DNA from: Iodidimonas sp. SYSU 1G8
GTDB lineage: Bacteria; Pseudomonadota; Alphaproteobacteria; SMXS01
NCBI RefSeq assembly: GCF_039655775.1
Contig: NZ_JBBYXJ010000001.1
Span: 1,821,501 to 1,885,500, forward strand
Direction: 5' to 3'
Length of the DNA: 64,000 nucleotides
The notes beneath the pieces were generated by a model that saw only the letters and a list, made by a program, of their open reading frames with translations, was not told where the DNA came from and ran no database searches. Positions 1 to 64,000 of the stretch are shown here, piece by piece. The translations under genes and the position numbers were made by a program. The first letter of the stretch is position 1, and every line of letters begins with the position of its first letter.

Positions 1-893
1 TCATCAACGCCGCCGTTCCGGAAACCATCGGCGGCTCGGCCGACCTGACCGGCTCCAACAACACCAAGAGCAAGGGCCAGGGCGTCGTGAAGCCGGGCGA
101 TTTCGCCGGCTCCTTCATCCATTACGGCATCCGCGAACACGGCATGGCCGCCGCCATGAATGGTCTCGCCCTGCATGGCGGCCTGATCCCGTACAGCGGC
201 ACCTTCATGGTGTTCACCGATTATTGCCGCCCGGCGATCCGCCTGTCGGCGCTGATGCACCAACGCGTCATCTACGTCATGACCCATGATTCCATCGGTC
301 TGGGCGAGGATGGTCCGACCCATCAGCCGGTCGAGCATCTGGCCAGCCTGCGCGCCATGCCCAATCTCAACGTCATGCGTCCCGCCGACGTGGTCGAGAC
401 CGCCGAATGCTGGCGCATCGCCCTCGAATCGCCTCGGACGCCGAGCATCCTGGCGCTGAGCCGCCAGAATCTGGCGCAGGTCCGTCTGACGGAGGCCGGC
501 GAAAACCTCTCGGCGCGCGGCGCCTACGAATTGCTGCCCGCCGATGGCGACGCGAAGGTGACGCTGTTCGCCACCGGCTCGGAAGTCGGCATCGCCGCCG
601 AGGCGCGCACGAAGTTGCAGGAACAGGGCGTACCGACCCGCGTGGTGTCCGTGCCGTCCTTCGAGCTGTTCGAGGCGCAGCCCGCCGACTACCAGCGCAA
701 AGTGCTGGGCGAAGGTACCGTGCGCATCGCCATCGAGGCGGGCGTGCGCCAGGGCTGGGAACGCTTCATCGGCGTGGACGGCGCCTTCATCGGCATGAAC
801 GGGTTCGGCGCGTCCGCCCCGATCAAGGCCCTTTATGAACATTTCGGCATCACTGCCGCACGGGTTGTCGCCGAAGCCAACGCGCGTCTTTAA
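1..893 (+). CDS. tkt: Transketolase, C-terminal part (truncated by window edge)
   Basis: This is the C-terminal part (about 297 residues) of transketolase, which moves two-carbon ketol units between sugar phosphates in the pentose phosphate pathway. The open frame starts at base 3 and runs to a TAA at 891-893; the N-terminal thiamine-diphosphate domain lies outside the window. The pyrimidine-binding domain shows the family blocks [14 protein letters not shown] and [15 protein letters not shown], and the C-terminal domain shows [11 protein letters not shown]. It precedes gap by 32 bases on the same strand, a common alphaproteobacterial order (tkt-gap-pgk-fba), so co-transcription is likely. 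Confidence 0.96.
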
Positions 894-925
894 AAAACCA
901 AGAGTTCTAGAACGGAGAAAAGCTC

Positions 926-1939
926 ATGACGGTTCGGGTTGCCATCAATGGTTTCGGCCGCATCGGCCGCCTTGTGCTGCGTGCGATCATCGAGAACAGC
1001 CGTGACGACATCCAGGTCGTCGGCATCAACGATCTCGGCTCGGTCGAGGACAATGCCTTCCTGCTGAAGTACGATTCGGTCCACGGCCCGTTCCGCGGTC
1101 CGGTGACGGTCGATGGTAACACCATGGATGTCGGCCAGGGCCCGATCCGCATCACCTCCGAGCGTGATCCGTCCAAGCTGCCGTGGAAGGAACTGAAGGT
1201 CGATATCGCCTTCGAGTGCACCGGCATATTCACCAGCGGCGACAAGGCCCGCGCCCATCTCGAGGCCGGCGCCAGGAAGGTGCTGATCTCGGCGCCCGGC
1301 ACCGACATCGACCTGACCACCGTGTTCGGCGTCAACCACGACAAGATCGAGGCCGGCCACAAGATCATCTCCAACGCGTCCTGCACCACCAACTGCCTGG
1401 CGCCGGTCGCCAAGGTGCTGCACGAGGCCATCGGCATCGAAGCCGGCTTCATGACCACGGTCCACGCCTACACCGGCGACCAGAGCCTGGTCGACACCCT
1501 GCACAAGGACCCGCGCCGCGCCCGCGCCGCCGCCATGTCCATGATCCCGTCGACCACCGGCGCCGCCAAGGCCGTCGGCCTGGTGCTGCCGGAACTGAAG
1601 GGCAAGCTGGACGGCACATCGATCCGCGTGCCGACCCCGAACGTCTCCATGATCGACCTGAAGTTCATCGCCAAGCGCGACACCAGCGTCGAGGAAATCA
1701 ACGAGGCGATCCGCAAGGCCGCCGGCGGCAACGATCCGCTCGGCCAGGTGCTGAACGCGGTCGACGAGCCCTGCGTCTCCATCGACTTCAACCACAACCC
1801 GGCCAGCTCCAGCTTCGACCTGACCCAGACCCAGGTCGTCTCGGGCAAGCTGGTGCGCGTGCTGAGCTGGTACGACAACGAATGGGGCTTCTCCAACCGC
1901 ATGTCGGACACGGCCCGCATCATGGCGAGCTTCGGCTGA
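926..1939 (+). CDS. gap: Glyceraldehyde-3-phosphate dehydrogenase
   Basis: Cytoplasmic glyceraldehyde-3-phosphate dehydrogenase (337 residues, normal length) catalyses NAD(P)-dependent phosphorylating oxidation of glyceraldehyde-3-phosphate in glycolysis and gluconeogenesis. The N-terminus has the nucleotide-binding INGFGRIGR motif. The catalytic block is [12 protein letters not shown], with the active cysteine at about residue 153, and the C-terminus carries the family block [13 protein letters not shown] purine-rich site (GGAGAA) lies just before the ATG. The stop codon is four bases before pgk, indicating one operon. Confidence 0.98.
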
Positions 1940-1943
1940 TCCC

Positions 1944-3152
1944 ATGAGCACCGACGCGCAGGGCGGTCTGAAGCGTTTCCGCACTCTCGACGACCTCGAT
2001 GTCGCCGGCAAGACCGTCCTGGTCCGCGCGGACCTGAACGTGCCCATGCGGGACGGCGAGGTCAGTGACGACACCCGTATCCGTTCGGTCATTCCGACCC
2101 TCAAGGCGATCCTCGCCCGGGGCGGCAAGGTCGTGGTGCTGTCGCACTTCGGCCGGCCGAAAGGCAAGCGGGTGCCCGAGGCCTCGCTGCGTCCGGTCGC
2201 CGAGCCGCTGGCCCGCGCGCTCGGCCGTCCGGTCGCGTTCGCCGAAGATTGCGTCGGGGATGATGCCAGGAAGATCGTGAAGGGCCACGACGTGGTCCTG
2301 CTGGAGAACCTGCGCTATCACGCTGGCGAGGAAGCCAACGGCGAAGGCTTCGCGGCGAAACTCGCCGAGCTGGGCGACCTGTTCGTCAACGACGCCTTCT
2401 CGGTCTCGCACCGCGCGCATGCCAGCGTCGAGGCGATCACCCGCCACCTGCCCTCGGCCGCCGGCCTATCCATGCAGGCCGAACTGCAGGCGCTGGAGAA
2501 GGCGCTGCACAATCCCGACCGGCCCGTGGCGGCCATCGTCGGCGGCTCCAAGGTGTCCACCAAGCTCGACGTGCTCGGCGCGCTGGTGAACAAGATGGAC
2601 TATTTGATCATCGGCGGCGGCATGGCCAACACCTTCCTCTACGCCAAGGGCGTCGATGTGGGTGCCTCGCTGTGCGAGAAGGACCTGAAAGACAAGGCGC
2701 TCGAGGTGCTGGCCCGCGCCCGCACCACCGCCTGCAAGATCCTGCTGCCGATCGACGCCGTCGTCGCCCAGGAACTGGCCGCGAACGTGCCGGTACGGGA
2801 AGTGCCGGTGCGCGAGGTGGAAAGCGACGACATGATCCTCGACGTCGGCTCCGACACCATCGAGGAACTCAAGCACACCCTGCGCCGCTGCAAGACGCTG
2901 CTGTGGAACGGCCCGCTGGGCGCGTTCGAGATCCGCGGCTTCGACGTCGGCACGGTCGCCCTGGCCCGCGAGGCCGCCCGCCTCACCCGCGACGGCAATC
3001 TGTTGTCGGTGGCCGGCGGCGGCGATACCGTATCCGCGCTCAACAATGCCGGTGTGTCGCACGACTTCACCTACGTGTCCACCGCGGGCGGCGCCTTCCT
3101 CGAATGGGTCGAGGGCAAGGAGCTGCCGGGCGTCAAGGCGCTGCAAGTCTAG
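1944..3152 (+). CDS. pgk: Phosphoglycerate kinase
   Basis: Phosphoglycerate kinase (402 residues) transfers phosphate between 1,3-bisphosphoglycerate and ADP, yielding 3-phosphoglycerate and ATP. Family blocks are visible: VRADLNVPM near the N-terminus, SHFGRPKG, ENLRYHAGEE, GGSKVSTKLDVL, and the C-terminal nucleotide loop AGGGDTVSALN. The ATG is four bases after the gap stop, so the ribosome-binding site lies within the end of gap. Its product 3-phosphoglycerate is one candidate side-chain precursor for the F420 pathway encoded 6 kb downstream; that link is only an inference. Confidence 0.98.
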   Translation: MSTDAQGGLKRFRTLDDLDVAGKTVLVRADLNVPMRDGEVSDDTRIRSVIPTLKAILARGGKVVVLSHFGRPKGKRVPEASLRPVAEPLARALGRPVAFAEDCVGDDARKIVKGHDVVLLENLRYHAGEEANGEGFAAKLAELGDLFVNDAFSVSHRAHASVEAITRHLPSAAGLSMQAELQALEKALHNPDRPVAAIVGGSKVSTKLDVLGALVNKMDYLIIGGGMANTFLYAKGVDVGASLCEKDLKDKALEVLARARTTACKILLPIDAVVAQELAANVPVREVPVREVESDDMILDVGSDTIEELKHTLRRCKTLLWNGPLGAFEIRGFDVGTVALAREAARLTRDGNLLSVAGGGDTVSALNNAGVSHDFTYVSTAGGAFLEWVEGKELPGVKALQV

Positions 3153-3197
3153 AATTTCAAGCTCGTGACCATCTGGATCTAGGGAACAGAAATCATC

Positions 3198-4118
3198 ATG
3201 AAGACCACCCGCACCGTCAAACAGATCCTCAGCTACTACGAGTCGGACAATGCCGGCACGAAGGGCAACCTGAACCGCATTCTGATGACCGGCAAGCTGG
3301 GCGGCACCGGCAAGATGGTGATCCTGCCCGTCGACCAGGGCTTCGAGCACGGCCCCGCGCGCAGCTTCGCGCCGAACCCGGCCGCCTACGACCCGCACTA
3401 CCACTTCCAGCTGGCCATCGACGCCGGCCTGAACGCCTTCGCCACGCCGCTGGGCATGATGGAAGCGGGCGCCGACACCTTCGCCGGCCAGATCCCCACC
3501 ATCCTGAAGGTCAACTCGTCGAACTCGCTGGACGATTCCAAGAACCAGGCGATCACCGGCACCGTCGGCGACGCGCTGCGCCTGGGCTGCTCGGCCATCG
3601 GCTTCACCATCTATCCCGGCTCCGACCACTGCTTCGACATGATGGAAGAGATCCGCGAAATGGCCGAGGAAGCCAAGTCGGTCGGCCTCGCCGTCGTGAT
3701 CTGGTCCTATCCGCGCGGCGGCGCCATCAGCAAGGACGGCGAGACGGCCATGGACATCTGCGCCTATGCCGCGCACATGGCCGCCCTGCTCGGCGCCCAC
3801 ATCATCAAGGTGAAGCTGCCCAGCGACTTCCTCGAGCAGAAGGAAGCCAAGGCGGTCTACGAGAAGCAGAAGATCGACCTGTCCAGCATGGCCACCCGCG
3901 TGAAGCACATCATGCAGTCCTCGTTCAACGGCCGCCGCATCGTCGTCTTCTCGGGCGGCGCGACCAAGGGCGCCGACTCGGTCTATGACGATGCCCGCGC
4001 CATCCGCGACGGCGGCGGTAACGGCTCGATCATCGGCCGCAACACCTTCCAGCGCCCGCGCGACGAAGCGCTCGCCATGCTCAACACCATCATCCGCATC
4101 TATCAGGGCAAGGAATGA
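3198..4118 (+). CDS. fba: Class I fructose-bisphosphate aldolase (FbaB/DhnA type)
   Basis: A Schiff-base aldolase of the archaeal/DhnA type, cleaving fructose-1,6-bisphosphate into the two triose phosphates. The family signature is seen in [12 protein letters not shown] near residue 37, WSYPRGG in the middle, the lysine-containing [11 protein letters not shown] (probable Schiff-base lysine), and the phosphate-binding GGATKG near the C-terminus. At 306 residues it is the short bacterial form; E. coli FbaB is longer. An AGGGAACAG site precedes the ATG. Its last codons overlap thiE (ATGA), so the two are translationally coupled. No metal-dependent class II aldolase is present here. Confidence 0.95.
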
Positions 4119-4762
4119 CCCCGGAGGGGCGCGAACCGACTCGGCTCTACCTGATCACGCCGCCGCGGATCGATCTGGATCCCTTCTCGCGTACCCTGAC
4201 CGAAGCGCTCGACAGCGGCGATGTCGCCTGCCTGCAGCTCCGCCTCAAGGAGGTGCCGGAAGATGACATCCGCCGCGCGGTCGATGTGCTGCTGCCGATC
4301 ACCCAGGCCTATGACGTCGCCCTGCTGCTGAACGACGACGCCCGGCTCGCCGCCGAACTGGGCGTCGATGGCGTTCATGTCGGCCAGGAAGACACGCCCT
4401 ATGACGAGGCGCGCAGGCTTCTGGGGCCGGACGCCATCATCGGCGTGACCTGTCACGATTCCCGCCATCTCGCCATGGAAGCCGGCGAAGCGGGCGCGGA
4501 TTACGTGGCCTTCGGCGCGTTTTTTCCGACGACCACCAAGACGCCCAAATTCACCGCGGGCCTCGATCTGCTGAGCTGGTGGCAGGAACTGATGGAAATC
4601 CCGTGCGTCGCCATCGGCGGTATCACGGTCGAGAACTGCCGCCCGCTGGTCGAGGCCGGGGCCGACTTCCTCGCCGTCTCCGCTGGCGTCTGGGGTCACG
4701 ACAAGGGACCGGGCGACGCGGTAAGGCAGTTCAACGCCATCTTCGACAGCACCTCCTCCTAA
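4115..4762 (+). CDS. thiE: Thiamine-phosphate synthase (ThiE family)
   Basis: TIM-barrel enzyme of the ThiE/TenI family (215 residues), which couples the hydroxymethylpyrimidine and thiazole moieties to make thiamine phosphate. Recognisable blocks are LYLITPP at the N-terminus, [31 protein letters not shown] (the Mg-pyrophosphate region), GVTCHDSRH, and [25 protein letters not shown]. The start overlaps the aldolase stop by four bases. The position behind tkt-gap-pgk-fba is functionally suggestive, since transketolase uses thiamine diphosphate. TenI-like paralogues look similar, but the DDAR and TCHDS blocks favour true ThiE. Confidence 0.88.
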
Positions 4763-4807
4763 CCTCCAGTCCTCGCCGCCCCGCATCGGTGCGCCGGAAA
4801 CCCGGCG

Positions 4808-4836
4808 TTGCCTGTGGCGGGGCTTGCCCCTATAGT
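4808..4836 (+). promoter_or_regulatory. Sigma-70-type promoter for efp
   Basis: TTGCCT at 4808-4813 and TATAGT at 4831-4836 are separated by exactly 17 bases, a good housekeeping promoter. The predicted transcription start, around 4843, leaves a leader of about 36 bases before the efp ATG. It lies in the 116-base gap after thiE, so efp-suhB probably has its own transcript. Confidence 0.55.
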
Positions 4837-4878
4837 CCGCGCCGCTCCCGGACAGCCCAGAAAGCAAAGCGTCAGACC

Positions 4879-5439
4879 ATGAAAGTCAACGGCAACGCCA
4901 TCAAGCCCGGCTACATCATCGAGCACAATGGCGGCCTGTGGCGCGCGGTGCGCACCGAGCACACCCAGCCCGGCAAGGGCGGCGCCTATCTGCAGGTGGA
5001 ACTGAAGAACATCCGCGACGGCTCCAAGCTGAACGAGCGTTTCCGCGCCGCCGAGGCCGTCGAGCGCGTGCAGCTGGAGTTGCGCCCGTTCCAGTACCTG
5101 TATGGCGACGACGACAACCTGACCTTCATGAACACCGAGAATTACGAACAGATCGAGATCAAGCGCGAGCTGGCCGGGGAACAGAGCGTGTTCCTGCAGG
5201 ACGGCATGATGGTCGAGATCGCCGTCTATGAGGACGAGCCGCTGTCGGTACAGATGCCGCAGAAGGTCATCCTCGAAGTCGCCGAGACCGAGCCGGTGAT
5301 GAAGGGCCAGACCGCCGCCAACTCCTACAAGCCCGCCATCCTCGCGAACGGGGTCCGCGTCTCGGTGCCGCCCTTCGTCGGCACAGGCGACAAGGTCGTG
5401 GTGAACACTGAAACTTTTGAATACATGGAACGAGCGTAA
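4879..5439 (+). CDS. efp: Translation elongation factor P
   Basis: Elongation factor P (186 residues, full length) binds the ribosome between the P and E sites and relieves stalling at polyproline stretches. The N-terminal KOW-like domain ends in the loop TQPGKGGAY, with lysine 33 at the position that is beta-lysylated in E. coli. The C-terminal S1-like OB domains contain GTGDKVVVNTETFEYMERA. A longer open frame extends upstream, but the ATG at 4879 gives the exact family N-terminus (MKVNGNAIKPG). No EpmA or EpmB modification gene is in this window. Confidence 0.97.
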   Translation: MKVNGNAIKPGYIIEHNGGLWRAVRTEHTQPGKGGAYLQVELKNIRDGSKLNERFRAAEAVERVQLELRPFQYLYGDDDNLTFMNTENYEQIEIKRELAGEQSVFLQDGMMVEIAVYEDEPLSVQMPQKVILEVAETEPVMKGQTAANSYKPAILANGVRVSVPPFVGTGDKVVVNTETFEYMERA

Positions 5440-5445
5440 ACACGC

Positions 5446-6276
5446 ATGGCCGTCAAATCCGCGATCATCAATGTCATGGCCAACGCCGCGCTGAAAACGG
5501 CGCCGCAACTGGTCCGCGACTTCGGCGAAGTCGAACAGCTTCAGGTGTCCAAGAAGGGGCCGTCCGATTTCGTGTCCATGGCCGATCTGAAGGCCGAAAA
5601 GACCCTGCACCGCGAACTGAGCAAGGCACGGCCCGATTTCGGCTTCATGATGGAAGAACAGGGCACCATCGAAGGCGCCGACAAGTCACAGCGCTGGATC
5701 ATCGATCCGCTCGACGGCACCACCAACTTCCTCCACGGTATTCCCCATTTCGCCATCTCCATCGGCTACGAAAAGGATGGCGAGATCCTGGCCGGCGTCG
5801 TCTACGACCCGGTGAAGGACGAGATGTTCTGGGCCGAACGTGGCCGCGGCGCCTGGATGAATGATCGCCGCCTGCGCGTTTCCGGGCGCTCGGACCTGTC
5901 GCAGTCGGTGCTGGCGACCGGCATCCCCCATTTCGGCCGCGGCAACCACCGCGAGTTCCTTGTTCTCGCCGAACTCTTCATGGCCCGCACCGCCGGCATC
6001 CGGCGCATGGGCGCGGCGTCGCTGGATCTGGCCTATGTGGCGGCCGGCCGCTACGAGGCGTTCTGGGAAGCCGGACTGAGCGCGTGGGACGTGGCCGCGG
6101 GCCAGATCATCGTCCGGGAAGCCGGCGGCTACGTCACCGACTATGCCGGCCGCGACAAGGCGGTCCAGAGCGGCGAAGTGCTCGCGGCCAACGACCAGCT
6201 TCATGCCAGCCTCTCGAAGCTGATTTCGGAAACGCGACGCGAGATCGCGGCGCGGGCCAAGACAGCCTCGAATTAG
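5446..6276 (+). CDS. suhB: Inositol monophosphatase family protein (SuhB-like)
   Basis: Mg-dependent phosphatase of the IMPase family (276 residues), hydrolysing inositol-1-phosphate or related sugar phosphates; SuhB members also act in ribosomal RNA antitermination complexes. Metal-binding motifs are present: EEQG near residue 67, DPLDGTTNFLHG, and the C-terminal WDVAAGQIIVREAGG. It begins six bases after efp, and efp-suhB adjacency is common in alphaproteobacteria. The family is certain. Whether it serves inositol metabolism, 3'(2')-nucleotide hydrolysis or a SuhB role cannot be told from sequence. Confidence 0.9.
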   Translation: MAVKSAIINVMANAALKTAPQLVRDFGEVEQLQVSKKGPSDFVSMADLKAEKTLHRELSKARPDFGFMMEEQGTIEGADKSQRWIIDPLDGTTNFLHGIPHFAISIGYEKDGEILAGVVYDPVKDEMFWAERGRGAWMNDRRLRVSGRSDLSQSVLATGIPHFGRGNHREFLVLAELFMARTAGIRRMGAASLDLAYVAAGRYEAFWEAGLSAWDVAAGQIIVREAGGYVTDYAGRDKAVQSGEVLAANDQLHASLSKLISETRREIAARAKTASN

Positions 6277-6302
6277 CCCGACCCAAACCCTATGTCTCAG
6301 CG

Positions 6303-6845
6303 ATGACGATCAAACCGACACCGGCCCGATCGGCCATCGCGGCCTTCGTGGTGGCCTTTGCACTGCTCCAACCCGCGCTGGCGCAGGAAGGAGACGGCAT
6401 CGATATCAACATGGATGCGCTGCGGAACCGGCCCAAACAAGCCGCGCCAGAGCCGCCGCCGCCACCGCCACCGCCGGTCGTGAAGCCGGCGCCTCCAGCG
6501 GGCGAAAAGCAGGCCAAAACGCCGCGTCGCTGGGCCGGCAAGAGCATCACCATTCTGTTCCAGGGAACCGAGCTGGCCCTTTCCGCCTCGGCCAGTCAGC
6601 GGCTGGACAGTATCGCGGCCCAGGCCGCGAGCACCACCCAGCGGCTCGAGCTGATGTCCTATGCGGGTACGGCCGACCAGCGCGCCAGCGATACGAGGCG
6701 CCTCGCCCTGCAACGCGCCATCACGGTTCGTAATTACCTCATCGGCAAGGGAATGGATGGATCGCGAATCGCGCTGCGCCCTCAGGGACCGGCGGCGGCG
6801 GGCGAACAGCCCGAGCGGGTCGACGTCCGCTTCCAGGACGAGTAA
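6303..6845 (+). CDS. Secreted OmpA-C-like domain protein
   Basis: A 180-residue exported protein. Residues 1-28 form a signal peptide (hydrophobic core AAFVVAFALLQ, cleavage likely after PALA). Next comes a proline-rich linker containing eight consecutive prolines, then an OmpA-C/MotB-like peptidoglycan-binding fold with LELMSYAGT and RRLALQRAITVRNYLIGKG. It probably tethers the envelope to peptidoglycan. The domain is short compared with Pal or OmpA and no lipobox is evident. The ATG at 6303 was chosen because the upstream in-frame sequence is the shadow of suhB and the signal peptide starts here. The polyproline stretch is a typical EF-P-dependent substrate, and efp lies 1.4 kb upstream. 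Confidence 0.8.
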   Translation: MTIKPTPARSAIAAFVVAFALLQPALAQEGDGIDINMDALRNRPKQAAPEPPPPPPPPVVKPAPPAGEKQAKTPRRWAGKSITILFQGTELALSASASQRLDSIAAQAASTTQRLELMSYAGTADQRASDTRRLALQRAITVRNYLIGKGMDGSRIALRPQGPAAAGEQPERVDVRFQDE

Positions 6846-6848
6846 CGA

Positions 6849-8693
6849 CTAACCGCCGATCACGCTGAGGCGGCGCTCGGGACCGGCGCCGAACTGCAGC
6901 TCGGCCAGGCTGGCGTAGAGCCCGCCCTTGGCCTGCAGCTCCTGATGCGTCCCCTCGTCGACCAGCCGTCCGCCGTCGATCACCAGAATCCGGTCGGCCT
7001 TCAGTACGGTCGCAAGACGGTGGGCGATGACGATAGTGGTGCGGTTCTGCATCAGGCGCTCGAGCGCCGTTTGCACCACCTGTTCGCTCTGGGCGTCGAG
7101 CGCGCTGGTGGCCTCGTCGAGCAGCAGGATGGGCGGATCGCGCAGGATCGCCCGCGCGATGGCGATCCGCTGCCGCTGACCGCCCGACAGCTTGACGCCG
7201 CGTTCGCCCAGTTGGGTATCCAGCCCCTGCGGCAGGGCGCCGAGAAACTCGTCGGCCGCCGCCGCCTGGATGGCCGCCCGCACCTCGGCGTCGGTGGCGC
7301 CCGGCCGCCCGTAGCGGATATTCTCCAGCGCCGAGGCGGCGAAGATCATGGTGTCCTGCGGAACGATGCCCATGCGGCCACGGACCGCGCCCGGATCGGC
7401 CTGGCGCAGGTCGACGCCATCGACCCGGACGCTGCCCTGTTCCGGATCGTAAAACCGCAGGAGCAACTGGAAGACGGTCGACTTGCCGGCGCCCGACGGC
7501 CCGACCAGCGCGACGGTCTCGCCCGCCCTCACCGCGAAGGACAAGCCTTCCAGCGCCGGCGCGTTCGGCCGTGACGGATAGTGGAAAGTGACGTTCTCGA
7601 ACGCGACCTCGCCGCGCGGCGGCTGAGGCAACGCCACCGGATCGGCCGGCGCCTTGATACCGGGCTCGACCTGCAGCAATTCCATCATTCGTCCCGCGGC
7701 GCCCGCCGCGCGCAGCATCTCGCCATAACTCTCGCTGACGCCGATCACCGAGCCCGCGACCATGACCGAGAAGAAGACGAACTGGGCCAGTTCGCCATTG
7801 GTCATGCGTCCGGCCATCACGTCGTGCGCCCCGATCCACAGGACCAGGTCGATGACGCCCACGGCGAGCAGGATGACGAGGAAGGTCAGCCAGGCGCGCG
7901 CCTTGATCCGGCGCACCGCCGTGGCGAAGGCACCCTCGCCGACCCTGTTGAAGGCGTCGCGATCGGCCGCCTCGTGGGTGAACGCCTGAATCGTCTGGGT
8001 CGCGCCGAAGCCTTCCGTGACCATGGCGCCGATATCCGCGATACGGTCCTGGCTGGCGCGTGACAGGTTCCGTACTTTCTTGCCGATCAGCATGATGGGC
8101 GCCAGCACCAGCGGCACCGCCAGCAGGACCAGCAGGGTCAGTTTCAGATTGGTCAGGCCGAGCGCGATCAGGCCGCCGACGACCGTCAACATGCCGCGCA
8201 GCGCCACGGAAAGACTGGAGCCGACAACCGACTGGATCAGCGTCGTGTCGGCGGTCAGCCGCGACGCGATTTCGCCGGAGCGGTTCTCGGTGAAAAATGT
8301 CGGACTGAGCGAGATGACGTGGCCATAGACCGCCGCCCGCATGTCGGCGACGACCCGTTCGCCCAGCCACGAGACCAGCGCGAAACGCACCGCCGTCGCC
8401 GCCGCCAGCACCACGACCACGCCGAACACACCCAGGAAGTACCAGTTCACGTTGGGCTGATTGGCCATGTCGAAGCCCATGTCGACCATGCGGCGCATGG
8501 CCGGACCGAAGGCCATCACGGCGGCCACGCCGATCACCAGGGCAACGACGGCGCTGGCGACCAGCGCGCGATAGGGCTGGACGAAACGCAGCAGAAAACG
8601 CAGCTGTCCCAGATCCCGCTTGCCGGCGCGGGCGAAGACCGGACTGAGGATTTCGGCCTGCGGATCTTTTTCGGTCACGCGCTTTCTTCCCAT
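6849..8693 (-). CDS. ABC exporter, fused membrane and ATPase domains (MsbA type)
   Basis: A 614-residue half-transporter that acts as a homodimer in the inner membrane, exporting lipids, drugs or peptides. The N-terminal type-1 exporter domain has about six hydrophobic segments (for example LVASAVVALVIGVAAV and WYFLGVFGVVVVLAAATA). The C-terminal ATPase has Walker A GPSGAGKST near residue 397, the signature LSGGQRQR near 504, and Walker B ILLLDEATSALD near 525. An upstream extension of the frame exists, but ATG 8693 begins the recognisable protein. It converges on the OmpA-like gene with only three bases between stops. The substrate is unknown. Confidence 0.9.
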   Translation of the reverse strand: MGRKRVTEKDPQAEILSPVFARAGKRDLGQLRFLLRFVQPYRALVASAVVALVIGVAAVMAFGPAMRRMVDMGFDMANQPNVNWYFLGVFGVVVVLAAATAVRFALVSWLGERVVADMRAAVYGHVISLSPTFFTENRSGEIASRLTADTTLIQSVVGSSLSVALRGMLTVVGGLIALGLTNLKLTLLVLLAVPLVLAPIMLIGKKVRNLSRASQDRIADIGAMVTEGFGATQTIQAFTHEAADRDAFNRVGEGAFATAVRRIKARAWLTFLVILLAVGVIDLVLWIGAHDVMAGRMTNGELAQFVFFSVMVAGSVIGVSESYGEMLRAAGAAGRMMELLQVEPGIKAPADPVALPQPPRGEVAFENVTFHYPSRPNAPALEGLSFAVRAGETVALVGPSGAGKSTVFQLLLRFYDPEQGSVRVDGVDLRQADPGAVRGRMGIVPQDTMIFAASALENIRYGRPGATDAEVRAAIQAAAADEFLGALPQGLDTQLGERGVKLSGGQRQRIAIARAILRDPPILLLDEATSALDAQSEQVVQTALERLMQNRTTIVIAHRLATVLKADRILVIDGGRLVDEGTHQELQAKGGLYASLAELQFGAGPERRLSVIGG

Positions 8694-8702
8694 TGCGCGC
8701 AC

Positions 8703-8732
8703 CGTATAGCAGCACCGGGGCCGAAACGCCAA
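8703..8732 (-). promoter_or_regulatory. Candidate promoter for the ABC exporter
   Basis: On the minus strand TTGGCG (8732-8727) and TATACG (8708-8703) are 18 bases apart. Transcription would begin around 8696, only a few bases before the ATG at 8693, implying a nearly leaderless message or a start further downstream. No clear Shine-Dalgarno precedes the ATG. Confidence 0.35.
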
Positions 8733-8871
8733 CAGGGGGCCATCGACTGACGCGGTATCAGCGTGACGCTTTTTGCGTGCCGCCGACATGGCTTGCGGTC
8801 GCAAAGCCAACCGCCTAACCTCCGAAACCGAATCGTCAACGCTAACTTTTCCGGGAAGAGAGACTGGTGAA

Positions 8872-9396
8872 ATGACCAAATACGCCGAAGATTACGAAGA
8901 CGTCACCCAATATCCGCTGGACCCCGATCGTGAAGCGCAGCTGCGCCGCATGCAGAAGGAATGCACCTTCATCTGGACCAACAAGTCGGGCGAACCTGTC
9001 GGCGTGATCATGTCCTACCTGGACACGGAAGATGGTCGCCTCTGGCTGACCGGTGCCGAACAGCGCGCCCGCTTCCCGGCGGTCAAGCGCGATCCGCGCA
9101 CCTGTGTCGTCATCACCAGCGCCGGCACCGAATGGGGCGCGGGCAAGACGGTGACCTACAAGGGCATCTCGGTCATTCACGACAAGGCCAACCGACAGAT
9201 CAAGGATTGGTTCTATCCGACCTTCGCCCGCAAGCTCTATGGTCACGTCAGCGAAGCGCGCGTGCAGCAGTTCGTCCAGTTCCTGGACTCGCCGGCCCGC
9301 GTGGTGATGGAATTCATTCCCACCAAGAAGATCGTCTATGACGGCGACAAGATGGCCAAGGCCACGCCGGCCGTCGACGGCGTCTCGAACCGCTAA
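8872..9396 (+). CDS. PPOX-fold flavin/F420-type protein
   Basis: A 174-residue protein of the pyridoxamine-5'-phosphate-oxidase-like split-barrel superfamily, whose members bind FMN, F420 or heme. Supporting blocks are GVIMSYLDTEDGRLWLTGAEQRARFPAVKRDPRTCVVIT, read at residues 42-80, followed by a TYKGISVIHD strand. The ATG is preceded by GGGAAGAGAG. The position at the edge of an F420 biosynthesis island suggests a deazaflavin-dependent reductase role, as known for some members of this superfamily. The cofactor and substrate are not readable from sequence. Confidence 0.75.
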   Translation: MTKYAEDYEDVTQYPLDPDREAQLRRMQKECTFIWTNKSGEPVGVIMSYLDTEDGRLWLTGAEQRARFPAVKRDPRTCVVITSAGTEWGAGKTVTYKGISVIHDKANRQIKDWFYPTFARKLYGHVSEARVQQFVQFLDSPARVVMEFIPTKKIVYDGDKMAKATPAVDGVSNR

Positions 9397-9419
9397 CTCA
9401 ACAGAAAACGGGGAACATT

Positions 9420-9863
9420 ATGGCGAGCGATATCGAGGACAAGCTGGCGATCCAGCACGTGGCGCAGGTCTATGCCGACGGCGTCATGCAGCGTAACGCC
9501 GAACTGTGGGGCTCCACCTGGGCCGAACAGGGCGAATGGAGCCTGCCGGGCATGGAAAAGCCGATCACCGGCCGCGAAACCCTGAAGGGCTTCTGGTCGC
9601 AGGTCATGCAGGGCTATCCCTACGTGCTGCATTGGGTGCAGCCGGGCCTCATCACCGTCAACGGCGACAAGGCGACGGCCCGCTTCTACGTCCAGGAAAA
9701 CATCAAGGACGCCAAGGGCGACCAGGTGCGCGTGGCCGGTGTCTATGACGACCAGCTGGTGCGCGAGAATGGCGAATGGAAGTTCGCCCGCCGCGACTTC
9801 ACCGTGCTCTACCGGGGTCCGACCGACCTCAGCGGCAACTGGTCGGCCTATTCGGGCCGTTAA
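9420..9863 (+). CDS. SnoaL-like / NTF2-fold protein
   Basis: A 147-residue protein with the SnoaL/NTF2-like cone fold: N-terminal helix (AIQHVAQVYADGVMQRN), the block WAEQGEWSLPG, and beta strands ending in GEWKFARRDFTVLYRG. Such proteins are small isomerases, hydratases or ligand binders, often in catabolic or polyketide pathways. It follows the PPOX gene by 23 bases with a GGGGAA ribosome site, so the two are probably co-transcribed. It converges on cofD with overlapping stop codons. The substrate is unknown. Confidence 0.75.
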   Translation: MASDIEDKLAIQHVAQVYADGVMQRNAELWGSTWAEQGEWSLPGMEKPITGRETLKGFWSQVMQGYPYVLHWVQPGLITVNGDKATARFYVQENIKDAKGDQVRVAGVYDDQLVRENGEWKFARRDFTVLYRGPTDLSGNWSAYSGR

Positions 9864-10804
9864 GCCCGGCCTTTCAGGCGAATGGCGAAATCGAGGACCG
9901 CACGGGCCAGCCCCGTGCGGTCCTCGATCGTTTTCATCACCGTGTTGGTGACATAGGTCGAGACACTCAGCCTGCCGGCCAGATCCGAATCCTCGCTGTC
10001 GAGGACGAAGCCGTCCAGCAGCCCGCGATAATGGTGGACAATGGAAGCGGCGGTGACGTCGAGGCCCAGCTCGCCCATCAGCTTGGCCGTCGGTCCCTTG
10101 ATCGCCTTGCCGCCGACGATGGGCGAGACCGCGATCACCGGGGCCTCGTGGCCAGCCAGTGCTTCCCGGATACCCGGTAGCGCGAGCAGCGGATCGACGC
10201 TCAGGAACGGATTGGACGGACAGATCACGATGGCATCGAGCGGACCCTTGAGGGCCGCGATCAGGCCCGGACTGGGCATGGCGTCCTCGGCGCCCTCGAA
10301 GCGAATGCCCCGCACTTCGGGCTGACATCTGTCCCGCACGAAATAATGCTGGAACGCCAGGTCGCCATCATCGGTCTCGATGATGGTGGCGACCTCGTCG
10401 TCGGTCATCGGCACCAGCGCGGGACCGATGCCGTGCTTGGCGGCGAAATCCGCCGTGATCGCGCTCAGCGGCTCGCCTGCCATCAGCCGGCGGGTCCGCT
10501 CCACATGGGTCGCCAGATCCTTGTCGCCCAGATTGAACCAGTCGGGTCCGCCGAGCGTCCGCAGGTTCTCCATGAACTCCCAGCTCTCGCCCGAGCGGCC
10601 CCAGCCCAGCTCCGTGTTGGACAGCCCGCCCAGCGTATAGGTGACCGTGTCGATATCCGGACAGATGCGCAAACCGAGATGGGTGAAATCATCGCCCGTG
10701 TTGATCACGACGGTGAGCCGCTCCGGCGGCAGGATCAGCGACAGGCCTAGCGCCAGCTTGGCGCCGCCGACTCCGCCGCACAGGGCAAGGACATGGCCGC
10801 TCAC
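9860..10804 (-). CDS. cofD: 2-phospho-L-lactate transferase CofD (F420 biosynthesis)
   Basis: CofD/FbiA (314 residues) joins the phosphate-activated three-carbon acid to the deazaflavin Fo, giving F420-0 or its dehydro form. The N-terminal nucleotide-binding loop is LALCGGVGGAKLALG, followed by VVINTGDDFTHLGLRICPDIDTVTY and the substrate block IVICPSNPFLSVDPLLALPG, all characteristic of the family. GTG at 10804 is chosen because it places the GGVGGAK loop at residues 10-16, as in the family, and overlaps the cofE stop as GTGA. It is therefore translationally coupled to cofE upstream. Confidence 0.94.
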   Translation of the reverse strand: MSGHVLALCGGVGGAKLALGLSLILPPERLTVVINTGDDFTHLGLRICPDIDTVTYTLGGLSNTELGWGRSGESWEFMENLRTLGGPDWFNLGDKDLATHVERTRRLMAGEPLSAITADFAAKHGIGPALVPMTDDEVATIIETDDGDLAFQHYFVRDRCQPEVRGIRFEGAEDAMPSPGLIAALKGPLDAIVICPSNPFLSVDPLLALPGIREALAGHEAPVIAVSPIVGGKAIKGPTAKLMGELGLDVTAASIVHHYRGLLDGFVLDSEDSDLAGRLSVSTYVTNTVMKTIEDRTGLARAVLDFAIRLKGRA

Positions 10805-11565
10805 CGGAACATGTCCTCTTTCCTGGCGCGCACCAGCGCCGTGGCGGGCCGCTCGCGCCGCGGCGTATCGAGGCCGCGCACGATGGCCGCCGGCGTGCGT
10901 TCGCGCGCCTCGCCCATGGCCAGATTGGCGGCCGACGCCACCTGGTCGGCCACGGCCACTTCGGTCACCTCCAGCACCTTGCCGAACATGTCCGTATCGC
11001 CGCGCTGGTCCCACAGCGGCTCGAGCCCGGCGCAGCCGATCGCCATGCCCGTCGTGCCATACCTCCAGGCACGCCCCACGCTGTCGGCGATCACCACCGC
11101 CACGTCCGCGCCGGATCGCTCGATCAGGGTCTCGCGGAGCGCGCGGGCGCTGGCGTCAGGGTCGACGGGCAGCAGCAGCGCCATGTCTTCGCTGCCGCCT
11201 TCCACGTTGGAGCGGTCGATACCCGCATTGGCGATCACCAGGCCGAGGTTCTGTTCGACAATCAGCACGTTGGTCTTGGCCCGGAGAACCTCGCGGGATT
11301 CCTGCAGCACCAGTTCGACGACGCGCGGATCCTTGCCGGTCACCCCGGCCAGTTCCTCGGCGCGGGCGGACGGCATCACGGTACCGAGCGAGACGAGGCG
11401 CCCCTCGGCCTTGGAGATGATCTTCTGCGCCACCACGACGATGTCGCCGGCCGCGAGGCTCTCGCCCATGGCGGCGAGGCCGTCGAGGATGAAGGACGCA
11501 AGATCGTCGCCCGGCTGAACCAGCGGAATGCCGGGAATGGCAAAGATGCTCAGCCGGGTCGACAT
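10801..11565 (-). CDS. cofE: F420-0:gamma-L-glutamate ligase CofE
   Basis: CofE (254 residues) is the GTP-dependent ligase adding gamma-linked glutamates to F420-0. Characteristic segments are AIPGIPLVQPGDDL, VVVAQKIISKAEGR, the block containing NAGIDRSNVEGG, and VVIADSVGRAWRYGTTGMAIG. It is a stand-alone ligase. The C-terminal nitroreductase domain of mycobacterial FbiB, which reduces dehydro-F420-0, is absent. It sits between npdG (nine bases upstream) and cofD (four-base overlap). Confidence 0.95.
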   Translation of the reverse strand: MSTRLSIFAIPGIPLVQPGDDLASFILDGLAAMGESLAAGDIVVVAQKIISKAEGRLVSLGTVMPSARAEELAGVTGKDPRVVELVLQESREVLRAKTNVLIVEQNLGLVIANAGIDRSNVEGGSEDMALLLPVDPDASARALRETLIERSGADVAVVIADSVGRAWRYGTTGMAIGCAGLEPLWDQRGDTDMFGKVLEVTEVAVADQVASAANLAMGEARERTPAAIVRGLDTPRRERPATALVRARKEDMFR

Positions 11566-11574
11566 GGCGGCGGC

Positions 11575-12246
11575 CTAGGCCGCTTCGCCCGGCGTACCGG
11601 TGATCTTGATACCCGAGCCGATGATCTTGTAACGGCGGTTGATGGTGATCAGCACCGAGGTCAGCGCCTCGGCCGCCGAGGAATTCGCCAGCGGACCGGC
11701 ATGCCACCCCTTCAGGCCCGCATCTTCCACCAGCCCCACCACTACGTCGCGGGCATCGATATCGTCACCCGACACCAGCACGTCGCATTCGATGTGATGG
11801 TCGCTGTTCAGATGCTCGGCGCCGATGTTCTGGAACGCCGCGACGACCTTCACGCCTTCGCCCACGAAGGCCTGGGCGCGAACGGCGGCGGAATCCTCTT
11901 CCGGCAGCTGCACGCGGCCGACTTTCGGCGGCACCAGCGGCACGGTGGCATCGATCAGGATCTTGCCTTGCACGCCGTCCTTGATCACTTCAAGCATGGG
12001 ACGCTGGTTCGAGAACGGCACGGTGAGCGCGACGATCTCGGCTGCCGCCGCCGCCGCGCCATTGTCCATGCCGACGATGTCGCCGCCGATTTCGCCCTTC
12101 AGCGCCTCGGCCGCTTCCTGTGCCTTGCCCGCCTCGCGCGAGCCGATGATGACCTTGTGGCCGGCCTTGGCCCAGCGCCGCGCAAGGCCCCCGCCCAGGG
12201 CGCCGGTTCCGCCAATCACCGCGATGGTCCGCTTGGTCTCAGCCAT
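11575..12246 (-). CDS. npdG: NADPH-dependent F420 reductase (Fno family)
   Basis: A 223-residue Rossmann protein that moves hydride between NADPH and F420, supplying reduced F420 to partner enzymes. The NADP-binding loop AVIGGTGALGGGLARRWAKAG begins near residue 8, followed by VIIGSREAGKAQEAA; further blocks are VALTVPFSNQ, VVAAFQNIGAEHL and SSAAEALTSVLITINRRYK. ATG 12246 follows a GAAAGGGA site; the upstream extension of the frame is not family-like. It heads the npdG-cofE-cofD transcript and is divergent from the luciferase-like gene. Confidence 0.92.
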   Translation of the reverse strand: MAETKRTIAVIGGTGALGGGLARRWAKAGHKVIIGSREAGKAQEAAEALKGEIGGDIVGMDNGAAAAAAEIVALTVPFSNQRPMLEVIKDGVQGKILIDATVPLVPPKVGRVQLPEEDSAAVRAQAFVGEGVKVVAAFQNIGAEHLNSDHHIECDVLVSGDDIDARDVVVGLVEDAGLKGWHAGPLANSSAAEALTSVLITINRRYKIIGSGIKITGTPGEAA

Positions 12247-12395
12247 GTCTTTCCCTTTCGGTTCTGTCTGTTTTTTCGGTTGTGTAGCACGGTTGGCAAT
12301 ACTGGAAGCACCAAAAAAGATGTGCCAAGGTATCCGCCACTTCGGGAAACCGGCGGCCAATGACCGCCGGCCTGTCCATAAAAGGGGAGATACGG
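12247..12395. promoter_or_regulatory. Divergent promoter region of the F420 island
   Basis: These 149 bases separate npdG-cofE-cofD (minus) from the luciferase-like gene, cofC and fbiC (plus), so they must serve both F420 transcripts. The stretch is richer in A and T than its flanks and has a possible plus-strand TTGGCA. I could not find a convincing -10 at proper spacing, and no obvious inverted repeat. Confidence 0.4.
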
Positions 12396-13376
12396 ATGAA
12401 GATCGGCTTCAACATGCCGCAGCTGACGAATTTCGCCAGCCAGAAGGCGGTGCACGAGTTCGCCACCATTGCTGACAAGATGGGATACGACTCGCTCTGG
12501 GTGCAGGATCACTTCCTGTATCCGGAAAATCCGGTGCAGAGCCACCCCGTTCATCAGCACAAGCTGGGCAAGGACAAGATCGTCCAGTGGCCCGATGCCT
12601 ATTCCAGCATGCTGGCCCCACTGGAAGCGCTTGCTTATGTGGCGGGCATCACCAAGAACATCCGTCTCGGCACCTCGATTCTGGTGTTCGGTTACCATCG
12701 CCCCGTAACCCTGGCCAAGCAGGTCGCGACCATCGACGTATTGTCGAACGGGCGCTTCGATCTGGGTCTGGGACTGGGCTGGGCGACGGAGGAATTCGCC
12801 CACATGGACACGCCGTTCGGCAAGCGCGGCGAACGCTGCTCCGACTTCATCCGCGCCCTGCGCGCCGCCTGGGACGAAAACCCCACGGCCTATGACGGCC
12901 CGTTCTACAATTTCCCAAAGGGTCAGACCTCGCCCAAGCCGGTGCAGCGCGACTGGAACGGCAAGTCCGCCGTGCCCGTGCTCGGCGCGTTCCTCAACGA
13001 CCAGGGCTTCGACCGCGTCGCCGAGCTGTGCGACAAATGGCACCCGGCCGGCCATCCGCCGGAACTGGCCGCCATGCGGCTGGCCCAGATCAACAAGATC
13101 GCCGAGGAAAAGTACAAGCGCGAGCCGCTGAAGTGCGTGATGCGCGTGTTTGCCGCCCCCATGCTGCCCGGCATCAAGCAGATCGGCGAACAGCTCATGC
13201 AGCCCAACTGGGTCGGCACCGCCGACGACATGATGCCGCACCTCAAGGCCGCCAAGGCCGCCGGCATGGACGAGATCGTCATCGACTGCAGCTTCTTCCA
13301 TGAAATGCGGGGCGACGAGGACTGGATCTCCCAGCCCGAGTTCTTCCGTCCGCTCCTGGAAGAAGCCAAGAGCTGA
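12396..13376 (+). CDS. Luciferase-like, probably F420-dependent oxidoreductase
   Basis: A 326-residue TIM-barrel enzyme of the bacterial luciferase-like superfamily, whose F420-using branch performs hydride transfer to aldehydes, alcohols or other substrates. Supporting blocks are MKIGFNMPQLTNF, YDSLWVQDHFLYP, ITKNIRLGTSILVFGYHRP, and SNGRFDLGLGLGWATEEF. ATG 12396 has a perfect AAGGGGAG ribosome site; an ATG 36 bases upstream lacks one. Placement inside the F420 island strongly favours F420 over FMN. The substrate is unknown. Confidence 0.86.
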   Translation: MKIGFNMPQLTNFASQKAVHEFATIADKMGYDSLWVQDHFLYPENPVQSHPVHQHKLGKDKIVQWPDAYSSMLAPLEALAYVAGITKNIRLGTSILVFGYHRPVTLAKQVATIDVLSNGRFDLGLGLGWATEEFAHMDTPFGKRGERCSDFIRALRAAWDENPTAYDGPFYNFPKGQTSPKPVQRDWNGKSAVPVLGAFLNDQGFDRVAELCDKWHPAGHPPELAAMRLAQINKIAEEKYKREPLKCVMRVFAAPMLPGIKQIGEQLMQPNWVGTADDMMPHLKAAKAAGMDEIVIDCSFFHEMRGDEDWISQPEFFRPLLEEAKS

Positions 13377-13476
13377 CACGCACGGAGGGTTTGCCTTGTG
13401 ACGGGCCATTACCGCCCGCCACGAGGCACCATCCGGACAGACGGCGGGCGCTTTGCTGCGCCGACACGGGGAACGG

Positions 13477-14184
13477 ATGGAGGGGGCCGCTATCCGCGAG
13501 AAACCGAATATTTGGGCGCTGCTGCCTGTCAAACGCCTGAAAGGCGCCAAGCAGCGGCTGTCGCCCGTGTTGAGCGAGATGGAACGCACCGAACTGGCGC
13601 GCGCCATGCTGCTCGATGTGCTGCTCGCCCTGCGCCATGCGTGGGGCCTGGCGGGCGTGGCCGTGGTCACCGCCGATACCGAGGCCCGAAACCTGGCGCG
13701 CCAGCATGGCGCCACGCTGATCGGCGAGACCGACGGCGGCCTGAACGAGGCGCTGGACAATGCGCGCCTGACGCTGCACGCCCAAGGCGCGACCAGCGCG
13801 CTCATCGTCCATGGCGACCTCCCCCTCGCCACGGCCGAAGAGATCACCACCCTGATCGACGCCCATCCGCCGGGTCCCGCCGCCACTTTCGTGCCCGCGC
13901 GCGATGGCGGCACCAACGCCATGCTGACCACGCCCGTCGACCCGTTTCCCCTGTCCTATGGCGAGGGCAGTTTCGCCCGCCACAAGGCCGCCGCCGAAGC
14001 GGCCGGTCTGGCCACGGCCTCGCTCGTGTTGCCGGGGCTGCAGCTGGACATAGATACACCCGAGGATCTGGCCGAGTTGCTGCGCCGGGGCGCTGGCGGC
14101 CATACCATGGATTATTTACTGGCGAGCCATGTTGCCACCCGGTTACAACAGGCGGCAGGCAATTCATCGGGAAGTGAACAGTGA
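13477..14184 (+). CDS. cofC: Phosphoacid guanylyltransferase CofC (F420 biosynthesis)
   Basis: CofC/FbiD (235 residues) activates a three-carbon phosphoacid (2-phospholactate, phosphoenolpyruvate or 3-phosphoglycerate, depending on the organism) with GTP for CofD. Family blocks are WALLPVKRLKGAKQRLSPVLS near the N-terminus, VAVVTADTEA, HGDLPLATAEEI and the C-terminal LDIDTPEDLAELL. ATG 13477 has GGGGAA upstream; a TTG at 13453 is possible but less likely. The stop overlaps the fbiC GTG. Which phosphoacid is used cannot be decided by eye. Confidence 0.92.
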   Translation: MEGAAIREKPNIWALLPVKRLKGAKQRLSPVLSEMERTELARAMLLDVLLALRHAWGLAGVAVVTADTEARNLARQHGATLIGETDGGLNEALDNARLTLHAQGATSALIVHGDLPLATAEEITTLIDAHPPGPAATFVPARDGGTNAMLTTPVDPFPLSYGEGSFARHKAAAEAAGLATASLVLPGLQLDIDTPEDLAELLRRGAGGHTMDYLLASHVATRLQQAAGNSSGSEQ

Positions 14185-16607
14185 ACCGCGAGGTCGTGTC
14201 CTATCTGGAGAAGGTCGAGGCGGGCCATCGTCCGACGCGCGCCGAAGCCCTGTTGCTGGCGGCGGAAACGGATGTGCCGCGCCTGATGGCCACGGCCGCC
14301 TATCTGCGCGACCAGGGCCACCGCAACATCATCACCTTTTCCAAGAAGGTGTTCATCCCGCTCACCCATCTGTGTCGCGACGTCTGCCATTACTGCACCT
14401 TCGCCCAGCCGCCGAAGAAGGGCGAGCAGGTGTTCATGACGCCCGAACAGGTTCTGGAAATCGCCCGGCAAGGCGCGGCCATGGGCTGTAAGGAAGCGCT
14501 GTTTACTCTCGGCGACAAACCGGAGCTGCGCTACAAGGCGGCCCGCGACGCGCTCGCCGCGCTGGGGCACGAAACCACCCTCTCCTATCTGGCCGCCATG
14601 GCCCGGCTCGTGCACGAGGAAACCGGGCTGTTCCCGCACCTCAACCCGGGCCTGATGACGGACGAGGACCTTGCCATGCTGCGGCCGCTGGCGCCGTCCA
14701 TGGGCATCATGCTAGAGAGCACCGCCACCAGCCTGCTGGAAAAGGGCAAGCCGCATCACGGCAGCCCCGACAAGGAGCCGGAAGTGCGGCTCGAAGGACT
14801 GCGCCGCGCCGGACGCGCGCAGGTGCCATTCACCTCGGGCATCCTGATCGGCATTGGCGAGACCCGCGCGGAGCGGATCGAGAGCCTGCTCGCCCTGCGC
14901 GACATTCATGACGAGTTCGGCAATTTGCAGGAAGTCATCATTCAGAACTTCCGCGCCAAGCCGGGCACCCGCATGTCGGACGCGCCCGAGCCGGATCTGG
15001 ACGAGCTCCTGTGGACCCTGGCGATCACCCGCATCGTCTTCGGCCCGGAGATGAACATCCAGGTGCCGCCGAACCTCAGCCCCGGTCAGCTTCAGCCACT
15101 CGTCGCGGCCGGCATCAACGATTGGGGTGGCGTCTCGCCGCTGACGCCGGATTTCGTCAATCCGGAAGCGCCTTGGCCACACCTCGACAAGCTGGCCGCC
15201 GAAACCGCCGCGACCGGCAAGCTGCTGGTCGAGCGCCTCACCATCTATCCCGAATACGCCCTGCGGCCCGAGCGCTGGCTCGACAAGGCCATGCGCACGC
15301 CGGTCATCCAGGCCATCGATTCGGAAGGCTATCCGCGCACCGAGGAATGGTCGCCCGGCGAGGACACGCCGCCGCCGGCGAGCGACATCGCCCTGCTGAA
15401 CGCGCCCATGCCGGCGCGGATCGATCCGTGGCTGAAGTCCATCCTGGACCGGGCAAGCGCGGGCGAGCGCCTCAACGAGGCCGAGATCTCCCGGCTGTTC
15501 CTGGCGCGCGGCGACGAATTCACCGCCGTCTGCCGTACCGCCGACACGCTGCGCCGTGCGGTGAAGGGCGACACGGTGACCTATGTGGTCAACCGCAACA
15601 TCAACTACACCAATGTCTGCTACTTCAAGTGCCAGTTCTGCGCCTTCTCCAAGGGCAAGCTGACCGAGAACCTGCGCGGCAAGCCCTATGTCCTCGGCAT
15701 GGACGAGATCCAGCGCCGCACCCGGGAAGCCTGGTCGCGCGGCGCCACGGAAGTGTGCATGCAGGGCGGCATCCATCCGTCCTATACGGGCCAGACCTAT
15801 ATCGACATCACCCGTGCGGTGAAGGAAGCGGTGCCCGGCATGCACGTGCACGCCTTCTCGCCGCTGGAAGTCTGGCAGGGCGCGGAAACCCTCGGCATTT
15901 CGCTGAAGGAATTCCTGATCCGCCTGAAGGACGCCGGCCTCGGCACCTTGCCCGGCACCGCCGGTGAAGTGCTGGACGACGAGGTCCGGAACATCCTGTG
16001 CCCGGACAAGATCAATACCGCCCAGTGGTTCGAGGTGATGGAGACCGCGCACGGCCTGGGCATCCGCACGACCTCGACCATCATGTACGGCCATGTGGAT
16101 GCCCCGATCAACTGGGCGCGCCATCTGCTCGGCCTGCGCGACCTGCAGGCCAGGACCGGCGGCTTCACCGAATTCGTGCCGCTGCCCTTCGTCCACATGG
16201 AAGCCCCCATCTACCTGAAGGGCCGCGCCCGCAAGGGACCGACCTTCCGCGAGGCCGTGCTGATGCACGCCGTCGCCCGCCTCGCGCTGCACCCGCTCAT
16301 CCCCAACATCCAGACCAGCTGGGTCAAGATGGGGCCGGAAGGCGTCAAGGCCTGCCTGAACGCGGGCGTCAACGACATGGGCGGCACGCTGATGAACGAG
16401 ACCATCACACGCTCCGCCGGCGCGAACCACGGTCAGGAGATGGAGCCCTACCGGATGGAAGACATCATCCGCGGCAATGGCCGGGCGCCCGAGCAGCGTT
16501 CGACCGCCTATGGCGACGTCGCCGACGAACGCATCCGCGTGTCGTTCCAGGCGGCGCCGCTCGAGGATTTGCGCTTCACCGCCGCCAAGGAATACGAGCG
16601 CGGCTGA
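14181..16607 (+). CDS. fbiC: Fo synthase, CofG-CofH fusion (FbiC)
   Basis: A single 808-residue polypeptide carrying both radical-SAM halves of Fo synthase, which builds the deazaflavin Fo from tyrosine and the flavin precursor 5-amino-6-ribitylaminouracil. The N-terminal CofG-like half has cluster cysteines C65-C69-C72 (CRDVCHYCTF). The C-terminal CofH-like half has C480-C484-C487 (CYFKCQFCAF) and EVCMQGGIHPSYTG. The order matches the actinobacterial FbiC fusion, whereas archaea use separate proteins. It starts with GTG, overlapping the cofC stop. Both cluster motifs are intact. Confidence 0.96.
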   Translation: MNREVVSYLEKVEAGHRPTRAEALLLAAETDVPRLMATAAYLRDQGHRNIITFSKKVFIPLTHLCRDVCHYCTFAQPPKKGEQVFMTPEQVLEIARQGAAMGCKEALFTLGDKPELRYKAARDALAALGHETTLSYLAAMARLVHEETGLFPHLNPGLMTDEDLAMLRPLAPSMGIMLESTATSLLEKGKPHHGSPDKEPEVRLEGLRRAGRAQVPFTSGILIGIGETRAERIESLLALRDIHDEFGNLQEVIIQNFRAKPGTRMSDAPEPDLDELLWTLAITRIVFGPEMNIQVPPNLSPGQLQPLVAAGINDWGGVSPLTPDFVNPEAPWPHLDKLAAETAATGKLLVERLTIYPEYALRPERWLDKAMRTPVIQAIDSEGYPRTEEWSPGEDTPPPASDIALLNAPMPARIDPWLKSILDRASAGERLNEAEISRLFLARGDEFTAVCRTADTLRRAVKGDTVTYVVNRNINYTNVCYFKCQFCAFSKGKLTENLRGKPYVLGMDEIQRRTREAWSRGATEVCMQGGIHPSYTGQTYIDITRAVKEAVPGMHVHAFSPLEVWQGAETLGISLKEFLIRLKDAGLGTLPGTAGEVLDDEVRNILCPDKINTAQWFEVMETAHGLGIRTTSTIMYGHVDAPINWARHLLGLRDLQARTGGFTEFVPLPFVHMEAPIYLKGRARKGPTFREAVLMHAVARLALHPLIPNIQTSWVKMGPEGVKACLNAGVNDMGGTLMNETITRSAGANHGQEMEPYRMEDIIRGNGRAPEQRSTAYGDVADERIRVSFQAAPLEDLRFTAAKEYERG

Positions 16608-16613
16608 GCCGTC

Positions 16614-17309
16614 TCAGCGATAGACCTTGAAGCTCATCGCTAGCAGTACCGGCATGTCGCCGTAATCGGCCAGTGCCGGGCTGGCCGCGGCCTCGTGCGG
16701 CGGCAGCCGGATTTCACGGAACTCAACCAGTGTCAGGCCGGCATCATCGGCGGCCTGCAGGTAGTCCGACGCCAGATGCGGATAGGTCGGATCGGCGTCT
16801 TCCCGGCTGCGGCCGAGCACGCTGTCGCGCAGCGCGACGAAGGGATGGATTTCCACGGCATGCACCACCCCGCCCGGCTGCGTCAGCCGCTTCGCCTCGG
16901 CGAGCGGTGCCCGGGGATCGGCGCAATACTCCAGCACCAGATCGACCAGCGTCACGTCGGCGCTGGCGCGCAGCAGCGGAATCGGCCGGCGGATATCGTG
17001 ATGAATGAGATCGACCGGCGCATCCTCGAACCGCCGCGCCGCGGCCGCGAGCAGGCGCTGCGAGGGATCGACCCCCGTGACCGCCTCGGCCCCCGCCGCG
17101 ACGAATGACGCGATGTTCTCGCCGGCGCCGCACCCCATTTCCAGAACCCGCTTGCCCATCACATCGCACAGATGCGCGCGAACGAAGTCGGCGGCAAATC
17201 GCACCAGCGGATTGTCGTAGCGGTCATTGGCGGGCGACCACGCGACGCGCGCGTCATGGCCGCTGAAGATAGTGGTGCGTAGGGTTGCGTGGCCGGTGTC
17301 GTTCCGCAT
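16614..17309 (-). CDS. Class I SAM-dependent methyltransferase
   Basis: A 231-residue methyltransferase. The SAM-binding motif I is VLEMGCGAGENIASFVAAGAEAVTGVDPS, at residues 52-80, followed by VDLIHHDIRRPIP and VTLVDLVLEYCADPRAPL. The acceptor is unknown. ATG 17309 is preceded by AAAGAGCGA; upstream in-frame codons are not conserved-looking. It converges on fbiC with six bases between stops, so it is probably not part of the F420 transcript. Confidence 0.85.
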   Translation of the reverse strand: MRNDTGHATLRTTIFSGHDARVAWSPANDRYDNPLVRFAADFVRAHLCDVMGKRVLEMGCGAGENIASFVAAGAEAVTGVDPSQRLLAAAARRFEDAPVDLIHHDIRRPIPLLRASADVTLVDLVLEYCADPRAPLAEAKRLTQPGGVVHAVEIHPFVALRDSVLGRSREDADPTYPHLASDYLQAADDAGLTLVEFREIRLPPHEAAASPALADYGDMPVLLAMSFKVYR

Positions 17310-17459
17310 TCGCTCTTTCCAGCGCCTTCCGCTCCCCTCCCGAGGGAGGTGGCGACAAGACAAATCAGAAGAGCGACGTGGCCCGGCGTCGCTTGCGAAT
17401 GAGACTAGATAGAATTTGAAGGAATTGGAAGCGCTGTTTCAGAATTCCCGACCTGACGC

Positions 17460-17861
17460 TCAGGACGATGCGACCCGAGCCGCGGCCACGCCCGCGACCG
17501 AGCAGACGCTGGTCAGTACGCCGCCCCAGATCATGTCGACGATGGACAGGCCCAGGGGCCAGTTCTTCAGCGTCGCCAGGTTGGTCAGGTCGTACGTGCC
17601 ATAGGCGAGCAGCCCGAGCAGGAAGCCGTAGAGAGCCGCCGTCTTGAGCGACTGCGCCGCGATGGCCGGCACCATGGCGAAGAACAGCACGCCGCCGAGA
17701 TACATCAGATAGAACACGACCGCCGCGGGCATGTTGAACGGTTGCCGCAACAGACCGCCCAGTTCGGCATGATAATACCCCTTGGCGATGACGCCGAGCC
17801 AGAGCAGGTCCAGCACGATGAAGACGATGGCGGCGGCCCCATAGGCCCAGACATAGGTCAT
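17460..17861 (-). CDS. DUF2177 family membrane protein
   Basis: A 133-residue inner-membrane protein with four hydrophobic segments (AAAIVFIVLDLLWLGVIA, VFYLMYLGGVLFFAMVPAI, LYGFLLGLLAYGTYDLTNL, VDMIWGGVLTSVCSVAGVA). The blocks KGYYHAELG and YGTYDLTNLATLKNWP are typical of DUF2177. No biochemical function is established for the family. It is transcribed away from the PepSY operon, sharing its upstream region. Confidence 0.85.
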   Translation of the reverse strand: MTYVWAYGAAAIVFIVLDLLWLGVIAKGYYHAELGGLLRQPFNMPAAVVFYLMYLGGVLFFAMVPAIAAQSLKTAALYGFLLGLLAYGTYDLTNLATLKNWPLGLSIVDMIWGGVLTSVCSVAGVAAARVASS

Positions 17862-17980
17862 GACGATGATTCTCCCCGCATGCTGACGGAATGCCGCATG
17901 GTGTCATCATGCGACCCTCATACGGTCCAACGCCACCATCGGATTTATGCTCCCGTCTCATTCCCGCCGGAATCTGTTGC

Positions 17981-17995
17981 GATTGATTATCAATC
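17981..17995. promoter_or_regulatory. Palindromic operator candidate (Fur-like?)
   Basis: GATTGA-TTA-TCAATC is a perfect six-base inverted repeat with a three-base centre, followed by another CGTGAT half. It lies between the divergent DUF2177 gene and the PepSY-DUF2271-ApbE operon. The AT-rich TGAT/ATCA composition recalls Fur-family iron boxes, and this kind of operon is often linked to iron uptake. The regulator assignment is inference. Confidence 0.35.
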
Positions 17996-18065
17996 GTGAT
18001 TTAAGGTTCGCGAGGCGTCCGTTCGGCCGTTCTCCGGCATCACCGAGCAGGCAGTTCCATCATCC

Positions 18066-18683
18066 ATGCGAGAGACTCCCCCGCAGCGCAGGGCCTTCTG
18101 GCTGAAGCATCTGCACCGCTGGCACTGGATCAGCGCGGCATTGAGCCTGATCGGCATGCTGCTGTTCGCGGCGACGGGAATCACGCTCAATAACGCGGCC
18201 CATATCGAGGCCAGCCCCAGTGTCGTCACCCGGGAAGGCGTGTTGCCCGAGCCGCTTCGCGCGGAACTGGCCGCCGCGGGAGAGGCGCCGACCCTGCCGC
18301 TCTCCATCGAGCGCTGGCTGGCGGCGGAGCTGGGCGTGACAATCTCCGGACACGAGGCCGAGCGGTCTTCCGGCGAAGTCTACATCGCCTTGCCGCGGCC
18401 GGGCGGCGACGCCTGGCTGACCATCGATACCCAGAGCGGCGACGTGGCCTATGAACTGACCCGGCGCGGCTGGATCTCGTACCTGAACGACCTGCACAAG
18501 GGCCGCAACACTGGCATCGTCTGGAGCTGGTTCCTCGATGTCTTCGCCGGGGCCTGCGTCGTGTTCTGTCTCACGGGACTTTTCCTGCTGCAGCTTCATG
18601 CCGGCAACCGACCGGCCACATGGCCGGTGGTCGGCGCGGGTCTCGCGATCCCGCTGCTGCTGGCCCTTCTGTTCATTCACTGA
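18066..18683 (+). CDS. PepSY-associated TM helix protein
   Basis: A 205-residue membrane protein with an N-terminal helix (WISAALSLIGMLLFAATGITL), a periplasmic PepSY-like domain containing EVYIALPRPGGDAWLTIDTQSGDVAYE, and two C-terminal helices around VFAGACVVFCLTGLFLLQLH. The histidine-rich start (LKHLHRWHW) and the LNDLHKGR block resemble heme or quinone-linked PepSY-TM proteins. It is the first gene of a five-gene operon with DUF2271, DUF4198, ApbE and a flavodoxin-reductase-like gene. A role as membrane electron conduit in a flavin-based envelope pathway is inferred. Confidence 0.8.
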   Translation: MRETPPQRRAFWLKHLHRWHWISAALSLIGMLLFAATGITLNNAAHIEASPSVVTREGVLPEPLRAELAAAGEAPTLPLSIERWLAAELGVTISGHEAERSSGEVYIALPRPGGDAWLTIDTQSGDVAYELTRRGWISYLNDLHKGRNTGIVWSWFLDVFAGACVVFCLTGLFLLQLHAGNRPATWPVVGAGLAIPLLLALLFIH

Positions 18684-18696
18684 GGAGGTAAAACGC

Positions 18697-19206
18697 GTGC
18701 GCATCCTGCTTCCCGCCGCCCTGACCGGCCTGATCGCCAGCCCGGCACTGGCCGCGGACATGACCGTCAAGGTCGAGATCCCCAAACTCAGCGTGGCCGA
18801 ATACCACAAGCCCTATGTCGCCATCTGGATCGAGGGCGCCGACAAGTCCGTGACCAATCTGGCCGTCTGGTACGACGTGAAGATGAAGGACAATGAAGGC
18901 ACCAAATGGCTCAAGGACATGCGCCAGTGGTGGCGCAAGAGTGGCCGCGAACTGGCCATGCCGGTCGATGGCCTCAGCGGCGCGACCCAGGCGCCGGGCG
19001 AGCATACCATCGACTTCAGCGGCGCCGCCGGGCCGCTCGCCGCGCTCAAGCCGGGCGACTACACCCTCTACGTGGAAGCCGCCCGCGAAGTCGGTGGCCG
19101 TGAACTGCTGAAACTGCCCTTCACCTGGCCCGCCAAGGCCGCAAGCACCGAAAGCGTCACGGGCTCGTCCGAGCTCGGCGCCATCACCCTCGACCTGAAA
19201 CCATGA
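18697..19206 (+). CDS. DUF2271 periplasmic protein, probable flavinylation target
   Basis: A 169-residue exported protein with a signal peptide (LLPAALTGLIASPALAA). Mature blocks such as YVAIWIEGADKSVTNLAVWYD and WLKDMRQWWRKSGRE fit DUF2271. Residues 91-97 read DGLSGAT, matching the D-x-x-(S/T)-G-A-T motif on which ApbE covalently places FMN (T97 is the predicted site). GTG 18697 is preceded by GAGGAGGT at 18682-18689, overlapping the PepSY stop codon, so the two genes are tightly coupled. Likely role: periplasmic flavin electron carrier fed by the PepSY protein. Confidence 0.85.
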   Translation: MRILLPAALTGLIASPALAADMTVKVEIPKLSVAEYHKPYVAIWIEGADKSVTNLAVWYDVKMKDNEGTKWLKDMRQWWRKSGRELAMPVDGLSGATQAPGEHTIDFSGAAGPLAALKPGDYTLYVEAAREVGGRELLKLPFTWPAKAASTESVTGSSELGAITLDLKP

Positions 19207-19223
19207 AAAACGGGAGGCACATC

Positions 19224-20036
19224 ATGAGGACGTCCTACAAGGCGGCGGCGATCGCCCTGGCCCTGAGCCTGGCCACGCCCATGGCCGCGCACGCCCACCG
19301 GTCCTGGCTGCTGCCGTCGGCCACGGTGCTGTCCGGCGCCGACCCCTGGGTCACCGTCGACGCGGCCGTCTCGAACGACCTGTTTTATTTCGAGCACAAC
19401 GCCATGCGGCTGGACGGCCTGAAGATCATCGGGCCGGACGGCGCCGAAGTGGCCGCCGAAAACAGCGCCACCGGCAAGTACCGCAGCGTCTTCGACGTGC
19501 ATCTGACCAAGCCCGGCACGTACAAGATCGTCGTGGCGAGCGACGGGCTGATGGGCCGGTACAAGCTGAATGGCGAGGACAAGCGCTGGCGCGGCAGCGT
19601 CGACAAACTGTCGGAAATCCCCGCGGGCGCGACCGATCTGGAACTGATCCAGAACCAGCGCCGGCTCGAGACCTTCGTCACCAGCGGCGCGCCGACCGAA
19701 GACGCCCTGAAACCGACCGGCACGGGGCTCGAACTCGTCCCCGTCAGCCATCCGAACGATCTGGTCGCAGGCGAGGAAGCCAGCTTCACCTTCATGCTCG
19801 ACGGCCAGCCCGCCGCCGACCTTGAGGTCACCATCATTCCCGGCGGCATCCGCTATCGCGACGATCTGAAGGAGATGAAGGTCAGGACCGACGCCGAGGG
19901 CACGTTCAAGGTCACCTGGGACGCGCCCGGCTTCTACTGGATCAGCGCCGGCTCGCGCGGCGGGAAGGCCAGCATTCCCCAGGCGAAGAGCCGCAGCGTC
20001 AATTACGCCGCGACCGTCGAAGTCCTGGCCCCCTAA
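19224..20036 (+). CDS. DUF4198 periplasmic protein
   Basis: A 270-residue exported protein with a signal peptide (AAAIALALSLATPMAAHA) and a mature N-terminus HRSWLLPSATVLSG, typical of DUF4198 (often near nickel, cobalt or iron uptake genes). Later blocks include FDVHLTKPGTYKIVVASDG and FKVTWDAPGFYWISA, suggesting tandem immunoglobulin-like beta domains. ATG 19224 follows GGGAGG (19211-19216); an ATG at 19203 overlaps the previous stop but has a weaker site. Function unknown; a metal- or ligand-binding role in the same envelope module is plausible. Confidence 0.82.
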   Translation: MRTSYKAAAIALALSLATPMAAHAHRSWLLPSATVLSGADPWVTVDAAVSNDLFYFEHNAMRLDGLKIIGPDGAEVAAENSATGKYRSVFDVHLTKPGTYKIVVASDGLMGRYKLNGEDKRWRGSVDKLSEIPAGATDLELIQNQRRLETFVTSGAPTEDALKPTGTGLELVPVSHPNDLVAGEEASFTFMLDGQPAADLEVTIIPGGIRYRDDLKEMKVRTDAEGTFKVTWDAPGFYWISAGSRGGKASIPQAKSRSVNYAATVEVLAP

Positions 20037-20053
20037 CCCTCGCCCCACGATCC

Positions 20054-21046
20054 ATGACCCGACAGGTTCTCGTTCCCCTGGAGCTCTCGCCCGTCCAGCC
20101 GCCCCAAGGCGCGGTGCGGACGTTGCGTGGCCTGACCATGGGCACGAGCTGGACGGTCAGGATCGTCGCCTCGGATGCCGCGCCGATCGACCGGCTCGGC
20201 GCGGGCATCCAGCGGCAGCTTGACCGGGTCGTCGACCAGATGAGCACGTGGGAGCCGGGCTCGGCTCTCAGCCGCTTTAACGCCACCGTCGGCGAGTGGC
20301 GCACGCTGCCCTTCGAGCTGTTCACCGTGCTCGATCACGCGCTTGCGCTCGCGGAAGAGAGCGGCGGCGCCTACGATCCGACAACGGGACCGCTGGTCAA
20401 TCTGTGGGGTTTCGGCCCGGAAGGCAGCCGCCGCGACCCACCGGACCGGCAGGCGATTTTGACGACGCGCGCCCGCATCGGCTGGAACCGGATCGAACTC
20501 GACCGGGCCACCGGCCGTGCCCGTCAGCCGGGCGGCTGCTATGTGGACCTCTCCGGCATCGCCAAGGGCTATGCCGTCGATCTGGTCGGCGACTGGCTGC
20601 GCGAGCAGGGCATCAGCGATTTCCTCGTCGAGGTCGGCGGCGAACTCCTCGGCGCGGGCGTCAAGCCAAACGGCCAACCCTGGTGGGTGGCGCTGGAGGC
20701 ACCGCCCGGCGCCGGGGCCATCCCGGAAAGCTTGGTCGCGCTCCACGGCCTGTCGGCTGCCACGTCGGGCGACTACCGCAAATTCTTTGAAAGCGATGGC
20801 CTGCGCTTCTCGCACACCCTCGACCCCCGGACCGGCCATCCGGTGGCGAACGGTCTGGCCAGCGTGACCGTGCTCCACCCGCGCTGCATGCTGGCCGACG
20901 CCATGGCGACGGCTCTGACCGTCATGGGTCCGCGGGAAGGTTTCGACTTCGCCCGGGCCCGCGGCATCGCGGCCCGCTTCCTCGTCCGTACCGCCGACAA
21001 CTTTCACCAGCGGATGACACCCGCGCTGGCGGCCATGCTCGATTGA
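20054..21046 (+). CDS. apbE: FAD:protein FMN transferase ApbE
   Basis: ApbE (330 residues) attaches FMN from FAD to threonine in target proteins. Family blocks are LTMGTSWTVRIV, GGAYDPTTGPLVNLWGFG, YVDLSGIAKGYAVDLV, FLVEVGGELLGAG, HTLDPRTGHPVANG and the metal-binding ADAMATALTVMG. No signal peptide or lipobox is evident at the annotated start, unlike many periplasmic ApbE proteins, so location is uncertain. The probable substrate is the DUF2271 protein two genes upstream. The stop overlaps the next ATG by one base (TGATG). Confidence 0.94.
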   Translation: MTRQVLVPLELSPVQPPQGAVRTLRGLTMGTSWTVRIVASDAAPIDRLGAGIQRQLDRVVDQMSTWEPGSALSRFNATVGEWRTLPFELFTVLDHALALAEESGGAYDPTTGPLVNLWGFGPEGSRRDPPDRQAILTTRARIGWNRIELDRATGRARQPGGCYVDLSGIAKGYAVDLVGDWLREQGISDFLVEVGGELLGAGVKPNGQPWWVALEAPPGAGAIPESLVALHGLSAATSGDYRKFFESDGLRFSHTLDPRTGHPVANGLASVTVLHPRCMLADAMATALTVMGPREGFDFARARGIAARFLVRTADNFHQRMTPALAAMLD

Positions 21047-22491
21047 TGATGAGCCGTATCGCGCTTCCCGCCAGTACCCTGCTTCTGGCCGCCTCTCTTG
21101 CGATCCTCGTCTGGATGGCATGTCTGCAGGCATCGCCCGACAATGTCCATGCGGCCCTGCTCGTCGCCGTCGCCTATGCCGCGTTCTGCGCCGTGACGTT
21201 GCTGCGGCATCGGCGGCGGATCGCCGGCCGGGCCTTCATCGCCGCGCCGGCGGACAGCGCCGGCTCCCTGCTGATCGCCCATGCCAGCCAGACGGGACAA
21301 GCCGAGGAGTTGGCCCGCCGCACCGCCGAGGCGCTGCGGGACGAGGGCATGCCCGTGCGCGTCGACCCTCTCGGCCGCGTCGAGGCCGCCGGGCTCGAAA
21401 TCGCGAAGAGGGTCCTGTTCGTCGTCAGCACCACCGGCGAGGGTGATGCCCCCGACAGCGCCGCGCGGTTCACCCGCCAAGTCCTGGGCCGCGAGGCGGA
21501 CCTGCGGGAGCTGCGCTATGGCCTGCTGTCCCTGGGCGACCGGAGCTACAACCATTTCTGCGGCTTCGGCAGGAGCCTTGAGGCGTGGCTGCGCCAGCAG
21601 GGCGCGACGCCGCTGTTCGACACGGTGGAAGTGGACAACGGAGATGCCGGCGCGCTGCGACACTGGCAGTATCACATGGGTCTGCTCAGCGGCAGCAGTC
21701 GCATGAAGGACTGGCAACCGGCGCATTATGGACGCTGGCGCCTCGCGGAACGCCGCCTGCTCAACCCGGGAAGCCTGGGCGGCGAGGTCTTTCACGTCGC
21801 GCTGGAGCCGCTTGATGGTCAACCCTCATGGGCGGCGGGCGACATCGCCGAAATCGGCCCGCGCGATCCTCTCGACCCCGAAGCACCGCAACCCCACAGG
21901 GAATATTCCATCGCCTCGCTGCCTACCGATGGCCGCGTCGAACTGCTGGTCCGGCGCATGGACCATCCGGACGGTAGGCCCGGCCTCGGCTCCGGCTGGC
22001 TGACCCGCCATGCCCCGCTTGGCAGCGCCATAGACATGCGCATCCGGACAAACCGGTCTTTCCATGCGCCGCCGGAGGATGTCCCGCTGATCCTGATCGG
22101 CAATGGCACCGGTCTTGCCGGTCTTCGTTCGCACCTCAAGGCGCGGCTCGCTGCGGGACGGCGGCGGAACTGGCTCATCTTCGGCGAACGCTCGCGCGCC
22201 CATGATTTCTTTTATGAACACGAAATCGAGTCCTGGCGGTCGCGAGGCTGGCTCGACCGGCTGGATCTCGCTTTCTCCCGCGATCAACCGGAGCGTCTTT
22301 ACGTCCAGCATCGCCTGGCCGAGGCGGCGGACCAGTTGCGGCGCTGGGTGGACGAAGGCGCCGCGATTTATGTGTGCGGCAGCCTGATCGGGATGGCCTC
22401 GGGCGTCGCCGCCGTTCTGGAAGAAACGCTTGGCCAGGACGTTCTCGACACCCTCGCCGCCGATGGGCGCTACCGGCGCGACGTCTACTGA
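21046..22491 (+). CDS. Membrane-anchored flavodoxin/NADPH-reductase (sulfite reductase alpha-like)
   Basis: A 481-residue diflavin reductase. Two N-terminal hydrophobic segments (residues 5-50) anchor it. A flavodoxin FMN domain follows (LLIAHASQTGQAEELARRTA, VVSTTGEGDAPDSAARF, LGDRSYNHFCGFG), then a ferredoxin-reductase-type module with FAD motif REYSIASLP, the NADPH motif IGNGTGLAGLRSHL and a terminal YVCGSLIGMASGV. It probably passes NADPH electrons via FAD and FMN into the PepSY/DUF2271 system. ATG 21046 overlaps the apbE TGA. Confidence 0.88.
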   Translation: MMSRIALPASTLLLAASLAILVWMACLQASPDNVHAALLVAVAYAAFCAVTLLRHRRRIAGRAFIAAPADSAGSLLIAHASQTGQAEELARRTAEALRDEGMPVRVDPLGRVEAAGLEIAKRVLFVVSTTGEGDAPDSAARFTRQVLGREADLRELRYGLLSLGDRSYNHFCGFGRSLEAWLRQQGATPLFDTVEVDNGDAGALRHWQYHMGLLSGSSRMKDWQPAHYGRWRLAERRLLNPGSLGGEVFHVALEPLDGQPSWAAGDIAEIGPRDPLDPEAPQPHREYSIASLPTDGRVELLVRRMDHPDGRPGLGSGWLTRHAPLGSAIDMRIRTNRSFHAPPEDVPLILIGNGTGLAGLRSHLKARLAAGRRRNWLIFGERSRAHDFFYEHEIESWRSRGWLDRLDLAFSRDQPERLYVQHRLAEAADQLRRWVDEGAAIYVCGSLIGMASGVAAVLEETLGQDVLDTLAADGRYRRDVY

Positions 22492-22498
22492 AACGATA

Positions 22499-22520
22499 AC
22501 GGCCCGCCGAAGCGGGCCGT
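22499..22520. terminator. Strong bidirectional hairpin terminator
   Basis: ACGGCCCGC (22499-22507), loop CGAA, GCGGGCCGT (22512-22520) is a perfect nine-base-pair stem between the convergent flavin operon and the first VOC gene. There is no long T-run on either side, so Rho independence is not certain. Confidence 0.7.
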
Positions 22521-22544
22521 CCGGAGCATGATTCCGTCGCCGGA

Positions 22545-23069
22545 CTAAAGCACGAGGATGGGATTGTCTCCCGGGCGGAACAGCTCGTGCGCCCGCTTCC
22601 ACTGGGCGAAGATGCCCAGGATGTTCTTGGGATCGCCGTGCAGTTCGGTGAAACCGCCATTCAGCGACCGGGTGTCGAAATAGCAGGCGTCCACTTCGTC
22701 CGCGTACAGACGGCAGGCGTCGACGAAACCGGCGTCCTGCAGGCGCTTGTACTCGGCCTCGAAGTCATGAACCAGCAGGCCGAGATGGTGGTAGCCTTCC
22801 TCGCCCGCCTTGTACATGTCGCGATAGATCGACGGCTTGTCGTCATGCTGCTGGATGAACTGGATCATCATGTCGCCCAGATAGCCGAAGGCATAGGAGA
22901 CGTCCGCTTCGGTATCCGTGCCGCGATAATGGAACTTGTCCGTCTTGTGATGCGGCACCATCACGAAGGGGCCCGCATAGTAGAGCTTCGCCCATTTGTT
23001 GATCGATTCTTCCAGGTCGTTCACATAGTACGCGTACTGAAAGATCGGATATGTCGACATTAACGCCAT
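22545..23069 (-). CDS. VOC-fold protein, paralogue 1
   Basis: A 174-residue vicinal-oxygen-chelate (glyoxalase/dioxygenase fold) protein. Candidate metal ligands are the histidines in EGYHHLGLLV and the glutamate in FTELHGD; the first ligand position holds glutamine (FQYAYYV) instead of the usual histidine. It has clear blocks in common with the VOC protein at 32730-33317 (QHDD.PSIYRDMYK, ADVSYAFG, ELHGD). ATG 23069 is preceded by GGGGAG. It is transcribed divergently from the amidohydrolase gene. The substrate is unknown. Confidence 0.82.
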   Translation of the reverse strand: MALMSTYPIFQYAYYVNDLEESINKWAKLYYAGPFVMVPHHKTDKFHYRGTDTEADVSYAFGYLGDMMIQFIQQHDDKPSIYRDMYKAGEEGYHHLGLLVHDFEAEYKRLQDAGFVDACRLYADEVDACYFDTRSLNGGFTELHGDPKNILGIFAQWKRAHELFRPGDNPILVL

Positions 23070-23149
23070 CTTTTGTCTCCCCTGATGATCGTCTTCCGGC
23101 CCGAACTGTTGCACCAAAATCCGGCCGGTGAAAGCCCCTTTTGAAATTT

Positions 23150-23166
23150 ACATTCACGCACGCATG
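23150..23166 (-). promoter_or_regulatory. Shared 17-base motif upstream of VOC gene 1
   Basis: On the minus strand this reads CATGCGTGCGTGAATGT, about 80 bases upstream of the VOC 1 ATG. It matches the site upstream of VOC gene 2 (33336-33352) at 15 of 17 positions. It also lies in the divergent promoter region of the amidohydrolase. It is a candidate operator; the regulator is unknown. Confidence 0.45.
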
Positions 23167-23208
23167 TGTTTGTGAGAGCCTGTGCAGGCAGCGCGACGGC
23201 TGACTTGC

Positions 23209-23222
23209 TGACAAAAATGTCA
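23209..23222. promoter_or_regulatory. Palindrome TGACA-AAAA-TGTCA
   Basis: A perfect five-base inverted repeat with a four-base centre, 76 bases before the amidohydrolase start and within the divergent promoter region. It is a possible site for a dimeric repressor. No partner site or regulator gene is seen nearby. Confidence 0.3.
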
Positions 23223-23298
23223 TGAGCCGGTCAGCATTGCGTGGGCGCTCTGGCGCTAAGGTTGAGTCAGGCGGGCTGCCATAGAGGGAACCATCCAT

Positions 23299-24795
23299 AT
23301 GCGTCTGCTCAGTGACCGGGAAAAAGCCGAACTGGCCCTCGCTGAATCGCACGGCTTCCCGGGCCCGATTCCCACGCAGATCGTATCCAGCGACGAATTC
23401 GCGCCGATCCCCCAGACGCCGGCGCAGCGCGAGGTCGAGGTCAGGCTGCGCGAGATGAGCGACGCCCTCGCACGCAAGCACGGCATGTCCCGGCGCCAGT
23501 TCTTCGCGACGGCCAGCGGCATGGCGGCGGCGTTCCTGGCCATGAACCAGGTCTTCGGCCCCCTGTTCGGTGTCTCCGCCGCCGAGGCCGCGACGCCCGA
23601 GATGGCCGACGATCGCGCGAAGACCTTGTCGGGCCAGTTCATTCTCGACGGTCACACCCATTTCCTGCGCGACGATACGCGTCTCGATACCTTCGTGCGC
23701 ATGCGCGAGGCGGTCGGCAAATCCGGCTGGAACCCGGCGCTGGCTGGCAAGCCCCAGACCATCGCCGATCTGAAGTTCGACAACTACATGCGCGAAATCT
23801 TTCTCGACAGCGACACCAAGGTGGCCCTGATCAGCAGCGCGCCCTCCGAGGTTCCCGAGGACTGGTTCCTCACCAATCCCATGACGGCGGCGGCCCGGGC
23901 CCGTGTCAACGCCGACGCCGGATCCCGCCGCATGCTGTCGCACGCCATCTTTACCCCGGGCATGCCAGGCTGGCTCGAAGAAGTCGACCGGGCCATCGCC
24001 GAGGACAAGCCGGATTCCTTCAAGGGCTATACCATCGGCGACAACACCCACAAGGATCTGAGCCGCCATCCCTGGCGCATGGACGACGAGACATTGGCCT
24101 ACGCCGCCTATGAGCGTTTCGCCAAGGCGGGACTGACCAATGTCTGCGTGCACAAGGGCTTGTTCCCGCCCTCGGTCGAGAAGCAGTTTCCTAAATTGCG
24201 CCGCCATGCCGACGTGAGCGACGTGGCGAAGGCGGCGAAGGACTGGCCTCAGCTCAACTTCATCATCTATCACGCCGGCTACCGGTTCCCTGGCGGCGGC
24301 ACGCCCGAGGACGCCATGGCCGAGTTCGACCGGACCGGACGGATCGACTGGGTCAGCGATCTCGCCGAAATTCCGGCCCGCCACGGTGTCGGGAACGTCT
24401 ATGCTGACCTGGGGCAAGTGTTCGCCATGACCGCCGTCAGCCAGCCGCGTCTCGCCGCCGCTATCCTGGGGCAACTGATCAAGGGTCTGGGCGCGGACAA
24501 GGTGGTCTGGGGCACGGACGCGGTTTGGACAGGATCGCCGCAATGGCAGATCGAAGGGTTGAGGCGGCTTGAGATTCCCGAGGACATGCGCGAAAAGTAT
24601 GGCTTCGCGCCGTTGGGGACGGCGCAGGGGTCTGTCAAATCCGCGATACTGGGAGGAAACTCGGCACGGCTCTACCGGTATGACCCTACCGAAGCGGCGT
24701 GGGAGACTGACAGGCTTGCCCAGAGGAAAGAACTCCACCTTGCCCAAGGCGAAAACCGGTCCAACTTGCGCTACGGCTATATTGCCCGTGCCTGA
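23299..24795 (+). CDS. Tat-exported amidohydrolase-family protein
   Basis: A 498-residue protein of the amidohydrolase (amidohydro-rel) superfamily. Unusually, the Tat-type signal SRRQFFATASGMAAAFLAM starts at about residue 64, after a charged N-terminal extension (residues 1-60). The catalytic domain begins with the metal-binding FILDGHTHFLRDD. It continues through NVCVHKGLFPP and NFIIYHAGYRFPG to VVWGTDAVWTGSPQWQ, typical of TIM-barrel decarboxylase or hydrolase members. No acceptable alternative start between the extension and the RR motif has an obvious ribosome site. The RND genes follow after only 41 bases. The substrate is unknown. Confidence 0.82.
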   Translation: MRLLSDREKAELALAESHGFPGPIPTQIVSSDEFAPIPQTPAQREVEVRLREMSDALARKHGMSRRQFFATASGMAAAFLAMNQVFGPLFGVSAAEAATPEMADDRAKTLSGQFILDGHTHFLRDDTRLDTFVRMREAVGKSGWNPALAGKPQTIADLKFDNYMREIFLDSDTKVALISSAPSEVPEDWFLTNPMTAAARARVNADAGSRRMLSHAIFTPGMPGWLEEVDRAIAEDKPDSFKGYTIGDNTHKDLSRHPWRMDDETLAYAAYERFAKAGLTNVCVHKGLFPPSVEKQFPKLRRHADVSDVAKAAKDWPQLNFIIYHAGYRFPGGGTPEDAMAEFDRTGRIDWVSDLAEIPARHGVGNVYADLGQVFAMTAVSQPRLAAAILGQLIKGLGADKVVWGTDAVWTGSPQWQIEGLRRLEIPEDMREKYGFAPLGTAQGSVKSAILGGNSARLYRYDPTEAAWETDRLAQRKELHLAQGENRSNLRYGYIARA

Positions 24796-24836
24796 CCGCG
24801 TCCGCCCATGACTTTTCTCTTTTTCAAGCAGTATCC

Positions 24837-26006
24837 ATGAACAAGTCCGTCGTCCAATCGTCCCGGGGGAAACTGATCGCGGCCATCCTGGCCGTGCTCG
24901 CCATCATCGCCATCGCATGGTGGCTGCTGAGCGGAGGCGAGGAAGCCCCGCCCCCGCCGCCGCCTGTCCCGGTCAGCGTGATGAAGGCCGAGAACCGGGA
25001 TGTCCCGCATCTGGCGAGCGGCATCGGCACCGTCGAGTCCCTGGCGAACGTGACTCTGCGTCCGCAGGTGGAAGGCGTCCTCGCCGAGGTGCTGTTCCAG
25101 GAAGGTCAGCAGGTCAAGAAGGGCCAGCTTCTGGCGCGGATCGACGACCGCCCCCTCGCGGCCGCCCTTGCCCAGGCGCAGGCGGAGAAGGCGCGCAACG
25201 AAGCGCAATTACGCTCCGCCGAACAGGATTTGACCCGGTACACCAACCTGCTCAAGGAAGAAGCGATCTCTCGCCAGACGGTGGAGCAGCAGGAAGCCCT
25301 TGTTGGGCAATTGCGCGCCGCGGTCCGCGCCAATGACGCGGCGATCGCCGCCGCGCAGGTGCAGATGTCGTTCACCCGGATCACGTCGCCGGTAAGCGGC
25401 CGTATCGGCCTGCGCCGGGTCGATGCCGGCAATCTGGTACGCACCTCCGATACCGAGGGTATCGTCACGGTCACGCAGATGGCGCCGATTTCGGTTGTAT
25501 TCTCGCTGCCGCAGACGCTGGTGCCGCAGATCCAGCCGCTGATGAACGCCGAGGGCGGAGCGCCGGTCATCGCCTTCAACCGCGAAAACGGCACGCGCCT
25601 CGCCGAGGGGCGCATGACCATGCTGGACAATCAGATCGATCCGACGACCGGGACGATCAAACTGCGCGCCGAATTCGACAATGCGGATGGCGCCCTCTGG
25701 CCCGGCCAGTTCGTCACCATCCAGCTGCGCGTCGGTCTGACGACCGGCGCGGTCACCGTATCGCCGAAAGCGGTGAAACAGGGTCTGGACGGCTCGTTCG
25801 TGTTCCGTGTCACCGATGGCAAGGCGCAGGTCGTTCCCGTGACGACCGGATACGCCAGCAACGACGCGATCGTGATCACCAAGGGTCTCGCCGCTGGCGA
25901 CACTGTCGTGTCGGACGGCCAGTCCCGGCTCCGCGACGGCGCACCCGTCAGGGTCGCCGGCGCGCCGAAGGACGGCGCTGCCGCCGTGTCGGAGAAGACG
26001 CCATGA
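24837..26006 (+). CDS. RND efflux periplasmic adaptor (membrane fusion protein)
   Basis: A 389-residue adaptor linking an RND pump to an outer-membrane channel. One N-terminal helix (LIAAILAVLAIIAIAWWLL) is followed by a proline-rich stretch. Then come the lipoyl/barrel-sandwich halves (LRPQVEGVLAEVLFQEGQQVKKGQLLARID and MSFTRITSPVSGRIGLRRVDAG, residues in order), a helical hairpin of about 60 residues between them, and C-terminal beta-barrel sequence. It resembles MdtA-type adaptors. The stop overlaps the RND gene start (ATGA). Confidence 0.93.
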   Translation: MNKSVVQSSRGKLIAAILAVLAIIAIAWWLLSGGEEAPPPPPPVPVSVMKAENRDVPHLASGIGTVESLANVTLRPQVEGVLAEVLFQEGQQVKKGQLLARIDDRPLAAALAQAQAEKARNEAQLRSAEQDLTRYTNLLKEEAISRQTVEQQEALVGQLRAAVRANDAAIAAAQVQMSFTRITSPVSGRIGLRRVDAGNLVRTSDTEGIVTVTQMAPISVVFSLPQTLVPQIQPLMNAEGGAPVIAFNRENGTRLAEGRMTMLDNQIDPTTGTIKLRAEFDNADGALWPGQFVTIQLRVGLTTGAVTVSPKAVKQGLDGSFVFRVTDGKAQVVPVTTGYASNDAIVITKGLAAGDTVVSDGQSRLRDGAPVRVAGAPKDGAAAVSEKTP

Positions 26007-29000
26007 CATCCAAGACCGGACTGTCGATCTGGTTCATTCGCCATCCGATCGCGACGTTCTTGCTGTCGCTGGCCGTCGTGGCGCTGGGCCTGGTCGCCTT
26101 TCCGCAATTGCCCATCGCGCCACTGCCGCAGGCCGAATTTCCGACCTTGAGCATCAGCGCGCGGCTTCCCGGCGCAAGCCCCGAGACCATGGCCTCGGCC
26201 GTGGCGACGCCGCTTGAATCCGAACTCAGCTCGGTGCCCGGCATCACCGAGATGACCTCCACCAGCGCGCTGGGCAGCACCAGCATCACCCTTCAGTTCG
26301 CGCTGACCAAGGACATCGACACCGCCGCGCAGGAAGTCCAGGCCGCCATCAATTCGGTGTCCGGCCGCCTGCCCGCCGACATGCCCAGCCTGCCCACATG
26401 GCGCAAGGTCAACCCGGCCGATGCGCCCGTGCTGATCCTCAGCGTCCAGTCCAAGCTGATGCCGCTGACAGAGCTGAGCGATCTGGCCGACACGCTGATC
26501 AACCGCCAGATCAGCCAGATCGACGGCGTCGGCGAGATTTTCTTCACCGGCCAGAAAAAGCCGGCCATGCGCATTCAGGCCTCGCCCGAAAAGCTCGCTG
26601 GCTACGGCCTGACCATGGCCGACCTGCGCGGCGTCATCCAGCGTGCCAGCGTCAATCAGGCCAAAGGCGCCATCTACGGCGCCGACCGGGTCTCGACCAT
26701 CGAGACCAACGACCAGATTTTCGATCCCGAGGAATATGAACGCCTGCCTGTCGCCTACCGCGACGGCAGACCGATCCTGCTCGGGAGCGTCGCCAAGGTG
26801 ACGTTCGGCGCCGAAAACGACTACGTTCAGGCGTGGCAGTATGGCGAGCCGGGCGTCAACTTCATCATCCGCCGCCAGCCGGACGCCAACATCGTGGCCA
26901 CCGTCGATCGCATCATGGCGGCCCTGCCGGCGATCCGCGCCAGTCTGCCGGCCAGCGTCGAGGTGGAAGTCCTCAATGACCGAACCCGCACGATCCGTTC
27001 GACCCTGCACGAGGTCGAAATCACCTTGGGCGTCACAGCCGTGCTGGTCGTGCTGGTCATGGGCCTGTTCCTGCGGCAACTATCGGCCACCCTCATCGTC
27101 GGCGCGGTTCTGGGCGTCGCGCTGGTATCCACCTGCGCCGCCATGTTCATGCTGGGATTCAGTCTGAACAATCTGACCTTGGTCGCGCTCGTCATTGCCG
27201 TGGGATTCATCGTCGACGACGCCATCGTCGTCATAGAAAACATCCACCGACATCTGGAAGCCGGCGAATCCATGCTCCAGGCCGCCATCAAGGGATCGGC
27301 CGAGATCGGCTTCACCGTCATCTCCATCAGCTTCTCGCTGATCGCCGCCTTCATTCCGCTGCTGTTCATGGGCGGCATCGTCGGCCGGCTGTTCAGCGAG
27401 TTCGCGCTCACCGTCACCGCGGCGATCCTGTTGTCGGTGGTCGCGTCGCTGACGCTGGCGCCCATGCTGGCCTCGCGTTTCATGAAAGCCCTGCCGCATC
27501 AGGAGACACGCAAGGACGGCTTCTCGGAGAAGCTGCTGAAGAAGTACGAGCGCGGCATCACCTGGGTGCTCGCCCACCAGCGGACCATGCTGGTCGTCTT
27601 CGGCATCACCGTCAGCATGGCCATCGCGAGCTACGTGTTCGTGCCCAAGGGCTTCTTTCCCTTGCAGGACACCGGTTTCGTCTTCGGCACGACACAGGCC
27701 GCCGATGACGTGTCCTATGACGACATGGTGGAAAAGCACAAGCAGCTGGCCGAGATCGTCGGCAAGGATCCGGCGATCCTGAGGTTCGGCATGGCGGTCG
27801 GACCGACCGCCGGCAGCACCAATCTGGCCAATGGCCGTTTCTTCATCGTCCTCAAGGACCCCGGCGACCGCGACGTGGACGCCGAGGAATTCATCGCGCG
27901 CCTGCGCCCCCAGGTGTCGCAGATCCCGGGTATTCAGCTGATCCTGCGCTCGGCCCAGGACATCAACATCGGCGCCGGCTTCGGCAAGGCGCAGTATCTC
28001 TATGTGCTGCGCGGCAACGACAGCGACGAGCTTGGCCTGTGGGCGAACCGCCTCACCGAACGATTGTCGCAGATCCCGGGACTGACCGATGTGTCCAACG
28101 ATCTGCAGATGGGCGCCGCCGTCACCCGCCTCACCATCGACCGCACCGCCGCCGCGCGCTTCGGCATCACCGCCGAGGATATCGATCAGGTCCTTTACGA
28201 CGCCTATGGCCAGCGCCAGATCAGCGAGTTCCAGACCGAGATCAACCAGTACAAGGTCATCCTGGAGATCAGTCCGGAGCAGCGCGCCTCCGCCCAGAGC
28301 CTGGACTATTTCTACCTGCGCTCGCCGCTCACCGGCCAGATGGTGCCGCTTTCGTCCATCGCCACCGTCGAGCCGCCCGAGGCGGGACCGGTGCAGATCA
28401 CCCATGACGGCATGTTCCCCTCGGTCAACGTGTCATTCAACCTGGCCAAGGGCACCGCGCTGGGCGACGCGGTGAAACTGGTCGAGGAAGCCCAGATCGA
28501 AATGGGCATGCCAACCACCATCACCGGCTCGTTCCGCGGCAGCGCGGAAGCGTTCCAGAGCTCGCTGGCCAGCCAGCCCTTCCTGATCCTCGCGGCATTG
28601 CTTGCCGTCTACATCATCCTGGGCGTGCTCTATGAAAGCTTCGTCCACCCGCTCACCATCCTGTCGACGCTGCCCTCCGCCGGTATCGGCGCCATCCTGT
28701 TCCTGTGGGTGATGGGCTTCGACTTCTCGATCATGGCCATGATCGGCCTCGTGCTGCTGATCGGCATCGTCAAGAAGAACGGCATCCTGATGATCGACTT
28801 CGCGCTCGATGCCCAGCGCACGCGCGGGCTGCCGCCGGAAGAGGCGATCAAGGAAGCCTGCCTCGTCCGCTTCCGTCCCATCATGATGACCTCCATCGCC
28901 GCCGCCATCGGCGCCGTGCCGCTGATGCTCGGTCTCGGCACCGGATCGGAACTGCGCCAGCCGCTCGGCATCGCGGTGATCGGCGGCCTGCTGGTCAGCC

Positions 29001-29116
29001 AGGCGCTGACCCTGTTCTCGACGCCGGTGATCTATCTCACCCTGGACCGGCTGTTCCATGGCGCCGACAAGCGCACGGACCCGACCATCGGCACACCGCA
29101 GAGTCTCACCCCATGA
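26003..29116 (+). CDS. RND efflux permease (HAE1/MdtBC-like)
   Basis: A 1037-residue inner-membrane proton-driven exporter with the standard 12-helix, two-large-loop RND layout. The helix-4 proton relay block GFIVDDAIVVIENIHRHLEAG and the upstream GFSLNNLTLVALVIA closely recall MdtB/MdtC. The second half carries IGLVLLIGIVKKNGILMIDFALD and CLVRFRPIMMTSIAAAIGAVPLML. Only one permease gene is present, unlike the mdtB-mdtC pair. Hydrophobic drugs, bile-like compounds or phenolics are plausible substrates. It is coupled to the adaptor upstream and the channel downstream by four-base overlaps. Confidence 0.95.
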   Translation: MTSKTGLSIWFIRHPIATFLLSLAVVALGLVAFPQLPIAPLPQAEFPTLSISARLPGASPETMASAVATPLESELSSVPGITEMTSTSALGSTSITLQFALTKDIDTAAQEVQAAINSVSGRLPADMPSLPTWRKVNPADAPVLILSVQSKLMPLTELSDLADTLINRQISQIDGVGEIFFTGQKKPAMRIQASPEKLAGYGLTMADLRGVIQRASVNQAKGAIYGADRVSTIETNDQIFDPEEYERLPVAYRDGRPILLGSVAKVTFGAENDYVQAWQYGEPGVNFIIRRQPDANIVATVDRIMAALPAIRASLPASVEVEVLNDRTRTIRSTLHEVEITLGVTAVLVVLVMGLFLRQLSATLIVGAVLGVALVSTCAAMFMLGFSLNNLTLVALVIAVGFIVDDAIVVIENIHRHLEAGESMLQAAIKGSAEIGFTVISISFSLIAAFIPLLFMGGIVGRLFSEFALTVTAAILLSVVASLTLAPMLASRFMKALPHQETRKDGFSEKLLKKYERGITWVLAHQRTMLVVFGITVSMAIASYVFVPKGFFPLQDTGFVFGTTQAADDVSYDDMVEKHKQLAEIVGKDPAILRFGMAVGPTAGSTNLANGRFFIVLKDPGDRDVDAEEFIARLRPQVSQIPGIQLILRSAQDINIGAGFGKAQYLYVLRGNDSDELGLWANRLTERLSQIPGLTDVSNDLQMGAAVTRLTIDRTAAARFGITAEDIDQVLYDAYGQRQISEFQTEINQYKVILEISPEQRASAQSLDYFYLRSPLTGQMVPLSSIATVEPPEAGPVQITHDGMFPSVNVSFNLAKGTALGDAVKLVEEAQIEMGMPTTITGSFRGSAEAFQSSLASQPFLILAALLAVYIILGVLYESFVHPLTILSTLPSAGIGAILFLWVMGFDFSIMAMIGLVLLIGIVKKNGILMIDFALDAQRTRGLPPEEAIKEACLVRFRPIMMTSIAAAIGAVPLMLGLGTGSELRQPLGIAVIGGLLVSQALTLFSTPVIYLTLDRLFHGADKRTDPTIGTPQSLTP

Positions 29117-30549
29117 TGCACCGTCTCACCCGCATCCTGCTGATCGGCGCGTCCAGCGCGGCTCTTGCCGCCTGCGGCGCCGCCGCGACCCGGCCGCTGC
29201 CGACCGCCGAGTTGCAGCAATCCTGGGAAGGAACGCCCGATGGCGCCGCCATTTCAGAGGCGCCGCCCATCGCCTGGTGGCGGGAGTTCGACGATCCGGT
29301 TCTCGACCGCCTCATCGAAACGGCCGAGAGCCGCAATCTCGACCTGAGGCTCGCACAATCCCGCGTGGCCGAGGCGCGCGCACTGCGCAAAGGCGCGAGG
29401 GCCGAGCTGTTTCCCGAACTGACCGGCGGCGGCGATGCCGAACGCAGCCGCACCCGTCCCCGCAATCAGGCCGCCAATCCTGGCCCGACACGCACCGAAA
29501 ACACCTTCGGCCTGTCGCTGGGCGCCAGCTGGGAAGCCGACCTCTTCGGCCGCCTCCAGAGCGAGGCGCGCGCGGCCAGCGCCGATCTCGAGGCGACCGA
29601 GGCGGACCGCGACGCGGTGCGCCTGACCCTGCTGGCGGAAGTGGCGCGGACCTACCTGGAATACCGCCTCTATCAGGCCCAGGCCGGCCTCGCCCAGAAG
29701 AACGCCGACGCCCAGGGCGGCACGGTGCGCATCACCCGCGCCCGCTTCGACCAGGGCATGTCGAGCCGCTTCGACCTGGAACGCATCATCGCCCAGCAAT
29801 CGACCACCCGCGCGGCGGTACCGCAGGCGCGCGAGCAGGCCGAATCGGCGCGCCACCGGCTGGTCCTGCTGCTGGCGACCACGCCGGAACAGTTGAACGG
29901 CATGATGCCGCCGGACAGCCCCATGCCCGACGCCGATCCCGTCGCCGTGCTCGCCACGCCAACCCAGGTCGTCGCCCTGCGTCCCGATGTTCGGGCCGCC
30001 GAGCGCCGTCTGCTGGCGGCCTCGGAACGGGTTCGCGCGGCCCAGGCGCTGCGCTATCCGCAGATCACGCTGTCCGGCCTTCTGGGCGTCGAAAGCGCCC
30101 GCGTCGGCGACCTGTTCTCGCCCGGCACCCGCGTCTGGTCGGCCGGCGCGTCGCTCCTCCAGCCCCTGTTCGACTTCGGCCGCATCCGTGCCGCCATCGA
30201 CGCCGCCGACGCGCGTCAGGAACAGGCCTATCTCGACTACGAGCTCACCGTGCGCACCGCGCTTCAGGAAGCGCAGACCGCGATCGTGCTCTACACCGAA
30301 GGCGTCATCCGGCAGCGCGAGCTGGGCAACGCCGTCACGGCGGCCGCCAAGGCCGCGGAACTGGCCAACCGTCAGTACAAGGAAGGGACCCTGTCGCTGC
30401 TCGAGGTCCTGGACGCCGAGCGGGCGCTTTACGAGGCGGAAACCCAATGGACGTCGGCCACCGCGGACGTGGCGCTGCGCCTGGTATCGCTCTATCAGAC
30501 CATGGGCATCGTGCCGCCGGCGACACCGACACTAGCAGCGGGAGGCTGA
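29113..30549 (+). CDS. Outer-membrane efflux lipoprotein (NodT/OprM family)
   Basis: A 478-residue TolC-like outer-membrane factor. The signal peptide ends in a lipobox (SSAALAAC, with lipid-modified cysteine at residue 20). The family's two internally similar halves each show alpha-hairpin blocks (DLRLAQSRVAEARALRKGARAELFPELTG and DVRAAERRLLAASERVRAAQALRYPQITLSG, positions about 80 and 300), and the C-terminus has the usual YKEGTLSLLEVLDAERALYEAE. It completes the tripartite pump. The start overlaps the permease stop by four bases. Confidence 0.94.
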   Translation: MMHRLTRILLIGASSAALAACGAAATRPLPTAELQQSWEGTPDGAAISEAPPIAWWREFDDPVLDRLIETAESRNLDLRLAQSRVAEARALRKGARAELFPELTGGGDAERSRTRPRNQAANPGPTRTENTFGLSLGASWEADLFGRLQSEARAASADLEATEADRDAVRLTLLAEVARTYLEYRLYQAQAGLAQKNADAQGGTVRITRARFDQGMSSRFDLERIIAQQSTTRAAVPQAREQAESARHRLVLLLATTPEQLNGMMPPDSPMPDADPVAVLATPTQVVALRPDVRAAERRLLAASERVRAAQALRYPQITLSGLLGVESARVGDLFSPGTRVWSAGASLLQPLFDFGRIRAAIDAADARQEQAYLDYELTVRTALQEAQTAIVLYTEGVIRQRELGNAVTAAAKAAELANRQYKEGTLSLLEVLDAERALYEAETQWTSATADVALRLVSLYQTMGIVPPATPTLAAGG

Positions 30550-30554
30550 TCATC

Positions 30555-31235
30555 ATGCGCATCCTGATCGTCGAGGACGAGGTCAAGACGGCCGAATACC
30601 TGCACCGCGGCCTGGTGGAACAGGGCTACACCGTCGATGTGGCCCATACTGGCATCGACGGCCGGCATCTGGCGCTGACGAGCGATTACGACGTCCTGGT
30701 GCTCGATGTCATGCTGCCCGGAATCGATGGTTTCGAGGTGCTGCGCGCCGTGCGGGCCGAAAAGCAGACCCCCGTCATCATGCTGACGGCGCGCGATCTG
30801 GTCGATGATCGGGTGCGCGGCCTGCGCGAGGGCGCCGACGATTACCTCGTCAAACCGTTCTCCTTTCTCGAACTGGTCGCCCGACTGCAGGCGCTGACCC
30901 GGCGCGGCCGGGCGCAGGACCCCGTCCAATTGCGCATCGGCGATCTTTATGTGGACTTGCTCAGCCGCAAGGCCTTCCGCGACAGCAAGCGGCTCGACCT
31001 CACCGCCAAGGAATTCTCGCTGCTCGCCGTCCTCGGACGCCGTCAGGGCGAGATCCTGTCCAAGACGGCGATCGCCGAACTGGTCTGGGACATCAATTTC
31101 GACACCAACACCAATGTGGTCGAGGTCGCCGTGAAGCGGCTGCGCGACAAGCTCGACGGACCTTTCGAGCAGAAGCTGCTGCATACCATCCGGGGCATGG
31201 GCTATGTGCTCGAGGTGCGAGAGGAAACCGCGTGA
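30555..31235 (+). CDS. OmpR-family response regulator (CusR/CopR-like)
   Basis: A 226-residue two-component regulator. The receiver domain has the phosphorylation site D51 (VLVLDVMLPG), acidic residues near the N-terminus (VEDE) and lysine 100 (DYLVKPFSF). The C-terminal winged helix contains LDLTAKEFSLLAVLGRRQG and VVEVAVKRLRDKLD. GGAGG lies ten bases before the ATG at 30541-30545. It directly follows the efflux channel gene and overlaps the sensor kinase (GTGA), so it probably controls the RND operon. Confidence 0.94.
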   Translation: MRILIVEDEVKTAEYLHRGLVEQGYTVDVAHTGIDGRHLALTSDYDVLVLDVMLPGIDGFEVLRAVRAEKQTPVIMLTARDLVDDRVRGLREGADDYLVKPFSFLELVARLQALTRRGRAQDPVQLRIGDLYVDLLSRKAFRDSKRLDLTAKEFSLLAVLGRRQGEILSKTAIAELVWDINFDTNTNVVEVAVKRLRDKLDGPFEQKLLHTIRGMGYVLEVREETA

Positions 31236-32602
31236 ATCCATCCATCGCCGTCCGCCTCTCGCTGATGTTCGCGCTGGCGGCGGTGATCGTGTTTTCGCTC
31301 GTCGGCCTCGCCCTGCAGCGCGTGCTGTCGCGCGACCTGGAACACCATCAGGTGGACGAGTTGCGCACGCGGATGGAGGTCATGGATCACATGATCAGCC
31401 GCACCGCCACCCTGGAGAAATGGCTGCGCGTCCACGACAAGCTCGACGCGCTGACGCCGGGCGACAACAGCGCCCGCTTCTGGGCGCTGAGCCAGGATCC
31501 CCGCTTCGAATATGGCGACACGCCGGGCGCCCTGCGCGACGATCTGGACCGGCGCGATGGTCTCGGCGAATTGCAGCTGAATGAAGACGGCTACCCGCTG
31601 AAGACGCTGACCCGCACCATGCCGGCCTTGGGCGAGCGGCCCGACGTGCGGATCGTCGTCGGCATCGACTCGACGCGGTTTCACGAGACCCAGCGGGCGT
31701 TTCTCGTCGCGCTGCTCGTGTTGTCCGGGCTCGGTGTCGTCATCGTGGCCGGGCTCGGCTACTGGATCGCCAAGATGGGTCTCGGCCCGCTGAGCCGGCT
31801 GTCCGAGGAAGCCCGCCAGATCAGCCCGCGCAACCTGTCGCAGCGGCTGGTGCCGGCGAGCTGCCCGGACGAGCTGACCAATCTGGTCGCCGGCTTCAAC
31901 GGTGCGCTGGACCGGCTGGAAGCGGCCTACAAACAACTGGAGGCGTTCAACGCCGACGTGGCGCACGAGCTGCGCACGCCGCTGACCAACATGATCGGCC
32001 AGACGCAGGTGGCGCTATCCAAGGAGCGCAGCGCCGAACAGCATCGCGACGTGCTCCAGTCCAACCTGGAAGAGCTGGACAGGCTGCGCACCATCGTCAA
32101 CGACATGCTGTTCCTGGCCCGCGCCGATCAGGGCGTGACCGCGAGCGACCCCGTGCCCACGTCACTGGCCGCCGAGGTCGACAAAGCCGCCGACTTCCTC
32201 GAATTCGTGCTCGACGACGCGGGCGTGACCCTGCGCGTCGAGGGCGATGCGCGGGCCGCCATCGACCCGTCGCTGTTCGGCCGGGCGATCACCAACCTGC
32301 TGCAGAACGCCGTTCAGCACTCGGAGCCAGGCGCCGGCCTCGTCGTGCGCATCGATCAGGACGGCGCGGGCGCGCGGGTCGCCGTGGCCAATCCGGGCGC
32401 CCCCATCGAGCCGGAGCATCTGGAGCGCCTGTTCGACCGCTTCTACCGGGTCGAGGCCTGCCGGGGAAACAGCGGCGAGAATCACGGATTGGGGCTGTCC
32501 ATCGTCAAGGCCGTGGCCACCATGCACAACGGCACCGTCTTCGCTTCGAGCGAGGGCGGCATCAACACGGTCGGATTTACGGTGAACGTGCCGGCGGCCT
32601 GA
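31232..32602 (+). CDS. Sensor histidine kinase (heavy-metal sensor-like)
   Basis: A 456-residue membrane sensor. Helix 1 (LSLMFALAAVIVFSLVGLAL) and helix 2 (FLVALLVLSGLGVVIVAGLG, about residue 165) flank a periplasmic domain of about 130 residues. A HAMP linker follows, then the H-box NADVAHELRTPLTN with phospho-acceptor H245, the N-box NLLQNAVQHS and the G-box NHGLGLSIVKAV. The layout resembles CusS/CopS sensors, but no histidine-rich metal site is evident in the periplasmic part. It starts at GTG 31232, overlapping the regulator stop. Confidence 0.92.
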   Translation: MNPSIAVRLSLMFALAAVIVFSLVGLALQRVLSRDLEHHQVDELRTRMEVMDHMISRTATLEKWLRVHDKLDALTPGDNSARFWALSQDPRFEYGDTPGALRDDLDRRDGLGELQLNEDGYPLKTLTRTMPALGERPDVRIVVGIDSTRFHETQRAFLVALLVLSGLGVVIVAGLGYWIAKMGLGPLSRLSEEARQISPRNLSQRLVPASCPDELTNLVAGFNGALDRLEAAYKQLEAFNADVAHELRTPLTNMIGQTQVALSKERSAEQHRDVLQSNLEELDRLRTIVNDMLFLARADQGVTASDPVPTSLAAEVDKAADFLEFVLDDAGVTLRVEGDARAAIDPSLFGRAITNLLQNAVQHSEPGAGLVVRIDQDGAGARVAVANPGAPIEPEHLERLFDRFYRVEACRGNSGENHGLGLSIVKAVATMHNGTVFASSEGGINTVGFTVNVPAA

Positions 32603-32729
32603 ACGGCCCGCGGCGGGAAGGACTGGGGAACCAGCCTGAACCGGTCCCCCGCAACCTTCGCATGACGGATCATGCTCGGCATCGCTGGGGCGAAGCGTTT
32701 CCGCCTCGCCCGGGTTTACTGGCCCCGTA

Positions 32730-33317
32730 TTACTGGCGGCCTTCGCGGTTGTTCTTGTTCTCGCGGATCAGGTCGGTCACGCCGTCCCACTCCTCGTGCT
32801 GGGTCTGCCAGCCGTCGAACAGCTGGCAGATGACCGGCGCGTCGCCGTGCAGTTCGACGAAGCAGCCCAGATCCTTGCGGCAATCCATGTAGGCGACGTA
32901 GTCGCCGCCCCACAGCTCGCAGGCCACTTCGTAACCGGCGGCCTGGAAACGACGGACTTCTTCCTGCACGTTCGGCACGAGCACGCCCACATGGTGGAAG
33001 CCGTTCTCGCCCTTCTTGTACATGTCGCGGTAGATCGACGGCGTGTCGTCATGCTGCGCGACGAACTGGATGTGGGCGGGGCCGGCCTGACCGAAGGCAT
33101 AGGAGACATCGGCCTCGATCTTCTGGCCACGATAGGTGAAGCCTTCACCGATATGATGGCGCACCACATGGAACGGACCGGCGCCAAAGAACTTGTTCCA
33201 CTTGTAGCAGGCCTCGTCGATATCATCGACGAACCACGCATACTGGCGGATCGGGTGGCGGATCAGTCCGCGTGAATTGATACGGTTCGTCGGAATCTGG
33301 AAGCTCAGGTCGTTCAT
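32730..33317 (-). CDS. VOC-fold protein, paralogue 2
   Basis: A 195-residue VOC-fold protein similar to the one at 22545-23069 (QHDDTPSIYRDMYKKGE, ADVSYAFG, FHHVGVLV, VELHGD). Candidate metal ligands are the histidine pair in FHHVG and the glutamate in VELHGD; the first site is again glutamine (RQYAWFV). ATG 33317 has GGGGAG upstream. It follows the thioesterase gene by 99 bases on the same strand and converges on the sensor kinase. The substrate is unknown. Confidence 0.82.
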   Translation of the reverse strand: MNDLSFQIPTNRINSRGLIRHPIRQYAWFVDDIDEACYKWNKFFGAGPFHVVRHHIGEGFTYRGQKIEADVSYAFGQAGPAHIQFVAQHDDTPSIYRDMYKKGENGFHHVGVLVPNVQEEVRRFQAAGYEVACELWGGDYVAYMDCRKDLGCFVELHGDAPVICQLFDGWQTQHEEWDGVTDLIRENKNNREGRQ

Positions 33318-33335
33318 TTTGGCATCTCCCCAGGG

Positions 33336-33352
33336 ACATTCACGCGTGCATG
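33336..33352 (-). promoter_or_regulatory. Shared near-palindromic motif upstream of VOC gene 2
   Basis: The minus strand reads CATGCACGCGTGAATGT. Its core CACGCGTG is a perfect palindrome, and the whole is almost symmetric (CAT-CACGCGTG-ATG with one-base spacers). It lies only 18 bases before the ATG and matches the VOC 1 site (23150-23166) at 15 of 17 positions. A bound repressor here would block transcription or translation initiation. Confidence 0.5.
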
Positions 33353-33416
33353 ATAATCGCCGGGCCGGCAAAGGCAAACCCTTAGAGGCCACCCGGAGAG
33401 GCCGCGGGCGAAAATT

Positions 33417-34337
33417 TTACCGGTCGTCGGCGAGGTCAGGCCGTCCATTCCCCGCCAGCGAGGCCCGCATCGCCTCGGGAAATTCGGCCGTACGGCGCGC
33501 TTCCAGATCGAAGCCGAGGCCCAGTTGCTTGAGCACGCTGATCGGCGCGCCGGTCGTCTCGTTGAAGCTCCAGTGCTCGAACGTCACGCTCTTGCGGCCC
33601 ACATCCACGTGTTTCGTGCGGGTGATGACCGGATCGCCCAGGCGCGGCACCGAGAACATCACCTGACGGCTCTCGATGGTGGCGATGGCGATCCGCCGGC
33701 CATCTTCGGGCTGATAGCCCCGGTGCTGCGCCTTGAACTTGATCGGCAGGCGCGCCAGCGCGATGGACTTGGCGTCCGAGATATCCATGTAGCCGTGGCT
33801 GTCCGCTTCCTCTGGCGACACGGTATAGCCGTCGAACCGCACGAACGAGGTATTGTCCTCCATGCCGGCCAGGGTCGGCGGCGTGACGTCGTCCAGCGGC
33901 AGGCTGCGCGGCTGGCCCCGCTCCGGCCAGTCGACGATCAGGCTCCGCGCCGCGTCCAGCGCCTCCTGCGGCAGCCGCTTCGGGCTCCGGCTTTCCGCAT
34001 CGAACAGGCCGAACGCGTTGTTGAACGTCGCCGCGACATCGCCGCTGTCGGCATTGAGCATCTCGAGATAAATGCCGATCCGCTCGTCGCCGATCCAGCG
34101 CACGCCGCCCCGGATCTGCAACGGCGCGCCCTCGAGCTGCTCCCGATAGAAGCGGATGTGCCCGTCCATGATCTGGACGACGGCGCCCTCGGCCGAAACC
34201 CGCCCGGGCGTCAGGCCGACCGCGGCGGCCAGGTTGAAGGTGGCCTGCGCGGCCTTGCGCGCATAGACCCTGACATTCATATGGCCAAGATTATCGATCT
34301 CGGCCTCGACGACGGGGCCTTCATAATAGGTCTTCAT
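33417..34337 (-). CDS. Double-hotdog acyl-CoA thioesterase family protein
   Basis: A 306-residue protein with two tandem hotdog domains. Domain 1 begins TYYEGPVVEAEIDNLGHMNVRVYARKA (the D-x-x-G-H-M-N catalytic-type block, residues 2-28). Domain 2 begins near residue 165 with a related EEADSHGYMDISDA block. Such proteins hydrolyse acyl-CoA or act as hydroxybenzoyl-CoA-type thioesterases. ATG 34337 is preceded by GAAGGGA at about 12 bases; the longer frame is arginine-rich and unlikely. It may be co-transcribed with VOC 2. Substrate unknown. Confidence 0.8.
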   Translation of the reverse strand: MKTYYEGPVVEAEIDNLGHMNVRVYARKAAQATFNLAAAVGLTPGRVSAEGAVVQIMDGHIRFYREQLEGAPLQIRGGVRWIGDERIGIYLEMLNADSGDVAATFNNAFGLFDAESRSPKRLPQEALDAARSLIVDWPERGQPRSLPLDDVTPPTLAGMEDNTSFVRFDGYTVSPEEADSHGYMDISDAKSIALARLPIKFKAQHRGYQPEDGRRIAIATIESRQVMFSVPRLGDPVITRTKHVDVGRKSVTFEHWSFNETTGAPISVLKQLGLGFDLEARRTAEFPEAMRASLAGNGRPDLADDR

Positions 34338-34932
34338 GGCGTCTCGGTCCCTTCGGCGCCCTCGGCCCATGGCCGAAGGCATGCGTGACTTTTGTCCCGC
34401 CTTTTCAGCACGGCGAGGCCGCTCGATCAAGCGCGTCGAGCAAAAAGCGGCTCACGCGGCCCGCGCCCCCTCCACCCCGAGGGAACATGGCGGCAAAGCG
34501 GCGGGATACGCGCATGCCGCCGGCCGATAGACGTGGAAGCACACACCCTCAGGTTGTATCGCCCATGCGGCCTCCGGGATCGCGCGCTGCTTCCGCGCCC
34601 GCATTATGGCTCCCCCAACGCGACAGGACATGCCGGCACGGCCTGATTGACACAACATCGCTCATGAAAAGATTCCCTGACAAGTAACGGGCGCGACTCT
34701 TCACTCTCCGGAGACTCATAATCTCAAAATTAATATCAATTTTAATTAAACTGCTCACAGGGCGATCTGGTCCAGTCTTCACACCGGACGAGGTCCAATT
34801 GTGTCAATTCCGTGGCTACTGTCATGCGAAAAACCATGACTATTTCGCAAATGCAAAAAGAACATTGACCTATGGTTGTATAATCCAGCATCTTGATACA
34901 ACCGCTGGGTCGGCCTCTTCGGAGGCGGGGCC
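34338..34932. other. Gene-free stretch upstream of the polysaccharide locus
   Basis: No plausible gene is found in these 595 bases. The left part is GC-rich. From about 34,690 it becomes AT-rich, as expected for a promoter region. A TTGACA hexamer occurs at 34647-34652 without a good partner -10. The last 60 bases hold the inverted repeat described separately and the GGAGG ribosome site (34921-34925) of the WecA-like gene. Confidence 0.6.
34874..34903 (+). promoter_or_regulatory. Inverted repeat GGTTGTAT-N14-ATACAACC
   Basis: A perfect eight-base inverted repeat ending 29 bases before the WecA-like start codon. The left arm, with flank (CCTATGGTTGTAT at 34869-34881), recurs exactly at 60358-60370 in another polysaccharide leader. 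It could be an operator or an RNA hairpin; the sequence alone does not decide. Confidence 0.45.
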
Positions 34933-36183
34933 ATGACGGAAACAGCGTTGGGCCGCTTTTTCCGTTCATGCGACCGGGCGTATTTGAGGACGAGAGGCCA
35001 ACAAGTTGTCCGACCCGTTTATTCGCGGAGGCGAAACTTGTTGTGGAATTGGGCCGAATCCGGCGCCGTAACCGGTGCCATGGATGTTACGACACTGGGA
35101 GTCCTTGCCGGCACCCTGGTGGCGACAGCAACCGCGCTCTGGGCGAGACCGCTCGGCGTGCGCCTTGGCGTGATCGACAAGCCGGATGGCGGGCGCAAGC
35201 TGCACGCCAATCCGACCCCGCTCGTGGGCGGCGTCGGGCTTTATCTGGCGCTGCTCGCCGGGCTCGCCCTGACCATGGCCGCCTTTGGCGAGGTGAGCCC
35301 CGCCGCTGGCGGCGTCTTCGTCGTGGCGACCGTCTTCTTCCTGCTCGGCTTCATGGATGACCGCCAGCACATCAATCCCTGGGCGCGCCTCGCCGTCGGG
35401 ATCATGGGCGCGGCCTTCGCGGCGTCCTGGGTGCCCGAGCTGCGCGTTCATCATCTGTGGTTTCCCGATCTCGGCTTCACCCTGCCGCTCAGCTTCGCCG
35501 CCGTCCCCTTCACCGTCTTCTGCCTGCTGTGCCTGAAGCACGGCTCCAACCTGTCGGACGGGCTGAACGGCCTGTTCCTCGGCATGTGCGCCATCTGGCT
35601 GGTGCTGCTGGCGCCGTTCCTGACGCCGCGAACCGCCGTCATGCTGCTGCCGGTCGCCGGCGCGCTCGCCGTGCTCCTCTTCGCCAATCTAAAGGGCCGC
35701 CTCTTCACCGGCGATTCCGGCGCCTACATGATGTCGTCCCTGGTCGGCTTCGCCGCCATTGAGGCCTACAACCAGCATCAGGGCGGCATGCCCGCGCTCT
35801 ATCTCGCCGCCTGCTTCCTCATTCCCGTGCTCGATATGGGCCGGGTCATGGCCGTTCGGATCGCCCGCGGCACCGGCGCCTTCACCCCCGGCCGCGATCA
35901 TCTTCACCACTACCTGAAGGACTGGACCGGCGGCTCGAACCGCGCCGTGGCCGTCTATCTCTCGCTGTGCGCCCTGCCCGCCCTGCACATCTATCTCGGC
36001 GCGCCGCTGGTCGTCGTCATGGCGCTGCAGATGCTGGCCTATCTGGCCGTGCTCGGCGGCAATCGCGGCCGCGTGCCGGTGGCGAAGGCGCCGCGCATCG
36101 AGCCCGTGCGCATCGAGAAGCAGCCCTCCTATTCCGGCGGCAGCTTCAAGCACGCGCCAAAGCCCTACCAGAACCGGGAATAG
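34933..36183 (+). CDS. WecA/MraY-family polyprenyl-phosphate sugar-1-phosphate transferase
   Basis: A 416-residue multi-spanning enzyme that starts glycan assembly by loading a sugar-1-phosphate onto undecaprenyl phosphate. About ten membrane segments carry the family motifs: FMDDRQHINPWARL (Mg-binding DD), NLSDGLNGL, FTGDSGAYMM and PGRDHLHHYL. The first 49 residues are a non-membrane extension. ATG 34933 has an excellent GGAGG site; an internal ATG at 35080 would give a conventional N-terminus but lacks one. The hydrophilic C-terminal tail (last 55 codons) is duplicated downstream at 37637-37801. Sugar specificity is unknown. Confidence 0.9.
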   Translation: MTETALGRFFRSCDRAYLRTRGQQVVRPVYSRRRNLLWNWAESGAVTGAMDVTTLGVLAGTLVATATALWARPLGVRLGVIDKPDGGRKLHANPTPLVGGVGLYLALLAGLALTMAAFGEVSPAAGGVFVVATVFFLLGFMDDRQHINPWARLAVGIMGAAFAASWVPELRVHHLWFPDLGFTLPLSFAAVPFTVFCLLCLKHGSNLSDGLNGLFLGMCAIWLVLLAPFLTPRTAVMLLPVAGALAVLLFANLKGRLFTGDSGAYMMSSLVGFAAIEAYNQHQGGMPALYLAACFLIPVLDMGRVMAVRIARGTGAFTPGRDHLHHYLKDWTGGSNRAVAVYLSLCALPALHIYLGAPLVVVMALQMLAYLAVLGGNRGRVPVAKAPRIEPVRIEKQPSYSGGSFKHAPKPYQNRE

Positions 36184-36274
36184 TTTTTCGCGACGGCCGG
36201 CCCCAGGGGACCGGCCTATCTTCCTTGGGGAACGAAAAAGGGAGGCGGACCCATCCGCCTCCCTTTCCGATTCC
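36006..36274 (+). repeat. Direct repeat, copy A (3' end of wecA-like gene plus terminator)
   Basis: This 269-base segment covers the last 59 codons of the WecA-like gene and its downstream hairpin. It matches 37624-37893 at roughly 90 percent, with a single one-base indel in the non-coding part. The two copies bracket the acyltransferase gene. The non-coding part is better conserved between copies than the coding part. Confidence 0.93.
36240..36263 (+). terminator. Terminator hairpin after the WecA-like gene
   Basis: GGGAGGCGGA (36240-36249), loop CCCA, TCCGCCTCCC (36254-36263) is a perfect ten-base-pair stem, flanked by AAAAA upstream and TTT downstream, so it could work in both directions. 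It lies inside repeat copy A. Confidence 0.75.
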
Positions 36275-36369
36275 GGACGGGGTGAACCGCCTCCAGAGAG
36301 ATGTTGCTTTACCATCTTTCCAGCCGGTATTGTCGTCGCTGGCCCCAACCGAGAAGCACTGTCTTTTCA

Positions 36370-36412
36370 GGGGACGACGTTTATCGGCGCCTCAGGCGGG
36401 GTCGCCCCTTTT
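36370..36412 (+). terminator. Second terminator-like hairpin before the acyltransferase
   Basis: GGGG-A-CGAC (36370-36378) pairs with GTCGCCCC (36401-36408), with one bulge, followed by TTTTATTA. It lies between repeat copy A and the acyltransferase gene, so that gene probably needs its own promoter, or this is a relic of the sequence that brought it in. Confidence 0.45.
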
Positions 36413-36440
36413 ATTAATGATCAAAGAAATGATCAGATAA

Positions 36441-37616
36441 TTGACCGTAACTCATATCGGCAAGCTGGTTCCCCTTGAGGGGTACAGGGGGATCGCGTCC
36501 CTTATCGTACTGCTTCATCATTATTTTCTGGCGTTCTCACCCATGACGACCGGCTATCTGGAAGGGCTTCGGACACCCGGGAGCCTGTCTGGCGCCTATT
36601 ATTTCTTCATGTTCAACGGGAATGCTGCCGTATCGTTCTTTTTCGTGCTTTCAGGCTTCGTCTTGTGCTGGTCCTATTTCAACGATGGCGACCAGCACCG
36701 GTTGGTGAAGTCGTTCGTCAAAAGATTTCCGCGCCTGGTCTTCATCGTGACGGTCACCACGGTGCTGAGTTATTTTCTGTTCCATTTCGGACTCTATCAT
36801 TTCGCGGATGCCGGTCTGCGAAGCGGTAGTCCCTGGCTGGCGTCATTTGGGGGCGCGGGCTGGACACCCGGTTTCGAACCCGGTTTCCCGGCAGCCTTCG
36901 CGCAGGGCGTCACCACCTTCTTCACCGGTCTGTCCAGCTACAATGCCAATCTGTGGACCATGAAGCCCGAGTTCTTCGGCAGCATGATCGTCTATATGCT
37001 GGCCGGATTCATTTCCATCGTCCTCGGGCGCAGATATCTCCTTTATTCCTTCGTGGTCCTGTCCATATCGTCGCTGGGATACAATCCGCTCATATTCCCC
37101 TTCGTCCTGGGCGTGTTCCTGTCCGTCCGCGTGGCACAGGGTGTAAGGCCGCTGCCGCTCCCGGTCTGCCTGATCCTGATCGTGTTCGGGCTTTACCTGC
37201 TGGGGTATGTGATTCCCGAAGAGCACTATGCGTGGGCGTCTCCGGTGCCTGGGTCCGTCGCCGGAACCTTCAGGACGGCCCTTCATGCCCTCGGGTCAGG
37301 CCTGATCATCTATGCGACCCTGTCCAATGAACGCCTGTTCCGATCCATGACCGGCCGGGTTTTCGTCATGCTCGGAAAGATCAGCTTTCCCTTGTATCTG
37401 GTGCACACGCTCGTCATCTGCTCGCTGTCCAGCGCCACCTATGTCGCCCTGTCCGACGAGGGATGGACCGCGCCCGCCGTGCTGATACTCGTATTCGTCG
37501 TTACGTTGGCGGCCTCGGTCGCCGCATCCTGGCCGCTATCCCGACTGGATGATTGGTGGGTCGCTAAGGTCAACAAGGCTTCGCGCAAGCTCCTGACCCG
37601 GCCCGAAGCGGCATAG
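36441..37616 (+). CDS. Acyltransferase 3 (OafA/YrhL-type) membrane protein
   Basis: A 391-residue integral membrane acyltransferase that O-acetylates or otherwise acylates surface sugars. The N-terminus carries LEGYRGIASLIVLLHHYF, with the family's R-G-x-A and H-H residues. Ten or so hydrophobic segments follow, and near the C-terminus comes LGKISFPLYLVHTLVICSL. The only possible upstream start is TTG 36441, directly after an in-frame stop and with a weak ribosome site, so the start is uncertain. The gene lies between two 270-base direct repeats and looks less GC-rich than its neighbours, suggesting acquisition as a cassette. Confidence 0.85.
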   Translation: MTVTHIGKLVPLEGYRGIASLIVLLHHYFLAFSPMTTGYLEGLRTPGSLSGAYYFFMFNGNAAVSFFFVLSGFVLCWSYFNDGDQHRLVKSFVKRFPRLVFIVTVTTVLSYFLFHFGLYHFADAGLRSGSPWLASFGGAGWTPGFEPGFPAAFAQGVTTFFTGLSSYNANLWTMKPEFFGSMIVYMLAGFISIVLGRRYLLYSFVVLSISSLGYNPLIFPFVLGVFLSVRVAQGVRPLPLPVCLILIVFGLYLLGYVIPEEHYAWASPVPGSVAGTFRTALHALGSGLIIYATLSNERLFRSMTGRVFVMLGKISFPLYLVHTLVICSLSSATYVALSDEGWTAPAVLILVFVVTLAASVAASWPLSRLDDWWVAKVNKASRKLLTRPEAA

Positions 37617-37636
37617 AGGCATTGCTGGTCGTCGTC

Positions 37637-37801
37637 ATGACACCGCAGATGCTGGCCTATCTGGCCGTGCTCGGCGGCAACAGGAGCCGCGTGCCGGCGG
37701 CGAGGGCGCCGCGCGCCGAGCCCGTGCGGATCCAAAAGCAGCCCACCTACTCCGGCGGCAGCTTCAAGCACGCGCCCAAACCCCACCAGAACCGGGAATA
37801 G
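37637..37801 (+). pseudogene. 3'-terminal fragment of a second wecA-like gene
   Basis: In frame, 37637-37801 encodes the C-terminal tail of a WecA-like protein (MLAYLAVLGGNRSR through SFKHAPKPHQNRE). It corresponds to the last 55 codons of the gene at 34933-36183 with about a dozen changes and no frameshift. There is no upstream body, so it cannot be functional. It could be a relic of a tandem duplication, or of recombination with a related locus that delivered the acyltransferase. Confidence 0.88.
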
Positions 37802-37858
37802 TTTTTCGCGACGGCCGGCTCGCAGGGGACCGGCCTATCTTCCTTGGGGAACGAAAAA

Positions 37859-37882
37859 GGGAGGCGGAACCATCCGCCTCCC
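37859..37882 (+). terminator. Copied terminator hairpin (repeat copy B)
   Basis: GGGAGGCGGA (37859-37868), loop ACCA, TCCGCCTCCC (37873-37882): the same ten-base-pair stem as at 36240-36263, with one loop change. It would terminate transcription after the acyltransferase gene. Confidence 0.75.
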
Positions 37883-38012
37883 TTTCCGATTCCAGACCGT
37901 TGTCCAGCCCGTCAGGCCAGCGCTTTGCTCAACAGACCGTCCCGAATAACGGCGATAGTTTGCTAAACTCTCCCGCTCGCATTCTCACCCGATCCTACAA
38001 GGACGGGCATCG

Positions 38013-38303
38013 ATGGCGAGGTTGGCTCCGCTGGTGGTGGCGCCCGGATTGCCGCATCGCCTGACGCAGCGCAACAACCGGCGCGCCCGGGTGTTCTTCG
38101 GTAATGACGTTTCCCGCTTCTACCTTGACCTCGTTAGCGCAGCGGCGAAGTCAGCGGAGGGCGGTCGGGCCAATTGCCCTCATACCGACCATGCCCACTT
38201 GATCGCGCCATCCTCGCACCCGGATAGCCTGTTTAGTAAAGTTTCGCCAAAGCCCCCATTTAATTCCATACATATGGAATTTATGAGAAAATCTATCCGA
38301 TGA
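38013..38303 (+). pseudogene. Degraded REP-associated Y1 transposase (RAYT/IS200-like), remnant 1
   Basis: The 96-codon frame begins like an intact REP-associated tyrosine transposase (MARLAPLVVAPGLPHRLTQR, then FFGND and RFYLDLVSAAAKSA). A garbled stretch follows and then the HUH-like block DHAHLIAPSSHPDSL. The normally continuous segment between them (A-x-W-A-Y-C-L-M-P-N) is lost or scrambled, and the catalytic tyrosine region is missing: full-length relatives are roughly 200 residues or more. From about 38,250 the sequence turns AT-rich and unrelated. It is a dead relic marking past mobile DNA. Confidence 0.75.
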
Positions 38304-38412
38304 TATCTAATCTATATCTCACACCTTCTCACCTAATCGTCATGTTGACTCTTATATGAAAAGGGTTCATGAATTATTTATCTGATGGGGCGATAGATTT
38401 TAGGGGTCTATA

Positions 38413-39432
38413 ATGTATATATCCGGGAGACGGTTAGCCATTAGCATCGTGATATTATGTGGGGCCTCAGGCTGTAGTACAATTGAGGGGCCATCTCCGA
38501 CTGTCAATAGGTTCGGCCCTGTAGCGCCTGAAGGGATGTCAGAGGATCCGATCACTCACGGTCCTCTCTATAAGCAATTTGTTGCCGCACACACGGCCTC
38601 TCTTAATAATACTGATAAATATAAAGATGATCTACTGGCTAGACAAATGCTCCTTGCCGGATCTCATGTTGTTTCTGAAAACTGCGACATATATTTTTCA
38701 TCTAATGGCAGAATTGAGCGTCGCCTCTTGTTCTATAGAGATATCACCTCTGGATCTGCAGCCGTAGCTATAACAAGCGCGGCACTAGCCGGAGCGTCTG
38801 CGACTGCCACTAGTGGCATTGCATTGGCTTTTACAACACTATTGGGCGCGAATGATACATACCGAAAGCAACTGACATTTGGCGCCGAGTTCTCCAGCTC
38901 CGCTCAAACAATGGTACAAACGCAAATTTTTACGCTGCGTACTGCTATGATGAGTGATACGGAAGAAAAATATACATACGCACAGGCAATTGAGAATCTG
39001 CGATTAATTCAGAACGTATGTCGGCCAGCGGTTATCCAAGCGAACATGGCCGCCGCTATCGCGACTAAGAGGTTTGATCCAATAAAGATCGAAGCGCCGG
39101 CTACCAAGATCGGTGGTGATGACAGTGACACTCCCACGCCAAACACTGGAAGCCCCCCACCCGCCCAAGCCGTCAAGCCAGACTCGCAGACTTCGAGTGG
39201 ATCGAGCACCGTACCAACAACTGAGGAAAAAAATAACGCAAAATCTCTAATAGAAGATTTAAAAGAGATTAAGCCTTACAAAAATACCACATTAGATAAA
39301 AATATTGACAAAACAATTTTTTCTTTACAAGAAATGGCATCAGGAAAGTCTTCTGGAGAAAAACCGGATAATCCTGCAATATCTTCTCCGAAACAGGCAA
39401 GCAGATACATACTAGTTCCGTCTCGAGATTAG
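38413..39432 (+). CDS. AT-rich orphan gene encoding a putative lipoprotein
   Basis: A 339-residue protein I do not recognise. The N-terminus is a lipoprotein signal (LAISIVILCGASGC, lipid cysteine at residue 21). Then come a domain with cysteine in ENCDIYFSSNGRIERRLLFYRD, a small-residue hydrophobic stretch (residues about 116-147, alanine/threonine/glycine-rich), and an amphipathic region ending YAQAIENLRLIQNVCRPAVIQ. A proline/serine/threonine linker and a lysine-rich tail finish it. Base composition and codon use (many ATA, AAA, TTA, AAT) are unlike every neighbour. It lies between two decayed transposases. Coding status is supported by the long frame, the signal peptide and the sharp composition change. 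Function unknown. Confidence 0.72.
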   Translation: MYISGRRLAISIVILCGASGCSTIEGPSPTVNRFGPVAPEGMSEDPITHGPLYKQFVAAHTASLNNTDKYKDDLLARQMLLAGSHVVSENCDIYFSSNGRIERRLLFYRDITSGSAAVAITSAALAGASATATSGIALAFTTLLGANDTYRKQLTFGAEFSSSAQTMVQTQIFTLRTAMMSDTEEKYTYAQAIENLRLIQNVCRPAVIQANMAAAIATKRFDPIKIEAPATKIGGDDSDTPTPNTGSPPPAQAVKPDSQTSSGSSTVPTTEEKNNAKSLIEDLKEIKPYKNTTLDKNIDKTIFSLQEMASGKSSGEKPDNPAISSPKQASRYILVPSRD

Positions 39433-39547
39433 AGGCTTTTTACTCTATCAATTTTATGAAATTCCAACGACGTGACGGATTGGAGGCACGGCTATCCCAC
39501 GGATTTCAATGACAGCTTACGAAATCCTGTTTGCAGGGATACCATCC

Positions 39548-39663
39548 GTGGCGAGAGAGGGCGACGTTGGTCTTGGGCGGGATGCTGTAATACGTACCGC
39601 CGCGCGGCAACCTTCGCAAGCCGATGTTCTTCGGCAACGACGACCACCGCTTCTACCCGCCGC
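39548..39663 (+). pseudogene. REP-associated Y1 transposase remnant 2
   Basis: Translated in the frame of 39570, this gives VLGGML-stop-YVPPRGN then LRKPMFFGNDDHRFYP. That aligns with the N-terminus of RAYT transposases (V-L-P-G-M-P-H-H-V-T-Q-R-G-N, then F-F-G-N-D-D). There is an in-frame stop at 39588-39590 and a frame change near 39560, and the sequence ends abruptly two bases before the glycosyltransferase stop codon at 39665. It is a decayed fragment distinct from remnant 1. Confidence 0.7.
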
Positions 39664-39664
39664 C

Positions 39665-40891
39665 TCAACCCGGCACCTTCCGCAATAAGTCATCCCAGCG
39701 GCCGATCGAGGTCCGCCGCGTGTAGTGGGCGACCAGCATCGCCCGCGCATTCTCGCCCATCTCCCGGCACCGCTCGGGCGCGGCGGCGAGCGTGGTGATG
39801 GCCTGCGCCAGTCCCGCATCATCCCCCGGCGCGACCACCGCGCCGCACTCATGATGCCGCACCAGGCGCGCGATCTCGCCATCCGGATCGGTCACGGACA
39901 GAACCGGTCGGCCGGCGGCGGCGATGCCATAGAACTTGCTGGGCACGATCAGCCCCTCCAGCTCCGGCCGCAGCGAGAGCCAGTGCACGTCGGGCACCGC
40001 CAGCGACTGGGCCAGCATGGACTTGGGCTGGTACGGCCGGAACAGGAAATTGTCGAGCCCTTCGGCGGCGACCCGCCCCGCCAGGCCGTCGCTATGGTGC
40101 CCGCCGCCGATGAACAGGAATTTGATCCTGGGATCGCCCTTCAGCAGCCGGGCCGCGCCCAGCAGGGTTTCCACCTCGTGCGCCCGTCCCAGATTACCGG
40201 AATAGCCGACAACGAACATGTCGTCGTCCAGGCCCCATTCGCGGCGCAGCACGCACTGCGCCCGCGCGACCGGGGCGATCACCTCGTCGTCGCTCCAGTT
40301 CGGGATGACGACGATCCCCGCCGCCGCGACGCCCTCGCCGGCCAGCCGCTCGGCCATCCGGTGCCCGATGGCCACATTGGCGCGGGCGCCGCGCAGCGAC
40401 ACGTTCCGGACGCCGCGCAGGCCCTTGCCCAGCGGGCCGCGCAGCGCGCCGATGCCCAGTTCGGCGGCCACCTCGGGATAGAGGTCCTGCAGCCAGTTGA
40501 CATGACGGGCGCCCCGCAACCGGGCCGCCAGGGACACAATCACGGAGATCAGCGGCGGATCGGTCTTCGCCACGACGATGTCGCCCCGGCGCAAGGTCCG
40601 CAGCAGCGCCCAGAAGGCCGAGGGATAGAAGGACAGATAGTCCATGGCCCTGCCCGCCAGCCCCTTGCGCCCGAAGCGCGTCGCCCACACCCGCCGGATG
40701 TCGACGCCCTCGACGGTCTCGCGCCGGTCCAGCTCGACCGCCGTATCGTCATAGACCGCGCGGCTGGTCACCACCGCCACGTCCCATCCGTCCCGCGCCA
40801 GGGCGAATGTCAGATCGGCGAGGATCTGCGCCGTCGCCGAATGGTCGGGATGGAAGAAGCGGTTCACGAACACGACGCGCGGCGTGGTCAT
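39665..40891 (-). CDS. Glycosyltransferase family 4 (WcaI-like)
   Basis: A 408-residue GT-B enzyme, last gene of the long polysaccharide operon. The N-terminal domain has VVFVNRFFHPDHSATAQILADLTFALA and NWLQDLYPEVAAELG, as in WcaI-type fucosyltransferase relatives. The C-terminal donor domain has VGYSGNLGRAHEVETLL, FLFIGGGHHSDGL and the E-x7-E-like ELEGLIVPSKFYGIAAAGRP. ATG 40891 follows GGAGG; the longer frame is arginine/glycine-rich noise. It overlaps the upstream acetyltransferase stop (ATGA). A GDP-fucose donor is plausible because gmd and fcl head the operon. Confidence 0.9.
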   Translation of the reverse strand: MTTPRVVFVNRFFHPDHSATAQILADLTFALARDGWDVAVVTSRAVYDDTAVELDRRETVEGVDIRRVWATRFGRKGLAGRAMDYLSFYPSAFWALLRTLRRGDIVVAKTDPPLISVIVSLAARLRGARHVNWLQDLYPEVAAELGIGALRGPLGKGLRGVRNVSLRGARANVAIGHRMAERLAGEGVAAAGIVVIPNWSDDEVIAPVARAQCVLRREWGLDDDMFVVGYSGNLGRAHEVETLLGAARLLKGDPRIKFLFIGGGHHSDGLAGRVAAEGLDNFLFRPYQPKSMLAQSLAVPDVHWLSLRPELEGLIVPSKFYGIAAAGRPVLSVTDPDGEIARLVRHHECGAVVAPGDDAGLAQAITTLAAAPERCREMGENARAMLVAHYTRRTSIGRWDDLLRKVPG

Positions 40892-41439
40892 CTTGCCGCC
40901 TCCTTCCAGTGACGCTGGCGCAGCGGAACGGCCGGGTTGCCGCCGACCACGGTCCAGGCCGCGACGTCCCGATTGGCGACGGCCCGCGCGCCGACGACCG
41001 CGCCTTCCTCGACCGTCACGCCCGGTCCGACGAATGCCTCCGCCGCCACCCACGCATTTGCGCCGATCCGGATCGGCGCTGTGACCAGCGGAAAGCCGGG
41101 ATCGTTGTAGTCATGGCTGGCCGAGCACAAATACGCGCGCTGGCTGACCACGGCGCCCTCGCCCAGCTCGATGCTTGCGACGCTGTAGCAGTCCACCCCG
41201 TCCCCCATCACGCTGCGGGCGCCCATGACCAGATTCCACGGCGCCCAGACGATCACCCCGCGATAGGGCATGGCGCCCTCGCCGATACGGGCGCCGAAAC
41301 ACCGTAGGAGAAAGCGCCGCCAGCCATGGAACGGGCGCGGCGACGGCCGGTAGAACAGGCAGTACACCGTGCCCCATAGCACGCGCCCCACTTTGTTGCG
41401 AAATCCCGGCGCCGGCTGGACCGTGAGCGGCCTCCGCAT
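40888..41439 (-). CDS. Left-handed beta-helix acetyltransferase (WcaF-like)
   Basis: A 183-residue cytoplasmic acyltransferase of the hexapeptide-repeat family, resembling colanic-acid WcaF. N-terminal WGTVYCLFYRPSPRPFHGWRRFLLRCFGARIG is followed by imperfect hexapeptides (for example IELGEGAVVSQRAYLCSASHDYND, with the catalytic-type histidine, and GVTVEEGAVVGARAV). It ends in the VVGGNPAV block. It probably acetylates a sugar on the lipid-linked repeat unit. Start and stop overlap both neighbours. Confidence 0.9.
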   Translation of the reverse strand: MRRPLTVQPAPGFRNKVGRVLWGTVYCLFYRPSPRPFHGWRRFLLRCFGARIGEGAMPYRGVIVWAPWNLVMGARSVMGDGVDCYSVASIELGEGAVVSQRAYLCSASHDYNDPGFPLVTAPIRIGANAWVAAEAFVGPGVTVEEGAVVGARAVANRDVAAWTVVGGNPAVPLRQRHWKEAAR

Positions 41440-42128
41440 CAGGACACGGGTCCCTCGGTGCGCTGGAAATAGCCGTCGCCCGGGTCCATGGACCGGATGG
41501 CGGTGGCGGGTACCCCTGACATCAGCTGATACTCCGCATTGGGCGCGCCGCGGAACACCGAACCGGCGGCGAGCACCGTGCCATTGGGCATGCGCGCGCC
41601 CTTGAGCACGATGCAGCCGCTGCCGAGCATGCAGTAATCGCCGATCGTCACCGGCCGCGAACTTTGCCGGTTGGCCTGGATGTCGATGGAATGGGTCAGG
41701 ATCTGCGACCGGAAACCGGCGATGGTGGTGAACGCGCCGATGGAGATCCGGTCGGTGCAGTCGAGGATATGGCGCGACGTCAGCGAGCTTTCCGGGCCGA
41801 TCACCAGCGCCGAATCCCGGTCCGTGTTGTGGGTGAAATGGCGCGTGTTGCCCGTCGGCATGCCGAAGATCCAGTTGAACGTGCCGATCTTCGAGCCGGC
41901 GGCGATCTCCAGCCGGTCCATGTTGCGGATCAGCGTGAAGTGACCGATCCGGCTGCGCTCGCCCATGGCGCACGCCCCGACGCTGACCAGCGCGATGCCG
42001 ATCCGCGCGCTGGGATGCAGCCGGTAGCCCAGCAGCCGCGTGTAGAGCACCCGCCTGAGCCCCCAGGGCAACACGGGCGCGGTCACGAACAGGCCCAGTT
42101 CCACCAGCCGTTTCGCAAGCCGCTTCAT
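41439..42128 (-). CDS. Hexapeptide-repeat acyltransferase
   Basis: A 229-residue left-handed beta-helix protein. Hexapeptide-like turns include ARIGIALVSVGACAMGERSRIGHFTLIR, VTIGDYCMLGSGCIVLKGARMPNGTVLAAGSV and the terminal MSGVPATAIRSM. The N-terminus has a hydrophobic start (LGLFVTAPVLPWGLRRVLY) that may touch the membrane. It is the second of three consecutive acyltransferase genes. The stop overlaps the next ATG by one base (TGATG). Acyl donor and acceptor are unknown. Confidence 0.85.
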   Translation of the reverse strand: MKRLAKRLVELGLFVTAPVLPWGLRRVLYTRLLGYRLHPSARIGIALVSVGACAMGERSRIGHFTLIRNMDRLEIAAGSKIGTFNWIFGMPTGNTRHFTHNTDRDSALVIGPESSLTSRHILDCTDRISIGAFTTIAGFRSQILTHSIDIQANRQSSRPVTIGDYCMLGSGCIVLKGARMPNGTVLAAGSVFRGAPNAEYQLMSGVPATAIRSMDPGDGYFQRTEGPVS

Positions 42129-42129
42129 G

Positions 42130-42711
42130 TCAGCCTGCCTTCCTGTCGCGCGAGGCCTCGATGAATTTCTTCACCTTGGCCGGCGCGCCGACGATCAGGG
42201 CGTTCGGCGGGAAGACGCCGTGCACCACCGCATTGGCGCCGACGATGGAATTCGGCCCGATCACCGTGCCCGGCCCGATGAAGACGCCGCGCCCGATCCA
42301 GACGTTGTCGCCGATCTCCACCGGGGCGGACGTGAAGCCTTGCCCGCGCACGCCGCTGCCCGGCTCGAACCGGTGCGCCTGGTCGCGGATCGAGACGTAC
42401 TCGGCGATCGAGGTGTTGCTGCCGATGCTGATCCGCTCCACCGCGACCAGCACGCAGCCCAGATTGATGTTCACGTCATCGCCGATCACGATGTCGGACG
42501 TATGCGAGGTCGCCAGATAGACGTGGTCGCCCAGCCGGCAGCGCTTGCCCAGGGTGATCCGTACCGGCAGGTGCAGGCGGCGGATCTTGCCATAGATCGT
42601 CGTCGACCATGGCACGGGCCTGTGCCAGAGAAACAGGGTCAGGGTGTAGTAGAGCCAGCGCAGCTTGTAGCCGGCGATATCCAGAACCCGGGAGACGACC
42701 CGGACGATCAT
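42130..42711 (-). CDS. Hexapeptide-repeat O-acetyltransferase
   Basis: A 193-residue left-handed beta-helix acyltransferase. Repeats include ITLGKRCRLGDHVYLATSHTSDIVIGDDVNIN, then VEIGDNVWIGRGVFIGPGTVIGPNSIVGANAVV, and the family ending IVGAPAKVKKF. The N-terminus (LRWLYYTLTLFLWHR) is hydrophobic. It is the first of three tandem acyltransferases in this operon; its ATG overlaps the stop of the upstream glycosyltransferase (ATGA). Confidence 0.87.
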   Translation of the reverse strand: MIVRVVSRVLDIAGYKLRWLYYTLTLFLWHRPVPWSTTIYGKIRRLHLPVRITLGKRCRLGDHVYLATSHTSDIVIGDDVNINLGCVLVAVERISIGSNTSIAEYVSIRDQAHRFEPGSGVRGQGFTSAPVEIGDNVWIGRGVFIGPGTVIGPNSIVGANAVVHGVFPPNALIVGAPAKVKKFIEASRDRKAG

Positions 42712-43922
42712 GACATCACCGCCGCCAGCAGCCGCGCGCCATACTGCTCGGCGGACACCTGCCGCGCCGTCGCCTCGGCGTTGCGGGAAATCGGATCGAG
42801 ACTCTCCGGATCATCGAGAATACCCCTGAACACCGCCGCGAGGCCGTCCTGATCGCCGGCCTCGAAAAGGAAGCCGTCATGCCCATGGGTGATCACCGAC
42901 CCGGTCTCGCGCGTGACGATGCAGGGCAGGCCGAAGCTCATCGCCTCGTAGACGACCATCGCCGAGCCCTCGAGATAGGATGGCAGCACCAGGAAATCCG
43001 CATCGAGATAGGCCTGCTGCACGGCACTGAACGGCTGCGGGCCCTTGAGCGAAACGGTCCTGCCCCACTCGGCGGCGACCTTGTCCTCCACCATGACCTT
43101 GCCGAAAACATCGATCTGGGCGCGCCCGGCGAAGCGGCCCGCGACGGCGGCCAGATCATGCACGCCCTTGCGATAATCGACGCCGCCGACAAACAGGCCG
43201 CGCAGCGGTTCCGTCCGGTGACGGGCGACGCGCGGCGGCGCGTCCTTGCGCGGCGAATAGCCGTACGGCACCAGCCTGATCTTGCTCTCCGGACACCCGG
43301 CCGCGACCAGTTCCTCCGACACATAGGACGACGGCGCGAGGACCAGATCGGCGAGACGCCACTCCTCCTCCTCGCGCACCTTGAGCCGCTCGATGTTGGC
43401 CTTGCGGTGGCGAACGAGATCCGCCGGCATGAAGGCGGCGAGCCTGTCGACCATGAGGAGCTGGCTGGCGCGCGGCGCCACGCACTGCTCCAGAACCAGC
43501 TTGGGACGCGGCGAAATTGTGGCGAACTGACGGAAAAGCTCGAGCGCTCCGGTGTCGAGACCATAGACGACATCCGGCGCCGAGGCGGCGAGGCGCCGTG
43601 CGGCCATCTCGGCCACGCGCCTGGCGGCCCAGATATGCGGCCAGGCCGTGAACGGCCGCGTCATCCGCATGGCCGCGCGATACGCCAGCCCGCTGACCGG
43701 CGCGCCGATCACTTTTTCCCTCGGCAAACCAACGAGATAGCGCTGCAGCGCCCCCCTCGCCGCCGGCCGCGCCCAGTGCGGCACGATCAGATCCGTCGCC
43801 ATCGCCGCGAGCGCCCCCTGCTCGTGAAACGCCTTGGCCACGGCGTAATCCCGGCGGGCCGTGGTCTGCATCACGGCGACACGTGGCAACGGCGTAAGTG
43901 TTTCATTGGCAAGGCGATTCAT
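42708..43922 (-). CDS. Glycosyltransferase family 4
   Basis: A 404-residue GT-B glycosyltransferase. The acceptor domain starts PRVAVMQTTARRDYAVAKAFHEQG; the linker has VLAPSSYVSEELVAAGCPESKIRLVPYGYSPR; the donor domain has GLFVGGVDYRKGVHDLAAVAGRF and YLEGSAMVVYEAMSFGLPCIVTRETGS with the E-x7-E glutamates. ATG 43922 was chosen over an upstream extension because of family fit. It is separated by seven bases from the Wzy-like gene and is coupled downstream to an acetyltransferase. Confidence 0.9.
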   Translation of the reverse strand: MNRLANETLTPLPRVAVMQTTARRDYAVAKAFHEQGALAAMATDLIVPHWARPAARGALQRYLVGLPREKVIGAPVSGLAYRAAMRMTRPFTAWPHIWAARRVAEMAARRLAASAPDVVYGLDTGALELFRQFATISPRPKLVLEQCVAPRASQLLMVDRLAAFMPADLVRHRKANIERLKVREEEEWRLADLVLAPSSYVSEELVAAGCPESKIRLVPYGYSPRKDAPPRVARHRTEPLRGLFVGGVDYRKGVHDLAAVAGRFAGRAQIDVFGKVMVEDKVAAEWGRTVSLKGPQPFSAVQQAYLDADFLVLPSYLEGSAMVVYEAMSFGLPCIVTRETGSVITHGHDGFLFEAGDQDGLAAVFRGILDDPESLDPISRNAEATARQVSAEQYGARLLAAVMS

Positions 43923-43929
43923 CGGACTT

Positions 43930-45285
43930 CTATCCTTGGGCAGGCATCGGCGGGCCGTAGGCACGCCGCCGCGCGGGATGCCAGGCGATGCTGGAGAGGA
44001 CGCGCATCTGGCCGGCCCCCCAGATCATCGCGAAGACAACGGCGTAGGTCGCGAACTTGACGATGGGCAGTTGCAAATCGTTCGACACGGCAAGCACGAT
44101 GGGCGCGAGCATCAGCACATACATCATCTCGCCGGGGAACGAATGCCGCCGCCAGCGCTCTAGGGCGCCCATCAGCGCGCCGAGCGCGGAAAAGAGCAGG
44201 AAACCGAAATAGCCAAACTGCTCAAAGGCTTGCGAGAAACCAATGGGCGCGAGATAGAAATGCTGGGCGCGGCTCCAGCCGCTGACGTTGAACTCGCCGA
44301 CGGTCTGGTTGATGTACAGGGCGCTCTTGACGTCGCGGCCGACGAGACCCGCCGGGACGAACTGGCTGACCAGGGCGTTCCAGAAGATGGCCCCGTGTTC
44401 GAAATTGCCGGTTTCCTTGGCCCGCTGCACCAGGAAGGCCGCCATGGCGATCTCGTTGTTGGGCTCGAACCTGACGAAACGATCGAGACGTTCCTCGATG
44501 AAACCCTGCTGGAGGTCCTGTCCGCGATACTGGCTGCCCCGGATTTCGGGAAACAGCGCGACGACCGCCACCATGGCGCAGACCGCCGCCATCACCGTGA
44601 CGCGGCGTGGCCGGAACCGGTAGTAGAGAATGGCGACGAAGGCGATGATCGAGCCGGTCTGGAGCACCTCGCTGCGGCGGAACAGCACGAGCACGTTGAG
44701 CGTCGGATAGATCAGCGCGATCACAATCAGGAGCAGGGTCAGCCGTCCGGGCCTGGCCTTGTGCAGCATCAGCAGCAGGAAGATCGGAATATAGATCAGC
44801 CGCGCGATGAAGATGTAATAGACCTCGGCGCCGCGCCAATCGAGCGAGTAGCTCTCCATCTGGAAGAAGAACTGGGTGAAGCCGCCGGCCGTGAGCGCCA
44901 GCCCGGTAATGCCGGCATACGCAACGGCCAGGAAGACCATGGCGATGATCAGGACCCGGCTGTACTGTGCACGGCTCACCTCGAGCGGCCGAGGCGCGAA
45001 TGCCGTACGTGGACGGGCCATGTAATAGCCCGCCAGTCCCCCGAAATAGCAGAGCGCGGCCGAAACGACGAGCGTGTTTGCCGCGCCGGATTGCCTGTAG
45101 ACTTCCGCCAGATTGGCGTCGGAAGACAACAAGCCGAACAGCTTGGGAAAGATGTAGGCGAGATAAACGCCCGACACGAGGAACGGAAACCGCAGCAAAT
45201 CGACGCCGCTGGCATGCCTGAAGAATACCCAGAGACAGATCAGAGTCGTCAGCGCCAGCAAGGGAAGGCTCAACAGGTCCAGCAT
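43930..45285 (-). CDS. Wzy-like oligosaccharide repeat-unit polymerase
   Basis: A 451-residue inner-membrane protein with about 12 hydrophobic segments and one larger periplasmic loop (FPEIRGSQYRGQDLQQGFIEERLDRFVRFEPNNEIA to WSRAQHFYLAPIGF, residues about 250-355). This layout is typical of O-antigen/EPS polymerases, which are poorly conserved. It lies among glycosyltransferases, with a flippase in the same operon. Assignment rests on topology and context rather than motif. The second polymerase/ligase-type protein in the locus is at 60449-61816. Confidence 0.72.
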   Translation of the reverse strand: MLDLLSLPLLALTTLICLWVFFRHASGVDLLRFPFLVSGVYLAYIFPKLFGLLSSDANLAEVYRQSGAANTLVVSAALCYFGGLAGYYMARPRTAFAPRPLEVSRAQYSRVLIIAMVFLAVAYAGITGLALTAGGFTQFFFQMESYSLDWRGAEVYYIFIARLIYIPIFLLLMLHKARPGRLTLLLIVIALIYPTLNVLVLFRRSEVLQTGSIIAFVAILYYRFRPRRVTVMAAVCAMVAVVALFPEIRGSQYRGQDLQQGFIEERLDRFVRFEPNNEIAMAAFLVQRAKETGNFEHGAIFWNALVSQFVPAGLVGRDVKSALYINQTVGEFNVSGWSRAQHFYLAPIGFSQAFEQFGYFGFLLFSALGALMGALERWRRHSFPGEMMYVLMLAPIVLAVSNDLQLPIVKFATYAVVFAMIWGAGQMRVLSSIAWHPARRRAYGPPMPAQG

Positions 45286-45288
45286 GCG

Positions 45289-46413
45289 TCAGCCCGATCT
45301 GGAGGAATGTTTGCCGTCCGGCGGTAGACGACGGACGACTCTGGAATGCGGTTCGCCGCCGGAGCGGCGCCCGCGCACGGCGCGACCAAGTACCTCGATG
45401 TAGTCCCGTGCAACGTCCCGGGGCGCATGCAGCGCCGCGAACCCGGCGCCGGCGTGGCGGTACCGACGGCAGAGATCGTCATCGGCGAGCAACGCCCGCA
45501 CGGCGTCGGCGATGGCCTTCGGGTTTGCCGGCGGCACGACGACGCCGCCCGGACCGATCGCCTCGGGAAGTCCGCCCAGTTCGGTGCCGATGACGACACA
45601 GCCGCTGGCCATTCCTTCAAGCGCGACGATACCGAACGGCTCGGGCCACCGGGACGGCACGACCATGAGCCGGTGCCGCGACAACATCCGCGCCAGATCG
45701 GCACCGGTCATCTGTCCCGCGAAACGGATCATGCCATCCAGGCCACGCTCGTAGACCTTACGCTCCAGCAGGGCCCGTTCCGTGCCCTCGCCGATCAGGG
45801 TCACGGAAACCTGCATGCCCGCCGTGTCGAGCAAGGAAACGGCGTCGATCAGATCGATGCAGCCCTTTTCCGGGATCATCCGACCCACGAACACGATGTC
45901 GCGGTCCTTGTCTTTGGCCTCGTCTTGGGCCGCGTCGCGGAACCGGTCGATATCGAACGGATTGCGAATGATCTCGCCGCTTCCCCCGGCGGCATCGCGG
46001 AAGCCATGGCTCGTATAGAGGTTCGGCCCCAAGGTGCAGGCAAGCCGCTTCAGCCCTTGTTTCGTTCTGGCCACAAGGCCCGGCGCCGAACCGGCGGGGC
46101 TCCATTTCTGCAGATAGATGTGGTGGGATACGACGACCGGACACTGAGCCAGAAGTAACGCAGGCGCGGCCCGCAGACTGGCGCCGATCATGAGGCAGAC
46201 ATCAGCATCGAGAGCCAACTTGATGAGCTTGGCGACGCCTGGTTGGCGTTCGATGGCATAGGCTTCCTGGCCTTCCGGAGTCGCCGCCGGCGTTTCCGTC
46301 ACGACGGTGACCTGATGTCCCAGAGAAGCGAACTCCTGAACCAACAGACGAACTACCTCCTCCGTCCCTCCGACACTCGGCCAGAAAACATGAGTGTAGA
46401 CGAGGATTTTCAT
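45289..46413 (-). CDS. Glycosyltransferase family 4
   Basis: A 374-residue GT-B enzyme. The N-terminus KILVYTHVFWPSVGGTEEVVRLLVQEFASLGHQVTVVT is classic GT4. The donor domain has IVFVGRMIPEKGCIDLIDAVSLL, RLMVVPSRWPEPFGIVALEGMASGCVVIGTELGGLPE (E-x7-E) and NPKAIADAVRALL. ATG 46413 overlaps the stop of the previous gene (ATGA). The sugar donor cannot be deduced. Confidence 0.92.
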   Translation of the reverse strand: MKILVYTHVFWPSVGGTEEVVRLLVQEFASLGHQVTVVTETPAATPEGQEAYAIERQPGVAKLIKLALDADVCLMIGASLRAAPALLLAQCPVVVSHHIYLQKWSPAGSAPGLVARTKQGLKRLACTLGPNLYTSHGFRDAAGGSGEIIRNPFDIDRFRDAAQDEAKDKDRDIVFVGRMIPEKGCIDLIDAVSLLDTAGMQVSVTLIGEGTERALLERKVYERGLDGMIRFAGQMTGADLARMLSRHRLMVVPSRWPEPFGIVALEGMASGCVVIGTELGGLPEAIGPGGVVVPPANPKAIADAVRALLADDDLCRRYRHAGAGFAALHAPRDVARDYIEVLGRAVRGRRSGGEPHSRVVRRLPPDGKHSSRSG

Positions 46414-47639
46414 CTGCTTGCGGCTTCCCGACGCGCGCCCAGCAGTTCCTTGATGTAGGCAATCCACTGCGCCGCATAGGCATCATCGGTAAAGGCCGCC
46501 GCAAAGCGTCGGGCGGCATTGGACGCCTCGTTCCAGATCTCGCGATCAGACAGGAACCGGTCGACGGCCATCGCGGCGTCTGCCGTGTCGCCGCAGGCCA
46601 CCAGTCGGCCCGCCGGGGTCTTGCACCATTCCGATACGCCGCCCACATCATAGGCAACGACCGGCGTGCCAAGCGCGAAGCTCTCGGGTCCAATCCGGCC
46701 AAAGGCCTCGTCCCATTTGCTGCACATGATAGTAACGCCGCAGCGGAGGATCAGAGCGTCCCGCTGTTCGGCGCCCATCCAGCCGTGGAAGATCACGCGC
46801 TGCTGAATGCCGGCTTTGGCGGCGGCGGCCTCCATGGCCGGGCGGGCCGGTCCGTCGCCGACTACATGCAGAGTCCCGGCGCGAGTGGCGCGAGCCAGAA
46901 TATCGATGGTATCAACCCCGCCTTTACTCTCCGCCAGACGCCCGACAAAAATGAGGTCTGCGCTTCCGTACTCTCGCACAAGGCTGACCGGTTTGGGGCA
47001 GGGCGGATGGAAGACGCGGGCAGGACGCCGGTGGCGAGAAGCGCATGCGTGACTGTTGGCCGCGAAATTCCTGAACCCTCGGAGCAGGAGCATGTCGGAA
47101 ACGCGCGCAGCGATCCGGGCCAGCTGACGGGTTCGCGAGAGGCCGCCCAGACACCCTTCGCTGTCGTGAACAGCAAGGCACGACAAGCCGACATTTCGGC
47201 CACAGACGGCCGACGAGCGTGGCAGATAGCGCGTGCCCGCAGGACAGGTCAGGATCGTATCCAGCCTGAGGAAAACGACCGGTCGAAGCCATTGGAGCGC
47301 TAGGAAGGCCAATCTGGGCTTCTCGCCGACAATGATGAGCATGTCTTGCCGCAAACTCTCGCGCACCAAGGCCGAGAGCGATCCGCGGCCTTGCGAGACA
47401 GCGACATACCGCATGCCGTCATGCCGCGCGGAAGGCTCGACATCGCTCTCCGTCAGCAAGAAGGTGATCTCGGCGCCGGACGCGGCAAGATGGCCAGCGA
47501 GAATGCCAAGGCTGATATTACCGCCGAACTGTGGGCTCCATTCGCGCACGACGATGCCAATCCGGACGCCGTGCAGCGCGTCATTCCGCAACGGCGCCAT
47601 GGCTGCCGGCAACAGGGAATGAATGTCAGGCTCCCGCAT
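46410..47639 (-). CDS. Glycosyltransferase family 4
   Basis: A 409-residue GT-B glycosyltransferase. The acceptor side has GVRIGIVVREWSPQFGGNISLGILAGHLAASGAEITFLL; the donor side has LIFVGRLAESKGGVDTIDIL, LHVVGDGPARPAMEAAAAKAG, IFHGWMGAEQRDAL and WDEAFGRIGPESFALGTPVVAYDVGGVSEW. ATG 47639 overlaps the end of the phosphoribosyltransferase-HAD gene by 14 bases; the longer open frame upstream is the shadow of that gene. It probably adds one residue of the repeat unit. Confidence 0.9.
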   Translation of the reverse strand: MREPDIHSLLPAAMAPLRNDALHGVRIGIVVREWSPQFGGNISLGILAGHLAASGAEITFLLTESDVEPSARHDGMRYVAVSQGRGSLSALVRESLRQDMLIIVGEKPRLAFLALQWLRPVVFLRLDTILTCPAGTRYLPRSSAVCGRNVGLSCLAVHDSEGCLGGLSRTRQLARIAARVSDMLLLRGFRNFAANSHACASRHRRPARVFHPPCPKPVSLVREYGSADLIFVGRLAESKGGVDTIDILARATRAGTLHVVGDGPARPAMEAAAAKAGIQQRVIFHGWMGAEQRDALILRCGVTIMCSKWDEAFGRIGPESFALGTPVVAYDVGGVSEWCKTPAGRLVACGDTADAAMAVDRFLSDREIWNEASNAARRFAAAFTDDAYAAQWIAYIKELLGARREAASR

Positions 47640-48591
47640 GGCGGCCGATCCTGACGCGCCGGACGAGCGCGCGGCGGATACGCTGCAGCAGCTGCGATGA
47701 TTTTGTGTATTGATACCCCGGGGTGATCTTGTCCGGGGAGGCGAGGACCATGTTCCGGTAGTCCAGCACCGGCTTGCCCGAGCGGCGCGTGATCTCGCGG
47801 GCCTGCGCGGGTTCGCTTTCCACGAACAGCAGCGCGTCGGGATCACCCCGGTAGACATCCGCCTTGAATTTGGCGTGTGCCCCGAGCCGGCGGCGTTCGG
47901 CGGCACTCGGCAGATCGAGCATATGGAGATGCCGGTACTTGACGCCGTGATCCGCTAGCCAGGCCTCGGTCTCTGGACGATAGCGCTCCAGCCGACTGGT
48001 CACGATCCCCCGCACGGCCCCCCCGGGCAGTGCGAAATGCTGCGTCTCGCGCAGGAACTGACGGTAACGGTCGCCATCGTCATTTTCGCTGTCATCTGGA
48101 TCCCGGCAAAATACGCCATCGAGATCGAATAAAGCCTTCTCGAGCACCCATGAATGCAACATGTTCCATTCGAAGATACGAGGGAATGGGCAGGTCTCGA
48201 GGACGTCATCCACGTGATGCGCCCAGTCTTTGGAGCCATAGACGGCAAGCACGATCACCTTCAGCTCAGGGAACGCGGCTTGCAGCTTCTTCCGGGCAGC
48301 ACTGGCGGCCGCACCTGAATGCACGCTGTCGTCGACCACCAACGCCGTCCTGTAATCGCCGGCCGACGCCGACCAGCCCGGCAGCGCCCGGGTCTTTCCA
48401 TGGCTCATGACGTGGCCCGCAATGAAGCCATCCAGATCGGCGACCGGCTTGTTGAGGAGCGAGGACATCACCAGCGCCGGATACATACCGCTGCGCGGAA
48501 TGCCCAGCACGATGTCCGCGCCCATTCGATTGATGCGATGGGCTTGCCGATTGATCAGCGTCGCCAGGTCGCGGAAGCTACGATACTGCAT
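47626..48591 (-). CDS. Phosphoribosyltransferase-HAD fusion protein
   Basis: A 321-residue two-domain protein. Residues 1-140 are a type I phosphoribosyltransferase fold: DIVLGIPRSGMYPALVMSSLL, then the PRPP-binding loop TALVVDDSVHSGAAAS. Residues about 150-290 look like a HAD phosphatase: LFDLDGVFCRDPDD (nucleophile-type D-x-D-G), GIVTSRLERYRPETEAWLADHGV (motif II threonine/serine), and DALLFVESEPAQA toward motif III/IV. A basic C-terminal tail follows. Placement in a polysaccharide operon suggests synthesis or transfer of a ribosyl-phosphate building block, but I know of no established function. Ends overlap both neighbours. Confidence 0.82.
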   Translation of the reverse strand: MQYRSFRDLATLINRQAHRINRMGADIVLGIPRSGMYPALVMSSLLNKPVADLDGFIAGHVMSHGKTRALPGWSASAGDYRTALVVDDSVHSGAAASAARKKLQAAFPELKVIVLAVYGSKDWAHHVDDVLETCPFPRIFEWNMLHSWVLEKALFDLDGVFCRDPDDSENDDGDRYRQFLRETQHFALPGGAVRGIVTSRLERYRPETEAWLADHGVKYRHLHMLDLPSAAERRRLGAHAKFKADVYRGDPDALLFVESEPAQAREITRRSGKPVLDYRNMVLASPDKITPGYQYTKSSQLLQRIRRALVRRVRIGRHAGA

Positions 48592-49264
48592 CGGCCTTGG
48601 TGCCGCAGACGCCCAGATTGATCCAGCCGTGGTCGTAGCCGCGCGCGCTGCCCGGCGGCAAAGGCTTGCAGTCGCTAAAGCCCGCCCGGCCCAGCAGATC
48701 GCTCAGATACCGTTCGGAGAAGAGGGCGAGATGCCAGTTGGGATGTCCCGGCGTGCCCTTGCCGTCGCCATAGGAGAACAGGCGGCCCGCCGCCCATTTT
48801 GCGGCATCCTTCTCGTCGTTGAAGCGGTACCAGCCGTCGCGGTCGATGTCGTTCGCCCGGCCTTCCTCGGCCTCGACGAAAGCGCGGCAGATTTCCAGCC
48901 CGTTCGGCACCCACAGCTCCAGGCGTCCGCCGGGCTTGAGCACCCGCCGCCATTCGCGCAGCACGGTCTCGGTCTGGTACCAGGGAATGTGCTCGAGCAC
49001 ATGGCTGGCGTAGACCAGATCGAAGGTCGCTTCCCTGAACGGCAAACGCTTGGCCGCGTCAGCGACGTAGTCCACGTTCGGCCACCACAGCACGTTGAGC
49101 GTCTCGAATCCCGGCATGCGGGCGGGACCCGGTCCGATCTCCAGTTGCCGGGATGGCCGGCCGCTATACCGCAGCTTGCTGACCCTGTTCAGGCCCGCGC
49201 GGTAGAGGAGCCCTACGGCGCGCGTGCCCCAATGTTTGATGACTTCCTTACCCATCGTACTCAA
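48578..49264 (-). CDS. SAM-dependent methyltransferase
   Basis: A class I methyltransferase of about 225 residues. Motifs are RQLEIGPGPARMPGFETLN (SAM site), LPFREATFDLVYASHVLEHIPWYQTETVLREWRRVLKPGGRLELWVPN and NDIDRDGWYRFND. The short-form, DUF-type acceptor region fits sugar or lipid methylases. Start choice: TTG 49264 has GAGG at ideal spacing and overlaps the flippase stop (TTGA); ATG 49255 is the alternative, with the same GAGG too far away. It probably methylates a sugar of the repeat unit. Confidence 0.85.
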   Translation of the reverse strand: MSTMGKEVIKHWGTRAVGLLYRAGLNRVSKLRYSGRPSRQLEIGPGPARMPGFETLNVLWWPNVDYVADAAKRLPFREATFDLVYASHVLEHIPWYQTETVLREWRRVLKPGGRLELWVPNGLEICRAFVEAEEGRANDIDRDGWYRFNDEKDAAKWAAGRLFSYGDGKGTPGHPNWHLALFSERYLSDLLGRAGFSDCKPLPPGSARGYDHGWINLGVCGTKADAVS

Positions 49265-50811
49265 CCGGCCGCCTCACTTGTCTGCCTGTTCATGCCGAAA
49301 AAGACCCTGACAGACGCCACCAGGCGCCGCCTCTGCTGCCCGTACAGCGTCCCGATGATCGCGGCGGCCACCAGATAGGCCACGCCATAGACGATGGTCT
49401 TGGCGGCCAGCATGGCGATGCTGTCGGGCGCGAAGGGCAGGTGAATGTTGATGCAGACGCCGAGCGCCGCGAGCGAGGCCAGAAGCGGCCACGAAATCGC
49501 CGTGTAGATTTCGGCCACGCTGATCGGCAGCTGCCGCGCCGCGAAGATCGTGCAGACCGGCGTCAGTACGGTGAATGTCACGGAATAGGCGATCGCCACG
49601 CCGATGGCGCCATAGGCAAGGCCCGCGACCATCGACAGCACCAGAACCGGCACCGCCATCAGCGCCCACTTGAACATGCGACGCGTCTTGCCGGTGGAGA
49701 TCCACAGCCAGCCGGTCGAGCTCATGATCGGCTGGGCGAAGATGCCGATCGCCAGCGCCCGGAAGATGTCGGTCGATTCCGCGAAATTGGGCCCGAGCAG
49801 CAGCCGAATGATTTCCGAGGCCGCATAGATCAGCAGGCCGGCCACCGGCGCCGACGCGAAGGTCAGCACCACCAGCGAATCCACGTACATGCGCGCCCAT
49901 TCCACCGGTCGCGACTGAAGCCGGCTGAGAGCGCCGATCACCGCCGTGCCCGCCGGTCCGTTCACCACCTGAAGCGGCAGCGACATGATGGTGTAGGCCC
50001 GCGAGTAGAAGCCCAGCTCGACCGCGCCGAGCCGCCAGCCGATGAGGATATTGTCGGCATAGCGGTGCATGTAGTTCACGACGCTGAACGCCGTCAGATA
50101 CAGGCCGAATTGCAAGGCCGGGCGCGCGGCGGCCCAGTCCCCGACCAGCGAGGGCCGCCATGACGACGCGATCCACAGCATGAGCGTCTGCCCCGCGGCA
50201 GCCGACAGCGCCTGCGCGGCCAGGGCCCAGTACCCGATGTCGGTGAAGATGACGAGGCCGATGCCGATGGCCGCCCCCAGCAGCTGGCCGGCCACGCCGA
50301 TCCCCTGCAGCGCGCCCCAGTGCATGCCGCGCTGCAACAGCGCGCGATGCTGGGCGCCGAGCGCCGTCAGCGGAATGGTCAGCGCCATGACCAGCGTCAA
50401 CAGCTGCACGCGCGGGTCGTCGAACAGCAGGGCGACCAGCGGCGACGCGCCGGCGGTGAGCACGAACAGGCCCAGTCCGACCGCGTTGTTGATGAAGAAG
50501 AGGGCGCTCACCGTATTCTGGTCGATAGTCTCGGGCTGCACGGTGGCGGCCGACAGGCCGAGATCCTGAAACAGCATGGCGAAGGCCGTGACCGTCGCCG
50601 CCATGGCGACCAGACCGAAATCGGCCGGAGCGAGAAGACGCGCCATCACGGCGATGCTGACCAGCGAGATGCCGATGCGGGCGACCTGGGCTCCCAGCGC
50701 CAGCAGTCCGCCCCGCGCCGTCCGGCGCCCGAGATTGTCCATCAGATGCCCGGTGCCGAGCGCGGCCTCGTTGAGCCGGTCGCGGCGGGACTGTGTCGAG
50801 GGATCGGTCAT
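49261..50811 (-). CDS. Wzx-like polysaccharide flippase (MOP/PST family)
   Basis: A 516-residue inner-membrane protein with about 14 hydrophobic segments that moves lipid-linked repeat units across the membrane. Early blocks LGAQVARIGISLVSIAVMARLLAPADFGLVAMA and FQDLGLSAATVQPETIDQNTVSALFFINNAVGLGLF are typical of the polysaccharide transporter branch, as is DNILIGWRLGAVELGFYSRAYTIMSLPLQVVNGPAGTAVIGALSRLQ. ATG 50811 overlaps the stop of the upstream glycosyltransferase (ATGA). Confidence 0.93.
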   Translation of the reverse strand: MTDPSTQSRRDRLNEAALGTGHLMDNLGRRTARGGLLALGAQVARIGISLVSIAVMARLLAPADFGLVAMAATVTAFAMLFQDLGLSAATVQPETIDQNTVSALFFINNAVGLGLFVLTAGASPLVALLFDDPRVQLLTLVMALTIPLTALGAQHRALLQRGMHWGALQGIGVAGQLLGAAIGIGLVIFTDIGYWALAAQALSAAAGQTLMLWIASSWRPSLVGDWAAARPALQFGLYLTAFSVVNYMHRYADNILIGWRLGAVELGFYSRAYTIMSLPLQVVNGPAGTAVIGALSRLQSRPVEWARMYVDSLVVLTFASAPVAGLLIYAASEIIRLLLGPNFAESTDIFRALAIGIFAQPIMSSTGWLWISTGKTRRMFKWALMAVPVLVLSMVAGLAYGAIGVAIAYSVTFTVLTPVCTIFAARQLPISVAEIYTAISWPLLASLAALGVCINIHLPFAPDSIAMLAAKTIVYGVAYLVAAAIIGTLYGQQRRRLVASVRVFFGMNRQTSEAAG

Positions 50812-52022
50812 GGACGGACGCAATCGGGGCGCGGCCCGCCGCCGGTCAGCCACGCGTTGAGCGCCGCATGTTCGCCCGCGATCGCCGACCATGAAAACCG
50901 GGAGGCCGCCAGATCGCGCCCCGCCACCGCCATGATGCCGGTGGCGCCGCCGTCGAGATGTTCGGCGAGGCGCGCGGCGATGTCGGCGGGCTCGGGTTCG
51001 ATGCGCACCGCGGCACCCGCGGCAAAGCCTTCGGGCAGATTGCATGCGTCGGTCATGAAGACCGGAAGCCTGTATGCCCACGCCTCCAGCACCGACATGG
51101 GCAGCCCCTCGGAATGGGAGGCGAGGATAAAGCCGTCCGAGTGACGCAGCGCCGCGGCCTTGTCCGCGCCGAACAGCGGGCCGGGAAACACCACATCCTC
51201 GGAGATGCCCAGATCTTCGGCCTGTTGCCGCAGGCCCGTCAGGTGCCCGCCATCATCCCATCCGGCGATGGCCAAGCGCCAGCGGCGGAACAGCCACGGT
51301 GCCCGGGCCTCCAGCAGCGCCCAGGCCGCCAGCGTCTCCGACAGGCCCTTTTTCGGGTGAATGCGGCCGAGGAACAATAGGGTGCGACGTCCATCCATCC
51401 AGTCGGGTCGCGGCGGCATCTGCGTCAGGTCGGGAAGGTGGATGCCGTTGGGAATGATCGCGATGGGGTTGGTCAGGCCGATCGCGCGCATGGCGTCCGC
51501 CTCGGCCTGTGCCAGGGCATGCAGGCAGGCGGCGCCGCGCAGATTGCGATCCTCGAACACCAGCCGCGCGATCCGCTTGCGCCGGGCGCTGTTGCGCAAG
51601 GCCCATGGATCGAGCATGCCTCGCGGCGAGATCACCACCGGCCGGGCGGTTCTGGCCCGCCAGCGGGACACGGCGACGGATGGGAACATCCACAGCCCGT
51701 GCAGATGCAGCAGGTCATGCCGGCTGTCGTCCAGCGCACGGCCGAGCGAGCGGGAGTACCCGAATGCGGCGGGGCCCGAATGGCGGAACCGGCGCACCGA
51801 GATAGGCGCCCAGGCCGGCGCATCCTCGTCGGCATGGACGTCCTCGATGCCGTAGACGCTCACGGCGTGACCCAGCTTGTGCAACCCGATCGCGCCGGCC
51901 CGGACGGATTCGAAGAGACCGCCCGCATTGCGCGAGATGCTGGAGGTCACCACGCCGATATCCAGCCTCGGGCCGGTGTCAGCGTCGGGAAGAACGGTCT
52001 TGTGGAGGAGTCCATGCGCCAT
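50808..52022 (-). CDS. Glycosyltransferase family 4
   Basis: A 404-residue GT-B enzyme. N-terminal part: DIGVVTSSISRNAGGLFESVRAGAIGLHKLGHAVSVYG and LHLHGLWMFPSVAVSRW. Donor part: IPNGIHLPDL, LLFLGRIHPKKGLSETLAAWALL, IAGWDDGGHLTGLRQQAEDLG and HSEGLPMSVLEAWAYRLPVFMTDACNLPEG. ATG 52022 is eight bases after the fcl stop. This WbpZ-like architecture is common for GDP-sugar-using enzymes, consistent with gmd-fcl just upstream. Confidence 0.9.
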   Translation of the reverse strand: MAHGLLHKTVLPDADTGPRLDIGVVTSSISRNAGGLFESVRAGAIGLHKLGHAVSVYGIEDVHADEDAPAWAPISVRRFRHSGPAAFGYSRSLGRALDDSRHDLLHLHGLWMFPSVAVSRWRARTARPVVISPRGMLDPWALRNSARRKRIARLVFEDRNLRGAACLHALAQAEADAMRAIGLTNPIAIIPNGIHLPDLTQMPPRPDWMDGRRTLLFLGRIHPKKGLSETLAAWALLEARAPWLFRRWRLAIAGWDDGGHLTGLRQQAEDLGISEDVVFPGPLFGADKAAALRHSDGFILASHSEGLPMSVLEAWAYRLPVFMTDACNLPEGFAAGAAVRIEPEPADIAARLAEHLDGGATGIMAVAGRDLAASRFSWSAIAGEHAALNAWLTGGGPRPDCVRP

Positions 52023-52030
52023 GGCTTCGC

Positions 52031-53050
52031 TCAAGCGTTTCCGCCGGCCAGCACCCGTTCGTTCAGATGCCCCTCGTGCTCGCAGTACCAGCGATAGGTA
52101 CGCTCCAGCCCGGCAGCGAGATCCGTCGAGGCGCGCCAGCCGAGCCGGGCCAGTTTCTCGCTGCTGACAAGCTTGCGCGGCGTGCCGTCGGGCTTGGAGC
52201 GGTCGAACTCCAGCGCGCCGGTGAACCCGACCGTGGCACAGACCTGCTCGGCCAGTTGCCGGATCGACACTTCCTCGCCCGTGCCGACATTGACGATCTC
52301 GTCGCCCGAATAGTTCTTGGCGAGAAACACCACGGCATCGGCCAGATCGTCCACATGCAGGAATTCCCGCAGGGGCGTGCCCGACCCCCACACGGTCAGC
52401 CGGGATGCGCCCGAGCGCCTGGCGTCGTGGGCCTTGCGCAACAAGGCGGGCAGGACGTGACTGCTGTCGAGGTCGAAATTGTCGCCCGGGCCGTAGAGGT
52501 TGGTGGGCTGGGCGCAGATGAAATCGCTGCCGTACTGGCGGCGATAGGCCTGGCAGAGCTTGATGCCCGCGATCTTGGCGACGGCGTACCATTCATTGGT
52601 GGGCTCGAGCGGGCCCGAGAGCAGGGCCTCTTCGGGGATCGGCTGCGGCGCCATCTTGGGATAGATGCAGGACGAGCCCAGGAACACCAGCTTGCGCACG
52701 CCGGCCCGGCGCGAGGCTTCGATCACATTGGCCTCGATCATGAGATTGTCGTAGAGGAAATCGGCCGGATAGGTGCTGTTGGCGAGAATGCCGCCCACCT
52801 TGGCCGCCGCGACGAAAACGGCGTCGGGCCGCGCGTCCTCGACCCATTCCTCAACATCGCGCTGGCGGCGCAGATCGATGGCCGCCCTGTCGGCCGCCAC
52901 GATCTCGCAGCCTTCCGAGGCCAGCCGGCGCACCAGGGCCTGGCCGACCATGCCGCGATGTCCGGCGACCCAGACCCGTTTGCCTTCCAGCTCATAGCGG
53001 CGGGCGGGAACCACACCCTCGCCGAGGATCCCGTCTTCCATCTGTTTCAT
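52031..53050 (-). CDS. fcl: GDP-L-fucose synthase
   Basis: A 339-residue SDR-family epimerase/reductase converting GDP-4-keto-6-deoxymannose to GDP-L-fucose with NADPH. Motifs: [18 protein letters not shown] (nucleotide loop), [46 protein letters not shown] and the catalytic [15 protein letters not shown], all diagnostic. ATG 53050 overlaps the gmd stop (ATGA) and was preferred over an in-frame ATG 15 bases upstream. The first 25 residues form a short non-conserved extension. Confidence 0.96.
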
Positions 53051-54150
53051 GCGCCGACCGCCCACATTTTCGGACGGCCGCGATCTTCGTCCAGCCGCCG
53101 GCGGTGGGCTTCGTCGGCCACCGTCTTCAGATCCTCGGCCACCATCTCGCGCACCAGGGTCTCGAAGCTGGTTGTCGCCGACCAGCCCAGCTCACGCTTG
53201 GCCTTGGCGGGATCACCGATCAGGATTTCCACTTCCGTCGGACGAAAATATTTGGGATCGACCTGCACCAGGGTACGGCCCGACTTGCGGTCGACGCCGA
53301 TCTCCTCCACGCCCTCGCCGCGCCAGACCATCTCGATGCCGACCTCGGCGAAGGCCCGCTCGACGAATTCCTTGACCGTTCGGGTTTCGCCCGTCGCGAG
53401 CACGAAATCGTCCGGCGTCTCGTGCTGGACGATGCGCCACATGCCTTCCACATAGTCGCGGGCATGCCCCCAGTCGCGCTTGGCGGAGAGATTACCGAGA
53501 TAGAGCCGCTCCTGCAGGCCATGATGGATGGCGGCCACCGCGCGGGTGATCTTGCGGGTGACGAAGGTTTCGCCCCGGATAGGGCTTTCATGATTGAACA
53601 GAATGCCGTTGGAGGCATGGATGCCATAGGCCTCGCGGTAGTTCACCGTGATCCAGTAGGCATACAGCTTGGCGGCGGCGTAGGGCGAGCGGGGATAGAA
53701 CGGCGTCTTCTCGGATTGCGGGATTTCCTGCACCTTGCCATACAGTTCCGAGGTCGAGGCCTGGTAGAAGCGGGTCCGTCCGGTCATGCCGAGCAGCCGG
53801 ATCGCCTCCAGCAGCCGCAGGGTGCCGATGGCATCGGCGTTAGCCGTGTACTCGGCCGTTTCGAAACTCACCTGCACATGGCTCTGCGCCGCCAGATTAT
53901 AGATTTCGTCCGGCTGGGTTTCCTGAACGATGCGGATAAGGTTGGTCGCATCGGTCATGTCGCCATAGTGCAGGAAAAGCTTCGGATTCTCTTCATGAGG
54001 ATCCTCGTACAGATGGTCGATGCGGCCGGTGTTGAACGACGACGAACGCCGCTTCACGCCATGAACCTGATACCCCTTCGAGAGCAGCAGTTCGGTCAGA
54101 TAGGCGCCGTCCTGGCCCGTGACGCCCGTGATGAGTGCTTTCTTTGTCAT
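53047..54150 (-). CDS. gmd: GDP-mannose 4,6-dehydratase
   Basis: A 367-residue SDR-family dehydratase making GDP-4-keto-6-deoxy-D-mannose, precursor of L-fucose, D-rhamnose and perosamine. Motifs: [44 protein letters not shown] at the N-terminus, [13 protein letters not shown], the catalytic [42 protein letters not shown] and [14 protein letters not shown]. First gene of the 14-gene minus-strand operon reaching 39,665. The leader upstream contains the ops-like site. Confidence 0.98.
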
Positions 54151-54317
54151 ATCCCTACGTACTTTGAGTTGCGATCACAGTTGACTGTCCCCGCGTTTCG
54201 CCGTTTGCGGTCCGTGGACCGCCGCCTTTCAACTCTTTCGATCATCCAGCCCGCCTTCCACACAGAAGGCCTTCAAACATTCCGACAGAATTCACTAAAC
54301 AACAGGCGCCCTTCAGG

Positions 54318-54329
54318 CACGCTACCGCA
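54318..54329 (-). promoter_or_regulatory. ops-like element in the gmd operon leader
   Basis: The minus strand reads TGCGGTAGCGTG, differing at one position from GGCGGTAGCGTG, the enterobacterial operon polarity suppressor that recruits RfaH (consensus from memory). It lies about 80 bases after the RfaH-like stop codon and 167 bases before gmd, exactly where an RfaH-dependent operon would carry it. Match and location are seen; function is inferred. Confidence 0.55.
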
Positions 54330-54384
54330 CTTTCGGTGACTGAGGTCGACCGAGACGATCAGCGTTTTATTGGCACCATGACTT

Positions 54385-54419
54385 AAAAAATCAGGTCGCC
54401 GGCGCCCGCTCAGGCGGCC
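54385..54419 (-). terminator. Terminator candidate at the end of the RfaH-like gene
   Basis: On the minus strand GGCCGCC (54419-54413) pairs with GGCGACC (54400-54394) with one mismatch and a 12-base loop, followed by TGATTTTTT ending at 54385. The stem overlaps the last codons of the RfaH-like gene. It would limit read-through into gmd, and leaves the remaining leader (54151-54384) as the likely site of a separate gmd promoter. Confidence 0.4.
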
Positions 54420-54934
54420 AGGCCCATCAAGTCCAGATCGGCCGGGTTCATCCCCAGCACGACGTCACGGTTCATCAGGCGCAGCAGGACATTCACCCGC
54501 TGGCCGGCGGTCAGGCCGATGACACGGCCGACGAAGTCGGCGAACGGCCCCGTCCGAAGGCGGACATCCTGCCCGACCAGATCCTCGGCGGGCCTCGCGC
54601 CCTCTGTGGTGTGAATGAGATGTTCGACGAGACCAGCCTGCATGGCGACGGGACCCGCGGTATCGGTCAGTATCCGGGTGACGCCGAGCGTGCCGTTGAT
54701 GCTCCGCCAGGGCTGGTCCGCCAGGTCGATGGCAACGAAGACATAGCCCGGAAACAGCGGCTCGCGGACCGTGGTGAACTTGCGGGCATGGCGCTTGGTA
54801 CGGGCAACGCGGGGGCAATAGGCGAGGAAGCCCTGGTTGTGCAGGTTGGCCAGCGCGACCGCCTCCTTGCGCGGCGACGTCTGCGCCACGAACCATCTAT
54901 TGCCAGATACAGACCGGTCTGATTGAAGGCTCAT
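54410..54934 (-). CDS. NusG/RfaH-family antiterminator paralogue
   Basis: A 174-residue specialised NusG protein. The NGN domain (residues about 12-108) shows RWFVAQTSPRKEAVALANLHNQGFLAYCPR, then the RFALPGYVF-like block REPLFPGYVFVAIDL and GVTRILTDTAGP. A C-terminal KOW-like segment starts near 118 (LVGQDVRLRTGPFADFVGRVIGL). The variant N-terminus and the location inside a polysaccharide locus separate it from housekeeping nusG. It probably binds RNA polymerase at the ops-like site just downstream and suppresses termination in the long gmd operon. Its ATG overlaps the stop of the gene upstream (ATGA). Confidence 0.88.
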   Translation of the reverse strand: MSLQSDRSVSGNRWFVAQTSPRKEAVALANLHNQGFLAYCPRVARTKRHARKFTTVREPLFPGYVFVAIDLADQPWRSINGTLGVTRILTDTAGPVAMQAGLVEHLIHTTEGARPAEDLVGQDVRLRTGPFADFVGRVIGLTAGQRVNVLLRLMNRDVVLGMNPADLDLMGLAA

Positions 54935-55632
54935 CGTGACATCCTCGCCAGCAACGGGCGGAATCCCGGCTCATCGTGCAGCACCAGCGCCAGCAGCGGC
55001 AGGTACCCCACGTCTCGCGCCTGCTGGATCAGGAACTTCCGCTGCCGCCCATCCCGCCACTCGTGACGCATCGCGGTCATGACCTGTCGTTTGACATCGG
55101 CCGAGAGGGCGGGCCAGAGATGGTAGCCGAGGCCGATGACCCCGATCCGCAGACGCGGCATGTCGGCGCCGGTCAGCAGCGCCGTCGACAAATGCGCCGC
55201 CGCCGCCTTCCTTTCGCCGAGACGCGCCTCCAGCAGACCCAGCCGCAACCAGTCCTGCGCGCTGGCCGGGGTGTGCGCCAGCACCTTCCTGGTCTGGTCC
55301 GCCGCGCGGACAAGGGCTTCCCGGGAGGCAGGCGCACCGCCGCGCGGCATCGCCGAGGCGGTCGCCAGTTCGCGCCGCCATTCGTCCGCGCCGTAGTGAC
55401 GCAGGGCGCTGGACCGGCTCTCGATCACCGTCAGCAGGTCGTCGTCGGTGACCGGCGCCCGGTGGCGCAGGGCCAGCGCCGCGCCGTCACCGGGGAGCGC
55501 GGCGATCGCCCCGGTCGCCAGCGGACCGGACAACGCGATCAACACGAAGCCCGCGACCAGGCCGGCGGACGCCGCCGCGACGCGCCGGACGTCGAAGGAT
55601 CTGCGGGCGTCAGTCTTGATAGTACTCACCAT
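54931..55632 (-). CDS. Small membrane-anchored TPR-like protein of the export module
   Basis: A 233-residue protein of unknown function. Residues 18-45 form one membrane helix (ASAGLVAGFVLIALSGPLATGAIAAL). The rest is helical and repeat-like (LRLGLLEARLGERKAAAAHLSTALLTGADMPRLRIGVIGLG), suggesting TPR-type helices facing the periplasm. It overlaps the Wzc-type kinase by 23 bases and the RfaH-like gene by four, so it is an integral part of the export operon and may regulate or scaffold the Wzc/Wza complex. Confidence 0.7.
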   Translation of the reverse strand: MVSTIKTDARRSFDVRRVAAASAGLVAGFVLIALSGPLATGAIAALPGDGAALALRHRAPVTDDDLLTVIESRSSALRHYGADEWRRELATASAMPRGGAPASREALVRAADQTRKVLAHTPASAQDWLRLGLLEARLGERKAAAAHLSTALLTGADMPRLRIGVIGLGYHLWPALSADVKRQVMTAMRHEWRDGRQRKFLIQQARDVGYLPLLALVLHDEPGFRPLLARMSR

Positions 55633-57865
55633 ACTTACCGTAGTACGGGCTGTAGGAATCGTAGCCGTAGATCAGCGCGCCACGTTCACCGACCTGTGAC
55701 AGCACGGCACCGGCGAAATGCGCGCCGGCTTCCGTCAGCTGACGGACGGCGGCCGTGACCATGCTGCGCGGCGTCCGGTTCCAATGGGTGATCATGACGA
55801 CACGGTCGCCCGCGGCGGCCAGCAGGCGCGCCTCGCTGACGATGCTGGACGGCGGTGTATCGACGATGACGTAGTCATAGAGGGTGCTGGCGTGTTCGAG
55901 AAACTCCCGCATGGATTTGGAGCCCAGCAGGTCCTGTGGACTGCGCACGGCGCCGCCGCCGACAATGACGTCGAGGCCGCTGGCCTCATGCCGCTGGGCG
56001 ATCTCGCTGATGGCGCGATGCTCCAGCAGCAGTGTGACGAGACCCGGCTCCGGCAACAGGCCGAGCCGCTCGTGGCTGCGGCCGCGGCGCAGATCGGTAT
56101 CGACCAGAAGCACCCGGTGACCTGACTTCGCCAGCATGGCCGCAAGGCTGGTCGACACCGCCGTCTTGCCTTCGCCAGGCACCGCCGAGACCATGAGGAT
56201 GATCTTCGGGTCTTCGTCCACGCTGGACAGCTTGATGCCGGTGTGAAGATTGCGCAGCGCTTCGGCGAAGCTCGAGTTGGGCTTGTCCAGCACCGTCTTG
56301 ATCAGGTCGCCGTCCTTGACCATGGGGATCGAGCTCAGCGCGTGCAGTCCCGTCGCCTGCTCCAGCTGGTCCATGCGGCGGAAGCCGCGGTCCAGGATGC
56401 GATCGACGAAGAGAGCGGCGCCGACGCCGCCGCCGAGCGACAGGAGGGCGAAGATCAGGAGATATTGCTGCGTCGGCGGGAAGCTGGCTATGCGCGGCAC
56501 TTCGGCGCGCGAGATGATGTCCGCGTCGGCCTGCTGCAGGTCCTCGGACGCCGAGGTTTCCTGGAAACGCTTCAGGAAGGTATCGAACAGCGCCCGCTTG
56601 GCTTCGGCCTCGCGCTCCAGCATGCGCAGCTGCGCCGCTTCACTGCTGTTGTCGCCGGCCTGGCTCTGCAGCGACTGCAGGCTGCCGGCGAGCGTGCTGT
56701 AACGGGTCTGGGCGACCGCCGCGTCATTGCGCAGATTGGCCATGATCTTGTCGACCTCGGCCTTGATCTGCTCGCGCGTGTCGGCGACCTGGGCGCGCAG
56801 CGACACCATCTTGGGATGCCGCTCGCCGAATTCCTGCGACAGGTCCGCCGCCTGGCGGGCCAGATCGGATTCCTGGGCCCGCAGCCGCGCGATCGCCTCG
56901 GAATCCAGGATCTTGGCGACCGCCTCGAGGCCGCCGGTCTTGTACATCTGTTCCATGCGCGACAGCCGGGCCTGCGCCGTCGCCGCGTCGGTCTTGGCCA
57001 TGATCATCTGGGCATTGACTTCCGACGCCTGCTGCGAGAGCAGCGAGGTCTCGTTGCCGCTGGACATCAGGCCCGACTTGGCGCGATAGCCCTCGAGCGC
57101 GCGCTCGGCCGCCTCGACCTCGGTCCGCAGACTGCCGAGCCGTTCGTTCAGCCACGCGCTGGCGCGCTCGGCGGCGTTGAACTTCGCTTCGAACTGGCTG
57201 ACGAGATACTGATCGGCGATGGCGTTGGCGAGGCGCGCCGAGGTCGCCGGCTTGGGCGATTCGACCCTGATCTGGATGATGGAGGAAAAGCCCTGCTGGC
57301 TGACCTTCATCATGCCGATGATCTGATCGACCGCGTTGCTGCGCAGCCGCGCCCGCTTCTCCTCCTCCGTCATCCCCTCGCCCACGGTGGTCGAGGGCGG
57401 GAACGCCAGTTCCCAGACGAGGCCGAGGTAATAGAGCGGGTTGATGAAGCGCCACGCGCTCGGCTCCTTCGGCGGCAGCAGAGTGGGATTGAAGTCCGGA
57501 TCGTCCAGCAGGTTCAGCTTGTCCACGACCCGGCCGATCAGGTCGCGTGAATAGATGACGCCGACTTCGGTCTCGACGAAGCCCTGCCCTTGCCCCGGTC
57601 CTTGGAGCACCGCCTCGATATCGACCACGTTGGAGGTCGGGCCGCCGACCCGCATGGTCGCCATGGCTTCATAGCGCGGGGTCAACTGGAAGGTGTAGAT
57701 CAGGCCGAGGACGAACAGCAGCGCCGCCACCGCCAGAACGATGGCCTTGCGCCGCCATAGCGAGGCGACGAATCCCATGACGTCGATGCCGTCCTTTTGC
57801 TCGTCCGTGGCTTTCGGCTCGAAGCTCCAGTCGCGGGTCAGGGCGTGCGGCGTGCGTTGATCCAT
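55610..57865 (-). CDS. Wzc-type polysaccharide co-polymerase and tyrosine autokinase
   Basis: A 751-residue inner-membrane protein controlling chain length and export. Two membrane helices (IVLAVAALLFVLGLIYTF near residue 42; YLLIFALLSLGGGVGAALFV near 470) flank a long coiled-coil periplasmic domain. The cytoplasmic BY-kinase has Walker A SAVPGEGKTAVST near 563, A' VLLVDTDLRRG near 590 and B YVIVDTPPSSI near 665. The extreme C-terminus has eight tyrosines within 17 residues, the autophosphorylation cluster. No Wzb-type low-molecular-weight phosphatase is in this window. Confidence 0.95.
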   Translation of the reverse strand: MDQRTPHALTRDWSFEPKATDEQKDGIDVMGFVASLWRRKAIVLAVAALLFVLGLIYTFQLTPRYEAMATMRVGGPTSNVVDIEAVLQGPGQGQGFVETEVGVIYSRDLIGRVVDKLNLLDDPDFNPTLLPPKEPSAWRFINPLYYLGLVWELAFPPSTTVGEGMTEEEKRARLRSNAVDQIIGMMKVSQQGFSSIIQIRVESPKPATSARLANAIADQYLVSQFEAKFNAAERASAWLNERLGSLRTEVEAAERALEGYRAKSGLMSSGNETSLLSQQASEVNAQMIMAKTDAATAQARLSRMEQMYKTGGLEAVAKILDSEAIARLRAQESDLARQAADLSQEFGERHPKMVSLRAQVADTREQIKAEVDKIMANLRNDAAVAQTRYSTLAGSLQSLQSQAGDNSSEAAQLRMLEREAEAKRALFDTFLKRFQETSASEDLQQADADIISRAEVPRIASFPPTQQYLLIFALLSLGGGVGAALFVDRILDRGFRRMDQLEQATGLHALSSIPMVKDGDLIKTVLDKPNSSFAEALRNLHTGIKLSSVDEDPKIILMVSAVPGEGKTAVSTSLAAMLAKSGHRVLLVDTDLRRGRSHERLGLLPEPGLVTLLLEHRAISEIAQRHEASGLDVIVGGGAVRSPQDLLGSKSMREFLEHASTLYDYVIVDTPPSSIVSEARLLAAAGDRVVMITHWNRTPRSMVTAAVRQLTEAGAHFAGAVLSQVGERGALIYGYDSYSPYYGKYGEYYQD

Positions 57866-57953
57866 GGTCTTACGATCCGACTGTTAGTGTTCTTGCCGCC
57901 CGGACGCCTGCCCGTGCGAGGACTGCGTGTCCATGGACCGATCGTTCCGCCAA

Positions 57954-58493
57954 TCAGAAGAACCGTTCGGGTACATGGACAATGTCGCCAGGCAGCACCG
58001 CGCTTTGCGGATCGGCCGGAATTTTCTTCTGGCCGCCGCGCTCGATGAAGATCTTTCCCTGGCTGGCGCGCACCGTGTAGCCACCCGACAAGGCCACGGC
58101 GTTGACCACGCGCATGCCCGCCACATAGGGATAACTGCCCGGTTTGTTGACTTCGCCCAGGATGTAGAACGGCCGGTAGTTGAGCACGTCCACATTAACG
58201 GATGCGTTCTTGAGATATTCGGGTTCGAGCGCTTCCTTGATGCCGACCTCCACCTCGTCGGGCGTCATGCCGCCCGCCTTGATGTCGCCCACCAGGGGAA
58301 GCGAGATCATGCCCTCGCCATTAACGGTGAATTGTCCCGACAAATCGGCATGGTTGAAGACAGTAACCTTCACCTCATCGCCCGATCCGAGACGATATCC
58401 CGCGACCTGAGCGTCGGCAAGCGCTGGAACTGACAAGAATATCAACAGAATAGCCGCCAATATCCTCATGGAATCACGCCCCCAGTCTCTCAT
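57954..58493 (-). CDS. Wza-type polysaccharide export protein
   Basis: A 179-residue periplasmic/outer-membrane export protein. The signal peptide is ILAAILLIFLSVPALADA. The Poly_export domain follows (YRLGSGDEVKVTVFNHADLSGQFTVNGEGMISLPLVGDI), then a SLBB-like domain (YILGEVNKPGSYPYVAGMRVVNAVALSGG). It is shorter than E. coli Wza and lacks a lipobox and the C-terminal barrel helix, so an extra outer-membrane component is expected; the barrel protein upstream fits. ATG 58493 has GGAGG at five-base spacing; ATG 58469 is an alternative. Confidence 0.92.
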   Translation of the reverse strand: MRDWGRDSMRILAAILLIFLSVPALADAQVAGYRLGSGDEVKVTVFNHADLSGQFTVNGEGMISLPLVGDIKAGGMTPDEVEVGIKEALEPEYLKNASVNVDVLNYRPFYILGEVNKPGSYPYVAGMRVVNAVALSGGYTVRASQGKIFIERGGQKKIPADPQSAVLPGDIVHVPERFF

Positions 58494-58554
58494 TCAAACC
58501 TCCGAAGTAGAGGGATTCCAACCCATGGAAACCCCAATACTTCTGATATAAGGA

Positions 58555-59817
58555 TCAGTAGCGGGCTTTCAGGCCTACAGCGAAAAGATTTCGGCTGAAA
58601 TCATCGATTCCAACGAAATCCGTGTCCCGCCCCTGATAGGTGTAGGCGAACGTCGCGGCGAGATGCCGGTTGAGCGCCCACTCGACGGACGCCCCCGCCG
58701 CATAGCGGAAATCATTCCGCACGATGCCGCGGTAATCGTCCTGGCCGATCTCGCCGAATACGCTGACCGTGAGATTGTCGCGCAGCTGGTGATCGACCGT
58801 CAGACGCCCCCGGTCCGCGAAGAAGCCGGACGCGTTGATGAACTGACTATCCTCGACCGTCCGCTGCCCGCGCAGACCGATGGTGGTGAGCGGGGTGACG
58901 TTCCAGTCGATGTTGGCGCCGAAGGACGGCCCCTTGATCTTGGCGAGGCTCGGATCGTCGGGCTTCTGCTGCAGGTAACCGCCCCAGATTTCGCCCTGGA
59001 TCAGGTTGGTGATCTCCATCTGGAGACCGCCGGTGATCTCGTAGCCTTCCGAATCGCGATCGATGCCCACATCATCGACCGCCTCATCGAAATCGCGCCA
59101 GTTGTAGGCGAATTCGCCATACACGCTGTAACCCGGCGAGAATTCGAAGGCGGCTTTGGCGTTGGCGACAAACATGTCGCGGTCACGGTCATCATTGTTG
59201 ATGAAGCCACCGCCGACCGCCGCCACATCCTTGAAGTCCAGACGCCGGTAACTGGCGCCGCCGGACAGCTGCATGCGGCCCAGCGACTGATTGACCTGCA
59301 CCTTGGCGTCGGTCCGGTCGAACTTCGTCGGATCGAGGCCCTCGACTTCCTCGGGATCACCGCGTTGCTGGTGATCGCGCGCGCGCCCCGCCTCGAAGAG
59401 GATGTTGGTGGCGCGGCTGATGTCGAGACGGAACTTACCCTGGACCTGATAGTCCTGGTAATCTTCGTCGGTATAATCCTCGTAGAGACCGAACTCACCA
59501 CCGGCAAAGAGCTGCAATTCGTGACGCGACCAGTCGGTCTGCACCTGCAGCTCGGGACGGATGATGAGGATTTCGTCGCCGCGCTTGTTGGCATCTTCCG
59601 CATAGATGTTGTCGTTGTACTGGCCCAGCACAGAGACAGAAGGGAAGAAATAGATGGGACCCGACCGGAAACCCACTGGATCGTAGGGTCCGGGACGGGT
59701 CAGCACGGTATTCCCGTTTTGATTGTCCGCGAGTTGAGCCCACGCACCCGTGGCGCCCATGGTCAGGATGGTGCACGCCGACGCGCCCACCAAACACTTA
59801 CGTGTCCGACGCAACAT
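58555..59817 (-). CDS. Outer-membrane beta-barrel protein of the export system
   Basis: A 420-residue protein with a signal peptide (ACTILTMGATGAWA) and alternating-strand sequence throughout (for example FFPSVSVLGQYNDNIYAED and TFAYTYQGRDTDFVGIDDFSRNLFAVGLKARY), ending in the aromatic residue typical of barrels. It resembles the BBP2-type barrels found next to Wza/Wzc genes in alphaproteobacteria. It may form the outer-membrane pore for the short Wza-type protein encoded next, 61 bases downstream. Confidence 0.85.
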   Translation of the reverse strand: MLRRTRKCLVGASACTILTMGATGAWAQLADNQNGNTVLTRPGPYDPVGFRSGPIYFFPSVSVLGQYNDNIYAEDANKRGDEILIIRPELQVQTDWSRHELQLFAGGEFGLYEDYTDEDYQDYQVQGKFRLDISRATNILFEAGRARDHQQRGDPEEVEGLDPTKFDRTDAKVQVNQSLGRMQLSGGASYRRLDFKDVAAVGGGFINNDDRDRDMFVANAKAAFEFSPGYSVYGEFAYNWRDFDEAVDDVGIDRDSEGYEITGGLQMEITNLIQGEIWGGYLQQKPDDPSLAKIKGPSFGANIDWNVTPLTTIGLRGQRTVEDSQFINASGFFADRGRLTVDHQLRDNLTVSVFGEIGQDDYRGIVRNDFRYAAGASVEWALNRHLAATFAYTYQGRDTDFVGIDDFSRNLFAVGLKARY

Positions 59818-59880
59818 TCTTTATTCAGGCAAAGACTTGCCTGCTCCCTTCAGGTTTGGCGGATGGATCGGTAACCGGAC

Positions 59881-60321
59881 CTACGGCGCAATGGGCGACG
59901 TGGTGTCCTGCGTATTCGACAGCGTGTTGATGTCGCCGCCGACCAATCCCTGATTGAACGACGCGATCGCCGCGCCGTATCCGCCCGCAACATCCTTCTG
60001 GGAACATGCCTGAACGGCGGTGCTCACAGCCTGCTGTTGCTGAGGGTCCGAGACTCCTTGCAGAATCTGCTCCTGGATGAGATCCGGTTGCCCGAAGAAC
60101 TGCACCGAGATGCAGGCGATCTCATCCGAATAGGCCGGGTTCTGCGACGCCAGCGCGAAGATGCCGGGGTCGATACTGCCGTCCAAAGAGCTCTGAATCA
60201 GAGCACTCAGTTGTTGCGCCAGTGGATCCGGCAACACGTTTTCTTCCGCGTGCGCCACACCCGCCGTCAAGATAGCCCCAAAGCCCATAACATGGATTAG
60301 CCTCGTAAAGGATGTTGCCAT
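59881..60321 (-). CDS. Secreted protein of unknown function
   Basis: A 146-residue exported protein: signal peptide FTRLIHVMGFGAILTAGVAHA, then a helical mature part (PLAQQLSALIQSSLDGSIDPGIFALASQNPAYSDEIACISVQFFGQP) with two cysteines and a glutamine-rich stretch. I do not recognise the family. It is the first gene of the export operon (barrel, Wza, Wzc), suggesting a periplasmic accessory role. ATG 60321 has GTGAGG at good spacing; a GTG 12 bases upstream is possible. Confidence 0.65.
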   Translation of the reverse strand: MATSFTRLIHVMGFGAILTAGVAHAEENVLPDPLAQQLSALIQSSLDGSIDPGIFALASQNPAYSDEIACISVQFFGQPDLIQEQILQGVSDPQQQQAVSTAVQACSQKDVAGGYGAAIASFNQGLVGGDINTLSNTQDTTSPIAP

Positions 60322-60357
60322 AACGAGCCTCACAGTTTTTGAAGGTGCCCAATAATG

Positions 60358-60370
60358 CCTATGGTTGTAT
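60358..60370 (-). promoter_or_regulatory. Copy of the CCTATGGTTGTAT motif in the export-operon leader
   Basis: Thirteen bases identical to 34869-34881 upstream of the WecA-like gene. In the direction of the downstream gene both leaders share TGATACAACC (34894-34903 on plus; 60372-60363 on minus), 29 and 41 bases before the start codons. It could be a shared operator or a promoter element. Confidence 0.45.
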
Positions 60371-60373
60371 CAC

Positions 60374-60394
60374 GCTTTTCGCAGTGCGAAAAGC
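60374..60394. promoter_or_regulatory. Perfect nine-base-pair hairpin in the export-operon leader
   Basis: GCTTTTCGC (60374-60382), loop AGT, GCGAAAAGC (60386-60394). It sits directly upstream of the shared motif and about 53 bases from the ATG at 60321. It could be a repressor palindrome, or the end hairpin of the ligase-like transcript arriving from 60449. Confidence 0.5.
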
Positions 60395-60448
60395 CTCAAA
60401 GCGGAAAAAGTCAGACAAAGAATAAATTTCTATTTTTATTTAAATAGG

Positions 60449-61816
60449 TTAGCGAGACTTAGAACTCGTTGATTGTGCAACGCCGAGCCCCATGATGAAA
60501 CTGAACGCAGTTGCGAGCGCAGGAATCTGCAGTGGGAAATCAACCATAGAGTGTATTATGACGGCGACGGACATGGCGGCGGCGATGGCCGGCAGATGCT
60601 GGTCCCGCCGTCGCCGCACGACACCCCGCCAGCAGAGCCCAACGGGAATCAGCATGGCGGTGAACAGGACCAGCGCGGCCGGAATCCCGAGTTCCGCGAC
60701 CGTCTCGAGCACGGTGCTGTGCGCGGCCTCGACCACCTGGGTCACGTCATCCTCGTCATACATCCGATAGAGCGATGGAAATCCGCCATGGCCATAGCCG
60801 AGCCAAGGCGACGCGGCGACGGCGTCGATGGTGTTCCGGTAGATGGTCAGCCGCTGGTCCATGCCCATTTCGGTCCCGGCGACCCGGTCGGCCATGCGCC
60901 CGGCGCTAGGGGCGAAGACGACCGCTCCGACGCCAAGGACAGCGACCGTCGCGACCATGGCGGCGCTGATCGTGGGACGCTGGCGCCATAGCACCGCGAC
61001 GACGAGGCACGCCACGCCCAGCAGCGCCGCGAGCAGGCCGCCGCGCGAGCGGCTGAGCAGCAGCACGGCGACGTAGACCAGCACCGCGGCAATCAGATAC
61101 CAGCGGGTCACCACCACGTTCTCGATGAACCGGCGCAACTTTTCGCGCGATTCGGTCTCAGGCCGCCACAGGCCACGGGTTTCGCCGATCAGCAGGCCGA
61201 CGGCGCAGATCAGACCGATCCCCGCGAAGCTGGCCAGATGATTGGGATTGACGAAGGGAATCGCCAGCCGCGCGCCGCGCTGCGTCTGCGCCTCGATGAA
61301 GTCGCGGTCGAACCAGAGAAAGGCTTCCAGCCCGACTCCCCAGATCAACAGCGCGAGGCCCGAGGCCGCGGCGCCGGAGACGGCGAAGATGGTGAGCCCC
61401 CGCGTCGCCCGCCCGGCATCACGGCCATACTGCACCGCCAGCCAGAAGATCGCCGCATAGGCGAGCAGGCGCGTCAGCCCGAGAATGCCGGCTTGCGGGT
61501 CCAGGGAGATGCGGCCCGCGAGAGGCACGCCCAGCCCGTCGGCGCCCATGGTCCACACCGGGTGATGCCACGCCGCGGGCGTCCAGGACGCTGTCTGGAT
61601 CACGATCCACGCCATGGCGAGCACGAAGGCCACCGCCGCCCAGCGCAGGGGCCGCGTCCCGGTGATCGCCGGCGCCTTGCCGAGCGCCACCATGCCGCCC
61701 CACACTGCGAGCAGAAAGCCGGCGGAGAGCACCAGCAGGCTCCACGCGCCGACCTGCACGGCGCCAAAGGGCAGCGGCGCGGCGCAGACGATGAAGAGGA
61801 GCAGATAGAAGGGCAA
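60449..61816 (-). CDS. O-antigen ligase/polymerase family membrane protein
   Basis: A 455-residue integral membrane protein with about 12 hydrophobic segments and the WaaL/Wzy_C signature region (FVNPNHLASFAGIGLICAVGLLIGE, LLLSRSRGGLLAALLG, DAVAASPWLGYGHGGFPSLYRMY, then VVEAAHSTVLETVAELGIPAAL). The periplasmic loop holding R-x3-N-x-H-like residues fits ligases and EPS polymerases of the PF04932 type. The only upstream start is TTG 61816, with a weak site. Ligase or polymerase role cannot be separated by sequence. Confidence 0.85.
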   Translation of the reverse strand: MPFYLLLFIVCAAPLPFGAVQVGAWSLLVLSAGFLLAVWGGMVALGKAPAITGTRPLRWAAVAFVLAMAWIVIQTASWTPAAWHHPVWTMGADGLGVPLAGRISLDPQAGILGLTRLLAYAAIFWLAVQYGRDAGRATRGLTIFAVSGAAASGLALLIWGVGLEAFLWFDRDFIEAQTQRGARLAIPFVNPNHLASFAGIGLICAVGLLIGETRGLWRPETESREKLRRFIENVVVTRWYLIAAVLVYVAVLLLSRSRGGLLAALLGVACLVVAVLWRQRPTISAAMVATVAVLGVGAVVFAPSAGRMADRVAGTEMGMDQRLTIYRNTIDAVAASPWLGYGHGGFPSLYRMYDEDDVTQVVEAAHSTVLETVAELGIPAALVLFTAMLIPVGLCWRGVVRRRRDQHLPAIAAAMSVAVIIHSMVDFPLQIPALATAFSFIMGLGVAQSTSSKSR

Positions 61817-62014
61817 AAGCGATTCCCGAAGACGTAAACGAGGGGCCGCGGCGACAGATCACTGTCGCTGTTCGGCATCCCGCTACCCAAAAAGCGGCCA
61901 AAAATGGCGTTTTTTGGGCGGCACCGCACTTTCGCCCTTCTCGTCGCGATGCTTTGCACGCGTCTTTCGCCGTCGGCGCTGGATATCATGGGTCGCCGAT
62001 CAAATTACACAGCC

Positions 62015-62770
62015 ATGCTGAACCGCCTATTCCGTCACAAAACCAAACCCGTCGCCGGCGCGCCCACAGGGGGACGCGTCTATGCCATCGGCGATGTCCA
62101 TGGGCGCCTCGACCTGTTGCGGGCGCTTTACCGGCTGATCGAGCAGGATGCCGCCGGCACCGAAGCGCCGTGCCGCATCGTCCTGCTGGGCGATTACGTG
62201 GATCGCGGACCGGAAAGCGCGGGCGTGATCGACTTCGTGCTGGAGGGCATCGACAGCCGCTTCGATCCGGTCTTCCTCAAGGGCAACCACGAACAGTTGA
62301 TGCTGGACTTTCTGGAGGATCCGGCTGTCGGGCCCGCCTGGTTCGCCACGGGCGGCGCCGATACGGTGTTGAGCTACGGCGTGCGCGTTGGAAGCGACAG
62401 GATCGATCATGCGGAAATTTCGGCGCGCCTCGCCGAGGCGCTGCCACCGGCACATCGCGCGTTCCTCGATGCGCTGGCGGTGAGCCATCGCTGGGGCAAC
62501 TATGTCTTTGCCCATGCCGGCATCCGGCCCCGCATCCCGCTGGAGCGCCAGGACACTCAGGATCTGCTGTGGATCCGTCGCGAATTTCTCTCGGCCGACG
62601 GCTTCGGGGGGTTGTGCGTCGTCCATGGTCATTCGCAGGTTACCGATCCTGTCGACCTGCCCCACCGGGTGGCGGTCGATACCGGCGCCTACCATTCCGG
62701 ACGGCTGACCGCGGCGGTTCTGGACGCGGGCGGCCGCAGGTTTCTGTCCACCGGCGACCGCGCGGGCTGA
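62015..62770 (+). CDS. PP2A-type metallophosphoesterase (serine/threonine phosphatase family)
   Basis: A 251-residue calcineurin-like phosphoesterase. Metal motifs are intact: AIGDVHGRLDLL, LLGDYVDRGPESAGV and FLKGNHEQLM, with later histidines in FAHAGIRP and VVHGHSQV. ATG 62015 begins the recognisable protein; upstream in-frame codons to 61904 are not family-like. It diverges from the ligase-like gene and converges on a glycosyltransferase with four bases between. Substrates may be phosphoproteins or dinucleotides. Dephosphorylation of the Wzc kinase is possible but speculative. Confidence 0.88.
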   Translation: MLNRLFRHKTKPVAGAPTGGRVYAIGDVHGRLDLLRALYRLIEQDAAGTEAPCRIVLLGDYVDRGPESAGVIDFVLEGIDSRFDPVFLKGNHEQLMLDFLEDPAVGPAWFATGGADTVLSYGVRVGSDRIDHAEISARLAEALPPAHRAFLDALAVSHRWGNYVFAHAGIRPRIPLERQDTQDLLWIRREFLSADGFGGLCVVHGHSQVTDPVDLPHRVAVDTGAYHSGRLTAAVLDAGGRRFLSTGDRAG

Positions 62771-62773
62771 CGG

Positions 62774-63910
62774 TCAGCGCGAGAGCGCCTCGCCGAGGAT
62801 TCCTTCCCACCGCGTCACGTGCCGGTCGAAATCGAACCGCTTCGCCGCGACCTCGAACGCCCGGTCCGAGGGTTTGTCCGTCATTGCGGGATGAGCGACC
62901 AGCCGGTGCAGCATGGCGATGAACTGTTCGTCCGACCGCGGCAGCCACCCGGTTTCTCCGTCATCGACGATTTCGTTGGTCGCGGTCTGGATGCCGGGCG
63001 TGCGGCTGTCCAGCGCCAGCACCGGCAGGCCATTGACCATCGCCTCCATCAGAACGAGCGCGGCATGCTCCAGCCGGGACGGGAACAGCAGCACGTCGGC
63101 GGCACGGTAGAACGGAGTCAGATCGGGCTGGGCGCCGTGGAAACGGATGGGAAGCGGCCGTCCGGCGCTCGCCGCCAGCGCCTCGAGCGCCTCCCGCTCG
63201 TCGCCGTCGCCGACGATGTCGCATTCCCAGCGGGCATCGGCGGGCAGCGCCAGAAGGGCGTGCAGCACCAGCGACACGCGCTTGCTCTCATGCAGCGCCC
63301 CGGCCACCAGGAAGCGGAGCGGCGCATCGGCCGCGCGGAAACGGCGCGATCCGGTGGCCCACGTGGCCGGCGGCATGATGGTGAAACGGGCCGGATCGGT
63401 GATGCCGGTGCGATCCATGATACCCTCGGCGCTGCTGCGGCTCAGCCGGACCGTCGTGTCCGCATGGGCAACCGCCCAGCGCTGCAATCCCAAGGCCGAC
63501 CGCACGGAAAGCCGGCGGTGCAGGCCAGGCGTGCTGAAGCGGGCGATCTCGTCCGGATAGGTGTAGGAATGTGGGAAATAGACCCAGGGCCGGCCGGGAA
63601 ACTTCCGCGCATGTCCGCGCAGAAACGTGTGCTCGCTGCCGATGGTGACATCCGGCGCCCGACAATCGAGGCGCTGGACCTGACGCGCGCCGCGCCGCAG
63701 GGAAAGAGGCAGGTTCATCCGCCACATCAATCCGTTGCCGTAATCAGCCGGCGGCAGATGATGCAGGGTGACGCCGTCCAGCGCCGCCCTCTGGCGCGCG
63801 ATCACGCTGACCTGATGGCCACGCGCCGCGAACGCCTCGATCAGGCGTTTGTTATAGGCACCGCTGCCCGACGTGCCGTCGAGCATTCCCACGAGAAAGC
63901 GAACATGCAT
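62774..63910 (-). CDS. Glycosyltransferase family 4
   Basis: A 378-residue GT-B glycosyltransferase. N-terminal VRFLVGMLDGTSGSGAYNKRLIEAFAARGHQVSVIA; donor domain LRFLVAGALHESKRVSLVLHALLAL, CDIVGDGDEREALEAL, FHGAQPDLTPFYRAADVLLFPSRLEHAALVLMEAMVNGLPVLALDSRTPGI (E-x7-E region). It stands alone on the minus strand at the window's right end, with the start at ATG 63910 and 90 bases of non-coding sequence after it to the window edge. Likely part of the same polysaccharide locus. Confidence 0.9.
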   Translation of the reverse strand: MHVRFLVGMLDGTSGSGAYNKRLIEAFAARGHQVSVIARQRAALDGVTLHHLPPADYGNGLMWRMNLPLSLRRGARQVQRLDCRAPDVTIGSEHTFLRGHARKFPGRPWVYFPHSYTYPDEIARFSTPGLHRRLSVRSALGLQRWAVAHADTTVRLSRSSAEGIMDRTGITDPARFTIMPPATWATGSRRFRAADAPLRFLVAGALHESKRVSLVLHALLALPADARWECDIVGDGDEREALEALAASAGRPLPIRFHGAQPDLTPFYRAADVLLFPSRLEHAALVLMEAMVNGLPVLALDSRTPGIQTATNEIVDDGETGWLPRSDEQFIAMLHRLVAHPAMTDKPSDRAFEVAAKRFDFDRHVTRWEGILGEALSR

Positions 63911-64000
63911 GGAGTATCGATATACGGCATGAACGCGGACCGCGCCAGCATGGCCGGGACAGGAGCCGCACCTGTCCCGCCCCGCCTCTGCCTCAGAAGT

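Follow-up and report, generated by a model that had tools for sequence, protein, structure and literature searches.

The closest described relatives of the locus analysed here are the PepSY-like flavinylation systems, which, according to the consulted passages of Meheust et al. 2021 (PMC8238504), contain a PepSY protein, DUF2271, ApbE and DUF4198; in these passages the A. ursilacus DUF2271 homologue is covalently flavinylated, and the homologous ApbE/DUF2271 pair reacts in E. coli. A homologous operon of Caulobacter crescentus, CC3059-63 (CCNA_03155-03159), is described in the excerpts consulted as Fur-repressed, with higher expression when iron is limiting or fur is mutated, and disrupting it makes cells less fit with EDTA. 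In the parts of the open-licence literature searched, signal-less ApbE was described for Klebsiella, and eukaryotes were reported to have intracellular forms, with none seen for DUF2271 systems, and no description of cytosolic flavinylation before export was found for the latter. The comparison drew on portions of PMC8238504, PMC11870441, PMC3751524, PMC7190382, PMC11334425, PMC12537917, PMC12052999, PMC9045290 and PMC8082313.

In the window, i.e. the whole 64 kb stretch of DNA that was analysed, five plus-strand ORFs at 18066-22491 matched Pfam families in the order PepSY, DUF2271, DUF4198, ApbE and diflavin reductase, bearing out the five genes and the placement given in an earlier note on this DNA. 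They encode a PepSY_TM_like_2 membrane protein (PF16357, 18066-18683, E 3.8e-78), DUF2271 as the predicted exported flavin carrier (18697-19206, E 8.8e-50), DUF4198 as a predicted exported beta-sandwich protein (19203-20036, E 3.7e-61), ApbE, a signal-less FAD:protein FMN transferase (20054-21046, E 4.8e-84), and the diflavin reductase (21046-22491, Flavodoxin_1 E 5.2e-25 and NAD_binding_1 E 5.2e-10). A 13-base gap separates the PepSY and DUF2271 genes, those of DUF2271 and DUF4198 overlap by 4 bases (a short gap instead if DUF4198 starts at ATG 19224, an alternative with a better ribosome site), 17 bases lie between DUF4198 and apbE, and the apbE and reductase genes touch, a spacing that makes the coupling of the five genes into one operon, also claimed earlier, plausible. 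The DUF2271 start is GTG 18697 with an AGGAGG-like ribosome site ahead, and for the reductase ATG 21046 or 21049 is a more probable start than TTG 21043. Chance grouping of these genes is disfavoured by synteny across DUF2271 loci: among the 38 loci retrieved with DUF2271 as query, the stretch of DNA covered at each contained PepSY in all 38, ApbE in 36, DUF4198 in 34 and the reductase in 12, and the complete five-gene order was present at 25 of 79 DUF2271 places in 397 Pseudomonadota genomes, the window's own counted.

The window shares the PepSY protein, DUF2271, ApbE and DUF4198, as well as the [S/T]GA[S/T] acceptor motif of DUF2271, with the systems in the PMC8238504 passages; however, its NADPH donor is a diflavin protein of its own rather than a domain fused to PepSY, and its ApbE lacks a signal, whereas that survey, as far as its consulted text goes, left genes with neither a predicted signal nor a lipidation site out of its count of extracytosolic components. 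With CC3059-63 all five gene products and their order are common, no difference being known in this comparison of gene content and order. A novel operon type was rejected, as both the PepSY-like flavinylation systems and the Caulobacter operon are already published, and the window's operon is an ordinary example of a widespread iron-linked system.

The motif DGLSGAT occupies DUF2271 residues 91-97 with T97 at the acceptor position, a placement that the earlier note had right, given the GTG 18697 start, and it is the sole [ST]GA[ST] among the five operon proteins. The DUF2271 profile missed 14 of the 79 places; all 79 were then placed by alignment position, and the acceptor residue was T or S in every one. 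Conservation beside apbE, on which the earlier note had staked its reading, held for the acceptor residue, T or S in 49/49 DUF2271 proteins adjoining an unfused ApbE, and was looser for the full motif, [ST]GA[ST] being kept in 32/49 and the GA core lost in 17/49. Aligned orthologues that escape the pattern carry variants such as TGPT and SSAT with the acceptor not lost, and the same-genus relative has DGITGPT. The protein has a predicted Sec-type signal; Tat export was set aside because an RR pair near the start was seen in only 6 of 73 DUF2271 proteins and [ST]RRx[FLVIM] in none. No relative of DUF2271 was found among PDB sequences. The proposed role of a flavinylated carrier fed by the PepSY protein fits the PMC8238504 passages and the conserved features.

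The ApbE of the window has no signal peptide, whereas DUF2271 has one. No in-frame ATG, GTG or TTG was found upstream of 20054, no hydrophobic stretch precedes the ApbE domain, and the N-terminus is predicted to be ordered (mean pLDDT 84 over the first ten residues, strand at 4-6); the modelled fold matches V. cholerae ApbE with Z 39.6 over model residues 18-329. Because hydrophobicity scores alone did not fully separate weak DUF2271 signals from certain ApbEs, a home-made signal rule was written, set after the sequences had been viewed, and it misses a signal in 6/73 DUF2271, 1/30 and 1/15 control ApbEs and 2/6 fusions. By this rule, 46 of 49 ApbEs adjoining unfused DUF2271 in the 397 genomes lacked a predicted signal, as did all 36 ApbEs of the named loci, against 2 of 45 other ApbEs taken as controls (signal in 29/30, these being the best-scoring of the survey and not a random draw, and in 14/15). 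At the same loci a signal was predicted in 67/73 DUF2271 and 57/57 DUF4198 proteins. The 49 linked ApbEs form one clade (support 100/93), and the ApbE-DUF2271 fusions appear exported, four of the six by rule and the other two by eye. The rule flags as signal-bearing the linked ApbEs of loci L113, L123 and L148, with a lipobox in L123 only, and the consulted text of Meheust et al. (PMC8238504) calls the A. ursilacus apbE ‘signal peptide-truncated’, so a signal may be present on at least one of the ApbEs linked to DUF2271.

Flavinylation in the envelope, as the earlier note had it, is doubtful because the ApbE lacks an export signal, and for the same reason the most likely site of the enzyme's action is the cytosol, with the DUF2271 precursor as substrate; the pattern suggests that FMN is put on DUF2271 before export. 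ApbE may instead work in the periplasm, having crossed the membrane in some unrecognised way, either together with DUF2271 or through a signal to which the rule is blind, and this would agree with the L123 lipobox and with a literature in which most of the ApbEs characterised are lipoproteins of the periplasm and the Salmonella enzyme has to be periplasmic to sustain thiamine synthesis (PMC12052999, passages); yet the near-absence of signals in linked ApbEs at loci where DUF2271 and DUF4198 carry them, together with a window frame lacking any start codon upstream of 20054, makes it unlikely.

A cytosolic ApbE could also serve a different cytosolic client, or hydrolyse FAD for FMN, with DUF2271 not its substrate. 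The signal-less Klebsiella enzyme does flavinylate the cytosolic soluble fumarate reductase, and some ApbEs hydrolyse FAD (excerpts of PMC12052999). Like the Klebsiella enzyme, the window's ApbE is signal-less, but its client is predicted to be exported. ApbE adjoins DUF2271 at 49 of the 79 places, with six fusions besides, the DUF2271 acceptor is invariant while the other four operon proteins lack [ST]GA[ST], and the reported E. coli reaction of the homologous pair likewise argues against another client, which we consider highly improbable. The genome holds one DUF2271 and one ApbE, the latter its only ApbE match, and of the other known client families, to which DUF3570 also belongs, FMN_bind and NqrB/RnfD were looked for and both were absent.

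For DUF2271 at large, we lean slightly towards a dedicated, anciently signal-less ApbE clade that flavinylates DUF2271 in the cytosol, after which Sec would export the FMN-bearing carrier with no periplasmic FAD needed; where DUF2271 has no ApbE beside it, the exported protein would be modified by a signal-bearing ApbE encoded at a distant locus, giving two topologically opposite routes to one flavoprotein. The main interest lies in this family-wide topology conflict, in which the flavoprotein is exported but seems to rely on a flavin transferase in the cytosol. Should this hold, the notion of ApbE working on exported clients beyond the membrane would fail for the DUF2271 class, the question of how FAD reaches ApbE would fall away there, Sec would have to pass a flavin-bearing chain, and genome surveys demanding an ApbE signal peptide would undercount such genomes. 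No test of Sec passage of a flavin-bearing chain was found in the literature searched. One paper reportedly deals with Sec passage of preproteins bearing bulky conjugates.

For the operon as a whole, we consider it likely that it encodes a PepSY-like ferric reductase driven by NADPH and controlled by Fur, with FMN attached by the cytosolic ApbE before Sec export. Gene identities, the motif, acceptor and histidine conservation, the candidate Fur-like operator and the signal-less sole ApbE were read from the sequence here, and DUF2271 flavinylation, Fur/iron regulation and the EDTA fitness effect were taken from homologues; from these we infer heme pairing, flow direction, the iron acceptor and pre-export flavinylation as follows. 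NADPH electrons would travel via the FAD and then the FMN of the membrane-anchored reductase to a pair of b hemes in PepSY, each with two histidine ligands (H20/H178 towards the cytosol, H144/H205 towards the periplasm). From there they would reach the FMN on T97 of DUF2271 in the periplasm and finally ferric iron, which may be chelated or kept close to the probable metal binder DUF4198; the operon's own ApbE would most likely have attached the FMN to the DUF2271 precursor in the cytosol, ahead of Sec export. The reductase has a hydrophobic N-terminus followed by a flavodoxin domain and an NADP-binding domain (Pfam), its nearest PDB sequences being the sulfite reductase flavoprotein alpha and P450 reductases. 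In PepSY, H20 and H144 were kept in 55/55 aligned proteins, and among 35 with adjacent ApbE, H178 was kept in 34 and H205 in 35, so placed that the four histidines probably hold two hemes; the two-heme PepSY cytochrome FoxB, as partially consulted, is a precedent, and the window's protein has its conserved histidines in fitting places. Against PDB sequences PepSY gave weak matches alone (E 0.29 and 0.89).

Upstream of the operon, the palindrome CGATTGATTATCAATCG (17980-17996, unstranded) is a candidate Fur operator. A Fur-like matrix built from relatives, with the window and the same-genus locus excluded, gave its best and second-best hits of the whole window at 17979-17994 (−) and 17976-17991 (+), and none of 1000 shuffled upstream regions reached the score; the matrix retained 30 of 35 distinct relative sites, input sites first chosen by resemblance to the classic 19-base consensus and hence not independent of it. 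The classic consensus itself fitted the upstream region best with 13/19 at −237, elsewhere than the palindrome. The terminal acceptor, left unknown by the earlier note, is not fully open, because in Caulobacter the homologous operon is under Fur repression and strains with it disrupted are less fit with EDTA; ferric iron is the likely acceptor, and the operon probably reduces it outside the inner membrane.

DUF4198 is a probable metal binder. Cleavage at AHA|HRSW, placed by eye, would leave His32 as the predicted mature N-terminal residue, and mature H1, H34 and H152 were invariant in 22/22 aligned proteins. IsDUF4198, which has the same mature N-terminal His, binds Ni with a Kd of 18 nM (passages of PMC12537917), and such a metal-binding His was therefore rejected as a novelty. 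The DUF4198 model matched IsDUF4198 (9GCB) with a Foldseek TM by query of 0.57 and, as its best match, Zcp (9mhi-9mhn) with 0.68-0.72. No paper linking Zcp with DUF4198 was found in the literature search. The nickel binding, together with Zcp having been solved with Zn, Cu and Co, would suit an operon that handles nickel, copper, zinc or cobalt rather than iron, but Fur/iron regulation of the homologous operon and the candidate Fur-like operator in the window render this quite improbable, and where IsDUF4198 has its second Ni ligand, His18, the window's DUF4198 has W at position 18 by counting along the sequence, with H34 and H152 invariant.

The earlier note had placed a five-gene operon at 18066-22491 and a DGLSGAT motif at residues 91-97 of its DUF2271 protein, and both were borne out: the genes for a PepSY membrane protein, DUF2271, DUF4198, ApbE and a diflavin reductase follow one another on the + strand, and the motif numbering holds from the GTG start at 18697. 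That reading was right in outline, and the operon is an ordinary one of an already published kind. PepSY-like clusters with ApbE, DUF2271 (2833 clusters) and DUF4198 (1500 clusters) were described by Meheust et al. 2021 (PMC8238504), who also reported flavinylation of an A. ursilacus DUF2271 by the ApbE that belongs to it, and its loss upon a T-to-A replacement. Caulobacter has these five genes as well (CC3059-63); their expression increases strongly when iron is limiting or fur is mutated, Fur sites there were validated, and insertions in the genes reduce fitness with EDTA. The element of the operon that deserves a bench test is its signal-less ApbE.

Judged from its sequence, the ApbE of the operon is without a signal peptide, a point that had been missed. 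Its start at 20054 lies 17 bases from the end of DUF4198, with no ATG, GTG or TTG upstream of it in the ApbE frame, and in its structural model (pLDDT 93.3) residues 1-10 are fairly ordered (mean 84) and include a short strand, while the DUF2271 of the operon carries a Sec-type signal with no RR pair. This genome has one ApbE match and one DUF2271 match, and no FMN_bind or NqrB/RnfD was found in it.

Among 397 sampled Pseudomonadota genomes, DUF2271 was above the Pfam cut-off in 75 genomes at 79 places. Comparison of the flanks, 5 kb either side at 78 places (shorter at contig ends) plus the window as the 79th, gave 49 places with an unfused same-strand ApbE, six ApbE-DUF2271 fusions and 24 at which no nearby ApbE was found; the complete five-gene order was found at 25 of the 79. 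Within the order, the operon is sporadic, as DUF2271 or ApbE was present in just two of 10 genomes, this one and one other. A DUF2271 scan over named genome contigs yielded 38 relatives; within the stretch of DNA available at each locus, PepSY (38/38), ApbE (36/38), DUF4198 (34/38) and the reductase (12/38) were present, a grouping beyond what chance would give.

By a signal-peptide rule written for this analysis and set after the sequences had been viewed, signals were predicted in 67 of the 73 unfused DUF2271 proteins and all 57 DUF4198 proteins tested, in 29 of the survey's 30 top-scoring ApbEs, in 14 of 15 separate ApbEs, but in only 3 of the 49 ApbEs beside DUF2271; at the 38 named loci the counts were 0/36 for ApbE and 35/38 for DUF2271. 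The adjacent ApbE was the sole ApbE match in 33 of 49 genomes, and 31 of those 33 had no predicted signal. The class without an adjacent ApbE (23 genomes) supplied 15 ApbEs from 13 genomes, 14 with a predicted signal, and eight further such genomes had theirs among the 30 top-scoring, 8/8 with a signal; together these counts cover 21 of the 23 genomes, all but G133 and G189. Annotation error as the cause of the missing signal was ruled out by the use of six-frame analysis. In Brucella ovis (PMC9045290), the Pfam ApbE domain spans residues 18-296, thus leaving scant room for a signal; by locus number it adjoins a PepSY and flavodoxin cluster, for which DUF2271 is not named in that paper.

In a tree of 100 ApbEs (49 linked, 30 top-scoring, 15 separate and six fusions), all 49 linked ApbEs fell on one side of one branch (support 100/93; 100% of 200 bootstrap trees, with the bootstrap not fully settled), so the absence of the signal looks old and retained; the ApbE in the row neighbouring them, L079, has a predicted signal. 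Many linked ApbEs (L000, L002, L010-L032, L035 and others) share an N-terminal R-[VI]-L-[IV]-P at the position of the lipoprotein signal in other ApbEs. At many loci of Sphingopyxis and relatives (L010-L031) no ATG, GTG or TTG precedes the conserved N-terminus, and the start appears to be a CTG that overlaps the DUF4198 stop (CTGA). A distant DUF2271 subfamily (L165-L182 minus L180), whose motif ends in S (TGAS or SGAS), has adjacent ApbEs likewise without predicted signals; three of its loci (L165, L167 and L173) have the reductase between DUF2271 and ApbE, in the order DUF2271, reductase, ApbE.

As ApbE requires only a seven-residue motif, it could flavinylate the unfolded DUF2271 precursor, and Sec would then move the FMN-bearing chain across; a test of such passage was not found in the open-licence PMC literature. 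The signal-less pattern is not universal, because the ApbE-DUF2271 fusions look exported, the ApbE of locus L123 has a lipobox, and that of A. ursilacus was called signal-truncated by Meheust et al. (PMC8238504); the apparently exported fusions show that action outside, too, is possible in the family.

The predicted acceptor, T97 here, was T or S in all 79 DUF2271 proteins. The [ST]GA[ST] core was intact in 32/49 with an adjacent ApbE, 13/24 without and 0/6 fusions, variants including TGPT, SGPT, SSAT and TSAT. Flavinylation of the Klebsiella fumarate reductase was lost when the linking T was replaced, whereas it was reduced but not lost with G-to-A and A-to-V changes, so some drift in the GA core is tolerable. 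The six fusions (L157, L159, L160, L162-L164) all keep the acceptor T despite lacking the core, as if the tethered ApbE needed less of the motif.

For the electron path, the diflavin reductase resembles CysJ and P450 reductases, and its hydrophobic N-terminus followed by a basic stretch fits cytosolic flavin domains. Among aligned relatives of the PepSY protein, H20 and H144 were conserved in 55/55, and H178 (34/35) and H205 (35/35) in those with an adjacent ApbE. The reported topology of three membrane helices with the N-terminus inside (PMC8238504) puts H20 and H178 on the cytosolic side of the membrane and H144 and H205 on the periplasmic side, two per side, like the two two-histidine heme sites reported for FoxB; we infer the corresponding heme pairs. 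The protein ends in H205 (18683), a likely heme ligand; this terminal His is kept in 45/55 aligned relatives, in L127 as the penultimate residue.

Pointing to iron here, a candidate Fur-like palindrome at 17980-17996 scored 18.4 and 16.1, the two highest values in the 64 kb window (next 14.7), with a matrix built on Fur-like sites that precede the operons of relatives; none of 1000 shuffled versions of the upstream sequence reached its score. The best match in a same-genus relative lay at the corresponding position. Genome-wide, there were three Fur family, one FeoB and 55 TonB receptor matches.

The predicted mature DUF4198 begins at His32 after signal cleavage, and mature H1, H34 and H152 were invariant in 22/22 aligned. 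Structural matches to its model (pLDDT 91.1) are Zcp, for which Zn, Cu and Co structures exist, and the Ni-bound form of IsDUF4198; by residue counting, a W replaces the second Ni ligand of the latter, His18, so the site here may be built differently.

Elsewhere in the window of this apparent Pseudomonadota genome, coenzyme F420 genes occupy 11575-16607: an NADPH-dependent F420 reductase (11575-12360, - strand), an F420-type LLM oxidoreductase (12360-13376), cofC (13453-14184) and a cofGH fusion (14181-16607).
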